A DNA stretch of 64,000 nucleotides from positions 22,700 to 86,699 of the forward strand of contig NZ_JAMZGM010000007.1 of the NCBI RefSeq assembly GCF_024158605.1, written 5' to 3'. The notes beneath the pieces are model-generated. The model was not told where the DNA came from, did no database searches, and saw nothing but the letters and a program-made list of their open reading frames with translations. The translations under genes and the position numbers were made by a program. Source of the DNA: Sebaldella sp. S0638 (GTDB lineage Bacteria; Fusobacteriota; Fusobacteriia; Fusobacteriales; Leptotrichiaceae). Positions 1 through 64,000 of this stretch are shown in pieces; within the stretch, counting starts at the first letter, position 1; the number at the start of each line of letters is the position of its first letter.

Positions 1-2326
1 TTGTCCCTCCTCCTGAATTATATAAAAGCACTCCGTTTGTTCCTACTTCATATGTTCCGCCTGTTGTTCCCAGAGTAATTGTTCCGTTGTCATTATAAAC
101 ACCGATTGATTTATCTCCTGTAGCATAAACATCTACATTATTACTTGTTCCCAGATTCAAATTTGCCCCGCCTTTTACATAAAGTGTGGCACTTTCGTCT
201 CCCGTTGCTTTAAAACTATGGTTTCCTCCTGTAGTTCCCGTTAGCGTTGTTCCTGCATCAGTAAGAACTATCCCGTGTGATTCTTTTCCATTTGTTTCTA
301 TGTTATTCGACCCGAGAAGATTTATTTTCCCTCCTGATTTAGCTATTAATGCTATAGTACCGTCTATAGGTGAAGAGGCTGATCCCACTGTTATATGAGG
401 GTATAAATTCAATACAGAATCACTGCTGTCTACTATTATTCCAGTATTGTCTACACCTTTATTTATATTAATTACTGAATATTCATCATTATCAAGTGTT
501 AACGTTCCTTTACTTATATAAGCCAGTGAACTGTTTTTAGCATAATCCCCGAACAGCAATTCATAATCCTTTATTCTATAGTTTAGCGAAGCATTGTTTA
601 CATATAATCCAATTGCTCCTTCTACAAAATTTTCATCGTTTCCGGCTGCATTTCCTGCATATCGGTTTTTTTCATCTCCGATAGTCACTCTTATTTCTGC
701 TGCCTGAGGATCATATTGTCCCGCTGCAAGGTTTCCATAGCCGCTGTCCATTATTTGTGCCAGTTCCACACCTATACTGGAATCTCCGTTTATTCTTACA
801 GGAGTTTTCAGTACAAGTTTTGAAGAGGAAAGAGTATTTGCTCCTGCACCTGCAGTCTTCACTCCTACACTGTTTCTACCATACAGAACCACATCACCTT
901 CATTATATATAGAAAGATGTGCTGCACTCGTATTTGCATAGTTAAATGCTATACTTTCCTTAGCCTGTAACTCTATTAATCCTGTATCAGCGTTATAAAA
1001 TTCCAGTCTTCTTGCAGCTGTAGAACCGTTTACAGTGAATGAAAACGCTACGTGTCTTCTTCCTCCGTCTGTAAAGTTTTCATCATACAATCCTTTTATT
1101 ATTCCTTCGTTTCTTACAGTAGGGCTGAAACTTCCGCTGTGCATCTGCAATGAAATCATAAGCAGAGAATTTCCGTTTCCTTTGATTGTTCCCTGATTCA
1201 GCAATTCACCGTATTTATCATATGTTCCCCAGCTTGTAAGCTGATTTCCGTAATAGTCATAGTCATAATTGTGATAAGTTGTTCTTGAACCGTGAGGATC
1301 GTATTGAATCAAATGCGGCAATGTTGAATTATACGTGTCGCTGACATTACTTGTCATTGATATAGTAAAGTTCGGACCAAATGTTACACGGTCAGCTCCT
1401 GTTATTTCATACAGAGCCGGTACAGAACCAGATACAGTTATCAATCCGCTTCCTTCATTTGTCATTGAATTAGTACCTGAAGCCCAGTTAGAAGTTCCTG
1501 TAAGATTATTATACGAATATGTTGTCAGATACTGACTGTTCCATGATCCTGATAATTCTCCCTCGGAAAAATTATAATTCCCTACAAATGATGTTGCTCC
1601 TGCAGGATCTGATGTACTGGCATTCCCCAGACTGTTAAAGCTGTCATCTCCGTTTCCGGTAGACGGTACAGCTACAGTAAATGTACTGATTACCGGTACT
1701 GACGGAATAATTATATCTGGAATGTTAATAGAAAATGTATCTACCTCCACATTTGCCGTAATTACCTTTGTAGGATCTTTAGGTGCTGCAAAGGTAGGGT
1801 TAAAGCTCAATTCCGGAATTTCTGACAATGCCAGCTGTACAGGCTCTCTTGTAAGCCCTCTGAGCGGAATGCTTACTCCCAGATTTATATCTTTTGCTTT
1901 CTGTAAAGCCTGATACCCTTTTCCTGCAAGTCCTCCCACAGATCCGCTTGTTGCTACATAATTACCTTCTGCATCATAATATCCGGATACCTGTGAATGA
2001 TATCTTGCATTTTCTTTGCTATTGTCTACGCCTTTTCCGTGTTCATCATAAAATCCCGTGAAAAATACCTGCCATTCAAGGTATTCTGGTTTTACTATAT
2101 AATCACCCTGTAAGTGTAAATCCTTTAATTCTATATTTCTTTGTTTGAGTATTCGTTCTATTGTTTGATAATTTTTTTCATTGCTTTTACCTTGTTCTAT
2201 ATTTCTTACTACGTTATTATACATTCTGTCATAACGCGGTGATGGTGCTGTATCTCCCTTTGCATAAGCTGACAATACCGCATTCAATGCCAGAAATAAT
2301 ACTAACATTTTTTTTCCTTTTTTCAT
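1..2326 (-). CDS. Fusobacterial autotransporter, N-terminal 775 residues (gene continues beyond position 1)
   Basis: The minus-strand frame is open from the ATG at 2326 to the window edge, so only the N-terminal part is seen. The start has an AGGAGGA-type site at 2331-2340 and is followed by a signal peptide (lysine-rich n-region, hydrophobic core, cleavage near SAYA-K, about residue 22). A charged N-terminal region of about 110 residues follows, then a long Gly/Asn/Ser/Thr-rich region with repeating motifs such as GTNGVLLYN and KSIGVYNDNG. These are typical of the beta-helical passenger of type V secreted adhesins of Leptotrichia/Sebaldella/Fusobacterium. The C-terminal beta-barrel is expected outside the window. 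It is the last visible gene of an operon with three small exported proteins (2344-3105), an arrangement resembling the radABCD-type operon of Fusobacterium. Which ligand it binds cannot be told. Confidence 0.85.
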   Translation of the reverse strand, partial: MKKGKKMLVLFLALNAVLSAYAKGDTAPSPRYDRMYNNVVRNIEQGKSNEKNYQTIERILKQRNIELKDLHLQGDYIVKPEYLEWQVFFTGFYDEHGKGVDNSKENARYHSQVSGYYDAEGNYVATSGSVGGLAGKGYQALQKAKDINLGVSIPLRGLTREPVQLALSEIPELSFNPTFAAPKDPTKVITANVEVDTFSINIPDIIIPSVPVISTFTVAVPSTGNGDDSFNSLGNASTSDPAGATSFVGNYNFSEGELSGSWNSQYLTTYSYNNLTGTSNWASGTNSMTNEGSGLITVSGSVPALYEITGADRVTFGPNFTISMTSNVSDTYNSTLPHLIQYDPHGSRTTYHNYDYDYYGNQLTSWGTYDKYGELLNQGTIKGNGNSLLMISLQMHSGSFSPTVRNEGIIKGLYDENFTDGGRRHVAFSFTVNGSTAARRLEFYNADTGLIELQAKESIAFNYANTSAAHLSIYNEGDVVLYGRNSVGVKTAGAGANTLSSSKLVLKTPVRINGDSSIGVELAQIMDSGYGNLAAGQYDPQAAEIRVTIGDEKNRYAGNAAGNDENFVEGAIGLYVNNASLNYRIKDYELLFGDYAKNSSLAYISKGTLTLDNDEYSVININKGVDNTGIIVDSSDSVLNLYPHITVGSASSPIDGTIALIAKSGGKINLLGSNNIETNGKESHGIVLTDAGTTLTGTTGGNHSFKATGDESATLYVKGGANLNLGTSNNVDVYATGDKSIGVYNDNGTITLGTTGGTYEVGTNGVLLYNSGGGT

Positions 2327-2343
2327 AAATTCTCCTCCTTGAT

Positions 2344-2613
2344 CTACCTTACATTGTTTTCCACCTTATATTGTTCTATTCTGAATAATAAATCCTCTAT
2401 TTCCTGTATCTCTTTTACTTTTCTGTCTATCTGTCTGTCTACTTTTGTTATTTCTCTTTCCAGTCTCTGCCCGCTGTTCAGATGCTGTCTCAGATTAATC
2501 CATTTTCCCCTTGCACCTTCTCTTAGTTCTCTTTTGTATTCATAAGTAGGTGCAGCATTCAGAGCCATACCCCAGAGAGCTCCCAAAGACATAATTATAA
2601 TTGCTTTTTTCAT
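2344..2613 (-). CDS. FadA-like small exported coiled-coil protein (89 aa)
   Basis: A signal peptide (about residues 1-20, ending ALNA-A) is followed by a charged, almost entirely helical mature part with heptad-like spacing (QRLEREITKVDRQIDRKV and onwards). This is the general shape of FadA-family fusobacterial adhesins, which are short exported helical hairpins that polymerise at the surface. At 89 residues it is shorter than FadA (about 129 residues), so membership is suggestive only. The ATG at 2613 has an AAAGGAGGA site, and the autotransporter gene starts 17 bases downstream. It may assist or decorate the autotransporter; that is inference from position. Confidence 0.6.
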   Translation of the reverse strand: MKKAIIIMSLGALWGMALNAAPTYEYKRELREGARGKWINLRQHLNSGQRLEREITKVDRQIDRKVKEIQEIEDLLFRIEQYKVENNVR

Positions 2614-2623
2614 ATTTCCTCCT

Positions 2624-2896
2624 TTATCTTCTTCTCATTCTTGCTGTTTCATCAGGCAGTAATTCTGCTTCTTCAGCCTTTATTTTATCAAGTGTAGTGT
2701 ACCAGTAACCTCTTTTTTCAGGAAGTGTCACATAAACTGACTCCTGTGCCTTTCTAAGAGCTTTCTCATAAGCCGAGTATTTCCCGTCCTGGTCAAAATC
2801 CTTGGTAATACTGTCTTGTACTGTTCTATCTACTATTATCTCATCAGAAAAACTGAAAAAAGACAGAACGACTACTAACATCATAATCTTTTTCAT
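2624..2896 (-). CDS. Small exported protein with an EF-hand-like loop (90 aa)
   Basis: The preferred start is the ATG at 2896, which has an AGGAGGAT site (2901-2908). An in-frame ATG at 2911 overlaps the stop of the upstream gene and lacks a Shine-Dalgarno. An N-terminal hydrophobic signal (MKKIMMLVVVLSFFSFS) precedes a mature part of about 73 residues. The mature part contains DFDQDGKYSAYE, which matches a canonical 12-residue EF-hand/dockerin calcium loop: Asp at 1, 3 and 5, Gly at 6, Ser at 9, Glu at 12. The C-terminus is Arg-rich. The protein family is not recognised. It is the middle of three small genes ahead of the autotransporter and is probably co-transcribed with it. Confidence 0.65.
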   Translation of the reverse strand: MKKIMMLVVVLSFFSFSDEIIVDRTVQDSITKDFDQDGKYSAYEKALRKAQESVYVTLPEKRGYWYTTLDKIKAEEAELLPDETARMRRR

Positions 2897-2907
2897 ATTA
2901 ATCCTCC

Positions 2908-3105
2908 TCATTTTTTGGTCTTTTTCAAATATTTTAAGACTTTATTGTATTCTGTTTTATGCCATGCAAGGTCTTTTTTTTCCTTATAACTTTCGATTTT
3001 TTCAGCTCTTTCGGCTTCCGAAGCGAAATCAGTTTTTACATTTTTATTTTCCGCTGCTGATGCTGCACCGAATATTATAAGGAATGTAAATAATGCTGTT
3101 CTCAT
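2908..3105 (-). CDS. Small exported Lys-rich protein (65 aa), first gene of the autotransporter operon
   Basis: The ATG at 3105 has a GGAAAGGAGT site. Residues 1-17 form a signal peptide (ending AASA-A). The remaining 48 residues are highly charged and probably helical (ASEAERAEKIESYKEKKD), ending in KKTKK. I recognise no family. The stop overlaps the region of the next gene's start (ATGA at 2908-2911), which supports translational coupling in one operon with the two other small proteins and the autotransporter. Confidence 0.6.
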   Translation of the reverse strand: MRTALFTFLIIFGAASAAENKNVKTDFASEAERAEKIESYKEKKDLAWHKTEYNKVLKYLKKTKK

Positions 3106-3525
3106 ACATTACTCCTTTCCAGATTTGTTTAGAATAATTCTCCATGATAATTTTGCCTGTTAAATTGATACATACCTATTCATAAATTATATTTTCCACG
3201 AATTATCAAATGTACGATAAGAAAAGAGAAGTCAGACAAATAAATAATTGATTTTTAAAACTAAAATTTATTATAAACTGCTTATTTTTACTTTTTAGTG
3301 AACTTGATATCCGTAGAATTTCATACGAACATAAAGCAAAACTAACCCACTTTTTTTTACATCGGAACACTCTATATTTCCAACTGATTCATAAAGAATA
3401 TAAAACGAACACTCAATTAAAATTGTGCTATTTTTCACAACAACCTCAGTTGAAAAATAAATGATCCTGAATTTTCTAAAGCAACACTTCTACTTTTATT
3501 TTATTATTATAAAAATGTTCAATTT

Positions 3526-3554
3526 ATTTTATCAGATGCTATTTTATTTGTCAA
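3526..3554 (-). promoter_or_regulatory. Sigma-70 promoter far upstream of the autotransporter operon
   Basis: On the minus strand TTGACA (3549-3554), a 17-base spacer and TAAAAT (3526-3531) form a near-consensus promoter. The expected start is near 3519, which leaves a leader of about 414 nt before the first start codon at 3105. The leader is AT-rich and holds two short hairpins (TTGTG/CACAA and CAAC/GTTG near 3424-3452). I see no riboswitch I recognise, and no gene between 3106 and 3816. Confidence 0.6.
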
Positions 3555-3816
3555 ACATTTTTTATTATTCTTAATCCATAGTTTAATATAAAATAATCAA
3601 AAAATTTTCATCATACTATCTTTAGTCTTTTATTTATTATACCTAAGAATAATTATTTTATAATTCTATATATTAAAATTTTAATATTGTATATGAAAAT
3701 TTATCAACAATTTCTATTTTATTTTTTTGTAAAAAGACTGTATTTTAATAGTACTTTTCACATTATTCAAAATAAAATGAACCTCACGGCTCATTCTATT
3801 TTACATCTTTTTGCTT

Positions 3817-4191
3817 TTACAGTGTCCCCCATATCATTATTTCATCTGAACTTCTTTTTTTTTCAAGAATCCAGTTACAGAATTTTTCTATAAATTTCTT
3901 CAGTTCTGCATCCTTATATATTTTTTGCTGTAAATCAATTAATATTTTTCCCCATTCTGTAACAGGGATACAATTCATTCCGCAAGCATCAAAAAATTCC
4001 TGTATCTCTTTTGTTTCAGGGTCTGTAAATGGATAAATATTTTTTACGGACTCTATTATATATTCAAAGTCTGATGAATGAATAAATATGTGATCTTCCT
4101 CCTTTATTTCATCCCATCTTTCATTGAATTTTGCTGAAAATAATATAAATCCGTATTTTTCCTCTCCGGGGTTGTACATCAGTTTTTTCAT
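3817..4191 (-). CDS. Hypothetical cytoplasmic protein (124 aa)
   Basis: The ATG at 4191 is preferred over a TTG at 4200, because the AGGGG site lies about 11 bases upstream of the ATG and too close to the TTG. There is no signal peptide or membrane segment. The protein is acidic with several Trp residues, and the family is not recognised. It follows the PstS-like gene by 20 bases and is probably co-transcribed with it. It could be a small immunity or cofactor-type protein, but nothing in the sequence decides this. Confidence 0.5.
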   Translation of the reverse strand: MKKLMYNPGEEKYGFILFSAKFNERWDEIKEEDHIFIHSSDFEYIIESVKNIYPFTDPETKEIQEFFDACGMNCIPVTEWGKILIDLQQKIYKDAELKKFIEKFCNWILEKKRSSDEIMIWGTL

Positions 4192-4211
4192 AACAAACAA
4201 TTCCCCTTTGT

Positions 4212-5219
4212 TTACTTTATCGGTACATACCCTGTTTTCTCTACCACTTTCTGACCTTCATCACTTAATATCCATTTTATCAGCATATCAAGATTTTTAT
4301 TTTTCACGTCTTTTCGTGTAACAAGGTAAAAGTCTACTGTATAAGGATATTTCTCTGTTTTTATATTTTCCTTTGACGGCTCAATACCATTTATTGATAA
4401 AAGTCTTATATTATCATTTTTATTCATCCCTGTTACATAATATCTAAAAGAATATCCTATTGAATTCCTGTAGTTTCTGTAATTTGCCACTCCGTTAACT
4501 ATTCCGCCCATAAACTCATAATATTCTTCCTCCAGCGGCAAAGCCATCTGTATTCCATTCATTACCTTATTTTCCATGACTGTCTGGCTTCCTGAATTTT
4601 CAGGACGCTGAAATGCCATAATTTTCGATCTTTTCCCGCCTACCTTTTTCCAATTCTTAATTTTTTTTGTATATATATCTTGTATCTGCTCTACACTTAG
4701 ATTGGTTACAGGATTTTCCTTATTAACCAAAAATACAAAAGCTTCTTTTCCCAAAGGAATCAATTCCAGCTCCACTCCTGATTTTTTAGCCATTTCAAGC
4801 TGTTTTTTTGACGGTTCTGCTACAAATATAGCATCTACTTCCTTATTTATCAGTCTCTCATATGCAACAGGCGTAGTATTGCATTGTACATAATCCTTAA
4901 TAGTTTCCTCATCAAGCCCTTTATAAATTGCCTGTACTATAGAACCATACACCGGGTATGCTGCTGTTGCACCGTCTAATCGGGGATAGTTATTTTCTAT
5001 GCTGATTTCAGGCTTTTTCTCAAATACGTACAGTCTGTTTCTTTCTGAAAAAGGATCATAAACCCATTCAGGAAACCCGTCCGCTATCTCTTCCACAGAG
5101 GCATCTCTTCTCAGCTTTCCGGAATTATGCACATATTTATATACTCCTACACATATTTTGCTTAGTATTACCAGTAATATAAATGCTAAAATGAAAAATA
5201 TTACTTTTTTCTTACTCAT
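4212..5219 (-). CDS. PstS-like phosphate-type substrate-binding protein, copy 2 (335 aa)
   Basis: An N-terminal uncleaved-looking hydrophobic segment (residues 5-25) precedes a PBP-like domain. Diagnostic stretches are DGATAAYPVYGSIVQAIYKG (the oxyanion-binding start of the PstS fold), NLSVEQIQDIYTKKIKNW, and RPENSGSQT (the phosphate-contacting R..SGS). The C-terminus is nearly identical to that of the neighbouring copy at 5265-6245. The protein probably binds phosphate or a related oxyanion outside the cytoplasmic membrane. No pstC, pstA, pstB or phoU gene is in the window, so it may serve transporters encoded elsewhere or act as a sensor. RBS CAGGAGGA. Confidence 0.8.
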   Translation of the reverse strand: MSKKKVIFFILAFILLVILSKICVGVYKYVHNSGKLRRDASVEEIADGFPEWVYDPFSERNRLYVFEKKPEISIENNYPRLDGATAAYPVYGSIVQAIYKGLDEETIKDYVQCNTTPVAYERLINKEVDAIFVAEPSKKQLEMAKKSGVELELIPLGKEAFVFLVNKENPVTNLSVEQIQDIYTKKIKNWKKVGGKRSKIMAFQRPENSGSQTVMENKVMNGIQMALPLEEEYYEFMGGIVNGVANYRNYRNSIGYSFRYYVTGMNKNDNIRLLSINGIEPSKENIKTEKYPYTVDFYLVTRKDVKNKNLDMLIKWILSDEGQKVVEKTGYVPIK

Positions 5220-5264
5220 TATTCCTCCTGATTTTCATTTTTGTTATTTAATAAAATGTCTTAT

Positions 5265-6245
5265 TTATTTTACAGGTACATACCCTGTTTTCTCTACCAC
5301 TTTCTGACCTTCATCACTTAATATCCATTTTATCAGCATATCAAGATTTTTATTTTTCACGTCTTTTCTTGTAACAAGATAAAAATTCACTGTATACGGA
5401 TATTTTCCAGATTTGATATTTTCTACAGTCGGCTCTACATTGTCTATTGATAGAATTTTTATATTGTTATTCTTATTCATCCCTGTTGTATAGTATCTAA
5501 AAGAATAACCTATTGATCCCTCATAATTTCTGTAATCTGCCACTCCGCGGATTATTCCGCCCATTCCCATAAAAAACTCTTCTTTCATAGGTTCAGCCAT
5601 TTTCAACCCTTTCATTACCCTGTTTTCCATGATTGTCTGACTGCCGGAATTTTCCGGTCTCTGGAAAGCTTGTATTTTTAATGAACCTCCCCCTGCCTTA
5701 TTCCAGTTTGTTATCTTTTTTGTGTATATGTCCTGAATCTGCTTTACACTTAGATTATTTGCCTTATTTTCTTTATTTACAAAAAATATAAAAGCTTCTT
5801 TTCCTATAGGTATCATTTCCAGTTCTACCCCTGCTTTTTTCGCAGCTTCGAGCTGTTTTTCCGACGGCTCTAATACGAATATAGCATCTACTTCTTTATT
5901 TATAAGTCTGTTATAAGCATAAGGAGTAGTATTACACTGGACATATTCCCATATTGTGCCACTATCAAGCCCTTTATAGACAGCTTGCACTATAGAACCG
6001 TATATTGGGTAGCCTGCTGTTGCACCGTCTAATTTTGGATAATCTTCTGATATGCTGATACTAGGAGCTTTTTCAAATTTATACAGAAGGTTATCAGGTG
6101 CAAACGGAGTATATTCCCACAGATCTATTTCTCCCACCACTCTTTCCACATCGTAATCCGGTTTCAGCATCACAGATTTAGCAGCACTGAAAGTCACTAT
6201 TCCTGTTGTCATTAACAATAAAAAAAATAATTTAGCTTTTTTCAT
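5265..6245 (-). CDS. PstS-like phosphate-type substrate-binding protein, copy 1 (326 aa)
   Basis: A cleavable signal peptide (residues 1-22, ending FSAA-K) is followed by the same PBP-like domain as the next gene: DGATAGYPIYGSIVQAVYKG, RPENSGSQT, and the shared tail KWILSDEGQKVVEKTGYVP. The two genes are 45 bases apart and clearly arose by tandem duplication. They differ most at the N-terminus, where this one has a normal signal peptide and the other a membrane-anchor-like segment. Specificity (phosphate versus another oxyanion) cannot be read off. RBS AAAGGAGGA. Confidence 0.82.
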   Translation of the reverse strand: MKKAKLFFLLLMTTGIVTFSAAKSVMLKPDYDVERVVGEIDLWEYTPFAPDNLLYKFEKAPSISISEDYPKLDGATAGYPIYGSIVQAVYKGLDSGTIWEYVQCNTTPYAYNRLINKEVDAIFVLEPSEKQLEAAKKAGVELEMIPIGKEAFIFFVNKENKANNLSVKQIQDIYTKKITNWNKAGGGSLKIQAFQRPENSGSQTIMENRVMKGLKMAEPMKEEFFMGMGGIIRGVADYRNYEGSIGYSFRYYTTGMNKNNNIKILSIDNVEPTVENIKSGKYPYTVNFYLVTRKDVKNKNLDMLIKWILSDEGQKVVEKTGYVPVK

Positions 6246-6371
6246 TTATTCCTCCTTTTTTATCTTTAATTTTTATATCAAATATTTGAAAAATATTTAT
6301 TTTTATTTAATTATACTATATAGTTCTATGTTAAACAACAATATAAAAGCAAAAATTACTTTTCATAATAC

Positions 6372-6410
6372 AAAAAAAGACAGATATCAAAAGTTTTATA
6401 ATATCTGTCT
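6372..6410 (-). terminator. Rho-independent terminator after the aminotransferase gene
   Basis: The 10-bp stem AGACAGATAT/ATATCTGTCT (6378-6387 and 6401-6410) is followed on the minus strand by a run of seven T. It separates the aminotransferase from the PstS-like pair. Confidence 0.75.
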
Positions 6411-6446
6411 TTATATCTTAAAATTGAATTTCAATCTTTACAAAAT

Positions 6447-7694
6447 CTATTTTACTCTGTCTATTACCTTCTTGATTTTAGCAGGCAGTCCGTGAAGCTG
6501 TCTTTTTGGTACGCTGCAGATTGCCACTCTGAGTCCTTTGTCCAGTATTACAGTAAAGATATTTTCTTTCTGAAGCTCAAGTCCTATTTTCTCAGTATCG
6601 TCACCAAGAGGAACAGTAATAAAGAAGCCGCCTCTGTATGTACACATCGGAAGTCCTTCCTCTTTTGCCTCGTTTATAAAAATATCTGCTCTTTCTTTCA
6701 TCAATGCTACATATTCATTTCTTTCCTTTTTCAGCTTATCAAAAAGTTCCGGATTAGAAACTATATCAGAAAAAAGTCTCATTCCTCCTCTAGATATATT
6801 AGACCATCTGCTTCTGCATGAAAATTCATTTGCCCTCTTAAAGTCATCTGTTACTTTTTTACTTGATGATAATGCAAGCTGTGCTCCCACTCTTAACCCA
6901 TACTCGGTAAAAGCCTTGGAAATACTAAAAGCAAAGATTACAAGAACATTTTCCGGAAGTCCTCTAAAGTAATTCATATATTCTCTTGTTTCTTTTTCTC
7001 CTCTAAAATCATAATCTATATAAGCCACATCATTTAAAAGAATAATGTTTCCTTTTGAACTCGCTTTTATAAAAAATTCACGCAGTTCTTTCCACTCATC
7101 CATAGAAAGAGAATAACCTGTAGGGTTATGGCACGGATCATTTATTACAGCGAGAACTTTTCCCTGTTTTTCTATTATTTTTTCTGCTTTTTGTTTGAAA
7201 TCAGCAATATTAAAAGTCCCTTCTTCGTTAAAAAGACTGTAAAGCTCATATTTTACGCCGAATTCCTCAGACATAATCTTATATGATTCCCACATCCAGT
7301 CAGGAATAAGTATTGTTTCACCTTTATCTACATAATTCCAGATAGTGTTACTTACTGCACCGCTTCCTCCCGGAGTAGCCACTGCGTCTATAAACGAGTC
7401 TTTAAACTCTTCTTTGTAATCTTTTCCCAACACTACTTCTTTTACACACTCCAGATACTTCGGATCTCCCGCAAATGAACTCGCATAAGCTGCTATTTCA
7501 TTATCCGGAAGATTTTTATATACTTCGGATACAGTCTTGAAATTCACGAATTGTGCGTCTTCATTACATAAAACACCTATTGTGGCATCTATTACATTTT
7601 CCTGTCCGAATTTTTCCTTTGCTTCTTTTGCCTTAGCCACCACAGTAAATACCTTATCCACAATGGACTTATCTTTTGAATGATTTGCTAACAC
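6447..7694 (-). CDS. Class I/II pyridoxal-phosphate aminotransferase (415 aa)
   Basis: This is a fold-type I PLP enzyme of normal length. Visible motifs are the N-terminal substrate region, the cofactor-stacking region with NDPCHNPTGYS (the conserved Asn-Pro-Thr-Gly), NDVAYIDYDF (Asp/Tyr that bind the pyridine ring), the Schiff-base lysine in FSISKAFTEYGLRVG, and the carboxylate-binding Arg near LRVAIC. The branch resembles aromatic/aspartate-type aminotransferases, but the amino donor is unclear. The start is a GTG at 7694 behind a GGTGAAGAAAG region. The gene is followed by its own terminator and is separate from the DUF2059 gene by 32 bases. Confidence 0.85.
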   Translation of the reverse strand: MLANHSKDKSIVDKVFTVVAKAKEAKEKFGQENVIDATIGVLCNEDAQFVNFKTVSEVYKNLPDNEIAAYASSFAGDPKYLECVKEVVLGKDYKEEFKDSFIDAVATPGGSGAVSNTIWNYVDKGETILIPDWMWESYKIMSEEFGVKYELYSLFNEEGTFNIADFKQKAEKIIEKQGKVLAVINDPCHNPTGYSLSMDEWKELREFFIKASSKGNIILLNDVAYIDYDFRGEKETREYMNYFRGLPENVLVIFAFSISKAFTEYGLRVGAQLALSSSKKVTDDFKRANEFSCRSRWSNISRGGMRLFSDIVSNPELFDKLKKERNEYVALMKERADIFINEAKEEGLPMCTYRGGFFITVPLGDDTEKIGLELQKENIFTVILDKGLRVAICSVPKRQLHGLPAKIKKVIDRVK

Positions 7695-7726
7695 CTTTCT
7701 TCACCTACTTTATAATTAATCTATGC

Positions 7727-8149
7727 TTACTTTATTTTTTCCAGTCTTTTTATCATATCAGGATAATAATTCTCCATAAGATCAGTAAATAATTCTTTTG
7801 TAATTTTCGGAGTTTCCTCTATGACTTTTTTCCCGGCAGGGGTTTTATAAAAATTAAGAATCTCGTCTATTTCCTGCTCTGTAAAGTGCTTGTCATAAAG
7901 TTCCGCTTGCTTATTCAGCACATAATCCATCATAGATTTCATCTCTTTTTGCAGTGCAGTTTTCTGAGTTTTTGATAAATTTATATTTCCTTGATCATTT
8001 AGTATCATTTGTGACATTTCATTTGTCATTGCCTGAATATCCATTATCTGAAACAGTTCTTTTATTTTTCTCTGTTTTGCTGTTTCAGCTGAAAATCCGG
8101 TTATACTCATTGAAAATATCAATACTGCCATAACAAATATTTTTTTCAT
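7727..8149 (-). CDS. Exported DUF2059 protein (140 aa)
   Basis: A signal peptide (residues 1-20, ending GFSA-E) is followed by a helical domain. Its C-terminal half LNFYKTPAGKKVIEETPKITKEL matches the DUF2059 family of small periplasmic proteins of unknown function. The ATG at 8149 is preceded by GGGGTGATG. An extended -10 promoter lies 36 bases upstream, so the gene can be expressed by itself. Confidence 0.75.
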   Translation of the reverse strand: MKKIFVMAVLIFSMSITGFSAETAKQRKIKELFQIMDIQAMTNEMSQMILNDQGNINLSKTQKTALQKEMKSMMDYVLNKQAELYDKHFTEQEIDEILNFYKTPAGKKVIEETPKITKELFTDLMENYYPDMIKRLEKIK

Positions 8150-8185
8150 ATCATCACCCCGTTTTTATTTTATAGTTATGAAATA

Positions 8186-8194
8186 ATTATATCA
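8186..8194 (-). promoter_or_regulatory. Extended -10 promoter for the DUF2059 gene
   Basis: The minus strand reads TGATATAAT, a perfect TGN-TATAAT extended -10, about 36 bases ahead of the start codon at 8149. No good -35 is seen, as is usual for this promoter type. Confidence 0.5.
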
Positions 8195-8237
8195 TAAATG
8201 CAAAAGCTTTTTTATTTTTTTTATAATAATTTACCTT

Positions 8238-9059
8238 TTATTCTTTCCAGCCTTTCAGTGAATTCACTCTCATCTCAGTTCTTCCCCTGTAATCTGTTTT
8301 GTAATAATCAGGATTCACTGCTGCTTCAAAGCTTCCATATACAGGATTGGGAATGATAAAATACTTTTTCCCGAATTCTTCCGAAAGCTCGTCCACTCTC
8401 TTTCTTCGTTCTTCTGCTGTGGCTCCTGCGTCAATAAAATCGTTAATATCATCACCGAGATAAGCCGCAACATAATAATCTTTTTCTATCTGGTTTCTTC
8501 TTGCTTCTTTACTTGATTCCTTGGTTTTCATTATAAGATGTTTATCATCTGCCACGAATTTTTCCTTTAAGAGATTATCAAGTGTTTTTGCCCTTTCCGC
8601 TTCTTTTCTGTTAGTCACATAAAATACTTCCCCGCCGTTTTCATATATAAAGTTCACAAATTCCACAGCTCCCGGCATAGCAGCTGCTTTTTCGGCATTT
8701 ACCCATTCACTCCATGCCTGAGGGGAATAATTTTTCCCTTCTTTTATATACTCCGCCTGTGTATACATATTATCAAGTACCGTTTCATCTATATCCACAA
8801 TAACTGCAAGTTTCTTGCCGTAGTTTTTATTTTTTTCCTCCAGAAATCTGCTTTTAGCGGAATTAAAAACCTGATATACAGAAGCCCTGTACTCGGCAGA
8901 AGTCTGCATCCACACAGTCCCCAGCACTGTCTGCTGTGACTGCAATTTTTCATAGGTCATCTGCACAGTATCATCTTCGAAAGAAGCTTTGTCCGCATAC
9001 ATAATTCCTGTAAATATTACTATTATACATATATACCATAATTTCTTAAAGCTTTTCAT
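8238..9059 (-). CDS. Exported class C-type acid phosphatase / 5'-nucleotidase, e(P4)-like HAD enzyme (273 aa)
   Basis: The ATG at 9059 is chosen because it has AACAGGAGG upstream; a longer frame from 9089 would run into the apeB stop region. A signal peptide (about residues 1-22) is followed by VIVDIDETVLDN, the DDDD-superfamily motif I with nucleophile Asp and DET. Then come FYVTNR (motif II Thr), a Lys-rich segment, and YLGDDINDF (motif with paired Asp). The length fits the e(P4)/class C acid phosphatases, which dephosphorylate nucleotides such as NMN outside the cytoplasm. Unlike H. influenzae e(P4), the N-terminus has no lipobox cysteine, so it is predicted soluble in the periplasm. Confidence 0.82.
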   Translation of the reverse strand: MKSFKKLWYICIIVIFTGIMYADKASFEDDTVQMTYEKLQSQQTVLGTVWMQTSAEYRASVYQVFNSAKSRFLEEKNKNYGKKLAVIVDIDETVLDNMYTQAEYIKEGKNYSPQAWSEWVNAEKAAAMPGAVEFVNFIYENGGEVFYVTNRKEAERAKTLDNLLKEKFVADDKHLIMKTKESSKEARRNQIEKDYYVAAYLGDDINDFIDAGATAEERRKRVDELSEEFGKKYFIIPNPVYGSFEAAVNPDYYKTDYRGRTEMRVNSLKGWKE

Positions 9060-9078
9060 TTTTCCTCCTGTTATTTTA

Positions 9079-10374
9079 CTATATCTCAAAGAATACCCTG
9101 ATCAGCTCTTTCAGAGAATACAGGTCATCTTTACCGCAAAGTTCACGTACAGAATGCATGGCAAGCATAGGTATTCCCAAATCCACCGAATCTACTTCCA
9201 GATGTGTAGACGATATAGGCCCTATTGTGGAACCGCCCGCTTCTTTTGAATTATTCACAAAATTCTGAGTTTTTATATCTTTCCCTGCTAACACCTGCTT
9301 TATTACAGCTATTGTGAAACCGTCAGAAGTATATTTCTGGTTGGCGCTTATTTTAAATACCACTCCTTTATTCAGGGAAGGCTTATTCGTAGGATCCATT
9401 TTACCAGTAAATCCCGGATGTGCAGCATGAGCGCCGTCAGCGGAGATCAGAAAAGAATTATTTACAGCTGTTAAAAAATCTGCTCTGTTCATTCCCAGCG
9501 AAATATATATTCTTTCCATATAGTTCATCAGATAATTAGAATCTGCTCCCTGTTTTGTGGAACTTCCCACTTCTTCATTGTCAAATCCCACAAAAACGTT
9601 TATTCCCTTTCCTGCATGTCTGCTTTCTGCTATTGCACGAAGTCCGGCATAAACTGACGCCAGATTATCTATTTTCGGTGCAGAGACAAATTCATTTTCC
9701 GCTCCGAGTAAAGTTCCCTTTTCATATGCATACACATATAAGTCAAAGTCCAGAATGTCTTTTTTATTTATATCGCACTCTTTTGAAACAAGGTTTATCA
9801 GAAAATCTTCCTTTTCAAAAGTTTCATTTATCAGTCCGATTACAGGAAGTACATCATTCTGTCTGTCTATTTCCACTCCCTGATTTACACTTCTGTTTTG
9901 ATGGATTGCCAGATTTGGTATTGTCATAAGAGGTCTGTCTATATTTACATTTACAGTTTCGGGCTTAAAAATATTATCTGTTTTCAAAATAACCCTTCCC
10001 GCTACAGATAACGGTCTGTCAAACCATGTGCTTAATATAGGCCCGCCGTATACCTCGGTATTTAGTCTTATTATATTTTCCACTGTCATTTCAGGGTTCG
10101 GTTTTATTCTAAAACAAGGTGAATCAGTGTGCGACCCTGTCATTCTGAATCCGCATTCTGGACTGACTTCTTCACCTGTTGTAAATGCCATAATCGTAGA
10201 GCTGGTTTTCTTTATATAATATTTTCCGTTTTTTTCCAGTTTACATTCCTTAGAAGGGTCAAGTCTTACAAATCCCTCCTTATCCAGAATATCTGAACAA
10301 TTTTTCACTGCATGGTAACTGCTCGGGCTTTTATCAATAAAATCTATAAATTCTTTTGCAAATATTTCTTTCAT
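9079..10374 (-). CDS. apeB: M18-family aspartyl aminopeptidase (431 aa)
   Basis: A cytoplasmic dinuclear-zinc peptidase of the M18 family, normal length. Seen motifs are TGSHTDSPCFRIKP (first metal-binding His plus Asp), the central lid region with NRSVNQGVEID, FDNEEVGSSTKQGA (catalytic Glu-Glu), SADGAHAAHPG (metal Asp) and the last ligand region in AMHSVRE. The family removes N-terminal acidic or neutral residues from peptides. The acid phosphatase gene starts 20 bases downstream, so they may be co-transcribed. A near-consensus promoter precedes it. Confidence 0.9.
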   Translation of the reverse strand: MKEIFAKEFIDFIDKSPSSYHAVKNCSDILDKEGFVRLDPSKECKLEKNGKYYIKKTSSTIMAFTTGEEVSPECGFRMTGSHTDSPCFRIKPNPEMTVENIIRLNTEVYGGPILSTWFDRPLSVAGRVILKTDNIFKPETVNVNIDRPLMTIPNLAIHQNRSVNQGVEIDRQNDVLPVIGLINETFEKEDFLINLVSKECDINKKDILDFDLYVYAYEKGTLLGAENEFVSAPKIDNLASVYAGLRAIAESRHAGKGINVFVGFDNEEVGSSTKQGADSNYLMNYMERIYISLGMNRADFLTAVNNSFLISADGAHAAHPGFTGKMDPTNKPSLNKGVVFKISANQKYTSDGFTIAVIKQVLAGKDIKTQNFVNNSKEAGGSTIGPISSTHLEVDSVDLGIPMLAMHSVRELCGKDDLYSLKELIRVFFEI

Positions 10375-10418
10375 CTAATCATCCTTTCGTTTTTCCATAA
10401 CTTTCGTATTCTTTTTAT

Positions 10419-10447
10419 AGTATAGACTTCTCTTCGTTTTGTGTCAA
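10419..10447 (-). promoter_or_regulatory. Sigma-70 promoter of apeB
   Basis: Minus strand: TTGACA (10442-10447), 17-base spacer, TATACT (10419-10424). The predicted start is about 40 bases ahead of the apeB ATG at 10374. Confidence 0.65.
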
Positions 10448-10480
10448 ATAAAATTATTAATATCTAAAAAATAATTTTAA

Positions 10481-10517
10481 AAAAACTGCCTCACTTTTCA
10501 GAGACAGTTTTTTTTGA
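10481..10517 (-). terminator. Terminator of the galactitol operon
   Basis: The stem AACTG-CCTC/GAG-ACAGTT with one mismatch lies just after the kinase stop (10524) and is flanked by T-runs on both strands. On the minus strand it ends the galactitol operon. Confidence 0.7.
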
Positions 10518-10523
10518 TATTGC

Positions 10524-11450
10524 TTACATTTTTAGTTCTTCAATTGTAATGTTTCCAATGAATTCCTTCACATCTTCAGGAATTACTTTTCCTGTTTCCA
10601 TGCTTTGTGCATTCGACATACCGCACGCCATGGATAATTTCAGTATTTCATGTAATTCCAGCCCGTCATCCAGACCCTTTGCAAAACCTGCCACTGAAGA
10701 ATCTCCCGAACCTACGGTATTATGTATTTTAATTTTTGGAATTGTAATTTTCAAAATCTCCTCGCCAAAATATATTGCTCCTTCTCCACCCAGAGATACA
10801 AGAACATTTTGTGCTCCCAGATTTTTAAGTTTTTCCACTGCTTTTTTTATTTTATCTCTTCCGTCTATTGATTCTCCCAGAACATATTCCAGTTCGTCAA
10901 AATTAGGCTTTATAAGATACGGTTTTCCTTTGACACCTTCCAGCAGCGATTTCCCGCTTGTATCAAGTATCACTTTTTTTCCTTTTCTATTTACCATTTC
11001 CACAAGTTTTTGATAATATCCGGCATCCATTCCTTTTGGAAGACTTCCTGACATTGTTATTACATCTGACTTTTCCACAAGCTCCATGAATTTTTTCTCA
11101 AAAGCTCTCAGATCAGAATCAGGCAGTTCTTCTCCAGATTCCAGAATTTCAGTTTCCGAGTGTTTTGCCAAAACGGCAATACACACTCTTGTCTCAGACG
11201 ACGATACATAAAAACCTTCTTTTATATTCATCTTTTTCAGATTTTCCTGTATCCATTCACCATTTTTCCCGCCTAATATTCCTGTGGCAACAACATTAGC
11301 ATCCAGTTGTTTTAGTACCTTTGTCACATTCAGACCTTTTCCGCCCGGACTTTTTATAGTCTTCTCAGCTCTGAAAAGTCTGCCTTCCTTAAAGTCTTCT
11401 ATAAAATATCTTGTATCTATAGCCGGATTTAATGTTACTGTAGTAATCAT
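10524..11450 (-). CDS. PfkB-family tagatose-6-phosphate / 1-phosphofructokinase-type kinase (308 aa)
   Basis: This belongs to the LacC/FruK branch of PfkB kinases: TLNPAIDTRY at the N-terminus, SPGGKGLNVTKVL (substrate-binding Gly-Gly-Lys-Gly), SGSLPKGM, and the anion-hole/catalytic motif NTVGSGDSSVAGF with its Asp base. In a galactitol operon the expected reaction is ATP-dependent phosphorylation of tagatose 6-phosphate to tagatose 1,6-bisphosphate, the substrate of the GatY aldolase encoded immediately upstream. 1-Phosphofructokinase cannot be excluded from sequence alone. It is the last gene of the operon, 10 bases after gatY, and is followed by a terminator. Confidence 0.85.
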   Translation of the reverse strand: MITTVTLNPAIDTRYFIEDFKEGRLFRAEKTIKSPGGKGLNVTKVLKQLDANVVATGILGGKNGEWIQENLKKMNIKEGFYVSSSETRVCIAVLAKHSETEILESGEELPDSDLRAFEKKFMELVEKSDVITMSGSLPKGMDAGYYQKLVEMVNRKGKKVILDTSGKSLLEGVKGKPYLIKPNFDELEYVLGESIDGRDKIKKAVEKLKNLGAQNVLVSLGGEGAIYFGEEILKITIPKIKIHNTVGSGDSSVAGFAKGLDDGLELHEILKLSMACGMSNAQSMETGKVIPEDVKEFIGNITIEELKM

Positions 11451-11460
11451 TTCTCCTCCT

Positions 11461-13346
<1,886 letters not shown>

Positions 13347-13385
13347 ATTATGTCACTCTCCTATTCTATGTATATAATTTAACGG

Positions 13386-13492
13386 GCTGTATAAAAATAG
13401 AATTGCTTTTTATACTTAATGCCGGTATTTCCTGATAAAACAGATAATTTATAATATCCGGCATTAATTTATAAAATCTATTTTGATACAGC
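13386..13492 (-). repeat. Nested inverted repeat between gatC and gatD
   Basis: The outer arms (13386-13404 and 13474-13492) pair over 19 positions with three mismatches. The inner arms AATGCCGG/CCGGCATT (13418-13425 and 13458-13465) pair perfectly and extend a little. Neither arm is followed by a T-run on the minus strand, so this is not a simple terminator. It probably folds in the operon mRNA and may stabilise the upstream PTS message or be a processing site. Confidence 0.6.
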
Positions 13493-13515
13493 TCCTGTTT
13501 ACTTACTTTATTTAA

Positions 13516-14901
13516 TTAAGCTTGTGCTCCTTCTAATCTGTCTTTTCTCTGAAGCATTTTATATCTTCTGTATGTCATTGCTATTCCAATGAAGTAAATT
13601 ACTGCTATTACCAATAAGCCCACCATATTTCTTCTTTGGAAAATCTGTACCATTATGTACGTAATTGGTGATCCGCCTTGATCCAGTGATCCTACAAGAG
13701 ATTTATCCCCAAGCATATTTGCATTCTTTGCAAGTATTGTCTGTAATTCCACTGTCTGGTTTGATATCCATATTGTAATAAACATAATGAAAGAACCTGA
13801 TATTAGTGTTCTGAAAATATTTCCATGGTGGATTGCCACACCCATTGCTATGAAGAATCCTATTGTAGCCAGATCTCCGAAAGGCAGAACTCTGTTACCG
13901 AATGTAAGTGATCCTATTGCGGCTATTATTACTGTTAACGGTATAAATAACAGTCCTGCTGAAATTACGTTTGCATCTCCTAATAATAATGCCGGATCAA
14001 GACCAATAAGGAATTCTCCTCCGCCGAATTTTGCTGACAATTTTTCTCTTGCAGCTTCTGATATAGGTAATAATCCTTCCATAATAGGCTTTATTACTTT
14101 TGGCATCAAATACATAACTGCAGAAACTGAAACTGCAAGCTGAAGTACTTGTTTTACATCATACCCTGCAAGGATTCCTACTATTATACCAAGTATAAAT
14201 CCTACTATTATCGGCTGTCCGAAAGCTCCCAGTTTTTTCTCAAGCTTTTCTGTATCAATATCTATTTTATTTATTCCTGGTATCTTATCAAGAATAGCAT
14301 CTACTATTACCGCAAATGGCGCACAATATGCAGAAGTTCCGTGTGGTACCGCGATTCCTTCCAGACCGAAATAATCTCTTGTATCGTACTGGAACCAATC
14401 CCCGAACTTATATGAAAACACGGCATGTACTACTACACCAAGTATCCCCAGCCAGTAACTTCCTGTAACTATATGTACCAATGCTCCTGTAAAAGTCATA
14501 TGCCAGATATTCCATATATCTACGTTAACTACTTTTGTCATCTTTAACGCAAGCATAATAAGGTTTACTATAATTGCTACCGGTATTGCTACTATTGCTA
14601 TCTTCGATGCCCACGTCATCGGTGCTGTTCCGGGCCATCCAAGATCAATTACCGTAAGATTCAATCCAAAATTTTCAGCCATTTGTTCTGCTGCTGGCCC
14701 TAAAGTATCTCTCATCAAACCAATTACTATTCCTATACCTATGAATCCTATACCTATCATAAGACCGGCATTAAAAGCCTTTCCTAATTTCAAACCTAGA
14801 CATAATGCAAAAACAATTATTACTAACGGCAGCATTACGGCTGGTCCTAAGGCCAATATGTACTGTATTGGCGGTGTTATCAGATTTAAAAAATTATCCA
14901 T
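13516..14901 (-). CDS. gatC: PTS galactitol transporter, membrane subunit IIC
   Basis: A polytopic membrane protein of 461 residues with about ten hydrophobic segments: GPAVMLPLVIIVFALCLGLKL at the N-terminus, YFGLEGIAVPHGTSAYCAPF in the middle, and FGGGEFLIGLDPALLLGDAN later. These match the GatC (SgcC) family of galactitol-type EIIC permeases. It moves galactitol across the inner membrane while GatB~P phosphorylates it. IIA and IIB are separate genes immediately upstream, the E. coli gatABC arrangement. Confidence 0.92.
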   Translation of the reverse strand: MDNFLNLITPPIQYILALGPAVMLPLVIIVFALCLGLKLGKAFNAGLMIGIGFIGIGIVIGLMRDTLGPAAEQMAENFGLNLTVIDLGWPGTAPMTWASKIAIVAIPVAIIVNLIMLALKMTKVVNVDIWNIWHMTFTGALVHIVTGSYWLGILGVVVHAVFSYKFGDWFQYDTRDYFGLEGIAVPHGTSAYCAPFAVIVDAILDKIPGINKIDIDTEKLEKKLGAFGQPIIVGFILGIIVGILAGYDVKQVLQLAVSVSAVMYLMPKVIKPIMEGLLPISEAAREKLSAKFGGGEFLIGLDPALLLGDANVISAGLLFIPLTVIIAAIGSLTFGNRVLPFGDLATIGFFIAMGVAIHHGNIFRTLISGSFIMFITIWISNQTVELQTILAKNANMLGDKSLVGSLDQGGSPITYIMVQIFQRRNMVGLLVIAVIYFIGIAMTYRRYKMLQRKDRLEGAQA

Positions 14902-14923
14902 GTTATAAACTCCTCCTAGTTTA

Positions 14924-15388
14924 TTAAATTAAATTTTGTTTTAGTAGTGTCATTACTTCTTCTACATCATTAGAATCATATATTTTTTTCAGAACATCTT
15001 CTTTTTGGTATAACTCCACTAATTTCATCAGGAAATCCAGATGTTTTTCAGAGTCCTTTACAATCAGTCCGAATATAATTTTGGAATTTACTATTCCGTC
15101 ATCCTCGGCATTCTCGAATTCTACTCCTTTTTTTGTAGTTACCACAAACATTGCATTGTCATTCACATGCTTTGCTTCCACATGAGGCATCGCTACCTGC
15201 ATATAGCCGAGATCAATTCCTGTGGGAAAATTTTCTTCCCTTTTTAATATCTCTTCGATGTAAACTGGTTTTACCATTCCTTTTTCAATTAAAACTGTTC
15301 CGATTTCGTTAAACATTTCTTCTCTGTCGGAAAAATCCCTGTTTAGATAAATGAGATCCCCGTAAAAATTCATTTCTATTTTGACCAT
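14924..15388 (-). CDS. gatA: PTS galactitol IIA component
   Basis: A cytoplasmic EIIA of the fructose/mannitol fold (154 residues). The phosphorylatable His lies in QVAMPHVEAKHV. It passes phosphate from HPr to GatB. The start at 15388 sits 7 bases after the gatB stop behind an AGGAG, and gatC begins 22 bases after its own stop, so all three are translated as one unit. Confidence 0.88.
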   Translation of the reverse strand: MVKIEMNFYGDLIYLNRDFSDREEMFNEIGTVLIEKGMVKPVYIEEILKREENFPTGIDLGYMQVAMPHVEAKHVNDNAMFVVTTKKGVEFENAEDDGIVNSKIIFGLIVKDSEKHLDFLMKLVELYQKEDVLKKIYDSNDVEEVMTLLKQNLI

Positions 15389-15395
15389 CTCCTGT

Positions 15396-15674
15396 TTACT
15401 TTAATATTTCAAGTATTTTTGCTTTTAATGCATCCTGATTTATTCCTGAAATAAATCCCATTACATGCACTACAGGTACACTTCCCATATCTTTTGAAAA
15501 TTTTGAAGTAGTAGCTATTAATGCAGCACCGTCAGCATAAGATTCTATTTCATTTATTCTGCACTGAACCAAATCTATGGCTATTCCATTTTCCTCACAT
15601 AACTGCTTAATTTTATTCGCTGCCACAGTTGATGTTGCCACTGCACCTCCGCAGGCTACTATTACCTTTTTCAT
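15396..15674 (-). CDS. gatB: PTS galactitol IIB component
   Basis: A small EIIB of 92 residues with the phospho-cysteine loop near the N-terminus (VIVACGGAVATSTVAANKI, Cys8), typical of the lactose/galactitol EIIB fold. It receives phosphate from GatA and donates it to galactitol bound to GatC. First structural gene of the operon, 13 bases after the DeoR regulator. Confidence 0.9.
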   Translation of the reverse strand: MKKVIVACGGAVATSTVAANKIKQLCEENGIAIDLVQCRINEIESYADGAALIATTSKFSKDMGSVPVVHVMGFISGINQDALKAKILEILK

Positions 15675-15687
15675 TTCTTTACCTCCA

Positions 15688-16434
15688 CTATATATTTATT
15701 ATTTTTATTATTTTTTTATATTCCTTCAATACTTCCTGCTTTAAATTCCCGTCGGTTATTATCCCGTCAAGGTTTTCCACTTTGAAAAAAGAATAAAAAG
15801 CTTCTTTATTAAATTTTGAACTATCCAGAAGCAGAAATTTTTCTTTTGCATTTTCCATTACTATCTGTTGTATTAATCCCTCGTCATAATTGGAGATTGT
15901 CACTTTATTTCCGCTTACTCCGTTTGCTCCTATAAAACATTTATCCACATTTATCTTGCTTATAGAATCCAGAAAATAGTCAGGAATAATTGCTTCTGTT
16001 TTTCTTCTGAGTCTTCCTCCTGTTACCACAAAGTCCAAATCCAAATGCGAATACTTTACCATTACAGAATATGAATTAGTAACTACTATTACATTTTTTG
16101 CCTTTATAAATTCAGGAATTCTTTCTGTTGTCGTTCCCGGCGCTATAAATACAGTCTCATTATCCTGTATATAAGAGGCTGCTATTTTGGCAATATGCTC
16201 TTTTTCTTTCATATATTTGACTTTTCTGTCATCGTAGAGTTTTTCCTGCTGGATTTTTTTTATACTTTTAGCTCCTCCGTGAATTCTTATAAGCAATTTT
16301 TTGTCTTCAAGGTACTTCAGATCACGTCTTATTGTCATCTCTGTTACATTTAATTCTTCTGTAAGTTCCAGAGTAGATACTATACCTTTCTCTTTTATCT
16401 TGCTTAATATCACCTCTATTCTCTGATCTTTCAT
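15688..16434 (-). CDS. DeoR-family repressor of the galactitol operon
   Basis: 248 residues. The N-terminal winged helix (STLELTEELNVTEMTIRRDLKYLEDKKLLIRIHGGA) is the DeoR signature. The C-terminal sugar-phosphate-sensing domain carries FIAPGTTTERIPEF and the GANGVS segment. It is the first gene of the operon it presumably controls, so it is autoregulated. The effector is probably a phosphorylated intermediate such as galactitol 1-phosphate or tagatose 6-phosphate, by analogy with GatR-type regulators. Confidence 0.88.
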   Translation of the reverse strand: MKDQRIEVILSKIKEKGIVSTLELTEELNVTEMTIRRDLKYLEDKKLLIRIHGGAKSIKKIQQEKLYDDRKVKYMKEKEHIAKIAASYIQDNETVFIAPGTTTERIPEFIKAKNVIVVTNSYSVMVKYSHLDLDFVVTGGRLRRKTEAIIPDYFLDSISKINVDKCFIGANGVSGNKVTISNYDEGLIQQIVMENAKEKFLLLDSSKFNKEAFYSFFKVENLDGIITDGNLKQEVLKEYKKIIKIINI

Positions 16435-16458
16435 TGGTTTTCCCTCCTTTTTGTTTTC

Positions 16459-16520
16459 AAATGTTTTAAAATGTTTTATTTTGTTCGTTATAATTATAAC
16501 TCATTTTTTTATTTTGTCAA
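16459..16520 (-). promoter_or_regulatory. Galactitol operon promoter with direct-repeat operator
   Basis: Minus strand: TTGACA (16515-16520), 16-base spacer, TATAAT (16493-16498). Just downstream of the expected start are two copies of AAATGTTTT in plus reading (16459-16467 and 16469-16477), spaced by 10 bp, one helical turn. A third copy lies at 16576-16584. Direct repeats in phase are typical DeoR-family operators, so this is the likely repressor site. The rest of the 16435-16768 gap is AT-rich with nothing else recognisable. Confidence 0.6.
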
Positions 16521-16768
16521 TAGCATTTAAAAATTTTTTTTATTTTTAATTTTAATACTGAAAATAAAGACTTTTAAATGTTTTTACTTTTGTTTGTTTT
16601 TGTTCTTTTATCTGACTTATTTTTTTTATTTAAAAATTTTTGAAAAATTCATTCTTTAAATATACTGTTTTTTTATTATATTTCATGTTTATTTTATTCT
16701 TTAGATATGTTAATATTTATAAGTTAATTTAAAAACTATATATAATACAAAAATTCAGGAGTATAACC

Positions 16769-17794
16769 ATGAAAAAAGTCAAAAATAATACAAAAGAATT
16801 TACTTTTAAATCAAAAACCATATCTTCTTTTCCTGTTAGAATATTTTTTGCAGTATTCATAATTTTATGCTTTATTTTATTAATAGTTTCCATGTATAAA
16901 AATCAAAAATTACTTTCGGTTAATTTTTTAATACTGCTTATTTTTACTGCTATGCCTGCATTTTGGTGTTTATACATCCCTTTTAGGTTTTTAGCGGCAC
17001 CTTATAAAGTATTAGTAGCTGACAACAACATCTATTGTAAATTTTTCTTTAGAAAAACAATCTGCATAAATGTAGATAATGTAATATATGTGAAACCCTG
17101 TACTTCCTATAGCTATTATAAAAAACACTATTACAGCAAAAAATATTTATTATGCCTGAAAAACAAAAAAAAATACAGAATAAACGGTTCTATATTTTCA
17201 AATAACATTATACTCTACTCTTTTTTTATGAAAATCACTGCTTCTTATAATAAAAAAGTCATGGATTCTGTTACATGCAATATTAAAAACCTTGATAAAA
17301 AATACCGGTTTTATTCGTGCAGATTTATACCGGTACTTATTTTTTCGTTGATTTCATTTTTGCTGTTTGTATGCTTCTTTATTCCAACGCTATTTTTATT
17401 AGGAATACCCGGTTTTTTCCTGTTTTCATTTTCACTGTTTATTCCTGTAAAAATGGATATTGATTTTAACAATAAATATATCTTCATAAGATCTCTGCTT
17501 GGTTTGGAGATAAACTCCATAAACTTTGATAATGTCTGTAAAATATCAGTCACTAATGAATTCAATGTTTCTCTTAATATAACAACTCGATCTGAAAAAA
17601 CGGTAATATCTTTATCGCCATATTATAAACAGGATAAATTAGAGATTTTCCAGCTGCTGCTATGCATTTTTAAGAAAAAATTTTCAATTTCACTTAATGG
17701 GTATGAGCCGCTTACACTAACTTCAGATGATTTCCCCAAAGTCATTTTTATTAACGCTGTGTCTTGGTTAGCATACCATCGGCATTATAATTAG
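16769..17794 (+). CDS. Membrane protein of an unknown tandem-paralog family, copy 1 (341 aa)
   Basis: The ATG at 16769 follows TCAGGAG. Two hydrophobic hairpins (about residues 28-80 and 185-225) flank a soluble segment rich in Tyr and Lys. That segment begins with APYKVLVADNNIYCKFFFRKTICINVDN in this copy. A second soluble domain ends the protein. The layout (two TM pairs, each followed by a beta-rich domain) resembles bacterial PH-like membrane proteins, but I do not recognise the family. The next two genes are paralogs in the same order. Confidence 0.65.
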   Translation: MKKVKNNTKEFTFKSKTISSFPVRIFFAVFIILCFILLIVSMYKNQKLLSVNFLILLIFTAMPAFWCLYIPFRFLAAPYKVLVADNNIYCKFFFRKTICINVDNVIYVKPCTSYSYYKKHYYSKKYLLCLKNKKKYRINGSIFSNNIILYSFFMKITASYNKKVMDSVTCNIKNLDKKYRFYSCRFIPVLIFSLISFLLFVCFFIPTLFLLGIPGFFLFSFSLFIPVKMDIDFNNKYIFIRSLLGLEINSINFDNVCKISVTNEFNVSLNITTRSEKTVISLSPYYKQDKLEIFQLLLCIFKKKFSISLNGYEPLTLTSDDFPKVIFINAVSWLAYHRHYN

Positions 17795-17933
17795 AATACT
17801 GTTTCATTTTTTTGGGAGCAGTATTTTTTTATATTTAAACTTAAATATTATTTTGTAATATATGTTTATTTTATCTTTTAAGTATGCTAATATTTATGAA
17901 ATAAACGACAATAAACTTTTAAGGACGGTTAAC

Positions 17934-18956
17934 ATGACTAATCCTGATAAAAATGAAAACAGCAGTTTTAATTATGAATCAAAAATCGAGTCTTTATCTT
18001 TTTTAAAAGATCTGGCAGCTGTATTTGCTAAACCGGCGGCTATTATATATATTATATTAGTTCTGCTTTTTACTTTTGCAGAACAAGGTATAAACAAAAC
18101 AGTAGTTTTAGCACCTCTGCTTATTTTTTCAGCAGTATTTTTTATTATATTTTTACTTTTTTTCATACTTTTTATATGGGAAGCCTTGTTTTCTCCCTAT
18201 AAAATTTATGTAAGGAACAACTATATAACCTGTAAATTTTTTTACAGAAAAACTGTGTCTATAAATATTGATGATATTCTTTTTATAAAGCGTCACAAAG
18301 GTTACAGTAAAACCAGAGGAACTTATTACAAAAATAAATATACGCTATTACTGAAAAACGGTAAAAAATTCTTAATAAATTGTTTTATATTCAAAAACAG
18401 CAGTGACTTGAACTTTTTCTTTACTGACATTACCAGATTGTATAATAAAAAATATATAAAATACATACAGGATGAGAAAGATTCTTTTTCTGATATATAT
18501 TCTGAAAACAAATACTGTTTTCACATATTGTATGACAGTATTATTATTCTTATAACTTTATGTCTGCTTTTTTCACTTATATTTTTTATTTTTAACAAAA
18601 TATTTTTCCCGGCAATTATTGTATTTGCTATTCTTGCAGCGATACCGGCCGTACCTGTGAAAATCATCATGAATACCAGTGAAGGAACTGTTATATTAAA
18701 ATCAGTGTGCGGCATAAAAATCCATAGAATTTCTTACTATGATACAAAACAGATTATCATTGCCAATAATCTCGATATATCTGTTACTGCAATATTTATT
18801 GAAAAAAAGAAAAAGAAGAAAACTTTCTCATTATCTTTTTATAAATCACAGGATAGAGATAAAATTTTCAAAATATTACATATAATTTTTAAAAATGAAG
18901 TATCATTCAATCTGAATGGTAACGAGGTATTGATCGCAGATAAAATCATAAAATAA
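17934..18956 (+). CDS. Membrane protein of the tandem-paralog family, copy 2 (340 aa)
   Basis: The start is placed at the ATG at 17934 (AAGGACGG upstream). The frame is open to 17862, but that segment matches the untranslated upstream region of copy 1 and so is duplicated 5' flank. Same architecture as copies 1 and 3: N-terminal TM pair, then FSPYKIYVRNNYITCKFFYR, then SINIDDILFIKR, a GTYYKNKYTLLLKNGKKF core shared closely with copy 3, a second TM pair, and a C-terminal domain ending NLNGNEVL. Function unknown. Confidence 0.65.
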   Translation: MTNPDKNENSSFNYESKIESLSFLKDLAAVFAKPAAIIYIILVLLFTFAEQGINKTVVLAPLLIFSAVFFIIFLLFFILFIWEALFSPYKIYVRNNYITCKFFYRKTVSINIDDILFIKRHKGYSKTRGTYYKNKYTLLLKNGKKFLINCFIFKNSSDLNFFFTDITRLYNKKYIKYIQDEKDSFSDIYSENKYCFHILYDSIIILITLCLLFSLIFFIFNKIFFPAIIVFAILAAIPAVPVKIIMNTSEGTVILKSVCGIKIHRISYYDTKQIIIANNLDISVTAIFIEKKKKKKTFSLSFYKSQDRDKIFKILHIIFKNEVSFNLNGNEVLIADKIIK

Positions 18957-19036
18957 ATTTAAAAACAAACATTATCAAACATAAAAGACAGGTATTATTT
19001 TCACTATGTCAGAAATATTCAGAAGGGAACAGTATT

Positions 19037-20008
19037 ATGAAGAGAAAAATAAAAACATTTGATTATAATTTCAAGAGAGATAATTTTTTTTCATTTTTAA
19101 AAGGTATAATAAAAATTTTATTTATCATATATATTATATTTTTTATAATTTTTTTATTTCTGGAAAAAGGGCTGACGGAACTTTCGCTTATAATCCCGCT
19201 TATTCCAGTTTCAGGGCTTTTTCTGATAAATATTCTTCTTATGATTTATCACCTTATATTTTCCCCGCTGGAAATTAGTTTCACAAAGGAAACTGTCAGC
19301 TGGAAAACTAACAGCAGAAAACGTATCCTGATAAATCTTTCAGATATTCAATATGTGCGAAACGGGCTTAGCCACAGTAAATTTAACGGCACTTACTATA
19401 ATGACAGATACACTTTATTTCTAAAAGATGGAAAAAAATATACTCTAGACTGCTTTATGTTTAGAAATAGATATATTATTGACAAGATACTCATAGATAC
19501 AACAGCGGATTATAACGAAAATTCTGTGAAATATCTCCAAAAGAATATAGGTACTTTCCTTAAAACATATAATGAAGATAAGTATATTTTTTATGTTGAT
19601 AAATACAGACTAAAATTATTTTCGGGAGTAATCTGCCTTATTTTATTTATATCTTTATTAATTTATAAAATATTTTTTATTGGAATGATTTTTGCTGTTA
19701 TATCTGCTCTTTTACTGGCATTACCGATTAAAATAATCCTTGATCTAAAAAATAGAAATGTAGTATTTCAGAATATTTTTGGTTTTAAAACAGCGGATAT
19801 TTATTCTTCTGAAACTAAAAAACTTATAATCAACAATAAATTCAACATCAGTATTTCCATAAACTCCAATAATCCCAAACAAAAATATAAAAGTTTTTCT
19901 CTTAGTTCATATAATGCTTCTGACAGAAAAAGAATCTTTGAAATATTATCTTTGATTTTTGAAAATAAGACAGATTTTAATCTGGATGGAAAAGAGCTGC
20001 TATTTTAG
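19037..20008 (+). CDS. Membrane protein of the tandem-paralog family, copy 3 (323 aa)
   Basis: The ATG at 19037 is preceded by AGAAGGGA. It shares GTYYNDRYTLFLKDGKKY and the closing NLDGKELLF with copy 2, and the two TM hairpins with both neighbours. It is the most diverged in the membrane segments. A terminator follows at once, so the three genes end here as a unit. Function unknown; the basic soluble segments suggest contact with a charged partner. Confidence 0.65.
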   Translation: MKRKIKTFDYNFKRDNFFSFLKGIIKILFIIYIIFFIIFLFLEKGLTELSLIIPLIPVSGLFLINILLMIYHLIFSPLEISFTKETVSWKTNSRKRILINLSDIQYVRNGLSHSKFNGTYYNDRYTLFLKDGKKYTLDCFMFRNRYIIDKILIDTTADYNENSVKYLQKNIGTFLKTYNEDKYIFYVDKYRLKLFSGVICLILFISLLIYKIFFIGMIFAVISALLLALPIKIILDLKNRNVVFQNIFGFKTADIYSSETKKLIINNKFNISISINSNNPKQKYKSFSLSSYNASDRKRIFEILSLIFENKTDFNLDGKELLF

Positions 20009-20033
20009 ACATTTTAATCTCCAAACAAACAAA

Positions 20034-20070
20034 GAAGACTGTATTAATTAAAAAACAGCCTTCTTATTTT
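20034..20070 (+). terminator. Terminator after the three-paralog cluster
   Basis: The stem GAAGACTGT/ACAGCCTTC (one mismatch) is followed by TTATTTT, 26 bases after the stop of copy 3. Confidence 0.65.
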
Positions 20071-20087
20071 CATTACCTAATTAATTT

Positions 20088-20219
20088 TTAGTGACAATGT
20101 CTTTCCCCTGTGTTTCTGTCCACATGACAGCCGTTTTTATCAGTTCTCCCGCCGTGTGCCATAGATACAGAAGAGATTGCCGCTAACAACAGTATTGTTA
20201 ATACAAAAAGTTTTTTCAC
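20088..20219 (-). CDS. YHYH-type exported miniprotein (43 aa)
   Basis: A GTG start at 20219 behind a strong AAGGAGG gives a signal peptide (residues 1-21, ending SVSMA-H). The mature part is only 22 residues and contains HGGRTDKNGCHVDRNTGERHCH. Paired Cys-His (CH...HCH) in this pattern is the hallmark of the small YHYH/HGG-type periplasmic domain, which probably binds metal or forms a disulphide. The start codon and short length make it easy to miss. Confidence 0.75.
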   Translation of the reverse strand: MKKLFVLTILLLAAISSVSMAHGGRTDKNGCHVDRNTGERHCH

Positions 20220-20311
20220 AACTAACCTCCTTATGCTTGTTTTATCTATAAAAAATGTAACAAACACTGCACGAAAAGATGCACCCGCTTATTGTATCCC
20301 TTTTATTTTAC

Positions 20312-21709
20312 TTATTTAGCTTTCAGCGATTCCAGCCTTTTCTCTTCCGCTTCACCTGCGATTATATATTCTTTCAGATTCCCGTATTCCTGCGGACTTA
20401 TTTTTTTGCTGACTGTAGTAAAATGTTTATCAAAAGGATTTCGCTTATATATATTATTTTTATCTATAAAAGTCCCGTAACCTTCCATCTCTGCTATTTT
20501 ATCCAGATAATCATTTCCCTTCACAAAAGCGTAAGTTTCCACATCTACACCTTTTATTTCAGAATATTCTGTTCCAAATCTGTCTATTACTGCAATTTTA
20601 TTTTTTGATTTTAATATAATCATATCATTATCAATATATACCAGACTATTTTTTACAGGTACTATATCTGTCTTCTTCAAATAAAGCCAGTCATTAACGT
20701 AAAAATTATTTTTATCCTTAAAAATTTTCAGACTGACCACAACTGCGTAAAGTTCAAAGCTCTTTGGGTCTATACCATATTTTTCTTTTAGGTTTTCAAT
20801 TTTATCGCCCAGAGAATATACATTGCTGTCATCTTTTACTATTATCTGACCCGCAGATTCCAGTGTAAACAGTGTTGAATTTTTCTTATTAATATTCAGT
20901 TTCTCAATTCCCGCATAATAATAATTTTTATCCTCGTATAATCCTGCACCCACAGCCTTAAATGTTTCCGGGTCTATTCCCTGTATTTTTTCGTCCCTTA
21001 CATAAACACCGTTTTTATCTTTTACCATAGCATAAACATAGCCATTCCAGCATGTATTCCCGTCAAAAAATTCTTCCATCACTTTAAAAGTATTCATATC
21101 ATAACCGGTTTTTTCTTTCCCGTAGAAGACACTGCCGCTGCTCAAAAGATAATGTCCGTTCAGAGTGTATCCCGCAGGATCCGCACCTGTTAATTTCTCC
21201 GATTTATAGTAAACAGCATTTTTATCCGCAGTATAATCATTTCCTATTGTTTTAAATGATACACTGTCAGCATAATCCAGTTTTTCCCCCATAAAATATA
21301 CGTTTTTATTATCTTTTCCATATCCTTCCACTTTATCCAAAATGGTAAAAGAAGCTGAATCTGCACCTGTAATAATGTTCCCCAGATAATAAACATTCTT
21401 TTTATCTTTAGAATAACCCGTCGAACCAATCAATGTGCTGACTCCGCCTAAAAACCGAAATGTAGCAGGATCAGAATCCTTTATTATCCCGCCTTGATAA
21501 TAGACATTTTTGTTATCTTTTCCAAAATAAGGATTGATAATAACGAATTTATCCGCATTTGCCTTTTCAAGCTTTACTAAGCCTTCTTTATAACCCGAAA
21601 TCCCGTAATATACTTCTTTTCCCTCAGTTACATATGTGTAAAATGCCGGACTGCATCCAAGTCCCATACAATAAAACGCTAAAAATAAAATAAAAATAAT
21701 TTTTTTCAT
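20312..21709 (-). CDS. DKNYY-family repeat protein, probable lipoprotein (465 aa)
   Basis: About a dozen imperfect repeats of the form KDKNNVYY / GKDNKNVYFMGEKL / ADSVSFK, the DKNYY family of surface or periplasmic beta-repeat proteins. The N-terminus is a signal peptide ending in GLGCSP, which looks like a lipobox although its -3 residue is not the usual Leu. The length is large for the family. Function unknown; such proteins are thought to sit in the cell envelope. It is monocistronic, bounded by terminators. Confidence 0.8.
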   Translation of the reverse strand: MKKIIFILFLAFYCMGLGCSPAFYTYVTEGKEVYYGISGYKEGLVKLEKANADKFVIINPYFGKDNKNVYYQGGIIKDSDPATFRFLGGVSTLIGSTGYSKDKKNVYYLGNIITGADSASFTILDKVEGYGKDNKNVYFMGEKLDYADSVSFKTIGNDYTADKNAVYYKSEKLTGADPAGYTLNGHYLLSSGSVFYGKEKTGYDMNTFKVMEEFFDGNTCWNGYVYAMVKDKNGVYVRDEKIQGIDPETFKAVGAGLYEDKNYYYAGIEKLNINKKNSTLFTLESAGQIIVKDDSNVYSLGDKIENLKEKYGIDPKSFELYAVVVSLKIFKDKNNFYVNDWLYLKKTDIVPVKNSLVYIDNDMIILKSKNKIAVIDRFGTEYSEIKGVDVETYAFVKGNDYLDKIAEMEGYGTFIDKNNIYKRNPFDKHFTTVSKKISPQEYGNLKEYIIAGEAEEKRLESLKAK

Positions 21710-21837
21710 ATCAATTTCTCCTTTGCCGATTATTCAATATAACTTAAATCATAATATTTAAATATATTTTTTTCAAATATTTATTATCTGTATTATATCT
21801 TTTTTATATTATTTATTCAATAAATATTAAAAATAAA

Positions 21838-21865
21838 GCAGACTGCATAATTTTCAGCAGCCTGC
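21838..21865 (-). terminator. Terminator of the mannose-class PTS operon
   Basis: The stem GCAGACTGC/GCAGCCTGC with a central mismatch is followed on the minus strand by TTTATTTTT. It lies between the IIA stop (21893) and the DKNYY gene. Confidence 0.55.
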
Positions 21866-21892
21866 CTTTTATAAAATGAATTTTTATGATAT

Positions 21893-22339
21893 TTATATTC
21901 CGCCGTCCTCAGATTCTACAGTAATATCTTCCTCGTATGGTATAAAAATAAATTCTTTTACCTCTTCCCTCCCCACTTCCAGTGCATATTCAGCAAGCTC
22001 ATGCAGGTTCATACCGTCTCTATCGCTTAAAACACCAAGAAGCATAGGAAGATTTGTCCCTGAAATAACTCTCATTTCAGCTTCTTCTATACTCAGTCTC
22101 GAAGCCACCTGAAAAGGCGTTCCTCCTGCTATGTCAGTAAAACATAGCAATCCGTCACATTCTTTTAGCTCGTGTATCGCTATCTTTATATTGTTTTCCA
22201 GAATATCTGTAGAATCTTCTTCGCCAAAATTAACTATTTTCAGGTTTTCAGGCGAACCAAAAACCAGTTTAATTGCACTCATCATACCTAAAGCAAAATT
22301 CGCATGCCCGGTTATTATTATCCCTACCATTCTACTCAT
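21893..22339 (-). CDS. PTS mannose-class IIA component (148 aa)
   Basis: The EIIA-Man fold. GIIITGHANFALGM carries the phosphorylatable His near position 12, and CFTDIAGGTPFQVASRL is the second conserved stretch. It transfers phosphate from HPr to the IIB encoded three genes upstream. The C-terminus is acidic. Last gene of the operon IIB-IIC-IID-IIA, 4 bases after IID. Confidence 0.9.
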   Translation of the reverse strand: MSRMVGIIITGHANFALGMMSAIKLVFGSPENLKIVNFGEEDSTDILENNIKIAIHELKECDGLLCFTDIAGGTPFQVASRLSIEEAEMRVISGTNLPMLLGVLSDRDGMNLHELAEYALEVGREEVKEFIFIPYEEDITVESEDGGI

Positions 22340-22343
22340 CTCC

Positions 22344-23147
22344 TTACAAGATTTTTAATGCCGACAATATTATTGCCGCAATAAAAGTAAGTAAAATCAG
22401 TACTGTCGGACTTACTTTTCTTGTTCTTAAAATAGCATACATAAGCATAGTATAAGCAAACGGCAAAATATTCGGGAATATTTTATCAAACAAGTCTGTT
22501 TGTAAAGATACTGTTTTTTCCGCATTTACCACTATCTGCGAAACTACTTCTATATGTACATATGAAGCTATAAGCCCTCCTATAACTGTCGTCCCCAGTA
22601 TTGTTGCTGCTTTCGCTACTATTTCCGAGTTTTCTTTTATTTTTTCTATTGCTCTTATACCTAAATTATATCCAAAATGTGTCCATGCAACCCGAAGAAG
22701 AAATATCACAAAATAAACAAGAAAGAATATAATCGGTCCGAGAACACTTCCTTCTTCTGCAAACGATGCAGAAATCCCAGCTACTATAGGAAGTATTGTA
22801 AACCAGAATATTGCATCTCCTATTCCGGCTAACGGGCCGAACAATGCTACTTTTAACCCTTTTATCAGATTTCTGTCTTCTCCGCTTTCTTCAAGTGACA
22901 TCAACAGTCCCATCAAAAATCCCACGAGATTTGGGTGTGTATTTATAAATTCCAGATTATCTTTCATTGAATTAGAGATAGCCTGTTTATCTCCTTTATG
23001 TATCTTTTCTATCGTAGGGAGCATTGAACACGTCCATCCCCCGGCCTGCATTCTTTCATAGTTAAATGATGCCTGTAAAAAAGATGATCTAAGTCCTAAA
23101 AGAGTTATATCCCTTTTTGTAAGGACTTTTTTATTAGATTCCTTCAT
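22344..23147 (-). CDS. PTS mannose-class IID component (267 aa)
   Basis: A membrane component of the ManZ/AgaD type: LLGLRSSFLQASFNYERMQAGGW, then a cytoplasmic N-terminal half with NTHPNLVGFLMGLLMSLE, then KVALFGPLAGIGDAIFWFT and C-terminal hydrophobic segments. Of several in-frame starts between 23174 and 23147 I prefer the ATG at 23147, because AAGGAGA is well spaced only for it; the ATG at 23153 is possible. It overlaps the IIC stop by 14 bases, consistent with coupled translation. Confidence 0.85.
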   Translation of the reverse strand: MKESNKKVLTKRDITLLGLRSSFLQASFNYERMQAGGWTCSMLPTIEKIHKGDKQAISNSMKDNLEFINTHPNLVGFLMGLLMSLEESGEDRNLIKGLKVALFGPLAGIGDAIFWFTILPIVAGISASFAEEGSVLGPIIFFLVYFVIFLLRVAWTHFGYNLGIRAIEKIKENSEIVAKAATILGTTVIGGLIASYVHIEVVSQIVVNAEKTVSLQTDLFDKIFPNILPFAYTMLMYAILRTRKVSPTVLILLTFIAAIILSALKIL

Positions 23148-23928
23148 TGTCATCATCTCCTTTTCCTTTGGCATTCATTGCAACTTCTTCAATTTTTTTC
23201 TGATTAAAGTATTCATATATTGCAAATGCTGTCCCCAGCAAAGCTATTGGAAGAAGATTTGAGAACTTTAAGAAAGATGCCACTACGAATCCTATGATTA
23301 AATATGGTACATACTGTTTCTGAAGCATTACCCTTAATAAAAGACCGAATCCCACTGCCGGGAGTATTCCTCCTGCTACTTCAAATCCGTGAGTCAGCCA
23401 TCCAGGCATACTGTTTACCAGATTCTGCACAGCTTCCTGCGCCACATATGAAGATACGAAAACTACTACTGCATAGGATAAACCTACTATTAATGTTGTA
23501 ACTAAGTTTAGAAAATAAAATTTCTTTATTTCTACATCTTCAGCGTATTTATCTGCTTTTTTCATAAAAAAAGAAAATATAGAGTAATAAAATAAGATAA
23601 TATACTGCATTAAAAAGCTAAACGGAAGTGCTAATCCAATGGCTATTTTTGCGTCTACTTTTGCAGTATACGCTATAACCGTAGTCATTACCCCTGCCAA
23701 AACCGGGTTAGGCGGCTGTGTTCCTCCCGCCGGAGTCAGACCGGCAAAGGCAAGTTCTGTCAAAGCACCTGTGAGTAATCCAAGCCTTAAATCCCCCAAG
23801 ATGAGTCCCGTGAGGGTACTTACTATTAATGGTCTAAAAATAAATAAAGCCTCGAGCCAAAAATCAATACCAACAATAAAAGCCATAACCGCTAAGCATA
23901 TCCCTTGAAATAAACTTATTTCTAGCAT
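23134..23928 (-). CDS. PTS mannose-class IIC component (264 aa)
   Basis: Polytopic sugar channel subunit: LFQGICLAVMAFIVGIDFW, RPLIVSTLTGLILGDLRLGLLTG and GGTQPPNPVLAGVM are the EIIC-Man/Aga signatures. The start is the ATG at 23928, because AGAGGTGG lies five bases before it; a GTG nine bases upstream lies inside that site. The substrate is likely a hexose or amino sugar, given the nagA gene across the divergent promoter region. Confidence 0.85.
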   Translation of the reverse strand: MLEISLFQGICLAVMAFIVGIDFWLEALFIFRPLIVSTLTGLILGDLRLGLLTGALTELAFAGLTPAGGTQPPNPVLAGVMTTVIAYTAKVDAKIAIGLALPFSFLMQYIILFYYSIFSFFMKKADKYAEDVEIKKFYFLNLVTTLIVGLSYAVVVFVSSYVAQEAVQNLVNSMPGWLTHGFEVAGGILPAVGFGLLLRVMLQKQYVPYLIIGFVVASFLKFSNLLPIALLGTAFAIYEYFNQKKIEEVAMNAKGKGDDDNEGI

Positions 23929-23940
23929 ATTATCCACCTC

Positions 23941-24408
23941 TTACATTTTTAATTTTTTGTCTCCTGGTACATCCTGTATGTAAACATCTATTCCTTTAGA
24001 TTCAAGATATTTAATATCGTCCTTATCATTCTGGTCTACATATACCTTTTTGCTGATCTGCTCTTTTCCTTCGGAAAAATGCATATTCCCGATATTAACT
24101 TCTTTTATGGGAACACCTCCATCCACTAGTTTTTTCACCACTTCCGGAGTTTTGCACACTATGAATATTTTCTGATTTGGTGAAGCTTTATGAATAATGT
24201 CAATAGTATGTGCTACAGTAAAAAATCTAATTCCTACACCAGAAGATTTTGCTACTACTTCCATTAATTGCTTTTCCACATCGCTGTTAGCTGCTACGTC
24301 ATCTACCACTACAATCAGATTTGCGCCCAGTGATTTTACCCATGTTACTCCGACCTGTCCGTGGACCAGACGATTGTCTACTCTTGTTAATAAAATATTA
24401 GGTCCCAC
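23941..24408 (-). CDS. PTS mannose-class IIB component (155 aa)
   Basis: EIIB with its phospho-His in RVDNRLVHGQVGVTWV. I place the start at the GTG at 24408: it gives the family's usual short N-terminus (GPNILLTRVD) and is preceded by AAGGAGGA at the right distance. A longer frame to 24483 would place 25 extra residues before the domain. The tail KIYVDQND and PGDKKL fit the Aga/Man family. It must serve the IIC/IID downstream, and possibly also the second pair upstream (24584-26195). Confidence 0.85.
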   Translation of the reverse strand: MGPNILLTRVDNRLVHGQVGVTWVKSLGANLIVVVDDVAANSDVEKQLMEVVAKSSGVGIRFFTVAHTIDIIHKASPNQKIFIVCKTPEVVKKLVDGGVPIKEVNIGNMHFSEGKEQISKKVYVDQNDKDDIKYLESKGIDVYIQDVPGDKKLKM

Positions 24409-24512
24409 TTGTCTCTCCTCCTTAAATCTTTGATCTATAAAAACCAGCTTCGGATATCTTTGTGCTCCTTTCAAAAAATTCACTGAATTTTATCATAAGC
24501 TGAAATTCTTAG

Positions 24513-24574
24513 GATTTGCCGGTTTTTATTACACAACCGGCAAATCTTAAAAAGCTACTTTGTATAAAGTAGCT
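24513..24574 (-). terminator. Two consecutive perfect hairpins between the two PTS blocks
   Basis: The first hairpin met by transcription is AGCTACTTT/AAAGTAGCT (24553-24574), followed on the minus strand by TTTTTAAG: a rho-independent terminator 10 bases after IID. The second is a perfect 12-bp stem GATTTGCCGGTT/AACCGGCAAATC (24513-24546) without a T-run. Together they separate IIC-IID from IIB-IIC-IID-IIA, by termination or by partial read-through and mRNA processing. Confidence 0.75.
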
Positions 24575-24583
24575 GTTTTTTAT

Positions 24584-25399
24584 TTATAATAAACCTATAT
24601 ATCTTCCTATTACACCTACAAGTAAAGTTATACCTATCAGAAGAAGAGGCGATTTTCCTTTTCTCAGCAGGAAATACATAAGAAAAGTGTATGCCAGAGG
24701 AAGCAATGCCGGCATAATTTTATCCAATACATCTTCCTGAAGTGCTACTTTTGCCTGCCCTGCATTAATTACCACTGCAAGATTAAATCTTATATATGTG
24801 GCAATCAGTCCTCCAACCACTGCAAGCCCAAGTATACTTGCAGCTCTAGAAATACTCTGTGTATCTTCATTAAGTGTTTTGAGAGCACTAACTCCTGTTC
24901 TGTATCCATAGTGCATAAGTCCGTATATTAATCCAAAGTGAATTACGTTAAAAATTAAAAGAAAAACAAACGGTCCGGCTATACTTCCATTTATGGCAAG
25001 AGCAGAACCTATCCCCGCTGATATTGGAAGAAGAGTTAGCCATATCAAGGCATCTCCTATACCTCCGAGAGGTCCCATTGTAGCTATCTTTATACCTCTT
25101 ATTGTATCTATGTTTTCTTTATTCTCTTCCATTGCTATTACTATACCCTCTATAAATGTAACAAGAAAAGGGTGGGTATTAAAAAATTCCATGTGCATTG
25201 TCATAGACTTCGACATATCTTCTTTATTTTTATGAATTTTCTTTAGTCCCGGAATAATCGAATATAACCAACCGCAGGCTTGCATTCTTTCATAGTTAAA
25301 CGACGCCTGTACGAATAATCCTCTCCACGCCATTTTATTCAGGTCTTTCGCAGTAATTACCTTTTCTTTTGTCTGATCCACATAAGCATTAGATTCCAT
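24584..25399 (-). CDS. PTS mannose-class IID component of a second permease pair (271 aa)
   Basis: ManZ/AgaD-type subunit: WRGLFVQASFNYERMQACGW, NTHPFLVTFIEGIVIAMEEN, KIATMGPLGGIGDALIWLT. Clearly homologous to the IID at 22344 but diverged. It overlaps the upstream IIC by 11 bases. No IIA or IIB is coded in this pair, so phosphoryl transfer must come from the IIB/IIA of the downstream block or from elsewhere. Confidence 0.87.
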   Translation of the reverse strand: MESNAYVDQTKEKVITAKDLNKMAWRGLFVQASFNYERMQACGWLYSIIPGLKKIHKNKEDMSKSMTMHMEFFNTHPFLVTFIEGIVIAMEENKENIDTIRGIKIATMGPLGGIGDALIWLTLLPISAGIGSALAINGSIAGPFVFLLIFNVIHFGLIYGLMHYGYRTGVSALKTLNEDTQSISRAASILGLAVVGGLIATYIRFNLAVVINAGQAKVALQEDVLDKIMPALLPLAYTFLMYFLLRKGKSPLLLIGITLLVGVIGRYIGLL

Positions 25400-26195
25400 C
25401 GCTATATTCCTCCTTTGCTTCTGTATTTCCGCCTGTTCCGCCGGATCTGTCTTTTCTCAGATAGTAGTCATACATTGCTATACTCAAACCTATGAAGGCT
25501 ATTGCCATAATTTCCAGCTTCAAGAAAGCAGCCAGTACAAATCCTAATATAAGGAACCCGGCGAATTCTTTTTTCAGCATAATCTTCAAAAGCATACCAA
25601 ATCCCACTGCCGGCATCATTCCCCCGGCTACAGATAATCCTCCTATTAATTTTTCAGGCAACATCTGCACTACGCCCCTTGCAGCTTCTTCTCCGAAAAA
25701 TATAGGCAAAAATGCAACTATGAAGTACGAACAAAATAAAATAAGCAGTCCCAGATAGTTTATTCTTTCAATTCCCCTTGTATTTGCTTCAGCTGCATAT
25801 TCGTCAGCCTTATGCATTACTGGTGAAAATACAGTGAATAACAATGTTATCCCTGCCTGTGCTGCTATAGCGAAAGGTACTGCCACTCCCACTGCTATAT
25901 TCGGATCTTCTTTAGTAAATATAGCAAAAGCAGTTCCTATAATCCCTCCTATTACTACGTTAGGCGGCTGTGCACCGGCAAGCGGCACCATTCCCATCCA
26001 TACTAATTCTAACATTCCCCCTGCAACTAATCCTGTTTTTACATCTCCTAATATTATACCTACTACTAAACCTGTTACCACTGGTCTGTGAACATGCAGC
26101 TGAAGGTCAAACAAGTCAATCCCTGCCAGTCCTGCCCAGATTCCTATTAGTAACGCCTGTACGAACATTAAGAACACCTCCTGTTTTTGGTTCAA
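25389..26195 (-). CDS. PTS mannose-class IIC component of a second permease pair (268 aa)
   Basis: EIIC of the Man/Sor/Aga class: FVQALLIGIWAGLAGIDLF, HRPVVTGLVVGIILGDVKTGLVAGG, PLAGAQPPNVVIGGIIG. First gene after a well-formed promoter with a 5' leader of about 240 nt. The Asp/Glu/Gly-rich C-terminus overlaps the IID start. Together with the divergently transcribed nagA it suggests an N-acetyl-amino sugar as substrate; that is inference from context. Confidence 0.87.
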   Translation of the reverse strand: MNQKQEVFLMFVQALLIGIWAGLAGIDLFDLQLHVHRPVVTGLVVGIILGDVKTGLVAGGMLELVWMGMVPLAGAQPPNVVIGGIIGTAFAIFTKEDPNIAVGVAVPFAIAAQAGITLLFTVFSPVMHKADEYAAEANTRGIERINYLGLLILFCSYFIVAFLPIFFGEEAARGVVQMLPEKLIGGLSVAGGMMPAVGFGMLLKIMLKKEFAGFLILGFVLAAFLKLEIMAIAFIGLSIAMYDYYLRKDRSGGTGGNTEAKEEYSDGI

Positions 26196-26441
26196 TTTTA
26201 AAACATTAACTTAGGTTCAATCTATTAATGAAACTTATTGCAAGCTTTAATATTATACCCAGAAAGTAACTATAAATTGTATTTGATTTTTATATTACAT
26301 TGAATTTAGAAATTAAATTTTCCATTTGAAATTTTAGATTATTTTTTGATAAGTTCCCGTGTTTTAATAATTTAGTATTAAGTATACGGAAGCAAGAAAT
26401 GTTGTTTAAAGCCTTTTATGTACAATGCTTACTCAATATTT

Positions 26442-26469
26442 ATTATACCATCTTAACAAAAAATGTCAA
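26442..26469 (-). promoter_or_regulatory. Sigma-70 promoter of the double mannose-class PTS operon
   Basis: Minus strand: TTGACA (26464-26469), 16-base spacer, TATAAT (26442-26447). The start is expected near 26435, about 240 nt before the IIC start codon. The intergenic region 26196-26936 is otherwise AT-rich; I see no regulator gene and no clear operator. Confidence 0.65.
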
Positions 26470-26828
26470 CTAAAGTTCGTTTCACCATAGACAGATAAAT
26501 TCTTAATAATTTTCTTTTTCCTAGTATTTCCTAGAAATCCAGTTACGAATATCACTTTTAATTTATTTATTTTTAATTAATTACAAAATAATAATAACTA
26601 TTGTTTTTTATTTATTCTGATATATAAATTTTTGTTTATATAATTGAAATAAACATTTTAAAATACTATTTCATTATTTCAACACTTAATTTCCAGCGTT
26701 TTATAACATATTTATCAAAATTATAAACATACATTTTAAAATTTTTTTTCTTTAAATATTCTAAAATAGTAAAATAAATTTATTATCACCCTTGACTTTT
26801 ATTCAGAATAAATATAAGAATTATCATC

Positions 26829-26857
26829 TTGACCGAAAAAATTTTTTAGACTATAAT
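26829..26857 (+). promoter_or_regulatory. Sigma-70 promoter of nagA
   Basis: TTGACC (26829-26834), 17-base spacer, TATAAT (26852-26857). The start is expected near 26864, some 70 bases ahead of the nagA ATG at 26937, which has a GGGAGG site. Confidence 0.65.
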
Positions 26858-26936
26858 TTGGATAAGATGTAAATATTTTATTCAGGCTGTATTTTTATTT
26901 TACACGGTACTGATAATTTTACGGGAGGTATTTATT

Positions 26937-28064
26937 ATGGTATTAAAAAATATTGATATTGTATTGGAAGATGAAATAATCAAAAGCGATGTTCAGATAA
27001 AAAACGGTAAAATTTTCAAAATCTCTGCTGAGATAGATTCTGATGACTCAGCAGTTGACTGTACAGGAAAGTATCTTATTCCGGGATTTATAGATATGCA
27101 TATTCATGGTATCGGAGGACATGATGCCATGGACGGAACAGTAGAAGCAATTACTGCTATGGCAAGAGAAGTGTTAAAAAGAGGTGTTACTTCTTTTCTT
27201 CCTACTCTGCTTACAGAATCTGTAGAAAGAATACATAACGGCTTTGAAGCAGTGAAAAAAACTATGGAGATAGAAGACGAGAATGCTGCTGATATAATCG
27301 GTGTCCATATGGAAGGCCCTTTTTTCTGCGATGAGTTCAAAGGAGCACAGAACCCTAAGTTTTTACAATACGGGACACTGGATACTCTGGAAACACTCGT
27401 AGGAAACTACTGGGATATTCTGAAAATACTCTCTGCAGCTCCTGAACGTATAGAATTCGATGTTATACAAAGACTAAAAGAAAAAAACGTTATTGCTTCA
27501 ATAGGACATACAAGTGCTGATAGTGAACTTGTAGATGAAGCCAGTCTCTTTGGTATGACTCACTGTGTCCATCTGTATAACGGTATGAAAGGACTCCATC
27601 ACAGAGAACCCGGTACTGCCGGTGCAATTCTGTATAATGACAGAATACACGCCGAACTGATTCTTGACGGAATACATGTCCACCCGAAAATGGCAAAGCT
27701 CGCCTATAAATGTAAAGGAAACAAGCTTGCTCTTATTACTGATGCCATGAGAGCCACAGGACTTCAGGACGGAAAATATGACCTTGGCGGACAGGACGTA
27801 TTTGTAAAAGGATATGAGGCAAGACTTGCTAACGGTTCATTGGCAGGGAGTACGCTTACAATGGACAGAGCCTTTAGAAATGCCTTGAAGTTTCTTGATT
27901 CTAATATCATAGAGGCTGTTAAGCTTACAAGCACTAATGCTGCTGACGAACTGGGACTTTCTTCCAAAGGAAAGATAGAAGTGGGAAGAGATGCAGATTT
28001 ACTTGTTATAGATAAAGAGTATAATATAGAAAAAATTATAAAAGCCGGAAAAATAATTTCTTAA
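26937..28064 (+). CDS. nagA: N-acetylglucosamine-6-phosphate deacetylase
   Basis: Amidohydrolase-superfamily enzyme of the usual length (375 aa). Seen: MHIHGIGGHDAMDG (HxH region), GVHMEGPFF (metal-binding Glu), SIGHTSAD (metal His), THCVHLYNGM (His for metal/substrate), ITDAMRATG (catalytic Asp), and GSLAGSTLTMD late in the sequence. It removes acetate from GlcNAc-6-P (and often GalNAc-6-P) in the cytoplasm. It stands alone on the plus strand between its own promoter and terminator, divergent from the amino-sugar-like PTS. nagB and a regulator are not in the window. Confidence 0.93.
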   Translation: MVLKNIDIVLEDEIIKSDVQIKNGKIFKISAEIDSDDSAVDCTGKYLIPGFIDMHIHGIGGHDAMDGTVEAITAMAREVLKRGVTSFLPTLLTESVERIHNGFEAVKKTMEIEDENAADIIGVHMEGPFFCDEFKGAQNPKFLQYGTLDTLETLVGNYWDILKILSAAPERIEFDVIQRLKEKNVIASIGHTSADSELVDEASLFGMTHCVHLYNGMKGLHHREPGTAGAILYNDRIHAELILDGIHVHPKMAKLAYKCKGNKLALITDAMRATGLQDGKYDLGGQDVFVKGYEARLANGSLAGSTLTMDRAFRNALKFLDSNIIEAVKLTSTNAADELGLSSKGKIEVGRDADLLVIDKEYNIEKIIKAGKIIS

Positions 28065-28082
28065 AAACCGGTTCATAAAAAT

Positions 28083-28137
28083 ACCGGACACGCATTGTAA
28101 ATTCTATTCCAAAGACCAATGCCGTGTCCGGTTTTTA
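28083..28137 (+). terminator. Terminator of nagA
   Basis: The stem ACCGGACACG.CATTG/CAATGCCGTGTCCGGT (one bulged base) is followed by TTTTTATTTATTTT. Starts 19 bases after the nagA stop. Confidence 0.8.
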
Positions 28138-28156
28138 TTTATTTTGATAAATTATT

Positions 28157-29020
28157 TCAAAGAAAAATTTCTCCCGCATAAACTGCTTCTCCCTTTATTT
28201 CTATACCAAGATTCCCATCTTTCTTCTTCACATTCACATAGACAATCCCGTCTTTCCCTATTTCATGCCCTTGTTCTATTGCTATATTTTCTTCATCTGA
28301 TGGTTTTATGAATTTTATATAATATGCTCCCATTACACCAGAAGCTGTTCCTGTAACAGGATCTTCCACAGTTTCTGAAAACGGTGATGAAAAATGCCTT
28401 CCGTGCATATCTGCGTTCTCATTATAAGTTTCAAGGCAAAAAGGATGTACTGAAGCTTTTGGTTTTTCTGTTAGTATTTCAGGGAATTTTTTATTATCAG
28501 GTTTCATCTTCAAAAAAGTATCCAGATTTTTTACAGGTACCAGTAAAGTCCATATCCCTGTACTTCCATATATTACAGGAAATTTCTCCTCTATACCATC
28601 CTCTCTTATACCCAGTGCTTCTGCCAGTTTTGCTTTATCTCCGCGGAATTCTTCAAACTGTGCCGGCAGCTGTTTCATTCTTATGAAAGTTTTTCCATTA
28701 TTCCCGATTTCCATATTTACATTGATTATTCCCGATAATGTTTCTACAGTTTTTATTTCCTTATTTTCTTTTTCAAATAATGCATATACTCCAGCAATTG
28801 TCGCATGACCGCATAAGTTCATTTCATGTCCCGGAGTAAAATATCTCATCTTTATATCTGCCGTTTTTGAGGCAAGCAGGAATACCGTCTCGTTGAAACC
28901 TATTTCTCCGGCTGTTTTCTGCATTTCTTCTTCTGTAATATCATCACATTCAAATACCACTCCTGCAGGATTCCCCATACCCGCTTTATCTGTGAATGCT
29001 TCATATCTATATATTTTCAT
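28157..29020 (-). CDS. PhzF-family isomerase/epimerase-like protein (287 aa)
   Basis: Diaminopimelate-epimerase-like fold of the PhzF family: YEAFTDKAGMGNPAGVVFE with the early Asn-Pro-Ala-Gly, GFNETVFLL (conserved catalytic Glu), RYFTPGHEMNLCGHATIAG in the first half, and EDPVTGTASGVMGAYY in the second. Family members catalyse isomerisation by proton shuttling; the natural substrate of most is unknown. It stands alone, convergent with nagA. Not evidence for phenazine synthesis. Confidence 0.88.
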   Translation of the reverse strand: MKIYRYEAFTDKAGMGNPAGVVFECDDITEEEMQKTAGEIGFNETVFLLASKTADIKMRYFTPGHEMNLCGHATIAGVYALFEKENKEIKTVETLSGIINVNMEIGNNGKTFIRMKQLPAQFEEFRGDKAKLAEALGIREDGIEEKFPVIYGSTGIWTLLVPVKNLDTFLKMKPDNKKFPEILTEKPKASVHPFCLETYNENADMHGRHFSSPFSETVEDPVTGTASGVMGAYYIKFIKPSDEENIAIEQGHEIGKDGIVYVNVKKKDGNLGIEIKGEAVYAGEIFL

Positions 29021-29066
29021 TATTTTTCCTCACTTATAATATTATTCTATTGATATTCTGAAATAT

Positions 29067-29426
29067 TCATTCTGAATAAAATTCGCAAATTTCCTTGAGA
29101 TTATACTTTTCTGATATTTCATTTTCCCAAGCTGTATATTCTTCATTTTTACACGGCTCAGGGTAAGGAATACCATTTAACCAATACATGTCTCCATATA
29201 TTAAAAGCATAGCCCAATGATAAGGAACTTCATGTATCAAGCAGTAAACCTCTGTGATTCTTTCCACTTTTCCGGTTAAATTCGATTTATTAACAATTTT
29301 TCCTGCTTCCTCATATGTTTTATCTGCGAACTTTACCATATTCCATTTTATATATTCACAAAAACTATATTGATTAAAAATAATTTTCTCATTCTTATCC
29401 AAAAAAACAATTCCGTCTTTGACCAT
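29067..29426 (-). CDS. Hypothetical protein (119 aa)
   Basis: A cytoplasmic, Trp-rich, acidic protein (HWAMLLIYGDMYWLNGIPYPEPC) with no signal peptide and a GAGGTG site before the ATG at 29426. Family not recognised. It lies upstream of the PhzF-like gene on the same strand with a 46-base gap and may be co-transcribed. Confidence 0.55.
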   Translation of the reverse strand: MVKDGIVFLDKNEKIIFNQYSFCEYIKWNMVKFADKTYEEAGKIVNKSNLTGKVERITEVYCLIHEVPYHWAMLLIYGDMYWLNGIPYPEPCKNEEYTAWENEISEKYNLKEICEFYSE

Positions 29427-29524
29427 AAATTCACCTCAATGTTAAAATAACAATACTGAATTATATCACAGAAAATGAAAGCACCCAAATCATCTGATAC
29501 GTTTTAAGAATAATCAATGATATT

Positions 29525-29551
29525 AAAAAAATGAGCCTTTCAGCTCATTTT
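29525..29551 (-). terminator. Terminator of the mtlD-deoC-PTS-dehydrogenase operon
   Basis: The stem AAAATGAGC/GCTCATTTT is followed on the minus strand by a seven-T run, 70 bases after the dehydrogenase stop. Confidence 0.7.
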
Positions 29552-29620
29552 CCACTTCCCTCTTTGAAAGAGTTGTTCTTTTCTATTTACACTTCCATAT
29601 AAATATATTTTTTACAGTTA

Positions 29621-30667
29621 TTAATCCTCAAAATTAATAACGTTTTTCAAACCGCTTCCGTCTGAAGCCTTTTTCACAGCTTCACTTATATCATCAAGTT
29701 TGAATCTGCTTGAAATTATTTTTTTCATTGGAATAAGACCGTTTTCTACCAGTGCCAGTGATTTTCTGTACTGTATAAGACTCGCACGTGCACTTCCATG
29801 TACAGCAAGCTGTTTGTAATGTATTGTATTTGAATTTAACAGTACATTTTCTCTGTCCTTTGGCAATCCTCCGAAAAATAATACTCTTCCGTTCATATTC
29901 ATTAATTCTATGGCAGAACTTTGTGCTTCAGGCGACGGAGCTGCTATTATACATACATCTACACCGTTTCCTTTAGTTTCGGCCATTATTTTCTCTTTTA
30001 ATTCCGACGGCATTACAGTTATTATATCAGGATCAAGTTCTTTACACAGCCCAAGTCTGTCTTCAGAAAGATCATTCATAAATACTTTTACTGCTCCCTG
30101 TATTTTTGCAAGAAATGCGTGCATTATACCTATAGGCCCTGCTCCTATTATAAGTACAGTGTCCCCAAGTTCTATATTTACTCTGCTCTGCCCGTTAAAA
30201 ACACATGATAACGGCTCTACAAGCGCTGCTTCTTCATATGATATTTTTTCATCAAGTTCTACAAGATTTCCTTGGTTTACTGCTTTTGCAGGAATTTTCA
30301 GATATTCTGCAAAACCACCCTGAAGATTTATACCAAATGCTTCATATGTTTCACATAAATGTGTATTTCCGCTCACACATCTGTCGCATGTACCGCATCC
30401 CATGTTAGGTGCTATTGCCACTCTCATGCCCGGTTTATATTTTTGTACATTTTTTCCTGTTTCAGCTATTTCACCGCTGATCTCATGTCCAAGTATTCTC
30501 GGATTATCTTCATTTACTCCTGCATACCCGTTTTTAACCATTCTTATATCTGTTCCGCAGATAGCTGCGGATTTTACTTTTACAAGTATTTCATCATCAT
30601 TTATTGCTGGTTTTTCTGTTTCTTTCAGCCTTAAATCATTAGCATTATATAGAAATGCTGCTTTCAT
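29621..30667 (-). CDS. Zinc-dependent polyol/sorbitol-type dehydrogenase (348 aa)
   Basis: Medium-chain zinc dehydrogenase: catalytic zinc in AAICGTD and GHEISG, structural zinc in CGTCDRCVSGNTHLC, Rossmann motif VLIIGAGPIGIMHA. The start is the ATG at 30667 with AGAGGTGG before it; a GTG nine bases upstream lies inside that site. In this operon it probably oxidises a polyol or polyol phosphate at a secondary hydroxyl. The exact substrate is not readable. Last gene of a five-gene operon. Confidence 0.82.
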   Translation of the reverse strand: MKAAFLYNANDLRLKETEKPAINDDEILVKVKSAAICGTDIRMVKNGYAGVNEDNPRILGHEISGEIAETGKNVQKYKPGMRVAIAPNMGCGTCDRCVSGNTHLCETYEAFGINLQGGFAEYLKIPAKAVNQGNLVELDEKISYEEAALVEPLSCVFNGQSRVNIELGDTVLIIGAGPIGIMHAFLAKIQGAVKVFMNDLSEDRLGLCKELDPDIITVMPSELKEKIMAETKGNGVDVCIIAAPSPEAQSSAIELMNMNGRVLFFGGLPKDRENVLLNSNTIHYKQLAVHGSARASLIQYRKSLALVENGLIPMKKIISSRFKLDDISEAVKKASDGSGLKNVINFED

Positions 30668-30688
30668 AAATGCCACCTCTTTCTTTTT

Positions 30689-32077
30689 TTATGCATTAAC
30701 TGCAACTTCTTTTTTCTTTTTAAGAACTATCACTGCGAAAGCTGCCACTACAGTTCCTGCTGCTATGGCAATGATATATCCAAGCAGGTTACCCACTGCC
30801 CCCGGTATTGGAAGTACGAATATTCCTCCGTGCGGAACTGCCAGTCCGCATTTAAACAACATTGAAAGTCCTCCTGTAACTGCCGAACCTAAAACTACTG
30901 ACGGCAACACTCTCAGAGGATCTGCCGCCGCGAATGGTATCGCGCCTTCGGTTATAAATGAAAGTCCTAATACCCACGCTGTTTTTCCTGCTTCTCTTTC
31001 CTCTGCTGTAAATTTATCTTTTGCTATAAGCGATGCAAGTGCCATACTTAAAGGCGGTATCATACCTGATGCCATTACCGCTGCCATTACCATTGATGTC
31101 TGTCCGGGCTGTAAGCTCGTAAGCGATGCCACTCCGAAGAAGTATGCTGCTTTCCCTATAGGCCCTGCCATATCTATAGCCATCATTGCCCCAAGTATTA
31201 TTCCTAATCCTACAGAGTTTATACCGCTTAATCCGTTCAGCCAGTCTGTCATAAAGTTATTTAATGCTGTAAATGGTTTTCCTAAAATATAAATCATTAC
31301 CAGTCCCACTATCATTGAAGATAACAGCGGTAAAATAAGTACAGGCATTAATCCCTGAAATGCTTTTGGTATTTTTATTACCTGCTTCAATAATATTATA
31401 ACATATCCTGCAAGAAAACCTGCAACTAATGCTCCTAAAAAACCTGCTCCTATGGCATTAGCAAGCATTCCGCCTATCATCCCCGGAACAATACCCGGTC
31501 TGTCAGCAATAGAGAACGCTATAAATCCTGCAAGTACCGGAAGCATTAATGCAAACGACGTTCCTCCGCCTATCTGCATAAATGCCGCGGCTAATGTACC
31601 TTTCTGATCTCCTGCATTTATTCCTCCAAGTGCAAATGCAAGGGCTATCATTATTCCACCCGCTACTACAAACGGTATCATATATGATACACCTGTCATA
31701 AGATGCTTATAAGGCCCGAGATTTTTTTCTTTTGCTGTTTTTGCCTGTTCAGCAGCTTTTTCAGCCTGATACGCAGTCGTCAGCTTTGAAGCTTTTTCTA
31801 TAAGGGCTTTTGGATCTTTTATCGCTTCGTCTACATTTACTTCTATAAGTTTTTTTCCTATAAATCTGTCTTTATTCACTGATGTACTCGCAGCTATTAT
31901 TACTGCATCTGCTTCTCTGATATCTTTGTCTGTAAGCACATTTTCCGCACCTATTGACCCTTGTGTTTCTACTTTCATCTCTACATTCATTTCTTTCGCT
32001 GCTATCTGTAAAGCCTCTGCTGCCATATAAGTATGCGCAATCCCCGTCGAACAAGATGTTATTGCTACATATTTCAT
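30689..32077 (-). CDS. PTS fructose-type IIBC component (462 aa)
   Basis: The N-terminal IIB domain (residues 1-100) carries the phospho-Cys loop in AITSCSTGIAHTYMAAEAL. A linker of charged residues leads to a IIC domain with about nine membrane segments (MTGVSYMIPFVVAGGIMIALA, WLNGLSGINSVGLGI, LPIPGAVGNLLGY). This is the FruA/FrwBC-type permease of the Fru family. The start is the ATG at 32077, spaced six bases from AGGAGGA. Partner IIA is the next gene upstream. The substrate is probably a ketose or polyol rather than fructose itself, given the neighbours. Confidence 0.88.
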   Translation of the reverse strand: MKYVAITSCSTGIAHTYMAAEALQIAAKEMNVEMKVETQGSIGAENVLTDKDIREADAVIIAASTSVNKDRFIGKKLIEVNVDEAIKDPKALIEKASKLTTAYQAEKAAEQAKTAKEKNLGPYKHLMTGVSYMIPFVVAGGIMIALAFALGGINAGDQKGTLAAAFMQIGGGTSFALMLPVLAGFIAFSIADRPGIVPGMIGGMLANAIGAGFLGALVAGFLAGYVIILLKQVIKIPKAFQGLMPVLILPLLSSMIVGLVMIYILGKPFTALNNFMTDWLNGLSGINSVGLGIILGAMMAIDMAGPIGKAAYFFGVASLTSLQPGQTSMVMAAVMASGMIPPLSMALASLIAKDKFTAEEREAGKTAWVLGLSFITEGAIPFAAADPLRVLPSVVLGSAVTGGLSMLFKCGLAVPHGGIFVLPIPGAVGNLLGYIIAIAAGTVVAAFAVIVLKKKKEVAVNA

Positions 32078-32161
32078 AAACATTCCTCCTAGACCTTTTT
32101 CAATTTCTTTTTATACTTGAGTAGAACAGTGAAGTACATATATTAACCTTGATATTCTGTT

Positions 32162-32608
32162 TTAGTTATTCAGTAATTCTATTATTTCAGCAGATTTTTC
32201 TGCATTTCTAAGCCCGTCTCTGAATTCTTTATGCATTAATTTTCTTGCAAAACTTGTTAGTATTCTTATATGTGTGTCATCTGAATTTTCAGGAACTGCT
32301 ATTAAAAATACAAGATCACTCTTTACTCCGTCCATTGACTCAAAATCCACACCATTTTTTACTCTTCCAAATGCCAGTGAAGGTTCCTTTACCCCGGCAC
32401 TTTTACCATGAGGAATGGCTACTCCCATTTCTACCCCTGTAGATCCTATTTCCTCTCTTTTCAGCACATCCTGATAATATGCCTCTTTGTCCAGAAGCCT
32501 TCCCTCTTTGTCCAAAAGTTCTATAAGCTCTTTTATTACATCCAGCTTAGTTTCACCTTTCAGATCTAAATCAATAAGATTTTCATTCATTAACTTATTT
32601 ATATCCAT
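32162..32608 (-). CDS. PTS fructose-type IIA component (148 aa)
   Basis: PTS EIIA type 2 domain: LNENLIDLDLKGETK at the start, TGVEMGVAIPHGKSAGVKEP with the phosphorylated His, and the C-terminal LTSFARKLMHKEF. The ATG at 32608 fits GGAAGGAG. It transfers phosphate from HPr to the IIB domain of the next gene. Confidence 0.88.
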   Translation of the reverse strand: MDINKLMNENLIDLDLKGETKLDVIKELIELLDKEGRLLDKEAYYQDVLKREEIGSTGVEMGVAIPHGKSAGVKEPSLAFGRVKNGVDFESMDGVKSDLVFLIAVPENSDDTHIRILTSFARKLMHKEFRDGLRNAEKSAEIIELLNN

Positions 32609-32674
32609 TTTTTCTCCTTCCAAAGAATTTAAACTTCCTTGTTACCCTTAATTAAATATTTTACACAGGCTGGT

Positions 32675-33349
32675 TTATTTATTTCTTTTGTCAAATTCAT
32701 TCATAATTTCTATTCCTGCACTTGTTCCTATTCTTTCTGCTCCTGCTTCCATCATTGCAAGGAATGTGTCAAGGTCTCTTATTCCTCCTGCTGCTTTTAC
32801 TTTTACTTCATCTTTTACTATTGACTTCATTAGTTTTACATCTTCTAATGTTGCTCCTCCTGTACCGAATCCTGTTGATGTTTTTATAAAATCAGGTTTT
32901 ACTTTTACAGCGATTTCACTTACTTTTACTTTTTCTTCGTCTGTAAGATAGCAGTTTTCAAATATTACCTTTGATAAAACATTCTTTTCTTTACACGCTT
33001 TTACTATTTCGGCCATTTCTCTTTCTATGTAATCATAGTCTTTTTCTTTAAGTCTTCCTATGTTTATTACATAATCAATCTCGTCTGCTCCTTCTTCTAT
33101 AGCCTGTTTAGTTTCATGTACTTTGTTTTCTATAGTTGTCTGCCCAAGAGGAAAACCTATTGCTGCTCCAACATGCACTCCTGTCCCTTTCAGAAGCTCG
33201 CTGCATAATTTTACAGGATATGAATTTATTGCTACCATCTTAAATCCGTAATCTGCCGCTTCCTTACAAAGTTTTTCAAAATCTTCTGTTACTGCATACG
33301 CTCTTAACTGTGTATGATCTACCATTTGTGCCAAATCTTTTTTTTCCAT
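32675..33349 (-). CDS. deoC: Deoxyribose-phosphate aldolase
   Basis: A class I aldolase of 224 residues: [20 protein letters not shown] at the N-terminus, [46 protein letters not shown] with the Schiff-base Lys, and [20 protein letters not shown] with the second conserved Lys. The family cleaves 2-deoxyribose 5-phosphate to acetaldehyde and glyceraldehyde 3-phosphate. No other deo genes are near; it lies instead between mtlD and PTS genes, so it may act on another aldol here. Confidence 0.9.
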
Positions 33350-33364
33350 TGTTATCCTCCGTTT

Positions 33365-34510
33365 TTATAATTTTTCATAATTTGTTTTTATTATTGTCAT
33401 AAGTTCATCAGGTATTGAATTCCCTGTCACTTCTTTTAATGTTTCTTCTACACCCTTTGTTCTCAGCATTTCCTGTAATTCCACCGATTCTTTATCAGAA
33501 TCAATATTATATTTCAAAGCATACGAAATACCTGTTAGTAAATTACTGTTTGGAAGTCCGTATTCGATTGTTCCCAGCAATGGTCTTATTAATCTTTCTC
33601 TTATACTGAGCTTTCTTAACGGTTCTCTTCCCACTCTTACTGTACTGTCTCCAAGATATTTATTTTCAAATCTTTTTAGTATCTTCTGTATATATTTTTC
33701 ATGTTCATCTTTATCAAAACCATATCTTTTTATTAGTACGGCTCCGCTTTCCTCCATTGCACCGATAACTATCTTTCTTATTTTTTCATCCTGAACAGCC
33801 TGGTCAATAGTCTCATATCCCATGTATACTCCCATATGTGCAGTTATTATATGACCTGTATTTACAGTAAAAAGCTTTCTTTCGATATATGGTGTAAGGT
33901 CTTTCTTTTTTATCATTCCTTTTAAATCCAGATCACCTTTTATAAGAGTTTCGTCTGCTATCCATTCGTTGAAATCTTCTACTATTGTGTAAGTTACCAC
34001 TTCTCCCTCTACTTTTCTCGGCGGGATTAATCTGTCTACTGCTGAATTTACAAATCCTGCATATGTTTCCATATAATTTTTTTCATCATCATTCAGATAC
34101 TGTTCTACTTTTGATTTCAGAAAAGTAGAAGCTTCCAGCTTATTTTCACAGGCTATTATGTTTATATATCTGGTAATGCCGCTGCTTTTTCTGGTCTTTA
34201 TTATTTCTGCCACTGTAGGTGCTATTATTTCCAGTATGTTAGCCCCCACTGCTGTTGTAATTAGATCTGTTTCAGGTACTTTTTTCTTTATACCTTCCAG
34301 ATCACCTGATAATATTCCGCATACATTTTTTACTACTTCTGTTTTATTATTTGTACCTACTGTTTCCACTGTATACTCATTATCTTTATTCAGCTGGGAT
34401 ATAATATCTTCATTTACATCAATAAATGTGACATTATATGAATTTTCAGAAAGTATTTTCCCTATAAAGCCTCTTCCTATGCTGCCGGCGCCAAAATGAA
34501 AAACTTCCAT
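33365..34510 (-). CDS. mtlD: Mannitol-1-phosphate 5-dehydrogenase family protein
   Basis: Mannitol dehydrogenase family of normal length (381 aa): N-terminal Rossmann FHFGAGSIGRGFIGKIL (NAD), NIIACENKLEAS, AGFVNSAVDRLIPP, the catalytic Lys region in KLFTVNTGHIITAHMG, and TVRVGREPLRKLSIRERLI. The family interconverts mannitol 1-phosphate and fructose 6-phosphate. First gene of the operon. No mannitol-type PTS is beside it, so a different hexitol or pentitol phosphate is possible. Confidence 0.87.
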   Translation of the reverse strand: MEVFHFGAGSIGRGFIGKILSENSYNVTFIDVNEDIISQLNKDNEYTVETVGTNNKTEVVKNVCGILSGDLEGIKKKVPETDLITTAVGANILEIIAPTVAEIIKTRKSSGITRYINIIACENKLEASTFLKSKVEQYLNDDEKNYMETYAGFVNSAVDRLIPPRKVEGEVVTYTIVEDFNEWIADETLIKGDLDLKGMIKKKDLTPYIERKLFTVNTGHIITAHMGVYMGYETIDQAVQDEKIRKIVIGAMEESGAVLIKRYGFDKDEHEKYIQKILKRFENKYLGDSTVRVGREPLRKLSIRERLIRPLLGTIEYGLPNSNLLTGISYALKYNIDSDKESVELQEMLRTKGVEETLKEVTGNSIPDELMTIIKTNYEKL

Positions 34511-34537
34511 AACTGCCTCCTTTTCAAAATCTAATAT

Positions 34538-34612
34538 GTTACATTATGTTTTGTTATGTCATGTTATGTCATCTAATGTAATAATATGTTACCACATTTT
34601 TTTATTTTGTCA
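34538..34612 (-). promoter_or_regulatory. Promoter and repeated operator of the mtlD operon
   Basis: Minus-strand TTGACA (34607-34612) with TAACAT about 16 bases on is a plausible promoter. Downstream of it are an exact tandem 10-mer TGTTATGTCA (34551-34560 and 34561-34570) and an inverted pair TTACATTA/TAATGTAA (34538-34545 and 34573-34580). This dense repeat cluster is the likely binding site of the divergently encoded GntR/UTRA regulator. Confidence 0.5.
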
Positions 34613-34694
34613 ATAGAAAAAATTATTTATTTGAAAAATTTTTCAAAATAATATAAAATTGTTATAATATGAAAAACGAGGTGTTACTTTACAA

Positions 34695-35432
34695 ATGAAA
34701 AAACAAATAGATAAAAATATAGGTATCCCGTTGTATGAGCAGATTCTGGAAATAATATACAATGATATACAAAACGGAATTTTTGCATACGGCGAGATAA
34801 TCCCAAAAGAATTAGATCTCTGCAAGATGTATAATGTCAGCAGACCTACGATCAGGAAAGCAATGGATATCCTTGTCCAAAACGGGAATCTGATAAGAAT
34901 AAAAGGCAAGGGAACATATGTTTCGTCAGATAAAAAAATAAAACAGGAATTCACCCATATCATTCAGAATTTTAACGCTGAAATGTCTCAAAAAGGTGTA
35001 AGTCCCGGTACCAAAGTTCTGAAAAAACTTATTGTTACCCCAGATAAACTGACTAGAGAGAAACTGGAACTGAAAAGTGATGAAAATGTAATAGAACTCG
35101 TGAGATTAAGATATGCAGACAATGAGCCTCTTCTTATTGTTACTACGTATATCCCTTATGACAGAGCTCCTTTTTTGTTTGAGAGAGATTTTGAAAAAGT
35201 TTCTCTTTATGACTCTTTTGAAGAAAAAAATATCATCATTAATAAAGCAATAAGAACATTTGAAGTACAGAAAGCCACAAAAGAGCTTTCAGATTTACTT
35301 ACTATTTCCAAAAATGATCCTGTTTTTTACTTTGAAACTATTGCTTATTCAGATAAAAATGTTCCTATGGAATTCTCAAAATGTTTTTACCGTGGTGATA
35401 AAAATAAATTCGTAGTGGAAATAAAAAAATAA
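34695..35432 (+). CDS. GntR-family regulator with UTRA domain (245 aa)
   Basis: N-terminal winged helix (PLYEQILEIIYNDIQNGIFA ... SRPTIRKAMDILVQNGNL, then KGKGTYVSS), then a UTRA ligand domain (about residues 85-240, RLRYADNEPLLIVTTYIPYD). HutC subfamily members sense sugars or sugar phosphates. It is divergent from the mtlD-deoC-PTS operon and separated from it by the repeat-rich operator region, which strongly suggests that operon as its target. Confidence 0.88.
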   Translation: MKKQIDKNIGIPLYEQILEIIYNDIQNGIFAYGEIIPKELDLCKMYNVSRPTIRKAMDILVQNGNLIRIKGKGTYVSSDKKIKQEFTHIIQNFNAEMSQKGVSPGTKVLKKLIVTPDKLTREKLELKSDENVIELVRLRYADNEPLLIVTTYIPYDRAPFLFERDFEKVSLYDSFEEKNIIINKAIRTFEVQKATKELSDLLTISKNDPVFYFETIAYSDKNVPMEFSKCFYRGDKNKFVVEIKK

Positions 35433-35584
35433 CCAAATATAAAAAATAGAATTGTAAACAGCCTGTTCTCACTGGAGTCAGGCTGTATTTTTCATTGTTT
35501 TTTGATGACAAAGAAACAAATTCATGATAACATACTTATGTTTCCTAGGAATCAAAATTATTTTTTGAAAGGAGAATTTATAAT

Positions 35585-36118
35585 ATGAATTTTGATCAGT
35601 TATTTAAAGAAATTTCTGCTGAAGATATACAAGATAATGTATTTACACTTGTGGAAAAAGATTTTTCTGTTATTACCGCAGGCAGGGAAGATCACTATAA
35701 TTCCATGATAGGCAGCGGCGGCGGCATGGGGGTTCTTTTCAAAAAACCCGTTACATGGTGTGTGTTTCGCGCAGACCGTTACACTCTTGAACTTCTTCAA
35801 AAAGAACAAACTTATACACTGACTTACTTTCCCGATGAGTTTAAGGAACAGGCACTCTTTTTAGGAAGCAAGTCCGGAAGAGACAGCATGAAGATGAAAG
35901 AAACTAAACTCACAGCTGTACAGACTCCCTCTGGTAACATTACTTTCAAAGAAGGCAGATTAATCATAGAATGTAAATTAACACAAATTACCACTCCCGC
36001 TCTCGAAGATTTCTGCACACAAGAGGCCAGAGATTATATAAATGAAGCTTATAAAAGTGTAAACGACCACCGAAAGTATGTATTTGGAGAAATCACCCGT
36101 GTTTGGGTGAAAAAATGA
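35585..36118 (+). CDS. Flavin reductase-like (FMN-binding split barrel) protein (177 aa)
   Basis: Flavin reductase domain architecture: NVFTLVEKDFSVITAG at the N-terminus, SMIGSGGGMGVLFKKPVTWCVF with the phosphate-binding loop, and RYTLELLQKEQTYTLTYF. The C-terminal part matches the short flavoredoxin-like proteins (GEITRVWVK). Probably binds FMN and reduces flavin or a small substrate. RBS AAAGGAG. Own terminator; TetR regulator gene converges on it. Confidence 0.78.
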   Translation: MNFDQLFKEISAEDIQDNVFTLVEKDFSVITAGREDHYNSMIGSGGGMGVLFKKPVTWCVFRADRYTLELLQKEQTYTLTYFPDEFKEQALFLGSKSGRDSMKMKETKLTAVQTPSGNITFKEGRLIIECKLTQITTPALEDFCTQEARDYINEAYKSVNDHRKYVFGEITRVWVKK

Positions 36119-36130
36119 GAATAAATAAAA

Positions 36131-36166
36131 AACATGCTGATATTCATAAGATATCAGCATGTTTTT
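36131..36166. terminator. Bidirectional terminator
   Basis: A perfect 13-bp stem AACATGCTGATAT/ATATCAGCATGTT with A/T runs on both sides, between the convergent flavin reductase-like and TetR genes. Confidence 0.85.
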
Positions 36167-36174
36167 CCATTTAC

Positions 36175-36792
36175 CTAATTAGTGTGCTTTTTGTATGACT
36201 TTCCTTTTTCTCTGTATTTCAGTCCTGACCAGATTATTTCGGTGAATTTATCGATCCCCTCATCATCCAGTACTATATTTTCAAACATTATACTTTCTTT
36301 CAACACTTCATACAGCACACCAAGTGTGTATGTAGAAACATCCTCCACTTCCATCGGCTTAATAAGTTTTCGTTTCACTAGGATACCCAATAAATGATAG
36401 ATTGGTTTATTTCTCTTATAACGTCCTTTTTTTATGTCATCAGAGAGATAAAAAGAACTCTTTGATGTAATAACAAAATGAAGCATTTTTGGATTTTTCT
36501 GGTAAAACTCAACTTCTTTTCTTACTATATCCCACACATATTTGAGACAGATGCCTGCATCTGTGTCCATATCTACTTCCATCAGCTTCAGCTGATCAAG
36601 ATATTCTGCAAGACTCAGCATGCAGTATTCATATAATGTATCTATCAACTCTGCTTTACCTTCAAAATAAAAATAAATATTTCCGGGGCTGGCATTTATT
36701 TTCTGAGAAAGCTTCCCCATGGAGGCTTTCTCCAGTCCTACTTCATATATCAAATCAAGCATTCCTAATAAAATTTTCTCTTTTGTATCCAT
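36175..36792 (-). CDS. TetR/AcrR-family transcriptional regulator (205 aa)
   Basis: N-terminal TetR helix-turn-helix: KEKILLGMLDLIYEVGLEKASMGKLSQKINASPGNIYFYFEGKAELIDTLYEYC, the usual tyrosine-rich recognition turn. A ligand-binding C-terminal domain follows, and the Lys-rich tail ends KSYKKHTN. The target is not evident: the flavin reductase-like gene converges with it and the outer-membrane protein gene lies divergently 560 bases away. Confidence 0.87.
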   Translation of the reverse strand: MDTKEKILLGMLDLIYEVGLEKASMGKLSQKINASPGNIYFYFEGKAELIDTLYEYCMLSLAEYLDQLKLMEVDMDTDAGICLKYVWDIVRKEVEFYQKNPKMLHFVITSKSSFYLSDDIKKGRYKRNKPIYHLLGILVKRKLIKPMEVEDVSTYTLGVLYEVLKESIMFENIVLDDEGIDKFTEIIWSGLKYREKGKSYKKHTN

Positions 36793-37352
36793 TTCTCACC
36801 TCACTGAATAATTTATATATCTTCTTAATTTTTTGTTCAATTTCCCTTCCCTGTCCTGATACCCTCCAGCAGAACTTACCGTCAAATACTGATAGATAAA
36901 TCTGTTCACATAATCTAAAAACATTGTCGTTAAAATACCAGAATGAGCATTCACTTTTTATTTTAAAAATAATTTCCTTTTTGACTCATTAAGATTATAC
37001 CCATTAAATTTCAACGTGTCAATAAAGCTTCTTCATCAATCAATTATACTTTTAATTATTTTTGAAAAGCGATTTTAAAACGAGCATGCTTATAACACCA
37101 ATTTCATAGCTTTATCTGCAGTATTTCTATAAATAATAAATTTCAATATTTCCAAAAAGGTTAATTAGACATTATTGAACAAAAAACTTTACTCCTTAAT
37201 CAATTAATGCTATTATAAAGTGTAATATTTATGAGGACACAACTAATTCAAAATTTATTCTTTACTAAAATAGATTTTTATAAAATTAGTAAATTTAGTA
37301 AATATTAAAGACAATATCATGTATTTAAATTCAGGGCAAAGGAGTGTTTTAT
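36793..37352. other. AT-rich intergenic region, no gene seen
   Basis: 560 bases between the divergent TetR and outer-membrane protein genes. It is strongly AT-rich. A short direct repeat TTAGTAAA (two copies near 37288-37306) precedes the outer-membrane protein gene. No convincing promoter, RNA or coding frame is seen. Confidence 0.5.
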
Positions 37353-38144
37353 ATGAAAAAATTTTTTAGACAATTAATTTTTTTAGCACTTATAATGACT
37401 TTATCTGCACAATTTGCTGTTGCCGATGATGTAGATGAAATTTCCAAAAAACTGGCAAACCCAGTATCAGATCTTCATAATTTACCGCTAAGATATGATT
37501 ATGATAAAGATGTGGGACCTTATTACGGCAGCAGAAATACCCTTAGAATCCAGCCAGTTATGTCATTTAAACTAAATGACGAATGGTCACTTATTTCCAG
37601 AACGGTTATACCTCTTATTACTCAGCATGATGTCATTCCTGACAGCACACAGACAGGTGTCGGAGATATTCAGGAAAGCCTGTTTTTTTCTACTACTACA
37701 AAATCTCATGTTATATTCGGATTTGGTCCTATAGTATCAATTCCTACTTACGATGATGATTTCAGCAGTAAGAGATTCGGTGCAGGACCTACAGCTTTAG
37801 TTCTTATTGATCCGGGAAAATGGACAATAGGAGGACTGGCAAACCATGTATGGTCATTTGCAGGGCCGGGTACAGAAGGAGATAAAGGATATTTTTCCAA
37901 AACAATGGTACAACCTTTCATCACTTATCAGCTGCCAAAAGGATGGTCAGTTGGTTTTAACAGTGAAACTACATATGACTGGAAAGAAAACGAATGGTTA
38001 GTTCCGCTTACTGTCCAAGTCAGCAAGGTTGTTAAAATCGGAGAAATGCCTGTTAGCTTTGCACTTGCTCCAAACTATTATATAGAACGTCCTGATAGCG
38101 GACCTCGTTGGGGTGCAAGAGCTGTAGTAACATTAGTATTTTAA
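37353..38144 (+). CDS. Outer-membrane channel-like protein, phenol_MetA_deg type (263 aa)
   Basis: The ATG at 37353 has AAGGAG; a GTG nine bases earlier is part of the spacing. Signal peptide (residues 1-24, ending FAVA-D). The mature protein alternates short beta-strands and turns: NLPLRYDYDKDVGPYYGSR, VGDIQESLFFS, FGFGPIVSIPTY, IGGLANHVWSFAG, and the terminal WGARAVVTLVF with the C-terminal Phe typical of outer-membrane barrels. It matches the phenol_MetA_deg-like putative transporters of Gram-negative bacteria. Substrate unknown. Monocistronic. Confidence 0.82.
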   Translation: MKKFFRQLIFLALIMTLSAQFAVADDVDEISKKLANPVSDLHNLPLRYDYDKDVGPYYGSRNTLRIQPVMSFKLNDEWSLISRTVIPLITQHDVIPDSTQTGVGDIQESLFFSTTTKSHVIFGFGPIVSIPTYDDDFSSKRFGAGPTALVLIDPGKWTIGGLANHVWSFAGPGTEGDKGYFSKTMVQPFITYQLPKGWSVGFNSETTYDWKENEWLVPLTVQVSKVVKIGEMPVSFALAPNYYIERPDSGPRWGARAVVTLVF

Positions 38145-38161
38145 ATTATAAATTTATAAGC

Positions 38162-38199
38162 AAAAATGAGCCTGTGATTACAATATAAGGCTCATTTTT
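38162..38199 (+). terminator. Terminator of the outer-membrane protein gene
   Basis: The stem AAAATGAGCCT/AGGCTCATTTTT begins 18 bases after the stop codon. The remaining 220 bases up to the DUF2828 gene are AT-rich without other signals. Confidence 0.8.
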
Positions 38200-38419
38200 C
38201 TATTTAATATAGTTATTATTGAAAATATATTTTTATAACTTAATATATAAAATATATAATTTAATTAAAAGTGATAAAAGATCATTAAAAATGTATATTT
38301 CACAGTATATTTTTTGTTTTTCAATATAAAAAAATTTTCTTTCGATTAATTATATTCATTTTGGTTATTGACTTTTTTAATATTAATGCTAAAATAACTA
38401 TGAAGAAAAGAGGTGTGTT

Positions 38420-39792
38420 ATGAATACATTTATAAACTTAATGGGAAATTTTAAAAAAACTGAAAAAAATGCCCAGCGTATAAGAGTTCATTAGATCCGC
38501 TTACTGATTTATTTTTTTTAGTCCTTTATTACAGACAAGACCAGTCTAAACTAAACGATCTGTTAAAGAAAATAATAGAAAAACACGGTGAAAAAACAGC
38601 ACTCAAAGCTATTTTTGCTTTAAGAGATCCTAGAGGCGGGATGGGTGAAAGAGCTGTTCCTAAAAAATTACTGTATCATCTGGCTGATACTTCTCCGGAT
38701 CTTATAGTAAAAAATCTGGATAAAGTTGTCGAATACGGCAGAGTAGATGATCTTCTAGTTTTACTTGACACTAAAATTGCCGAACAAACAGCTTTTTTCA
38801 TAAAAAATAATATTGAAAAAAATCAATTATTCTCTAAATGGCTTCCAAGAGATAACAAATCTTTAAAAAATTATGCATATATTCTTATGAATTACTGGAA
38901 AATGAAACCAAAAGAATACAGAAAATTCATAACACAAAATAATAAAGTAGTGGAAAGTCAGATGACTGCTAATAAATGGCATGAGATTGAATATGAAAAA
39001 GTACCTTCAAGAGCTGCAATTATATACAGGAATGCATTTTCAAGACATGATAATTCAAGATATACTATCTATCTGGAAGATGTTTCCAATAATAAAGCTA
39101 AAATAAATACATCTGTATCAACACCAAGTGACATTATTTTGAAAATATTTAAGAATTCTTATGATACTACTCTTGAATTAGCATGGAAAAATCTAAAAGA
39201 TTTTGCACCTGATATCAGTTATCTTCCTGTTATAGATGTAAGTGGTTCTATGTATAATTTAAGCGATAGTATTTATCACGCTTTAGCATTAGGTACTTAT
39301 TTTGCACAGAGAAATAAATCAGATTTCAAGGATATTTTTCTGACATTCTCTGAAAATCCGGAATTTGTAAAATTACAAGGAGATAATCTTTTAGAGGTAT
39401 TGAATAATCTAAAAAGAGCTGCATGGGGTTATACTACAAATATAAATAAAGTTTTTGAATTAATTTTGAATACTGTCAAAGCTGGTGCAAATACAGAAGA
39501 TCTTCCCAAAAATATTCTTATTCTTTCGGATATGGAATTTGATGCCGGAGTAAATACAGTTACTAATTTTGATACATGGGAAAGGGAATTTTTAAAGCAT
39601 AATATTAAACTCCCTCAGATAGTATTCTGGAATCTAAATACTAGAAATATGACTTTCCCGGTAACTATGCATAATAATGGAACTATTCTTTTATCAGGAT
39701 ATAATCCGCAAATGCTGGGAATGCTTAATAATGTATCTGACCCTGTACAATATGTACTCTCATTTATAGAGAAATTTTCCATAAATGAATAA
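38420..39792 (+). pseudogene. DUF2828 / Ro60-like vWA protein gene with an early -1 frameshift
   Basis: An ATG at 38420 (AAGAGGTG upstream) opens MNTFINLMGNFKKTEKNAQ but meets TAG at 38492. From about 38476 the -1 frame is open to 39792 and reads AYKSSLDPLTDLFFLVLYYR, then ALRDPRGGMGERAVPKKLLY, the DUF2828 N-terminal signature. A helical-repeat region follows, then a vWA domain with the MIDAS motif VIDVSGSMYNLS, TFSENPEF, WGYTTNINKVF, LILSDMEFDAG. One missing base near 38475 restores KNAQAYKSSL, the family pattern. A programmed -1 shift at the A7 run (A-AAA-AAT, 38463-38470) is an alternative. The domain layout parallels Ro60 (helical ring plus vWA). A tRNA-like RNA array follows directly. 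Confidence 0.8.
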
Positions 39793-39844
39793 ACTTATTT
39801 TTTGAACATAATAATCAAAAAAATAAAACAAACATTAAATTTTC

Positions 39845-39873
39845 TTGATATAATTAAATATATATAGTATAAT
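39845..39873 (+). promoter_or_regulatory. Sigma-70 promoter of the tRNA-like RNA array
   Basis: TTGATA (39845-39850), 17-base spacer, TATAAT (39868-39873). The predicted start is near 39881, which is precisely the first base of RNA unit 1. No ribosome-binding site or frame follows, so the product is an RNA. Confidence 0.75.
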
Positions 39874-39882
39874 TAACATTGT

Positions 39883-39992
39883 AGACAGCTAACAGCAACT
39901 AATTGATATTCCAGACCGGAAGTGCAGGTGCGAGTCCTGCCGTCGAAAGACGTGGTTTAAATAATAGTGCGCCGGTATTCAAGATGCTGTCT
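39883..39992 (+). ncRNA. tRNA-like / Y-RNA-like unit 1 (110 nt)
   Basis: Closed by the 7-bp stem AGACAGC (39883-39889) / GCTGTCT (39986-39992). Inside come the conserved TAACAGCA, a stem ACCGG (39915-39919)/CCGGT (39972-39976), and then a tRNA T-arm GCAGG-TGCGAGT-CCTGC (39924-39940) with a seven-base loop. Adjoining it is a short stem CGTC-GAAA-GACG (39941-39952) in the place of an acceptor stem, sealed by a tetraloop. No protein frame. The order T-arm then capped acceptor stem is that of a circularly permuted tRNA, as in bacterial Y RNA (YrlA) effector modules. Confidence 0.75.
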
Positions 39993-39999
39993 GTAAAAT

Positions 40000-40113
40000 A
40001 GATAACTAACAGCATATATTTCTAAAGGATTAAAGGGTCGCAGGTTCAAGTCCTGCCAGTTGGAAACAACTGTAGCTCAGAGAAAGAGTATTTAATATGA
40101 AAAACTGTTATCT
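40000..40113 (+). ncRNA. tRNA-like / Y-RNA-like unit 2 (114 nt)
   Basis: Closed by AGATAAC (40000-40006) / GTTATCT (40107-40113), then the shared TAACAGCA. T-arm: GCAGG-TTCAAGT-CCTGC (40040-40056), with a canonical TTCAAGT loop. It continues directly into CAGTTG-GAAA-CAACTG (40057-40072), an acceptor-like stem capped by GAAA, and then TAGCTCAG (40073-40080). Positions equivalent to U8, A9 and the D-stem GCTC close with GAGT (40086-40089). This is a clear permuted tRNA: T-arm, capped acceptor, D-arm, with the outer Y-type stem where the anticodon arm would be. Confidence 0.8.
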
Positions 40114-40120
40114 GAAAAAT

Positions 40121-40172
40121 AGACGACTTACAGCAAACCAAATTTGAATATTCCAAATTCTTAAGGTCGTCT
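40121..40172 (+). ncRNA. Minimal unit 3 of the RNA array (52 nt)
   Basis: Closed by AGACGAC (40121-40127) / GTCGTCT (40166-40172), followed by TTACAGCA, the same conserved octamer with one change. The tRNA module is absent; a hairpin AATTTG/CAAATT (40141-40146 and 40154-40159) fills the unit. It keeps only the outer stem and octamer, that is, the part expected to contact the Ro-like protein. A terminator follows 21 bases later. Confidence 0.65.
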
Positions 40173-40193
40173 GGATTATATTTATTAATAAAG

Positions 40194-40223
40194 AACCGGG
40201 AATAAAAAATTCCGGCTTTTTTA
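40194..40223 (+). terminator. Terminator of the RNA array
   Basis: ACCGGGAAT/ATTCCGG with one bulge, then CTTTTTTATTT. Together with the promoter at 39845-39873 it defines a transcript of about 340 nt holding the three units. Confidence 0.75.
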
Positions 40224-40246
40224 TTTATAAATTATTATATCCCAAA

Positions 40247-40279
40247 ATAAAAAAACTGCCCTGTGATTTCGAAGCAGTT
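40247..40279 (-). terminator. Terminator of the HAD phosphatase gene
   Basis: The stem AACTGC/GCAGTT is followed on the minus strand by seven T, 13 bases after the HAD gene stop. Confidence 0.55.
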
Positions 40280-40291
40280 CTATATATATTT

Positions 40292-41107
40292 CTAAAATTT
40301 TATAAAATGCTCCACAGCCTCAGTCAGACCATCTGCATTATTATCATTTTCCGTTACGTAATCCGCCGACTCCTTAACATGATCGTAAGCATTGCTCATA
40401 GCTGCGCTATAACCTGATTCTTTCAGCATTTCTATATCATTCTCACCGTCACCTATAGAAAGAACTTCTGTCAGCGGTATTCCCGAATAATCAGAAAACC
40501 ACTTCAAAGCAACAGATTTATCAGAGCCTTTCGGCACTACCTCAAGAAGAAAGTCAAGTGAGAACATAAGATTTATATCGTCACTTACATTGCTTTCCTT
40601 TAATTTAGCAACTGCAATATCAAGATTCTCTCTTTTCCCTACAAGTAATATTTTCATAAAATCTATATCTTTATAGTCATTTATATCCTTTATAAATACC
40701 TTTGTCTGATGATTGCTCGAAACCTCCACTTCCAGTTCCTTATTATCCTGTGTTATAAATATGAAATTTTTTTCATGAATACAAAAACTGATATCTATTT
40801 TATTGTCCATAACGATATCATAGACTCCTTTTATAATACTAAAATCCAGCTTTTTTACATAAAGATTTTTCCCCTCTTTTATATCATGAACTACCCCGCC
40901 GTTATACGCTATAAAGTACCTTACCTTATCATCAAGACCTGCTTTTTTTATAAGACCCAGCATCCCGAAAGTCGGTCTTCCAGATGCAAATAAAAATTCT
41001 CTTCCGCTTTCCAGCACCTTTTTTACTGTCTCACTGTTTTTTTCCGAAATAGCTTCATTTGGCCCGAGACTTGTTCCATCCATGTCAGCTGCCACCATCT
41101 TTATCAT
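40292..41107 (-). CDS. Cof-type HAD-IIB sugar-phosphate phosphatase-like protein (271 aa)
   Basis: The start is the ATG at 41107 (AAAAGGAG); the frame is open to 41242, but that extension is low-complexity and lacks a good site. Motif I VAADMDGTSLGP (nucleophile Asp), motif II FASGRPTFGM, motif III Lys in GSDKSVALKW, motif IV IGDGENDIEMLKESG. The cap domain is of the Cof/IIB type. Such enzymes dephosphorylate sugar phosphates or flavin precursors; the substrate is not predictable. Confidence 0.88.
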   Translation of the reverse strand: MIKMVAADMDGTSLGPNEAISEKNSETVKKVLESGREFLFASGRPTFGMLGLIKKAGLDDKVRYFIAYNGGVVHDIKEGKNLYVKKLDFSIIKGVYDIVMDNKIDISFCIHEKNFIFITQDNKELEVEVSSNHQTKVFIKDINDYKDIDFMKILLVGKRENLDIAVAKLKESNVSDDINLMFSLDFLLEVVPKGSDKSVALKWFSDYSGIPLTEVLSIGDGENDIEMLKESGYSAAMSNAYDHVKESADYVTENDNNADGLTEAVEHFIKF

Positions 41108-41360
41108 TTTCTTCTCCTTTTTGGTCATAAATTTTGTTTTTATACAGCAATTTAATAAATTATATATTATTCTCAAAAAAATCTTTTCTTTGTATATATC
41201 TCTCGCTGCTATTTCTAAATTTATAAAACTGCCGTAATTCATAATTTACCCCATATAAATTACAGGACAAAACCGGAATTCACTCTAAAATTCCAGCCAA
41301 CGACAGAATATTCAATTAACAGTTACATGCAAAATATTAACTGATTTCACTGTCATCACA

Positions 41361-41639
41361 TTAAACATTCTCTTTTTCTGCAAGCTTCAGCATCCGCCTT
41401 ACATTAGCTCTCCCTTTTTTTATTCCGAGATTAATCACAGCAGCCAGTAAAATACAAATAACTGTAAACACTACACCTGTTACCCCCACAACAAAACGAG
41501 TGCCTTCCCCCTGCATTCCCCAGTAAGCAATTACAAGAAAAATACTTGAAACAGAAAGAAACATTCTCAGCCATTTCTCCAGTTTCTTTATTTCTTTTGC
41601 CTGTAACGAAGCTTCTATGGATAATTCTTTGGAATTCAT
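41361..41639 (-). CDS. Small membrane protein with two TM segments (92 aa)
   Basis: An N-terminal amphipathic helix (ELSIEASLQAKEIKKLEKWLRMFL) leads into two hydrophobic segments (about residues 26-44 and 50-72), then a basic tail (KKGRANVRRMLKLAEKENV). The ATG at 41639 has an AGGGAGGA site about 10 bases upstream. It follows the mannose-class PTS genes by 85 bases and could be part of that operon. Family not recognised. Confidence 0.6.
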   Translation of the reverse strand: MNSKELSIEASLQAKEIKKLEKWLRMFLSVSSIFLVIAYWGMQGEGTRFVVGVTGVVFTVICILLAAVINLGIKKGRANVRRMLKLAEKENV

Positions 41640-41724
41640 AAGCTGATCCTCCCTAATATATTAAATTTGGTTACACAGTATAAAATTTCTATCTGTGTAA
41701 CCAACAATATTTATATTTATAATT

Positions 41725-42558
41725 TTAATAAGTAAGTCCCGGATTAAAAATTCCCAGAAGAACCCCGACGAATGCTATAACCACAAGTATAAGCATTACT
41801 GTAGTAGGTGACAGTTTTTTCTTTTTCATCAGCCACCAGCAAAATATTACAGTAACAGCAGACAGTAATTTTGGAAATATACCGTCAAATGTCTTTTGCA
41901 GGTCTATTATTGTTCCTCCCGCTGAATTGGTAAGCTTAAAAGAAGTTGTTATATTTATCCACGTAGCTGCAACAGCTCCTATTACTATAGTCCCTACCAT
42001 TATTACAGATTCCCTTATTGCAGTTGCCTTTTCTCCTACTATTACTTCCACTGCCTTACCGCCAAGCTCATAACCTTTGAAATACAGGAGTTTCATACCA
42101 GATATAGCCAGCACATTCCATACTATAATATAGAAAATTGCTCCCAAAGGTGATCCGCCTCCTGAAAGTCCAAGACCTATACCAAGAAGTATAGGTATCA
42201 AAGTACCTACTATAAGTGAATCTCCGATCCCTGCCAAAGGTCCCATAAGACCCGCACGTATACCGTTTATCATTTCACTGTCTATCTGTTCACCATTTGC
42301 TCTTGCCTCTTCCAGTCCTGCAGTAATTCCCACCACTACAGTTCCTATCTGCGGTTCTGTATTAAAAAACGCAGTGTAAGTTTCCATTGCTTTTTGTTTA
42401 TCATCTTTGTCTTCATATAATTCATCAACTATAGGCAGCATTGATACGAGATAACCAAATGTCTGCATATGTTCCTGTGAAAAGCACGTGAGGTTTCCGT
42501 AAAACCAGTTCCAGAAAGATTTATTCAGTGCTTTTTTAGATACTTCTTTTTTGGCCAT
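41725..42558 (-). CDS. PTS mannose-class IID component, third system (277 aa)
   Basis: EIID: ALNKSFWNWFYGNLTCFSQEHMQTFGYL, FFNTEPQIGTVVVGITAGLEE, NGIRAGLMGPLAGIGDSLIVG. The N-terminus diverges from the two other IIDs in the window (SQEHMQ in place of NYERMQ), which points to a different substrate class. The start overlaps the IIC stop by one base (42558). Confidence 0.87.
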   Translation of the reverse strand: MAKKEVSKKALNKSFWNWFYGNLTCFSQEHMQTFGYLVSMLPIVDELYEDKDDKQKAMETYTAFFNTEPQIGTVVVGITAGLEEARANGEQIDSEMINGIRAGLMGPLAGIGDSLIVGTLIPILLGIGLGLSGGGSPLGAIFYIIVWNVLAISGMKLLYFKGYELGGKAVEVIVGEKATAIRESVIMVGTIVIGAVAATWINITTSFKLTNSAGGTIIDLQKTFDGIFPKLLSAVTVIFCWWLMKKKKLSPTTVMLILVVIAFVGVLLGIFNPGLTY

Positions 42559-43394
42559 TATATTTCCTCCTCTTCATCATCAGCTGCTGTTACTTCTGCT
42601 CTTTTCAGTCCCACCAGTTTTATATTATAATAAAGAATTGCGAAAAATCCTCCTACTATAGCTGCCCCGATAAGATTCACACCCATACTTGCAGCAAGTG
42701 TAAACCCAAAGAAAAATGTGATAAGATCTGTAGGTTTTGTGACTACCTGTTTCAATAAAATTGCTATCCCTACCGCCGGCAGCAGACTTCCCACTGTAAA
42801 CAGCGTTTTCATCGCAATACCATCCATAGGGAGATAATTTTTAATAATCTGAACCATATATTCACCAGATATTGTTATTATGAATGTAGGTATAAAGCTG
42901 CATATTATATGTGAAATCCACGGATAACCCATATTTACGAAATAAAGATTTTTGAAATTTCCTTTTTCTATAGATTTCCACCCTATATGCTGCCAAAGAA
43001 GATTTATTGTTGCTGTACCATAAAATAATACTGTTCCCAAAGTCCCTACTGCTGCCCCCAGTGCTGCTGCAAGCTGCGTTGCCTCAGTAGTCCCCGGATC
43101 TATGCCAAGTCCCTTTATAGATACCATGGCAAGAGGTATACCTATGTAACTGATGGCACGTACATCTGCTGATACTGTACCGCCCGGCGTTACAAGCGCT
43201 ATATAAATTACCTGTATTGCCGCTCCTACTATAATTCCGCTTTTAATGTCCCCTAAAATAATACCAACTACCAGTCCTGCTACTAAAGGACGCCCCAGTG
43301 TGTAATTTCCTATAGTTGTTCCTCCCAGTCCGGGCATACTTGACAAGCAGGCGAATATTCCCAATAAAACTGCCTGAATCAGATTAATATGCAT
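42558..43394 (-). CDS. PTS mannose-class IIC component, third system (278 aa)
   Basis: EIIC: LIQAVLLGIFACLSSMPGLGGTTIGNYTLGRPLVAGLVVG and then GDIKSGIIVGAAIQVIYIALVTPGG, the mannose/sorbose-family channel. It ends in an acidic tail (ADDEEEEI). It lies 155 bases after IIB, so a separate ribosome loading is needed. Substrate unknown; the SMPGLGG start is typical of the subgroup that includes fructosamine-type systems. Confidence 0.85.
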   Translation of the reverse strand: MHINLIQAVLLGIFACLSSMPGLGGTTIGNYTLGRPLVAGLVVGIILGDIKSGIIVGAAIQVIYIALVTPGGTVSADVRAISYIGIPLAMVSIKGLGIDPGTTEATQLAAALGAAVGTLGTVLFYGTATINLLWQHIGWKSIEKGNFKNLYFVNMGYPWISHIICSFIPTFIITISGEYMVQIIKNYLPMDGIAMKTLFTVGSLLPAVGIAILLKQVVTKPTDLITFFFGFTLAASMGVNLIGAAIVGGFFAILYYNIKLVGLKRAEVTAADDEEEEI

Positions 43395-43549
43395 AGTTAA
43401 TCACATTTCCTTTCTATTTATACATTATTTGAATTTTATACCTTTTTCCGCTCATAATTAATCAAACGGCACTAAAGAAAAATAAATTTTTGCGTGATAA
43501 AATTAATTGTAAAAATATTAAGTTGTGAAATTACTTTTTAAAAACATAA

Positions 43550-44044
43550 TTATTTAAATCCGAATTTATCTCTGAATTTCTTCCAGTTTCCTATTGCCTC
43601 ATCTTTTAGCAGTGCAAACTCTACATTATACCCGGCCTGCATGATTCTTTCTATTGCTTCTGCTTCCGGCTGTGTAATAGACTGGTTATTCCCCAGTTTC
43701 ACAGCTCCCGGCCTGTCATTACAAGGCCCTATATTTACTTCTCTTACTCCCGGATCAAATTTATCATCCACAAGTATTTTAGCCATTAATATCGGTTCTT
43801 TGGTTATCAGAAAATAACGGTCTTTACTATCCAGTACTTTCTGACATTTTTCTTTCCATTCATCATAAGTCCATACAAAAGTTTTTTTCCCGCTGGCATT
43901 TTTATATGCTGCCTTTAATGTGGGATTAGTCGCTGCAAGATCATTTACAGCAACAATTCCGTCGCATGGATATTCCAGTGCCCAACGTGTACATGTCTGC
44001 CCGTGTATCATTCTGTCATCTATTCTTACAAATGAAACTGCCAT
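43550..44044 (-). CDS. PTS mannose-class IIB component, third system (164 aa)
   Basis: VSFVRIDDRMIHGQTCTRWALEYP carries the phospho-His (HGQ) of EIIB-Man. ITKEPILMAKILVD and REVNIGPCNDRPGAVKLGNN follow the family pattern. Encoded directly after IIA (18-base gap). It phosphorylates the sugar carried by IIC/IID encoded next. Confidence 0.9.
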   Translation of the reverse strand: MAVSFVRIDDRMIHGQTCTRWALEYPCDGIVAVNDLAATNPTLKAAYKNASGKKTFVWTYDEWKEKCQKVLDSKDRYFLITKEPILMAKILVDDKFDPGVREVNIGPCNDRPGAVKLGNNQSITQPEAEAIERIMQAGYNVEFALLKDEAIGNWKKFRDKFGFK

Positions 44045-44062
44045 AGTAATCTCCTTCTATTT

Positions 44063-44488
44063 TTAGATTTCTTCCTCTTCATCAGAAAAGTCAAATTTGA
44101 ATTCTGCCACTGACTCCAGTGCCTCACCTAATATTGCTTTTTTCAAAGCCTCTGTATCATTTCCATCTTCTAATACTGCTGTAAGTCCCATTGATAAATT
44201 CATCCCTCCGAATGCTACTGTATTTTTTATCAGTCCTTTTTCAGTGAGAACATTAAGTGCCGTGGTCATTGGCGAGCCGCCTATTATATCAGCAAGCAGC
44301 ACTATTTTATCATTTTCTGTGATATCTTTAACCAAAGTTATAAAATTATTCTCAAAAATATCTATACCCATTCCGTCTAATAAACTGGTACTTTTCAATT
44401 CTTCTTTTTTGGCTCCCGCGAGCATGTTCAACGCATTATGAAGTCCGGGAGCAAATGTCCCATGACTCACTAATATCACATGTTTCAC
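44063..44488 (-). CDS. PTS mannose-class IIA component, third system (141 aa)
   Basis: EIIA-Man: HVILVSHGTFAPGLHNALNMLAG with the phospho-His near residue 9, LLADIIGGSPMTTALNVL. The start is a GTG at 44488 with AAGGAGGTG before it. First gene of the operon IIA-IIB-IIC-IID. A perfect palindrome in the leader suggests repression by a dedicated regulator not present beside it. Confidence 0.88.
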   Translation of the reverse strand: MKHVILVSHGTFAPGLHNALNMLAGAKKEELKSTSLLDGMGIDIFENNFITLVKDITENDKIVLLADIIGGSPMTTALNVLTEKGLIKNTVAFGGMNLSMGLTAVLEDGNDTEALKKAILGEALESVAEFKFDFSDEEEEI

Positions 44489-44503
44489 ACTGTCACCTCC
44501 TTC

Positions 44504-44555
44504 TTGGAATATTCCAAAACAACCTTCATTTTATTATACAACATAATTTTTAAAA
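44504..44555 (-). promoter_or_regulatory. Promoter and palindromic operator of the third PTS operon
   Basis: Minus strand: TATAAT (44533-44538) with TTGCTT 16 bases upstream. The perfect 14-bp palindrome TTGGAATATTCCAA (44504-44517) sits about +10 to +22, between the promoter and the Shine-Dalgarno. Position and symmetry fit a repressor operator. Confidence 0.55.
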
Positions 44556-44560
44556 AGCAA

Positions 44561-45068
44561 TAATTAAACTTAATTATTAAATAGTTTTTTTCATTATTTA
44601 TTTTTGTTATTTCATTATTTTATAAAATAAATATAAATATTTTAAATTAATTTATTTTTTTCTATACCTGAACTTTCTGAAAAAAATTATTTCTGAAAAT
44701 TGCTTAACTAATTTAACCACTATGCAATTTTATTTCTGAAAATTATACTATATAATTTTACTCCTTCATGATTTTTTTTGATAAGCCTGTTCAGTAAAAA
44801 TCACTATTAACTATTTGTTATATATATAAGTATCTTTAATAAATATTTTTATTATAAAATTATAATAAAAAAAATTTAAATTACATCTGTATTATATTTT
44901 GTTAATTTTATAAAATTCATCAATAGTTTATAAAGAATGATACTCACGTTTATAAAAATTTTATTTTTTTATACTTTATACTCCAAATATGATAAAATAT
45001 AAAAAATCATGAAAAACAGTTATATCAAAATATAACTGAATCAAGAATTAGATCTAAGGAGAGCAATT
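44561..45068. other. AT-rich intergenic region, no gene seen
   Basis: About 500 bases of very AT-rich sequence between the divergent PTS operon and the CPBP protease gene. Apart from the Shine-Dalgarno of the latter (AAGGAG at 45056-45061) I see no gene, RNA or convincing promoter. Confidence 0.5.
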
Positions 45069-45896
45069 ATGAAAATAACAAAAGCAATATTACTTATCAT
45101 CTTATATGGAATTATTTACTACTTTTATCAATTTGTTATAGGAGCAATTACAGGTGCTGCGGCTGCCATAATCGGAAGAATTGCTTACGGAGCAGACTTT
45201 TATACAATTTATAAAAATGGCGGGATGGGCGCTGTATTATGTATTACAGTTATACTATCTGCAATATTTTCATATATGACTTACTGGTCTGTATTCCTTA
45301 TGAGGAACCTTAAAATAACCAAAGTATGTAATTTTAAAAAACTAAAACTTTCATATATCCCGCCGGCTCTTATACTCGGAGTTTCAATTTGTTTTCTGAA
45401 TTCTTCCCTGATAGCATGGCTGGGTAAAATTGAATTTTTCAAACATTATATCCAGATGTACCAGTATCAAAATTCATGGTTACGTGAAACAAATACTATC
45501 CTTCTGGTTCTGGCAATTGCAGTTACAGCTCCCTTAATCGAAGAAATTATATTCAGAGGTATGATTTTTAATGAACTAAAACCAATCATACCGGCATTTC
45601 TGATTATAATTATTCAGGGATTATTATTTGGAATATATCACTTTAATATTGTACAGTTTATTTACGGCTCATTTTTAGGTATTATGTTCGGATTGGTTTA
45701 CTACTGGACACAGAATCTTTGGATACCTATAATACTTCATTTTTCCAATAATATAATGGCAATTATTGCAGTAAAACAGCAGGAAGCAGAAAGTGCTTCC
45801 GAAGCGAATATCTGGGTATTTCTTGTATCCCTTATTATAACGGCTCTGCTTTGCTTTTTCTTTTATAAAAGAAGAAGTAAAGATTATTATGAATAA
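45069..45896 (+). CDS. CPBP-family intramembrane metalloprotease (275 aa)
   Basis: Eight or so membrane segments. The CPBP/Abi motifs are in order: VTAPLIEEIIFRGMIFNEL (EExxxR), then GLLFGIYHFN (FxxxH) and NLWIPIILHFSNN (the third His/Asn motif). Membrane proteases of this type process CAAX-like proteins, bacteriocins or signalling peptides. RBS AAGGAG; own terminator, so monocistronic. No bacteriocin gene is visible beside it. Confidence 0.87.
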   Translation: MKITKAILLIILYGIIYYFYQFVIGAITGAAAAIIGRIAYGADFYTIYKNGGMGAVLCITVILSAIFSYMTYWSVFLMRNLKITKVCNFKKLKLSYIPPALILGVSICFLNSSLIAWLGKIEFFKHYIQMYQYQNSWLRETNTILLVLAIAVTAPLIEEIIFRGMIFNELKPIIPAFLIIIIQGLLFGIYHFNIVQFIYGSFLGIMFGLVYYWTQNLWIPIILHFSNNIMAIIAVKQQEAESASEANIWVFLVSLIITALLCFFFYKRRSKDYYE

Positions 45897-45903
45897 ATAA
45901 ATT

Positions 45904-45938
45904 AAAAAAGACCTGTAAAAACTCAACAGGTCTTTTTT
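45904..45938. terminator. Terminator after the CPBP protease gene
   Basis: A near-perfect stem AAAAAAGACCTGT/ACAGGTCTTTTTT starting 8 bases after the stop codon; symmetrical, so it can act in both directions. Confidence 0.85.
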
Positions 45939-46267
45939 AATATTAACTACAGTTTTTCACTGCAAAATCCAAATTTTTCGATCCAGTTACAATACTTTTA
46001 TAATTATTTTCTTTGCAAAATAATATATTTCCGTCTGAATCAGTCTAAAAATAAATCCTCTTTTTTAAAAACCAAACTAATTCCCCCGGATCATTTCAAT
46101 GGTTTTTCTCATTTCCACGAATCAAAATAATGGTTTAACTTTTTGTTTTTTAGGTGGTTTCAAGTTTATATATTATAAAAATCTCACGGGTTTCCCGAAT
46201 TTAATATCCGCAAAATTATTACAAACACTATTTCCGATAATATCTCTGCCTCTTTTTATTATGTATC
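45939..46267. other. Intergenic region, nothing supported
   Basis: About 330 bases between the convergent CPBP and rpiB genes. A short plus-strand frame (46099-46293) has no ribosome-binding site and overlaps the rpiB end, so it is not called. No terminator for rpiB is obvious. Confidence 0.45.
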
Positions 46268-46711
46268 TTATCTTTCGTTTTCTATTTCGCTGATCATATT
46301 TACACGGTTCGCATGACGCTCACCTTCAAATTCAGCATCAAGCCATTCTTTTACTATCATTTTAGCCAGTTCACTTCCTATTACTCTGGCACCAAATGCT
46401 AATATATTGGTATTATTATGCTCTCTTGATAACTTTGCCGAGTAAGGCTCACTGCATACTACTGCACGAATTCCTTTTACTTTATTAGCAGCAATGGAAA
46501 TACCCACTCCTGTACCGCATATCAGAATTCCCAGATCAAAATTCCCTTTCACTACCTCTTCCGCGACCTTTTTTCCATAGATCGGATAATCTGTTCTTTC
46601 AGCTGTATATGGACCAAAGTCCTCTACTTCATGTCCTAATTCTTTCAGATAATCAATAATTATTGGTTTTAGTTCCAATCCAACATGATCGCTTCCTATT
46701 GCTAATTTCAT
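46268..46711 (-). CDS. rpiB: Ribose-5-phosphate isomerase B / allose-6-phosphate isomerase
   Basis: RpiB/LacAB family, 147 residues from the ATG at 46711 (TGGAGG upstream; a GTG-type start 12 bases earlier is unlikely). Motifs: KLAIGSDHVGLELK, DFGPYTAERTDYPIYG, LGILICGTGVGISIAANKVKGIRA (catalytic Cys) and SREHNNTNILAFGARVIG. It isomerises ribose 5-phosphate/ribulose 5-phosphate or the six-carbon allose analog. It lies downstream of a decayed epimerase gene and a LacI-type operator cluster, suggesting a small sugar operon (allose- or ribose-like). Confidence 0.9.
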   Translation of the reverse strand: MKLAIGSDHVGLELKPIIIDYLKELGHEVEDFGPYTAERTDYPIYGKKVAEEVVKGNFDLGILICGTGVGISIAANKVKGIRAVVCSEPYSAKLSREHNNTNILAFGARVIGSELAKMIVKEWLDAEFEGERHANRVNMISEIENER

Positions 46712-46746
46712 TTTTTCCTCCATTCACTTTACTTAATATATTAAAT

Positions 46747-47019
46747 TTATAACTGATGCAGCTGTGCAATACTCTCTTTAATATACATATGGATTTTTTG
46801 CAATTTCTGCTTTTTCTGCCCGATGTTTCTAACTATTGTATACCCGCTTCCAAATGGCATATATAATATCTGTATTCCTATCCGCAAACTCATATATCTT
46901 AGCGGCTTCATTATTGTGAGATGAACATCTGCAGGTATTTGTGAAATTTCCCTTATTAATTCCAGTCCTAATATATCAATGCAAATATTAGTTCTTGTTT
47001 CTCTAATACTGACATTTCT
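46747..47019 (-). pseudogene. Remnant of a pentose/allulose-phosphate 3-epimerase gene
   Basis: Read on the minus strand, one frame without any usable start codon gives NICIDILGLELIREISQIPADVHLTIMKPLRYM and ends QKLQKIHMYIKESIAQLHQL before TAA at 46747-46749. The first stretch resembles the LG...I..I...P.DVHLM...P..Y region of ribulose-phosphate and allulose-6-phosphate 3-epimerases; the rest of the barrel is missing. It sits exactly where the first gene of the operon should be, between the promoter and rpiB. I read it as an internally deleted remnant, with moderate certainty. Confidence 0.5.
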
Positions 47020-47026
47020 TTTTTGG

Positions 47027-47209
47027 GTAATCGTTTTCTCATTTTTTCAAAAAAATTCATTTCATTTATATTTTTACGTAATCGTTTTTCTTATTATAAA
47101 ATCATATCATTATTAACTTTTTATGTCAATATTTTATTTTATCGCACTTTTTATTGAAAAATGCTGTAGTTTGTGGCATAATGAATTTAAGGGCACAGTA
47201 ATCGCTTAC
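47027..47209. promoter_or_regulatory. Divergent promoters with three LacI-type operators
   Basis: Minus promoter: TTGACA (47124-47129), 17 bases, TATGAT (47101-47106). Plus promoter for lacI-type gene: TTGAAA (47154-47159), 17 bases, CATAAT (47177-47182). Three GTAATCG-type sites: GTAATCGCTTAC (47198-47209, nearly symmetric GTAANCGNTTAC), GTAATCGTTTTT (47088-47099, over the minus start), GTAATCGTTTTC (47027-47038). The spacing fits repression of both the rpiB unit and the regulator itself. Confidence 0.65.
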
Positions 47210-47228
47210 TTAAGTTGGAGGAAAATAT

Positions 47229-48239
47229 ATGAAAAAGAAAAATCTGTCCATTAAAGAAATTGCACAATTAAGCAATGTCTCGGTAGCCACTGTTTCAAGG
47301 GTAATAAATGAAAGAGGCGGCTTTTCTGATGAAACCAGAAAAAAAGTCCTGAAAGTTATAAATGAAACCGGATACGAAGCTAATAACATTGCCAAAAGCC
47401 TTCGAATGAGTAAGTCTTATTCTATTGGAATAATTGTTCCTGATATTGGAAATTTCTTTTTTGCGGATATTGTTCAGAAAATAGAAGAACTGCTGTTTGA
47501 AAGAAATTATGCCACTATAATATGCAATACTGCCAGAAGCAGTTCCAAAGAAAAAGCATATCTGAAAATGCTGGAAAGTAAAATGATCGACGGATTAATC
47601 GTTATTTCCGGAGCAGAACAGTTTGAACTGGAGAATATAAATTCTGATTTTCCGCTGATCTGTATTGACAGAATGCCCAAGAACCCCGAGTCTACTATTT
47701 TTATTTCATCGAATCATTATCAGGGAGCTTTTGAGGCTACAGAACTGCTTTTATCCAAGGGATGCAAAAATCCCTGTGTGGCATTGCACAGAAAAACATC
47801 TTCTGCCTCAAGGGAACGGCAAAAAGGCTTTAAAGATGCACTTAAGAAAAACAATATAACATATAATGAAAAAAGCAACCTTTTATACCTTCCGGCAGAG
47901 AAAAGTGACAATAAAATATCTGTAATAAAAAAATTTCTGAAAAACAATCCTGATATTGACGGTATTTTTGCTGTCAATGACAATATCGCTCTTGTTTTAC
48001 TTGATATCCTTCCGGAATTAGGGAAAAATATCCCTGAGGATATAAAGCTTATCGGATTTGATAATACAGCCGGCGCCCATTACTGCAAACCTAAGCTTTC
48101 ATCAGTAAAGCAGAATACTTCCAAAATTGCCAAAAGAACTGTTGACAGTCTTCTGGACATTATCAACGGCAGAAGGGATCAAGTAAATAAATATCAGCTG
48201 GAGCCTGTTCAGCTTATTTTAAGAGAAAGTACGGATTAA
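47229..48239 (+). CDS. LacI-family transcriptional repressor (336 aa)
   Basis: LacI helix-turn-helix and hinge: LSIKEIAQLSNVSVATVSRVINERGGFSDETRKKVLKVINETGY, then a type I periplasmic-binding-like sensor (YSIGIIVPDIGNFFFADIVQKIEELL, FAVNDNIALVLLDIL, KLIGFDNTAGAHYCKPKLSSV). RBS TTGGAGG. Divergent from the rpiB unit with shared operators, so it most likely controls that unit and itself. Confidence 0.9.
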   Translation: MKKKNLSIKEIAQLSNVSVATVSRVINERGGFSDETRKKVLKVINETGYEANNIAKSLRMSKSYSIGIIVPDIGNFFFADIVQKIEELLFERNYATIICNTARSSSKEKAYLKMLESKMIDGLIVISGAEQFELENINSDFPLICIDRMPKNPESTIFISSNHYQGAFEATELLLSKGCKNPCVALHRKTSSASRERQKGFKDALKKNNITYNEKSNLLYLPAEKSDNKISVIKKFLKNNPDIDGIFAVNDNIALVLLDILPELGKNIPEDIKLIGFDNTAGAHYCKPKLSSVKQNTSKIAKRTVDSLLDIINGRRDQVNKYQLEPVQLILRESTD

Positions 48240-48251
48240 TAATATATACGT

Positions 48252-48282
48252 AAATGTACTCCGGTCAAAGAGTACATTTTTT
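48252..48282 (+). terminator. Terminator of the LacI-type gene
   Basis: The stem AAATGTACTC/GAGTACATTT is followed by TTTAAT, 12 bases after the stop. Confidence 0.75.
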
Positions 48283-48378
48283 AATAATAAATGATTATTG
48301 AATATTTATTGTATGAAAGTATTCAGATCTTGCCCTGAATAAGTGCTGCTGAAAACTTTCTGCGGCAAAACTAGTATT

Positions 48379-48655
48379 TTATGTTATTTGCCAATTTTTT
48401 AACATTACTTGCAATAACCTTTTATACCAGTAAAATAACTTTTTCCTGAATCTGTTCAATGTTTTTAATTCATGTTTCTCATGATCACTATAAATAAGCC
48501 GTATCTCTCCTTTCTCTTTTCTGTATTGATAATTTCCCAATAGTTCCAGTAATTTTTTCGTAATTCCCTTTTCCCATTCATAATAAAGCTTTCTTTAACA
48601 TAAACATCACAAATAAAAATACAGTAATCGTTTTCTTTATATCCTAATCTGAATT
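48379..48655 (-). pseudogene. Degenerate, frameshifted coding remnant
   Basis: On the minus strand a coding-like frame GYKENDYCIFICDVYVKESF is followed, after a shift near 48585, by YYEWEKGITKKLLELLGNYQY and DHEKHELKTLNRFRKKLFYWYKR up to a TAA at 48379. There is no start codon, and it overlaps the end of the 71-residue gene upstream. The composition is protein-like, but I do not recognise a family, and it may be a remnant of a longer gene. Confidence 0.35.
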
Positions 48656-48856
48656 ATATTCAAAAAGCACGTTATAAATCTCGTTATCAAATAAATTACT
48701 GTAGACTATTTCCTGAAACTCATCATCTTCCAGCAGATCAGGAATATTATGCTCCACAATATAAATATCAGCTTCTTCATCATAGTAATAATCCCTGATA
48801 TTTTCAGGAAATCTGACCATTAAATAACTTATCACATCTTTAACACATTTTTCCAT
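48644..48856 (-). CDS. Small acidic protein (70 aa)
   Basis: The ATG at 48856 has a GGGGGGA site. No signal peptide or membrane segment; very acidic (DEEADIYIVEHNIPDLLEDDEFQ). Not recognised. Its gene lies just upstream of the degenerate frame at 48379-48655, so the two could once have been one operon. It is short enough that a chance frame cannot be fully excluded. Confidence 0.5.
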   Translation of the reverse strand: MEKCVKDVISYLMVRFPENIRDYYYDEEADIYIVEHNIPDLLEDDEFQEIVYSNLFDNEIYNVLFEYNSD

Positions 48857-49201
48857 AGTTCCCCCCAATTATATAAAATTTCTAAAAATCGTCCTTTTAT
48901 CCGATTTCAATATTTTAAATTTAGTTTATGATATTTTTATATTTTTCATTTAAATAACCATCAACTAATTTATCTACATTTTAATTATAACTATATGAAT
49001 AAAAATAGTCAATTAAATATTCCAACACTTTAATTTTTCTGTTTCAAATATTCAACTAGATATTTTTTTCAAAAATAAAAATGTGCAAAACAGCTAAATA
49101 AACTATTTTACACATTTCTTTATTATATTCTGTTAACTGCATAATATATAAATTCCAAAAACTGCCGTAAATATATAAATTATACAACTAAACTGTGCTT
49201 T
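48857..49201. other. AT-rich intergenic region
   Basis: About 345 bases without a gene. Near 49077-49120 the sequence ATGTGCAAAACAGC...TTTTACACAT is a weak inverted repeat that could end the 306-residue gene; otherwise nothing is seen. Confidence 0.4.
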
Positions 49202-50122
49202 CTAAAGAACTATTCTCAAAATTTCTATTGCAAGCGGAATTAATGCTAAAAAAACTGCTGTTATTGCTATACTCCGCGTTTTTTTGGATTCTTTTATTAC
49301 TTCTGCCGAGACTGCTTCTGACTGTCCTATCTGGATATTAAGTCTCGCATTGGTATCAGCCAGCTCAAATGCCTGTTTTTCTAGATATTCATTTGAAGCT
49401 TTCAGTCCTTTCATCTGCTCTTCCAAAATTTTATTAGCAGCTGACAATTCTTCCAGACGCTTATTGACATTAGTTCCTTTGCTGTTTTGCTCCAGATACT
49501 TTTCCAGATCAGTAAGCTTATGTCCTGCTGGTTTTTCAAGTTCGTTAATCACATCTTCTATTGCCTGCAAAAGTTTTGCCGGCTTTTTCTCTTTTTCATC
49601 CTCAGCTCTGTTCATCTCATGAAGCCCTTCAATAACAGGCGGTTTCTCTTTCCGCAATGCAGTCTTATTGTCATCCAGTATCAAAGGCTTGGGTAATTCT
49701 CTGGATACACTGCTGAAAACCAGAGGATTTGAATTAAAGATATCTGATTTATTAAATACATTGTTGCTTTTTATTCCGGATGAACTCTGAAAATTCCTGT
49801 CCGGAACAGTATTAGATTTATTGAGTATACTGCTGATTCCTTTGATATTTAATAAATCTTTTTCCAGACCAAGATCCAGTTTACTGACTATGCTCCCGTT
49901 ATTTCCGTGGCTCGCACTTAAAGAACTAAATATCTCATTGCTTTTTACACCTGCAAGACTCAGAAGTCCCTTGCTCAAATCAGTATTTGATTTGTTAAAT
50001 ACATGATCACCTACAATATTAGGAGTAGTAAATGTTTTTTCTAAATCATAATCCGGATACCCTATACTTCCATCCAGATATTCGCTAGGAAATTCAAATA
50101 GTTTTTCATCATTGTTATTCAC
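49202..50122 (-). CDS. Tail-anchored coiled-coil protein with internal repeats (306 aa)
   Basis: The N-terminal half (residues 1-150) is low-complexity, Ser/Asn-rich and contains repeated segments: VFNKSNTDL, ILNKSNTVP, VFNKSDIFN, and AGVKSNEIF, SGIKSNNVF. A charged coiled coil follows (about residues 180-275: LEKYLEQNSKGTNVNKRLEELSA and onwards), then a single C-terminal membrane helix (ITAVFLALIPLAIEILRIVL). There is no N-terminal signal, so the bulk faces the cytoplasm. Family not recognised. Confidence 0.65.
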   Translation of the reverse strand: MNNNDEKLFEFPSEYLDGSIGYPDYDLEKTFTTPNIVGDHVFNKSNTDLSKGLLSLAGVKSNEIFSSLSASHGNNGSIVSKLDLGLEKDLLNIKGISSILNKSNTVPDRNFQSSSGIKSNNVFNKSDIFNSNPLVFSSVSRELPKPLILDDNKTALRKEKPPVIEGLHEMNRAEDEKEKKPAKLLQAIEDVINELEKPAGHKLTDLEKYLEQNSKGTNVNKRLEELSAANKILEEQMKGLKASNEYLEKQAFELADTNARLNIQIGQSEAVSAEVIKESKKTRSIAITAVFLALIPLAIEILRIVL

Positions 50123-50339
50123 AAAAACCTCCCTTAAAATTAATAGTTTTGTGTGTTTTAATTTCTATAAACCGATTAAATTATATCACAGAAAATGAAT
50201 AAGTTAAATAAATAAAAAACAATAAAAAAAATTATTTTGACAGAAAGAAAACAAAATGAGAAGATTAAATAAAAGAATATACTTCAGAAAAAATTTATAT
50301 GTAATAAAATACTGTAATAAAAAAAATAAAATCTGGAAT

Positions 50340-50657
50340 CTACCAAATTTTAACTACTCTGCCAAAAATATTCTTTTTTTTAATCCATCCATTTACAAAC
50401 TTATGATTATTTGAAATCTGATATTCAATATATCCGTTTTTATTTCTTATCCCTGATATTAAATGAGTATAATAATTCCCTTTTACTTTGCAAAATACAA
50501 TCTCATTTATTTTCAGTTCCGTCTCATCAGTCACCGGTTCCAGTGTAACGGGCTGATTTGACTTTAATATTGGCAGCATAGAATTTCCCGCTTCTTTATA
50601 CTTCTCTATCATCTGACCCTTCGTAAGTAAAGAAGCAACAAAACTTGCCTTCGACAT
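50340..50657 (-). CDS. S24/S26-like peptidase-domain protein (105 aa)
   Basis: A small LexA/signal-peptidase-fold protein: EAGNSMLPILKSNQPVTLEPV has the G-x-S-M-x-P nucleophile motif, and IVFCKVKGNYYTHLISGI the second strand. At the general-base position there is a His (THLI) rather than the usual Lys, as in archaeal/ER-type Ser-His signal peptidases. No DNA-binding or membrane segment, so it is neither a LexA repressor nor a normal leader peptidase. RBS AAAGGAGGA. Confidence 0.65.
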   Translation of the reverse strand: MSKASFVASLLTKGQMIEKYKEAGNSMLPILKSNQPVTLEPVTDETELKINEIVFCKVKGNYYTHLISGIRNKNGYIEYQISNNHKFVNGWIKKKNIFGRVVKIW

Positions 50658-50727
50658 ATCTCATCCTCCTTTCCTTCAAGAATCATACCATTTTACGGAG
50701 AAAAAGTCAATTTTAGAAAATATGAAA

Positions 50728-50752
50728 AGACAGGGTCGGTAAAACCCTGTGA
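50728..50752 (-). terminator. Terminator of the SDR cassette
   Basis: The stem ACAGGGT/ACCCTGT is followed on the minus strand by CTTTTC, 45 bases after the stop of the last cassette gene. Confidence 0.6.
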
Positions 50753-50794
50753 TATTATTATTATTTATTTAATTATTCTATAAATTTATGATAT

Positions 50795-51088
50795 TCAGAA
50801 AATCACTGCAGCCTCATAAATATTATATTCTTTATATATCATTATGATTTTCTGATTTTTATCATACCAGTATGGAAATTCACGATCTTCATCATAATTA
50901 GATTTCAAAAATTTTTCCACAATTAATTTTTCAGGAACAAATCTGCAGTAATATTTCAGATCATCAAATATACCGAAATTCCCTGAGCTGTAAGCTACTG
51001 AGTATGGACTGGCTCTCCTTCTAAAAATTTCATAATTTCCAAGGACAGCAAATATCATATATGGAAGATATTTAGTTAATAAATACAT
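50795..51088 (-). CDS. Unknown protein, last gene of the SDR cassette (97 aa or longer)
   Basis: From the first ATG (51088) it reads MYLLTKYLPYMIFAVLGNYE and ends YNIYEAAVIF. That ATG has no good ribosome-binding site. The same frame is open upstream to a TGA near 51257, giving the protein-like SWISKPDFWILSETVDFEAV with no ATG, GTG or TTG. So either a rare start (ATT/ATA) is used, or the 5' end is damaged, or it is fed by the overlapping upstream gene. Family not recognised. Confidence 0.45.
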   Translation of the reverse strand: MYLLTKYLPYMIFAVLGNYEIFRRRASPYSVAYSSGNFGIFDDLKYYCRFVPEKLIVEKFLKSNYDEDREFPYWYDKNQKIIMIYKEYNIYEAAVIF

Positions 51089-51204
51089 GTCTCTGTAAGA
51101 TATTACAGATAATATTATACTATTAACAGCCTCAAAGTCTACAGTTTCTGATAATATCCAAAAATCTGGTTTTGATATCCATGAATAATTTTTTGAAGAA
51201 AAAT

Positions 51205-51750
51205 CTATTTTTTTATTCCCAGATGTTTTAATAAATGTTCTGTTTTTTCTTTTTCAGATAAAGAAGTAAAATTATCTAACTTTTCAAATATATATTCTTT
51301 AACCTTTTGTGAGAATTCAACAAGAGTCATATTTTCAGATGTCATAATACATCTGCCGTCTGCATAGAGTAACAGTATTCCAGATTTACTTTTGTATCTT
51401 ATTTTGAAATGATAAAATAACAATGAATAAAGGCTGGCACCCCATGCTGTATTAAACTGTTGTAAGTAAAGCCTGACACTTTCTATATCTAAATTTAAGT
51501 CTGGTTCTTTATAATAAAATTTTGAAATTTTTTCTTCATATAGTGATTTCATACTTATATTTTTACTGTATTTTCTCTTAAATCCGAATGATTCTTTCTC
51601 AGAATAAGCTTCTGATACTTTTTTTTCAGTCTTGGTTTTTATCTCTGAACCAATTACAGTATAATTTTTTGTATTTGAAACAGTTTTTGCTTTTAGCCTT
51701 TCCCATCCGCCTGCTGTAAACAATCTTTTCAGAAAATTAGTAATTCCCAT
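51205..51750 (-). CDS. Unknown cytoplasmic protein of the SDR cassette (181 aa)
   Basis: Starts 12 bases after the SDR stop with AGGGGATA before the ATG at 51750. N-terminal third very basic and Ser/Lys-rich (GGWERLKAKTVSNTKNYTV...KTKTEKKVSE). The C-terminal two thirds form a compact alpha/beta domain (DIESVRLYLQQFNTAWGASL, YKSKSGILLLYADGRCIMT). The basic arm could bind nucleic acid, which would fit the tRNA-like RNAs of the cassette; this is inference. Family not recognised. Confidence 0.55.
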   Translation of the reverse strand: MGITNFLKRLFTAGGWERLKAKTVSNTKNYTVIGSEIKTKTEKKVSEAYSEKESFGFKRKYSKNISMKSLYEEKISKFYYKEPDLNLDIESVRLYLQQFNTAWGASLYSLLFYHFKIRYKSKSGILLLYADGRCIMTSENMTLVEFSQKVKEYIFEKLDNFTSLSEKEKTEHLLKHLGIKK

Positions 51751-51762
51751 ATTATATCCCCT

Positions 51763-52785
51763 TTACCATTCAGATAATTTATAATCTTTCAAAAACACAC
51801 CTGTTACTGGCTTTTCTGTATCTTTCCATTCAAATACCGGATGTGTTATCCTTGCTGCACTATCATAAAAATCCAGCGGCATTTTTCTTATTTCATTATT
51901 CCATTCCGCGGGAAACTGGTTTGATACCCAGCCCGGGTCTACGCTGTATAAAACAATATCCGATTTTCTATATTCCCTTGACAGAGTCTTTGTCATCATA
52001 TTCAGGGCAGCTTTTGCCATATTAGTATGCGGATGTGCTGAAGATTTTCTTTTTATATTAAATTTCCCCTCTATTGACGAAACATTTATGACGAATTTAT
52101 TTTTATGACTGCCTGCCTCCAAAAGATTTTTTAGTGCAGTGGTAAGCAGATAAGGTCCTACACTATTTATTATCTGTACTTCCAGCAGGTCTCTTATCGA
52201 TATGTCCTGACTGTACTTTACCCAATTATTCTTATTATTTTCACCATAAAAATTTTCAATAGACGTATTTTGAAGCAGATTCTCTATTTTCCCCAAAGTA
52301 TGATTCAGAGGAATCAGTTTATCCTTATCTTCTAAATACAACTTTCTTTCTATTTCTATCTGTTCTAAATAACCCTTCTCATCTTTTACCGTTAAAGCTG
52401 CATTATTTATCAAAATATCCAAATGTTCAAATTCTTTATACAACGATTCCAGAAAATAATGAATTTCATTAAAATCCAGCATATCCAGATGCTTTATATG
52501 CAGTCTTTCAGCCCACAGTTTATAATCTTCTTCCTTTTGATACTCTTGTAATGCACTGTATGGAAAACGACTGGTCACAATTACTTCTGCTCCGTTTCTC
52601 AGCAATCTTAAAGCTGTGTAATATCCGATTTTTATTCTTGCACCGGTTACTAATGCAATATAACCCGTCAGATCTTCTGATTTATTTCTGTTATAAAAAT
52701 TCATATCCCCGCATTCAGGACACATATCCAGATAAACATTGTGAGAAAATTCTATTATATTCTGACAGCAATAACATTTTTTCAT
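51763..52785 (-). CDS. Zinc-ribbon short-chain dehydrogenase-like protein without catalytic Tyr (340 aa)
   Basis: The ATG at 52785 follows TGGAGTGG. Residues 1-35 form a zinc ribbon (CYCC ... CPEC). The Rossmann domain has LVTGARIKIGYYTALRLLRNGAEVIVTSR (TGxxxxIG, NADP-type Arg after the second strand), LDILINNAAL (NNA), and VINVSSIEG (the catalytic Ser). At the YxxxK site the sequence is HPHTNMAKAALNMMTKTL: Lys is kept but Tyr is Thr, and the HPHTNMAK motif looks deliberate. It lies right behind two tRNA-like RNA genes. Whether it is an oxidoreductase or a nucleotide/RNA-binding derivative is open. Confidence 0.8.
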   Translation of the reverse strand: MKKCYCCQNIIEFSHNVYLDMCPECGDMNFYNRNKSEDLTGYIALVTGARIKIGYYTALRLLRNGAEVIVTSRFPYSALQEYQKEEDYKLWAERLHIKHLDMLDFNEIHYFLESLYKEFEHLDILINNAALTVKDEKGYLEQIEIERKLYLEDKDKLIPLNHTLGKIENLLQNTSIENFYGENNKNNWVKYSQDISIRDLLEVQIINSVGPYLLTTALKNLLEAGSHKNKFVINVSSIEGKFNIKRKSSAHPHTNMAKAALNMMTKTLSREYRKSDIVLYSVDPGWVSNQFPAEWNNEIRKMPLDFYDSAARITHPVFEWKDTEKPVTGVFLKDYKLSEW

Positions 52786-52803
52786 AAATCCACTCCATAT
52801 TCT

Positions 52804-52944
52804 AAAAAAACGAGGAGCATGCTTTCGCATGCTGTCTCCTGCGTGATATTCAGGTGCTTTAAAATTAAGCTACTCTCGTTGTACAGCAGGCTTTTACCTG
52901 CATCTCCCTTCGTGCTAAAGGGTATTTTCATTAAACTATTGTAC
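52804..52944 (-). ncRNA. Double-cloverleaf tRNA-like RNA, copy A (141 nt)
   Basis: Read on the minus strand from 52944. First cloverleaf: acceptor GTACA/TGTAC (52940-52944 and 52881-52885), U8-A9, D-arm GTTT-AATGA-AAAT (52924-52936), anticodon-like arm CCCTT-TAGCACG-AAGGG (52906-52922), variable AGAT, T-arm GCAGG-TAAAAG-CCTGC (52886-52901). Second: acceptor AACGAG/CTCGTT (52875-52880 and 52809-52814), U8-A9, D-arm GCTT/AAGC, anticodon-like arm CCTG..CAGG with loop holding T33/A37-like positions, T-arm replaced by GCATGC-GAAA-GCATGC. The end is a T-run. Own promoter at 52951-52959. Confidence 0.75.
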
Positions 52945-52950
52945 TTTAAT

Positions 52951-52959
52951 AATATATCA
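52951..52959 (-). promoter_or_regulatory. Extended -10 promoter of tRNA-like RNA copy A
   Basis: Minus strand TGATATATT (TGN-TATATT); the first base of the acceptor stem (52944) is seven bases downstream, so the RNA would begin exactly at the cloverleaf. Confidence 0.55.
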
Positions 52960-53025
52960 TAGTTTTATTAATAATTAAATTATAAATTAAATTATCATAC
53001 TTTATTAAAATTTATTTTGTGCCCT

Positions 53026-53166
53026 AAAAAAACAAGGGGCATGCTTTTGCATGCCATCTCTCACTTAGCAGGTAAGTGCTTTAGATTTAAGCTACTCTTG
53101 TTATACAGTGGGACTTCACCCACATCTCCCTTCGTGCTAAAGGGTATTTTCATTAAACTATTGTAC
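53026..53166 (-). ncRNA. Double-cloverleaf tRNA-like RNA, copy B (141 nt)
   Basis: Same length and layout as copy A, 222 bases upstream in transcription. The first 44 nt are identical to A. After that the stems vary with compensation: T-stem GTGGG/CCCAC (53108-53123) where A has GCAGG/CCTGC; second acceptor AACAAG/CTTGTT (53097-53102 and 53031-53036) where A has AACGAG/CTCGTT; anticodon-like stem CACTT/AAGTG with a seven-base loop. The last hairpin is GGCATGC-AAAA-GCATGCC, then CCTTG and seven T. Own extended -10 promoter. Confidence 0.75.
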
Positions 53167-53172
53167 TTTCAC

Positions 53173-53181
53173 AATATATCA
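53173..53181 (-). promoter_or_regulatory. Extended -10 promoter of tRNA-like RNA copy B
   Basis: Same TGATATATT as for copy A, with the same seven-base distance to the acceptor stem at 53166. The upstream flank TTATTAATAAAACTATGA is also shared between copies. Confidence 0.55.
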
Positions 53182-53266
53182 TAGTTTTATTAATAAGTAA
53201 ATTTTTTTATTTTATAAATATATTATTTTTGCATAATCAGAACCACATCCAATTCCCCAAAGGAAA

Positions 53267-53860
53267 TTATAACATTTTCAATTTAACAAGCCATTCTTTT
53301 ATTGCATTATCAGCATTATTTATATTTGATGATTGAATAATAAGGTTTTCAAGAACTTTAGCATTTGGAGCTAATTTTTTCAGTTCTGTCATACTGTTTC
53401 CAAAAGTACCGCTCTCGCTTGTATAAAAAGGAACTACTGTTTTTCCTGACAGATCATACTCACTTAAAAATGTAAGAACCGGAGGCGGTATAGTTCCTCT
53501 CCATATAGGATGACCTATAAAAATAGTATCATATGTATTTATATTATCAATTTTTGTACTTAACGCCGGAAGAATATGTTTATCCTGTTCTTCCTGAACC
53601 CTTTCAGTAAGCAGACCGTAATCAGCGGGATATTCATCTGCAAGCTTGATTTCAAGAATATCTCCGCCAACATTTTTCTGTATCAGCTCTGCTGCTGTTT
53701 TTGTAGTTCCTGAATGAGAAAAATAAACTATAAGAATCTTTCCTTTTCCTGTGCTGTTTTGGTTCTTATCTGCCATATTAGCTGCTGTAGTGTCAGCATT
53801 ACAGGATATAAATAACACCAATGCAATTAATGTTATTAATAGTACACGTATTTTTTTCAT
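53267..53860 (-). CDS. Flavodoxin-like lipoprotein (197 aa)
   Basis: N-terminal lipoprotein signal (LVLFISCNADT; Cys20), a short linker, then a flavodoxin fold: GKILIVYFSHSGTTKTAAELIQ (FMN phosphate loop SHSGTT), IFIGHPIWRGTIPPPVLTFL (isoalloxazine loop) and FYTSESGTFGNSM. Extracytoplasmic flavodoxins of this type occur beside aldo/keto reductases and small lipoproteins, as here. Probably a membrane-tethered FMN electron carrier or reductase partner. Confidence 0.85.
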   Translation of the reverse strand: MKKIRVLLITLIALVLFISCNADTTAANMADKNQNSTGKGKILIVYFSHSGTTKTAAELIQKNVGGDILEIKLADEYPADYGLLTERVQEEQDKHILPALSTKIDNINTYDTIFIGHPIWRGTIPPPVLTFLSEYDLSGKTVVPFYTSESGTFGNSMTELKKLAPNAKVLENLIIQSSNINNADNAIKEWLVKLKML

Positions 53861-53956
53861 AAAATCATTTCTCCTTGTATTAAAAATATTTACCAGCCTT
53901 TTTCTTCATAACCATAAAACGCTTTCTGTTTACAAAAAATATTTTTTTAGGCATCA

Positions 53957-54394
53957 TTATATAATCCTGCATTGCTTTAATACTACCCAGTCGTCAGTTC
54001 CTAAAATATGAAATTCTCCGGAAACACTGACTTTATCTCCCACGGATAATTTATTCATCGAATCATATGATGGAAATACACACAAAACATAGCTTGAACC
54101 GGTCTTTGAATCAGATAGTTCAATTGAAGGAAGACTATGTATATCCGGCCCTTTATAAGTAACTACTCCTGATACCTCTACAGATTTTCCGGTATAGGTT
54201 TTTTCTGCCTGTACTTTATTTTTATGAAAAACATCAAGTAAATCATATGCACTGATTATTTTTTCCGCTGACTCTTCTTTATATATCCCGGTATCACTTT
54301 TTGATAATTCCGGACTTTTTCTGTCACCTTTACTGCATGCAAGATAACTAAGACTTACTGCCATTATTACAACAACGGTTATTACTCTTTTCAT
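53957..54394 (-). CDS. Lipoprotein with tRNA_anti-like OB fold (145 aa)
   Basis: The ATG at 54394 with CAGGAGG is preferred over a longer frame from 54448. Lipobox LSYLACSKG. The mature protein has an OB-fold of the tRNA_anti-like group: KTYTGKSVEVSGVVTYKGPD, YVLCVFPSYDSMNKLSVGDKVSVSGEFHIL. Despite the family name, exported members do not act on tRNA; they probably bind a small ligand or another envelope protein. Same strand as the flavodoxin and aldo/keto reductase genes. Confidence 0.78.
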   Translation of the reverse strand: MKRVITVVVIMAVSLSYLACSKGDRKSPELSKSDTGIYKEESAEKIISAYDLLDVFHKNKVQAEKTYTGKSVEVSGVVTYKGPDIHSLPSIELSDSKTGSSYVLCVFPSYDSMNKLSVGDKVSVSGEFHILGTDDWVVLKQCRII

Positions 54395-54454
54395 TTCTAA
54401 TTGCCTCCTGAAATTTATTAATTCCAACAAAGATATCATTCTTCTCACAAATAT

Positions 54455-55348
54455 TTATTTTTCGGCAATTTTATCCAATGCGTCCAATGCTTCACCAGAC
54501 AGTTTTATATCTGCACTGCTGATATTTTCAAGCAGATGAGCTGATGATGATGTCCCCGGAATCAGCAAAATATTCGGTGAACGGTGAAGCAGCCATGCCA
54601 GTGCTGTCTGCATTGGTTTACAGCCTAATTCTTCTGAAATTTCCGTAAGGATTGATGACTGCAGAGGATTAAAACCTCCAAGCGGAAAATACGGCACATA
54701 TGCAATGCCCTGCTCTGCTAATTTATCAATCAGCATGTCATCTTCACGGTTAGCCAGATTATAACTATTCTGCACACACACAATGTCAGTTATTTTCTGT
54801 GCTTCTTCTATCTGCTCTGCTGTAGCATTACTAATACCAATATGACGGATCAGTCCTTTTTGCTTAAGCTCTGCAAGTGTTTCCATCTGTTTTGCCACAG
54901 AGTTATCAGTAGGCCCGAATTCAGTACCCATAACACGATAATTAACAATATCAAGTACATCAAGATTCAAATTACGCAGATTATCATGCACTGCCTGTGT
55001 CAATTCTTCGGGTGAATCAGCTCTCTGCCAGACTTTAGCTGACGGACGGACACATCCTATCTTAGTAACTATCACTAAATCTTTAGCATAAGGATGTAAT
55101 GCTTTTTGTATAATTTCATTAGTAACATGCGGCCCATAAAAATCTGATGTATCAATATGATTTATTCCTGCTTCGACTGCTGTACGCAGGACTTTCACTG
55201 CCTCATCAGTATCTTTCGGCGGCCCCCATACTCCCGGCCCAGCAAGCTGCATTGCGCCGTAACCCATTCTTTGTACTGTAAGCCGTGAGTTTGAAAATGT
55301 AAACTGACCCCCTGCTGATACTGCTTTTGTTTTATCATTTAAATTCAT
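54455..55348 (-). CDS. Aldo/keto reductase (297 aa)
   Basis: AKR barrel with the catalytic tetrad visible: NHIDTSDFYGPH (Asp and Tyr), LVIVTKIGCVRP (Lys), and the later YRVMGTEFGP where the His of the usual tetrad would be. C-terminal NADP-binding LIPGTSSSAHLLENISS. NADPH-dependent reduction of aldehydes/ketones in the cytoplasm. May receive or feed redox equivalents with the flavodoxin genes downstream, but the substrate is unknown. Confidence 0.88.
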   Translation of the reverse strand: MNLNDKTKAVSAGGQFTFSNSRLTVQRMGYGAMQLAGPGVWGPPKDTDEAVKVLRTAVEAGINHIDTSDFYGPHVTNEIIQKALHPYAKDLVIVTKIGCVRPSAKVWQRADSPEELTQAVHDNLRNLNLDVLDIVNYRVMGTEFGPTDNSVAKQMETLAELKQKGLIRHIGISNATAEQIEEAQKITDIVCVQNSYNLANREDDMLIDKLAEQGIAYVPYFPLGGFNPLQSSILTEISEELGCKPMQTALAWLLHRSPNILLIPGTSSSAHLLENISSADIKLSGEALDALDKIAEK

Positions 55349-55756
55349 ATAAATACCTCCGTTTTTAATTTCCTGCTTCTTGAGAAAATAATTCTGATAA
55401 CCAGAAAATCATATTACTTATATTTCAAATTATCTTCTCACAGTTCTTTGTAATTTCGACCAACAATTTCATATTATAAAGTTATTTGAAAATAATTCCA
55501 TTTACTTTATATTGTATATTATATACAATTAACTGAAAAATTCCTATGTACTGTAATATGATATTTTTTCCAAAATCAATCATCTCATTGTACTATAGTA
55601 CAATATTTCCCCAAAACATAAAGCAGCTCATAATTCAGGGACTGATCAAATAGAATTATCTATAAATAACAGGACAAATAAAGAAGTTTTATCAAGGTAC
55701 CGCCTGTTATTTTTGACACGGCAATAAAAAAGTACAGTCTTAGTTCATCTGTACTC
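55349..55756. other. Intergenic region with two hairpins
   Basis: AT-rich. A stem AATAACAGG/CCTGTTATT spans about 55665-55713 with TTTTT on the plus side. The hairpin AGTACAG/CTGTACT (55732-55756), followed on the minus strand by a T-run to 55724, terminates the LuxR-type gene. No coding frame is supported between 55349 and 55908. Confidence 0.5.
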
Positions 55757-55908
55757 TTGTTTATTATTAATTAATTTTCACTTTTAAATACCGATTCTCA
55801 ATATATTCTGATATCAAAAATCTCCAAAAAAGATTACATCCAACATTAGAATACTTAAGAAAATTTCCAATCCATACGGACAATAGAAAATAATTATTTT
55901 ATTTTGCT

Positions 55909-56925
55909 TTATTGACCGCATGCCACTTGATTTTCTATCCATTTATTATATACCTGAGCCAATTCACGCCTGTTAGCCACCTCAGTTTTAATAAAAATAT
56001 TATGTACGTGTGTTTTTACAGTACCTATAGATATATATAAACTTTCGCTTATTAGTTTATTATTCTTGTCCTCAAGCAGATGTTTGAAAACTTCCTGTTC
56101 CCTGACTGTGAAAAGATGTGCATCACAAAACAAATGGAATATATAATAATCATGTTCATCATCATTATTTGATTTATCTTTCATTCTAGACCTGTAATTA
56201 TTCCTTGGAGATATTACACGTATATCCTCTTTTTCTCTGGAATCAAACATAAAGAAATTAAAAAAATAACTTATAATTATCATAGACTGGCTGATTCTAA
56301 GAATATCTTCCGAAAAATTTCTATTAGTAATATTTAGAATTGTATCTGAATAAACATCAATTTTGAAGATCACAAAACTATCTTCAATAAAAACAAGACA
56401 CGACATTAAAAGCGTGTATTTCATTATTTTTTTATATTTGCCGAGAAGTTCGTTCTCCTTAATTATTTCATCATTTTTCAATATACTTAATATGTATATA
56501 TTAAATAAAATAAAAAAAACATCTCCTGGTACATAAAACAGCCAGGATTTAAAAGCAGTCCTCTTCATTACAGGAATTATAAATAAAAATATAGTCAGAA
56601 GCCCTAAAGCAAAATACCATATTCTGGGATTTTTTAAATTTAAAAATATGCTGTTAATCATAATATAAACAGCTAAAATAGAAATTATGATCAATGTTTT
56701 ATACGTAGGAACTGAAATAACAAGATTATTATATGAAATAGAAAAAGTATTTATGAACTCTGTCATATAGATCACAATATTATCAAATAAATATAAGCTA
56801 AACAAAATACTAACTGCAAAATAACAATTATTTTTTGTTTTCAAATAATAAAAGCCAGACAAAGTAAGTACAACACTATATAAAATTATCAAAAATACAT
56901 TATAAATGAAAATTGTAACTTCCAT
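55909..56925 (-). CDS. aguR: Membrane-bound LuxR-type regulator, likely AguR (338 aa)
   Basis: About seven hydrophobic segments occupy residues 1-225. A soluble linker and a C-terminal LuxR helix-turn-helix follow (FTVREQEVFKHLLEDKNNKLISESLYISIGTVKTHVHNIFIKT). Membrane-anchored LuxR regulators of this layout (AguR) sense agmatine and activate the agmatine deiminase operon in lactic streptococci and enterococci. Here the gene lies downstream of that operon on the same strand with a terminator between. Assignment rests on architecture and neighbourhood. Confidence 0.75.
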   Translation of the reverse strand: MEVTIFIYNVFLIILYSVVLTLSGFYYLKTKNNCYFAVSILFSLYLFDNIVIYMTEFINTFSISYNNLVISVPTYKTLIIISILAVYIMINSIFLNLKNPRIWYFALGLLTIFLFIIPVMKRTAFKSWLFYVPGDVFFILFNIYILSILKNDEIIKENELLGKYKKIMKYTLLMSCLVFIEDSFVIFKIDVYSDTILNITNRNFSEDILRISQSMIIISYFFNFFMFDSREKEDIRVISPRNNYRSRMKDKSNNDDEHDYYIFHLFCDAHLFTVREQEVFKHLLEDKNNKLISESLYISIGTVKTHVHNIFIKTEVANRRELAQVYNKWIENQVACGQ

Positions 56926-57071
56926 TAACTTTTATCCTCCTAAAAATGAACCCATTTTTTTTAGACATTAAAATTATATCATACAACAAGAAATATGTAA
57001 ATGAGAGTATTTTGATATTTTATTGGACGGATAAATAAAGAAGGTACAGGAAAAAAATTATTTAATAAATT

Positions 57072-57100
57072 AAAAAGCATCCTGAAAAGGATGCTTTTTT
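57072..57100. terminator. Terminator after arcC
   Basis: A perfect stem AAAAAGCATCC/GGATGCTTTTT, symmetric. Lies between arcC and the LuxR-type regulator gene. The rest of the 56926-57285 gap holds no gene. Confidence 0.85.
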
Positions 57101-57285
57101 GACATATAAATTCTTATAATATTTGTTTTTATTATAATTTAACATACCAAATTCAAACCTTTTATTACAAATATTTTGATTTAGAGATTTACATAACCAC
57201 CTGTGAACATCATATTTTTCTGCTGTCAAAAAACCGTTTTTTGCATTCTGATATAACTGAATTTTTTTAACAAATAATAAAACTA

Positions 57286-58230
57286 CTACTGTGTTATTAA
57301 AGTTCCGCTTTCACCTTTAACTGCCTGCTGTACTTTTTCCAGAGAACATATCACTGCTTTTCTGCCAGTACCGCTTTTTACAAACATCATTGCAGCCTCT
57401 ACCTTGGGAAGCATGCTTCCAGGTGCAAAATGTCCTTCATCACAGTATCTTTCAGCTTCTTTTACAGTCATCTCTGCCAGATCTTTTTGTTCCGGCTTTC
57501 CAAAGTTTACAGCTACCCTGTCAACTGCAGTCAAAATAAATAAATAGTCTGCTCCGACAAGTTCTGCAAGTTTTTCCGCAGCGAAATCCTTATCAATAAC
57601 AGCAGAAACCCCCTCTAAAGTGCCGTCATCATTTTTAGAAACCGGAATACCGCCCCCGCCGCAGGCTACTACAATAAAGTTATTTGCAGTTAAATCCAAA
57701 ACAGCATCCTTTTCTGCAATATCAATAGGCTTTGGAGAAGCAACAACCGTTCTGTAACCTCTTCCTGAATCTTCCACAAATGTCAGATCAGGATTTGATT
57801 TTTTGAGTTCATCGGCTTTTTCTTTTGTATAAAAACTTCCAATTGGTTTTGTCGGATTTGAAAAAGCTTTGTCATTTTTATCAACTATAACCTGTGTCAC
57901 AACAGTAACAACATTACGCTTTACTTGTTGACTCAGAAGTTCTTTTTTTATTCCCTGCTGTAAATGATAACCAATATAACCCTGACTCATAGCTGTACAT
58001 TCTGCAAGTTCCATTTCACAAACTTTGTCGTCAATAGCAGATGCCGTATCAAAGGCAAGTTTTATTGTCCCGACCTGCGGCCCGTTACCATGGCTTACAA
58101 TAATCTCATGTCCGTCTTTTATAAGTCCAACTAATGGTTTTGCTGCTTTTTCTATCATTTCAATCTGCTCTTTAGGGTTATTCCCTAACGCATTTCCACC
58201 TAATGCAATAACAATTTTTGACATTTTCAC
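57286..58230 (-). CDS. arcC: Carbamate kinase
   Basis: Amino-acid kinase fold of the family's usual length (314 aa): KIVIALGGNALGNNP, IVSHGNGPQVGTIKLAF, CTAMSQGYIGYHLQQG, VACGGGGIPVS, VIDKDFAAEKLAELVGAD, FAPGSMLPKVEAA. It transfers phosphate from carbamoyl phosphate to ADP, giving ATP, CO2 and ammonia. It completes the agmatine deiminase pathway; its start is 5 bases after the agmatine deiminase stop. Confidence 0.95.
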   Translation of the reverse strand: MKMSKIVIALGGNALGNNPKEQIEMIEKAAKPLVGLIKDGHEIIVSHGNGPQVGTIKLAFDTASAIDDKVCEMELAECTAMSQGYIGYHLQQGIKKELLSQQVKRNVVTVVTQVIVDKNDKAFSNPTKPIGSFYTKEKADELKKSNPDLTFVEDSGRGYRTVVASPKPIDIAEKDAVLDLTANNFIVVACGGGGIPVSKNDDGTLEGVSAVIDKDFAAEKLAELVGADYLFILTAVDRVAVNFGKPEQKDLAEMTVKEAERYCDEGHFAPGSMLPKVEAAMMFVKSGTGRKAVICSLEKVQQAVKGESGTLITQ

Positions 58231-58235
58231 GCTCC

Positions 58236-59336
58236 TTATTTTGCTTTTGGCATGTGCTGTGTTATACAGTGGACATTTCCTCCGCCGTACACCACTTCTT
58301 TAGTTGCAACACCTACAATTTTTCTGTCCGGAAACATAGCTTTGATCTGCTCTAATGCTAAGCTGTCATTTTCATCGCCATATTGAGGAACAATTACACC
58401 ACCGTTTACAATTAAGAAATTCATATACGATGCTATACACACGTCACCATCTTCACGCGGCATAGTTCCTTCCACAGAATCAATAGCTTCTGCACCTTCT
58501 AATAAAATAGGTGTCTTAGTTAAACATAATTTGTGGACTTTTAATTTACGTCCTTTAGCATCAGTTGCCTCAGTCAGAGTTTTGTAAGCATCCTGTGCCT
58601 GCTGATAAAATGGGTTTGCGGGATCGTCTGTCCAAATACATGCAACTTCTCCAGGTTTAACAAAACATGCCACATCATCTATATGACCGTTAGTTTCTTC
58701 TGGATCAATTCCGTCTTTTATCCATATTACCTTATCTATACTTAAATAATCTCCCAATTTTTGTTCGATTTCTTCTTTAGTCATATGAGGATTTCTTCCT
58801 TCGCTCAAAAGACACATCTCTGTAGTAAGCAGCGTTCCTTCTCCGTCAGAATGGATAGAACCTCCTTCAAGTACAAATCCGTCTGTTCTATAGCTGTCTA
58901 TACCTTCAATTTCACATACTTTTTGGGCAATCTGATCATCATTAGCCCATGGGAAATATAAACCGTCGACTAAACCGCCCCATGCATTAAATTCCCAGTC
59001 ACAACCACGAATATCGCCTTTATCGTTGATAACAAACGTCGGACCGCAGTCACGAACCCATGCATCATCATTGCTGGCTTCTACAACACGAATATTTTTC
59101 GGAAGAATGTTTCTGCAATTTTTATATTGTGCATTTGATACTAAAACTGTAACCGGTTCGAATTCGCTGATAGCAATAGCTACATCCGCAAATGCTTTCT
59201 GGGCTGGTTTCCCGCCGTTTCTCCAGTTATCCGGTCTTTCAGGCCATATCATAAATACACATTTCTGTTCTTCAAATTCACCCGGCATTCTAAATCCGTC
59301 TTGTCTTGGTGTTGAACCTTCAATTCTTTTAGCCAT
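58236..59336 (-). CDS. aguA: Agmatine deiminase
   Basis: Pentein-fold enzyme (366 aa from the ATG at 59336, AAAGGAAG upstream). Signatures: TPRQDGFRMPGEFEEQ, MIWPERPDNWRNGGKPAQ, AWVRDCGPTFV, LEGGSIHSDGEGTLLTTE, NGHIDDVACFVKPG (catalytic His-Asp), and GGGNVHCITQHMP with the nucleophile Cys. Hydrolyses agmatine to N-carbamoylputrescine and ammonia. In operon with the antiporter and putrescine carbamoyltransferase. Confidence 0.95.
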   Translation of the reverse strand: MAKRIEGSTPRQDGFRMPGEFEEQKCVFMIWPERPDNWRNGGKPAQKAFADVAIAISEFEPVTVLVSNAQYKNCRNILPKNIRVVEASNDDAWVRDCGPTFVINDKGDIRGCDWEFNAWGGLVDGLYFPWANDDQIAQKVCEIEGIDSYRTDGFVLEGGSIHSDGEGTLLTTEMCLLSEGRNPHMTKEEIEQKLGDYLSIDKVIWIKDGIDPEETNGHIDDVACFVKPGEVACIWTDDPANPFYQQAQDAYKTLTEATDAKGRKLKVHKLCLTKTPILLEGAEAIDSVEGTMPREDGDVCIASYMNFLIVNGGVIVPQYGDENDSLALEQIKAMFPDRKIVGVATKEVVYGGGNVHCITQHMPKAK

Positions 59337-59357
59337 TCTCATACTTCCTTTCAACTA

Positions 59358-60725
59358 TCATTTTATTTTTTTAACTATAATTATCAATTCTCCTATAAAA
59401 ATACATATAATTGCCCCTATTGTAATAGGCAGAGTTCCAGCCAGTGTTTCCGCATCGAAACTTAATGGAACCCCTGTAAATATAATTGAGATAATTAATA
59501 AAACCATTGGAGTCGCAACAAGAATTTTTAAAAATGTATCACTCCCTGAAACTTTAAAAGGTCTCTCTTTGTCAGGATCAATTTTACGAAGTTTATAGAA
59601 AGCTGGAAATACCGGTATATATGCAAGTAAGAACATAACTAAATTCAAGGCAAAGAAACTCCAAAACAAATCCTGATTAGGCAGTATCGGCGCTAACAGT
59701 AACACAATTGATGCAACAATACCGTTAATCACTGCTGTACCCACAGGCATGTCATTTTTCTTGCTTTTTCTTGCGAAAGCCTTCGGCAGATCTCCATTTT
59801 CTGCTGCATAACTCGCAGTGCTGTTTACCCCTAAAGACCAAGAAGTCATGTTTCCAAACAGAGTAAGTAAGAATAATACTGAAATAATACTAATAAACGG
59901 ACCTGTCATTTTCCCTGTCATTAATTGAATAGCATCGATCAAACCGCTGCTTGTACTCACTTCAGAAGTAGGAATTGCTACCCCTATACCAAAAGCCGAG
60001 AAAATGTAAATTGCGGCTATAACAAGTCCGCCTGTAACAATGGCTTTAGGAATTTGTTTATTTGGGTTTTCCATATCTCCTGCAAAGGTACAGATAATTT
60101 CAAAACCTAGGAAGTTAAATAAAATTACTGAAATAAATGATAAACTGTGTAAATCAAATGAAGGCAGCAAAGATGAAACAGTGTATTCATTAGCAACACC
60201 TTTTGTAAAAGCAATATAAGTACCGATAATTCCTACAGTTACCGCAAGCAGAACTTTTATCACGGCAGCTCCGTTCAAAATCCATGTGCTGTCAGAAACC
60301 GGGAAAAAACTTATATATACTATTATCCAGACAAATGCTAATTCTATCAGTAATGACGGAATAAGTCCTATCTGCATGCCAGTCGCCAAAGATATTATCT
60401 CCGGAAACAATACTGCTAATGAGGCCATCCACAGAGGAAAATTAATCCAATAATACCACGAAACCCTTGAACCCCATTTTCTGCCAAATGCATTCCTTAC
60501 CCAGTCATATATTCCTCCTTCACTATCATACGTAGTCCCAAGTTCTGACGAAATTAGACCGTATGGCAGTAAGAAAGTCAGCATTAGGAATATCCACCAA
60601 AAATATTGTGAATTTCCGATCGCTGCAACCGGTGCAGCTGCTTCTACAACAAATACAACACATATAACTGCCAGTATTGCATCTAACATTCTAAACTTCT
60701 TTTTACCTTGACCTGCTTCACTCAT
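59358..60725 (-). CDS. aguD: Agmatine:putrescine antiporter (APC family)
   Basis: A 12-TM amino acid/polyamine permease (455 aa): DAILAVICVVFVVEAAAPVAAIGNSQYFWW, GGIYDWVRNAFG, FNFLGFEIICTFAGDMENPNKQIPKAI, NSTASYAAENGDLPKAFARK. Its place between putrescine carbamoyltransferase and agmatine deiminase identifies it as the agmatine/putrescine exchanger of the pathway. It ends in a Lys-rich tail (IIIVKKIK). Confidence 0.88.
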   Translation of the reverse strand: MSEAGQGKKKFRMLDAILAVICVVFVVEAAAPVAAIGNSQYFWWIFLMLTFLLPYGLISSELGTTYDSEGGIYDWVRNAFGRKWGSRVSWYYWINFPLWMASLAVLFPEIISLATGMQIGLIPSLLIELAFVWIIVYISFFPVSDSTWILNGAAVIKVLLAVTVGIIGTYIAFTKGVANEYTVSSLLPSFDLHSLSFISVILFNFLGFEIICTFAGDMENPNKQIPKAIVTGGLVIAAIYIFSAFGIGVAIPTSEVSTSSGLIDAIQLMTGKMTGPFISIISVLFLLTLFGNMTSWSLGVNSTASYAAENGDLPKAFARKSKKNDMPVGTAVINGIVASIVLLLAPILPNQDLFWSFFALNLVMFLLAYIPVFPAFYKLRKIDPDKERPFKVSGSDTFLKILVATPMVLLIISIIFTGVPLSFDAETLAGTLPITIGAIICIFIGELIIIVKKIK

Positions 60726-60755
60726 GAATAATACTCCTTTAATTACTTAGATTAG

Positions 60756-61772
60756 TTATAAAGTTTTTAAAAAATCGTCTAAATCTGTTTTAGCACTGTT
60801 ATATTCATTATCATCAATTTTTTTAGCCTGCTTGTTCATGAAATAAACAAGTAATCCTCTTATTGATGTAAGTCTGTTTTCAGCTTCGTCAAATACTATT
60901 GAATAAGGAGCGTCTATAACTTCGTTTACTACTTCTTCACCACGAGAAGCTGGTAAGCAGTGCATAAATTTAACATTTGGAGATGCTTTTGCCATCATTG
61001 CAGGAGTTACCTGGTATTTAGGATAGAATATTCTCATACAGTCTTCTTTAGAACGTTCTGCATCATATAATCCATACCAAACATCTGTGTATACGAAGTC
61101 TGCATCTTTTAATGCCTCATCCTCATCTTCAGTAATAGTTATTTTTCCGCCAGATTTTTCACAGTTTTCTCTACCAATTTTCAAATAATCCTCATTTAAT
61201 TGGTAACCTTTTGGTCCGTACTGCACAAAGTGCATTCCCATTTTTGTAGCAATAAACATAAGAGAAGCACATACCTGTGTACAGTCACCAACAAAAACAA
61301 CTTTACAGTCTTCCAATTTTTTACCTTCTGGTAAGTGTTCTATCATTGTGCACAGATCTCCCATTTCCTGTGTAGGGTGATTATAATCCGACATTCCGTT
61401 TATTACAGGAATAGTTGCATGATTAGCTAAGTCATATACACTTTTATGTCTGTCTACACGAGCCATTAATATGTCTACTAATCTTGATAAAACAGCACTT
61501 GTATCTTCGATTGTTTCGTGTCCTCCCAATTGAATCTGACCCGGAGCCAGATATTGACCATGTCCTCCCAGCTGTTCCATTGCAGTTTCAAATGAAACTC
61601 TTGTTCTTGTAGATGATTGTTGAAAAATCATACCTAAAGACTTATTCTTTAGTAGTTGTGGATAATAACCTGCTTTTATGCAACGTTTAATTTTCAGCGA
61701 AAGGTTAATTATGTCCATTAGTTCCTCTTTTGTGAAATCAGTTGTTGTAATAAAATCTTTTTTTACTGCCAT
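60756..61772 (-). CDS. ptcA: Putrescine carbamoyltransferase
   Basis: Transcarbamylase of 338 residues: [34 protein letters not shown] (carbamoyl-phosphate site), [52 protein letters not shown]. The HCLPA-[ST]-RGEEV and YGLY features separate PTC from ornithine carbamoyltransferase. It splits N-carbamoylputrescine with phosphate to putrescine and carbamoyl phosphate. First gene of the operon, RBS GAGGAGG. Confidence 0.93.
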
Positions 61773-62372
61773 TGTTATTTCCTCCTCATATATAATAAAA
61801 GTTTTTCTAGTTAAGCCAATTCTATGACAAAAACCTAAGGTTTAAAATCAACTTTAGCGGTTTAATTTTATATATATCAGGGAATAATCCGCATAAACTT
61901 TTCTAAACTTTCATCTAAAACCCGTATTAATATTGAAATCAAATAATTCGCATGGAATAAAAATTTAAATAATTTTTTTGTGGATTATTTATTTTTGTTC
62001 CAAAATTATCTAAACTAACAAAAAATCCCTTGATCTATTTTAAAGAATACGAGGGATTTTTCATTTTTCTTATTGAGTTTCCTTCACAGATTTAATTTTT
62101 TCTCTCTCGGCAAATCAGACGAATATTTGCCATAAAATAAAAATCAGACTGATTTTATACGGTCTGAAGTACATTCTGTATGTAACATATTAATTTAAAT
62201 AAAGCTTTTCTATGTAACATCTGTTCTTGAGGCAATATCTGAATAGTATGTATCCCTTTTTTTCTTTATGTCCCTTTATCTGTTGCTGAAATAAACTCCA
62301 AAATTTTTTGATAATCTAATTTGCATCAAAAGAAATTTTCCATTCTGACAGAATATAAATTATATCCGAAAT
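61773..62372. other. Agmatine operon leader region and terminator
   Basis: The ptcA upstream region carries a near-symmetric AAACCTAAGGTTT (about 61831-61843), a candidate regulator site, and TTGGCT...ATTATA as a possible weak promoter. A terminator-like stem AAAAATCCCT/AGGGATTTTT occupies 62021-62061. Beyond it the sequence is AT-rich, with no gene. Confidence 0.4.
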
Positions 62373-62411
62373 AAAAAAAGAGCCTCCCGTGATTTTAATT
62401 CACCACGGGAG
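62373..62411 (-). terminator. Terminator of the interrupted sugar-binding protein gene
   Basis: The stem CTCCCGTG/CACGGGAG is followed on the minus strand by CTCTTTTTT; about 90 bases after the stop codon of the gene at 62501. Confidence 0.75.
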
Positions 62412-62500
62412 ACTGCGTAAAACTATAAGTATACTTTGACAAAAATTCTGGTATTCCAAATTTTATATATATAAAATTTCTTTGCACAAATTCATTATTT

Positions 62501-63283
62501 TTACCATTCACCTTTAAAGCTGTCTACATTATTTTTATTTACTTCTACCTGTTTCATTTGTGTTACAGGCTCTACTTTTTCTCCTTTCAGGTATTTCACA
62601 CCCGCTGTTATTGCAGTATATCCTTCTTCTACTGCTGACATATAAGTAGTTCCGTCAATTAATCCGCTTTTTACTGCATTTAATCCTTCTGTACTTCCGC
62701 CTAATCCGATTACCAGAACTTTATCTTTTAAATTAGCTTCTTTCAGAGCCATTCCTGCACCAATAGCTGAATTATCATCCTGAGCAATTATTACATCAAT
62801 AGGCTGATTTTTTTGTATCAAATCTTCTACTATTTTTAAAGCCTGTTCTTTTTCCCAGTTGCTTGTCTGAGTATAAACAACCTCAAAGTTTTTATTTGTA
62901 TCTAATGCTTCCATAACACCTTTTCTTCTGTTTATCTGCGGGCTTGTTCCCGGTCTTCCTTCAATAAGAACTACTTTCCCGCCTTTTTCACCCAAAAGAC
63001 TTTTAGCCAGTTCTCCTGTCAGCTTTCCTGTTTCTACCTCATTTTGCCCGACATAAGTAATTAGTCCTTCATATTCCCCGTTTTCCTTATCTCCTATGGC
63101 ATTTGTAAATGCTAATATAGGTATGTTTGCTTCATTTGCCATTCTAACTGCTGTTTTTGCCGCATTTGAATCTACAGCTGCTATAGCTATGAGATCTACT
63201 TTTTTAGAAATCATATCTTCTACCTGTGATAACTGTTTGCTTGCATCCCATCCGGCGTCACTGTATGTTACTTCTACGTTATG
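62501..63283 (-). pseudogene. RbsB-like sugar ABC substrate-binding protein, 5' end removed by an IS element
   Basis: The C-terminal 260 residues or so of a type I periplasmic sugar-binding protein are intact: DLIAIAAVDSNAAKTAVRMANEANIPILAFTN, LIEGRPGTSPQINRRKGVMEAL, IIAQDDNSAIGAGMALKEA, VIGLGGSTEGLNAVKSG. Reading upstream from 63214 the frame continues as VEVTYSDAGWDASKQLSQVEDM to the IS boundary near 63284. Signal peptide and first strand are missing. No permease or ATPase gene follows. Without its N-terminus it should be non-functional. Confidence 0.82.
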
Positions 63284-63358
63284 GATGGGTTACACTAAAC
63301 TGGACAGAAAAAATAAGTTAATATAAAATAATTATGATAAAAGAGAAGGAGATAGAGA

Positions 63359-63649
63359 ATGGCAGCTAAAAAAAGAAAGAGAAGAAATTACACATCCACT
63401 TTTAAAAAGCAAATAGTTCAGTTATACCAAAACGGGAAAAGTAAGTCAGATATAGCGAAAGAATACGATGTCCACATATCAGTTATTGGGAGATGGCTCA
63501 GCCAATATGATAATAGTGGATCTTTTAAAGAAAAAGAGAACAGAAGTGAATTGGAACTTGAAAATATCCAACTAAAAAAGAGAAATAAAGAATTGGAAAT
63601 GGAGAATGATATCCTAAAGCAAGCGGCGCTGATCTTGGGACGAAAATAA
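63359..63649 (+). CDS. IS3-family transposase OrfA (96 aa)
   Basis: A helix-turn-helix of the Tnp_1 type: RRNYTSTFKKQIVQLYQNGKSKSDIAKEYDVHISVIGRWLSQYD, then a leucine-zipper-like coiled coil (ELELENIQLKKRNKELEMEN and DILKQAALILG), standard for OrfA. The start at 63359 follows AAGGAG. It ends at a CGA AAA TAA (63641-63649), where a -1 slip would join it to OrfB. Confidence 0.9.
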   Translation: MAAKKRKRRNYTSTFKKQIVQLYQNGKSKSDIAKEYDVHISVIGRWLSQYDNSGSFKEKENRSELELENIQLKKRNKELEMENDILKQAALILGRK

Positions 63650-63666
63650 ATGTAATAAAAGCTAAT

Positions 63667-64000
63667 ATGCATAAATATTCAGTATCAGCAATGTGCCGTG
63701 TCCTCAAAATATCAAGAAGTACTTACTATTACAAACCTGTAAAAAAGGAAAATACAGATATTTTGGAACAGACAATAAAAAATATATTTAAAGATAGTAG
63801 AAATAATTACGGGACTCGAAAGATAAAAATTGAACTTTCTAAGTTAAAATATATAGTTTCAAGAAGAAAAATCAGTAGAATAATGAAAAAATCAGGTCTT
63901 GTATCAAGTTATACAAAAGCCAGTTACAAACCTGTCAATATGAAAATACCGGAAAATGAGACCGGTAATCTTTTGAATAGGGAATTTAAAAGTAAAAATC
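63667..64000 (+). CDS. IS3-family transposase OrfB, N-terminal part (partial)
   Basis: Frame -1 relative to OrfA. An ATG at 63667 gives MHKYSVSAMCRVLKISRSTYYY, the OrfB start, then FKDSRNNYGTRKIKIELSKL, the HTH_21 region of IS3 transposases. The frame is open to the window edge; the DDE core is outside. The same frame is also open upstream into the OrfA overlap, so a fused OrfAB made by frameshifting is likely. Confidence 0.88.
   Translation, partial: MHKYSVSAMCRVLKISRSTYYYKPVKKENTDILEQTIKNIFKDSRNNYGTRKIKIELSKLKYIVSRRKISRIMKKSGLVSSYTKASYKPVNMKIPENETGNLLNREFKSKN

Follow-up and report, generated by a model that had tools for sequence, protein, structure and literature searches.

Two tandem copies of a putative RNA gene, each built of two tRNA-like units, lie directly upstream of a gene for a zinc-ribbon SDR-like protein in Sebaldella sp. 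S0638, and comparison of loci from other bacteria gives good support to the conclusion that tRNA-like RNAs of this kind and the SDR family belong together. Genes resembling tRNAs are packed against relatives of the SDR gene in a subset of loci, frequently in back-to-back pairs as in the window, by which we mean the whole analyzed stretch of 64,000 nucleotides. The elements considered below, in window coordinates, are the following.

53173..53181, minus strand: extended –10-like element TGATATATT of copy 2, consensus match only
53026..53166, minus strand: RNA copy 2 (upstream copy), 141 nt, GTACA through T-run
53103..53166, minus strand: copy 2 unit 1, three-helix tRNA-like, weak D-arm
53031..53102, minus strand: copy 2 unit 2, tRNA-like cloverleaf (RF00005 match at 53031–53101, 33.8 bits)
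53026..53055, minus strand: copy 2 terminator-like hairpin (the T-arm) and T-run
52951..52959, minus strand: extended –10-like element TGATATATT of copy 1, seen in the sequence and not flagged by the promoter scan
52804..52944, minus strand: RNA copy 1 (adjoining the SDR gene), 141 nt, GTACA through T-run
52881..52944, minus strand: copy 1 unit 1, three-helix tRNA-like, weak D-arm
52809..52880, minus strand: copy 1 unit 2, tRNA-like cloverleaf (RF00005 match at 52809–52879, 28.8 bits)
52804..52833, minus strand: copy 1 terminator-like hairpin (the T-arm) and T-run
51763..52785, minus strand: zinc-ribbon SDR-like protein, 340 aa, directly downstream of the RNA copies
50340..50657, minus strand: small S24/signal-peptidase-like protein, weak family matches only

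The copies are 82% identical (157-base query), and the tandem arrangement given in the preliminary description, two copies of equal length with a 222-base period, is confirmed: both are 141 nt long and lie 222 bases apart on the minus strand. A gap of 18 bases separates the T-run of copy 1 from the SDR start codon. Each copy ends with seven T, and terminator-like sites exceed the expectation in this region (four on both strands vs. 0.2 in shuffled sequences), with one per copy on the minus strand, in agreement with the T-run terminators proposed earlier. The promoter proposed along with them, an extended –10 common to the copies with a start seven bases on, is only partly borne out. The element TGATATATT precedes both copies, and GTACA begins at the seventh base after it in each, but promoter matches in the region are near background (six vs. 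4.5 expected), and the scan flagged the element of copy 2 and not that of copy 1. In a DNA similarity search of 100 related genomes, the copies yielded only short matches outside their own genome (the best of 29 bases, E = 2.4e-4).

Copies 1 and 2 differ in 27 of 135 alignment columns, and the drawn pairs are formed in both of them without exception (36 of 36), six pairs being changed on both sides and two on one side, giving G–U, in line with the compensated stem changes noted initially. With the substitutions scattered in 20,000 trials, 29.6 pairs were kept on average, the probability of keeping 36 was 5e-5, and six compensated pairs were never reached. Sliding of the pairing partners abolishes the covariation signal, with the caveat that the structure was drawn from these same sequences. 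As read off the alignment, 11 of the 27 differences fall within the 17 columns of the second-unit anticodon arm, and the first-unit anticodon arm is identical between the copies. For copy 1 (fold z = –4.50), the minimum-energy fold coincides with the drawn structure except for the first D-arm, while the preferred fold of copy 2 (z = –3.08) is paired differently at the D and anticodon arms of the second unit.

Both units had been described as complete cloverleaves, which is not confirmed for the first unit. Rfam RF00005 (gathering cut-off 29) matches unit 2 of copy 2 with 33.8 bits, scores that of copy 1 just below the cut-off with 28.8 bits, and has no match to the first units of either copy. 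When the latter are searched with a model of the SDR-linked tRNA-like genes, they reach 12.3 and 11.9 bits (E = 0.00045 and 0.0006 in 421 bases), and their D-arm, said to resemble those of real tRNAs, is unpaired in the computed folds of both copies. Hence "complete cloverleaf" is too strong for the first unit, which has more of a tRNA mimic with three helices and a poor D-arm. The T-loops are indeed short, six bases in unit 1 and four bases in unit 2; a seven-base loop of the TTCRA kind is absent, and neither copy encodes CCA. A check with a tRNA-detection program, as had been suggested, was made with ARAGORN, which reports no tRNA gene in the 64-kb window.

The downstream gene encodes a CxxC..CxxC ribbon and an SDR domain. 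Its product is predicted to have the classical SDR fold (pLDDT 83.5, pTM 0.86), and VIA-align and Foldseek retrieve many SDRs and nothing indicating RNA binding. Still, the family differs from classical SDRs not only in the added zinc ribbon. The Gly-rich loop is TGxRxKIG in all 86 aligned rows (TGxxxGIG in classical SDRs). The places of the catalytic Ser and Tyr are assigned by the motifs of classical SDRs; the Tyr place is occupied by Thr in 86 of 86 rows (TxxxK vs. the classical YxxxK, the active-site lysine being kept), a count that is partly circular or biased, since some rows were collected with an HPHTNMA search pattern, and the Ser place is Ala in 80 rows and Ser in six, including the window protein. 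An additional 88–131 residues precede the ribbon in 52 of 85 relatives, if the longest upstream ATG is taken; the window protein is devoid of this part, which is Lys- and Arg-rich in the eight sequences viewed. These features are more easily reconciled with an RNA-binding or sensing role than with a plain redox one.

Of the related genomes, 99 besides that of the window, none gave a match to the window SDR (E up to 1e-30), and single-sequence queries of genome contigs, viral contigs and phages gave none. Full-length homologues are present on plasmids of Deinococcus, Streptomyces, and Tsukamurella, and one viral contig also encodes a homologue. Of at least 329 relatives in genomes, the loci of the best 80 were taken, and the set scanned with ARAGORN and covariance models comprised 85 SDR loci.

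Application of ARAGORN to these 85 loci, prior to any model building, revealed that some of them have tRNA-like genes closely packed with the SDR gene. A covariance model (R1) was trained on 33 tRNA-like genes seen by ARAGORN and unit 2 of both window copies, and matches within 700 bases, 300 allowed for the N-terminal part, were considered as being near the SDR. A covariance search around SDR relatives, as proposed in the preliminary description, identified 35 such matches, distributed over 16 loci and without exception on the SDR strand, vs. 2.9 expected (P = 6e-26), and 16 matches in the remaining 790 kb. The R1 count is not independent, as the model was trained on most of its matches; the ARAGORN finding is. 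Eight of the 16 far matches belong to L050, L075, L083, and L090, those in L090 being upstream of a second SDR copy (L140), and L090 is counted as the 17th linked locus. No linked tRNA-like gene was detected in the other 68 of the 85 loci.

For independent tests, fresh loci were fetched by SDR alignment alone. In Flavobacteriaceae (the family of genome G108), six of 397 genomes have the SDR (E up to 1e-135), the seed being one of them, and tRNA-like genes are present in all five fresh loci, with eight of them in L149. In Streptomycetaceae (the family of G109), the E-value limit was set at 1e-140 so as to select the linked clade, and with it 96 of 249 sampled genomes have the linked-type SDR; 21 of the best 27 fresh loci have matches (E up to 1e-4; L211 weakly) and six have none, and all 55 tRNA-like matches are on the SDR strand. 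Such genes were also found in two of 13 fresh loci from Armatimonadota (the phylum of G104) and at one of seven second SDR copies, and none was detected in one fresh locus from Bacteroidales (the order of G106). On the SDR tree (86 rows, the window row being on a very long branch with an unsure place, and L090 being represented by its unlinked copy), the linked label requires six changes vs. 16.7 when shuffled, and none of 500 shuffles was as low.

In the 71 linked or neighboring tRNA-like genes, 94.3% of cells are paired. The covariation is 0.933 vs. 0.269 in shuffled data; the alignment was fitted to the model, and covariation of this sort is expected of anything tRNA-descended.

In 15 of 24 loci (25 sources, i.e., 24 loci and the window), the distance between neighboring tRNA-like genes does not exceed 30 bases, and gaps as small as 0 and 1 occur. 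Pairs are seen, e.g., in L041 (twice), L043, L046, L071, L080, and L090, and single or wider-spaced genes in L030, L034, L035, L040, L048, L049, L050, L145, and L154. The locus L041 has two copies of a pair upstream of the SDR, that is, the architecture of the window in another phylum; the first members of its pairs differ at four of seven anticodon-loop bases, and the second members are identical. As pairs are present in SDR loci of other phyla, pairing is a recurrent architecture, which agrees well with the early reading of the window as twin RNA genes of two consecutive tRNA-like units. In a 20-kb Flavobacteriaceae stretch (L163), 16 of 19 R1 matches form two clusters at 10575–16036, one of them directly downstream of the SDR. 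The genome G108, which has SDR-linked mimics, also contains a large ordinary-looking tRNA array with many isotypes (L194, contig C21, approximately 1466200–1477500).

The gene content around the SDR differs between linked and unlinked loci. A gene encoding an LRR protein is found downstream of the SDR in eight of 17 linked loci (in L030, just a 72-residue piece matched), as well as in L114, which was counted as unlinked and whose record stops short of the upstream side; RtcB, a 220-residue protein (p220), or DUF434/DUF5616 precede the SDR in L037, L046, and L048. Considered jointly, the partners LRR, RtcB, p220, and DUF434 are present in 11 of 17 linked loci vs. one of 68 unlinked loci, L114 (Fisher test, 6e-9). 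Among the best 27 fresh Streptomycetaceae loci, LRR genes are found in the available flanks of 13 of 21 with tRNA-like genes, and of none of the six without.

RtcB shares a cluster with the SDR in L037, L048, and L162. The directon of L162 is comprised of genes for an S24-like protein, RtcB, an unassigned ORF, DUF434/DUF5616, an RNase T-family exonuclease, p235, and the SDR, followed by a tRNA-like array; a gene for a WYL regulator is oriented away from it. The partners RtcB, DUF434/DUF5616, and the exonuclease are those of Bacteroidota, the exonuclease being seen in this one operon examined. In the window genome, RtcB is not adjacent to the SDR but encoded elsewhere, and its loci have no tRNA-like neighbor in the stretches scanned. 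The small S24/signal-peptidase-like protein at 50340–50657 has homologues near the SDR in L162 (the S24-like protein; 52%, 84 residues) and L046 (41%, 86 residues). Four further small minus-strand genes of the window have no homologue in 95 loci at E up to 1e-5. In L050 (7073–10545) and L083 (8310–11711), genes for an AAA ATPase and its neighbor, in L083 a VWA-like DUF2201 protein, follow the SDR on the other strand, and farther on, both loci have one more tRNA-like gene. The second gene upstream of the window RNAs (53957–54394, minus strand) encodes a tRNA_anti-like protein (PF12869), which is probably unrelated. Among the proteins scanned, PADLOC gave only a DEDDh exonuclease model and weak coiled-coil matches (a window neighbor, E ≥ 0.024). 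Retron-, CRISPR-, and toxin-antitoxin-like readings were rejected, as the subset of proteins scanned contained no such effector.

Bacterial Ro60 (Rsr) and Y RNA are encoded in an rsr-yrlBA-rtcBA operon, and the tRNA-like part of YrlA has been proposed to act as a competitive inhibitor (PMC7790460). The systems are alike in having a tRNA-mimicking ncRNA beside a protein partner and RtcB in some genomes, and differ in that here the partner is a zinc-ribbon SDR and the RNA consists of two tRNA-like units. The YrlA model RF02553 does not match 52700–53300 at E up to 10, and Ro60/TROVE (PF05731) has no match in the window genome at E up to 0.001. With the tRNA gene clusters and arrays of bacteria and archaea (PMC6333295), the loci share tandem tRNA or tRNA-like genes, but here a single protein family is associated with them, the D-loop is unusual, and U33 is lost in about a quarter. 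The literature searched, with few subscription papers and no bioRxiv preprints in it, does not describe tRNA-like RNAs that are linked to an SDR or arranged in tandem. Burroughs and Aravind (NAR 2016) reportedly described RtcB RNA-repair systems with a new molecule that is tRNA-like and tied to SPFH/Band-7 proteins. Those systems resemble ours in the linkage of a tRNA-like ncRNA to RNA-repair genes, while the SDR partner sets ours apart, and the Pfam Band-7 domain is absent from the 20 neighbor and SDR proteins scanned. The two sets of tRNA-like molecules may overlap.

The window contains a second tRNA-mimic module, approximately 12.6 kb from the twin RNAs, where a DUF2828/DUF7788 gene, presumably linked to Ro60, precedes three units that resemble Y RNA and have closing stems (38641–40175, plus strand). 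YrlA RF02553 matches at 39999–40117 with 39.4 bits (E = 4.5e-7), below the cut-off of 69, and CUUACAGCAA in the third unit also occurs in the class I RNA family of Dictyostelium, whose model gives 24.2 bits (cut-off 41.5).

As tRNA look-alikes are packed next to SDR relatives in distant bacteria, sometimes together with RNA-repair genes, we favor an RNA–protein system over ordinary tRNAs. The RNAs could be noncoding tRNA mimics that act with the SDR-like protein in tRNA-damage sensing or repair, a proposal based on sequence and analogy that we regard as having an even chance of being correct. Both RNAs would be transcribed from their own promoters, and the SDR, no longer an ordinary oxidoreductase, would serve as a subunit with a Rossmann fold that binds RNA or senses nucleotides. 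The mimics and the SDR would form an RNP, as Y RNAs do with Ro60, and this particle would sense or repair cleaved tRNAs, the mimics being bait, competitor, or scaffold for tRNA-cutting nucleases and RtcB. Sensing or repair of cut tRNAs is favored because of the analogy with the Ro60–Y RNA–RtcB operon and the repair genes in L037, L048, and L162.

The linked genes might instead be real accessory tRNAs, perhaps cleavage-resistant, of which the window copies are decayed versions. This bears on their tRNA character, for which we compared ARAGORN structures of 58 tRNA-like genes from 22 linked loci (a few of them away from the SDR, and six with an anticodon loop of other than seven bases) with 40 different ordinary tRNAs from three genomes. 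Many traits are indeed those of tRNAs: RF00005 recognizes the second units of the window (33.8 and 28.8 bits, cut-off 29), U33 is retained in 43 and the seven-base anticodon loop in 52 of the 58, anticodons are varied, and one such genome has a large ordinary-looking tRNA array elsewhere. By a loose test, CCA is encoded at a similar frequency in both sets (14 of 58 vs. nine of 40 ordinary tRNAs) and fails to separate them, so its lack in the window, used initially as an argument against decoding, is not diagnostic. Moreover, U33 (37 of 51), a purine at 37 (44 of 51), and the normal T-loop (GUUC; 66 of 71) are often kept in linked tRNA-like genes, and some of these may therefore be charged or decode. 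On the other hand, U33 is missing in 15 of 58 and present in all 40 ordinary tRNAs, and the GGT D-loop is found in four of 58 vs. 29 of 40. The window units, viewed earlier as probably not decoding tRNAs, have no normal T-loops, the first units have no D-arm, and stem upkeep by compensation would not result from decay. We consider the accessory-tRNA explanation unlikely.

The terminator-like end of copy 1 directly before the SDR start, and tRNA-like genes directly upstream of the SDR in L041, L071, L083, and others, would also fit a cis-acting leader, with copy 1 being not a separate RNA but an attenuator or autoregulatory tRNA mimic controlling the SDR. This seems to us quite unlikely, as tRNA-like genes directly downstream of the SDR, seen in L037, L043, L046, L048, and L145–L149, could not have a leader role at those loci, and copy 2, further upstream, has a terminator-like end of its own. 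The Rossmann fold and the retained active-site lysine, in turn, leave some room for tRNA-dependent chemistry, in which a group loaded onto the mimics, by charging or otherwise, would be the substrate of the SDR, but the replacement of the Tyr place in 86 and of the Ser place in 80 of 86 rows, the lack of CCA in the window copies, and the families recurring in at least four loci, none of which appeared synthetase-like by eye, make it highly improbable.

Returning to mimics acting with the SDR-like protein, a tentative and rather doubtful extension is that of a widespread bacterial RNP, in which tandem mimics, their anticodon arms being variable, would bait or sense tRNA-cutting nucleases, the catalytically altered SDR would provide the readout, and the outcome would be coupled to RtcB repair or to LRR proteins. 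In any case, a protein family annotated as oxidoreductases is now tied to ncRNAs that tRNA finders label as odd tRNAs. Should the RNA and the protein assemble into a particle, another protein platform for tRNA-mimic RNAs would stand next to that of Ro60 and Y RNA, and there would be a testable model of how damaged tRNAs are detected or handled in bacteria.
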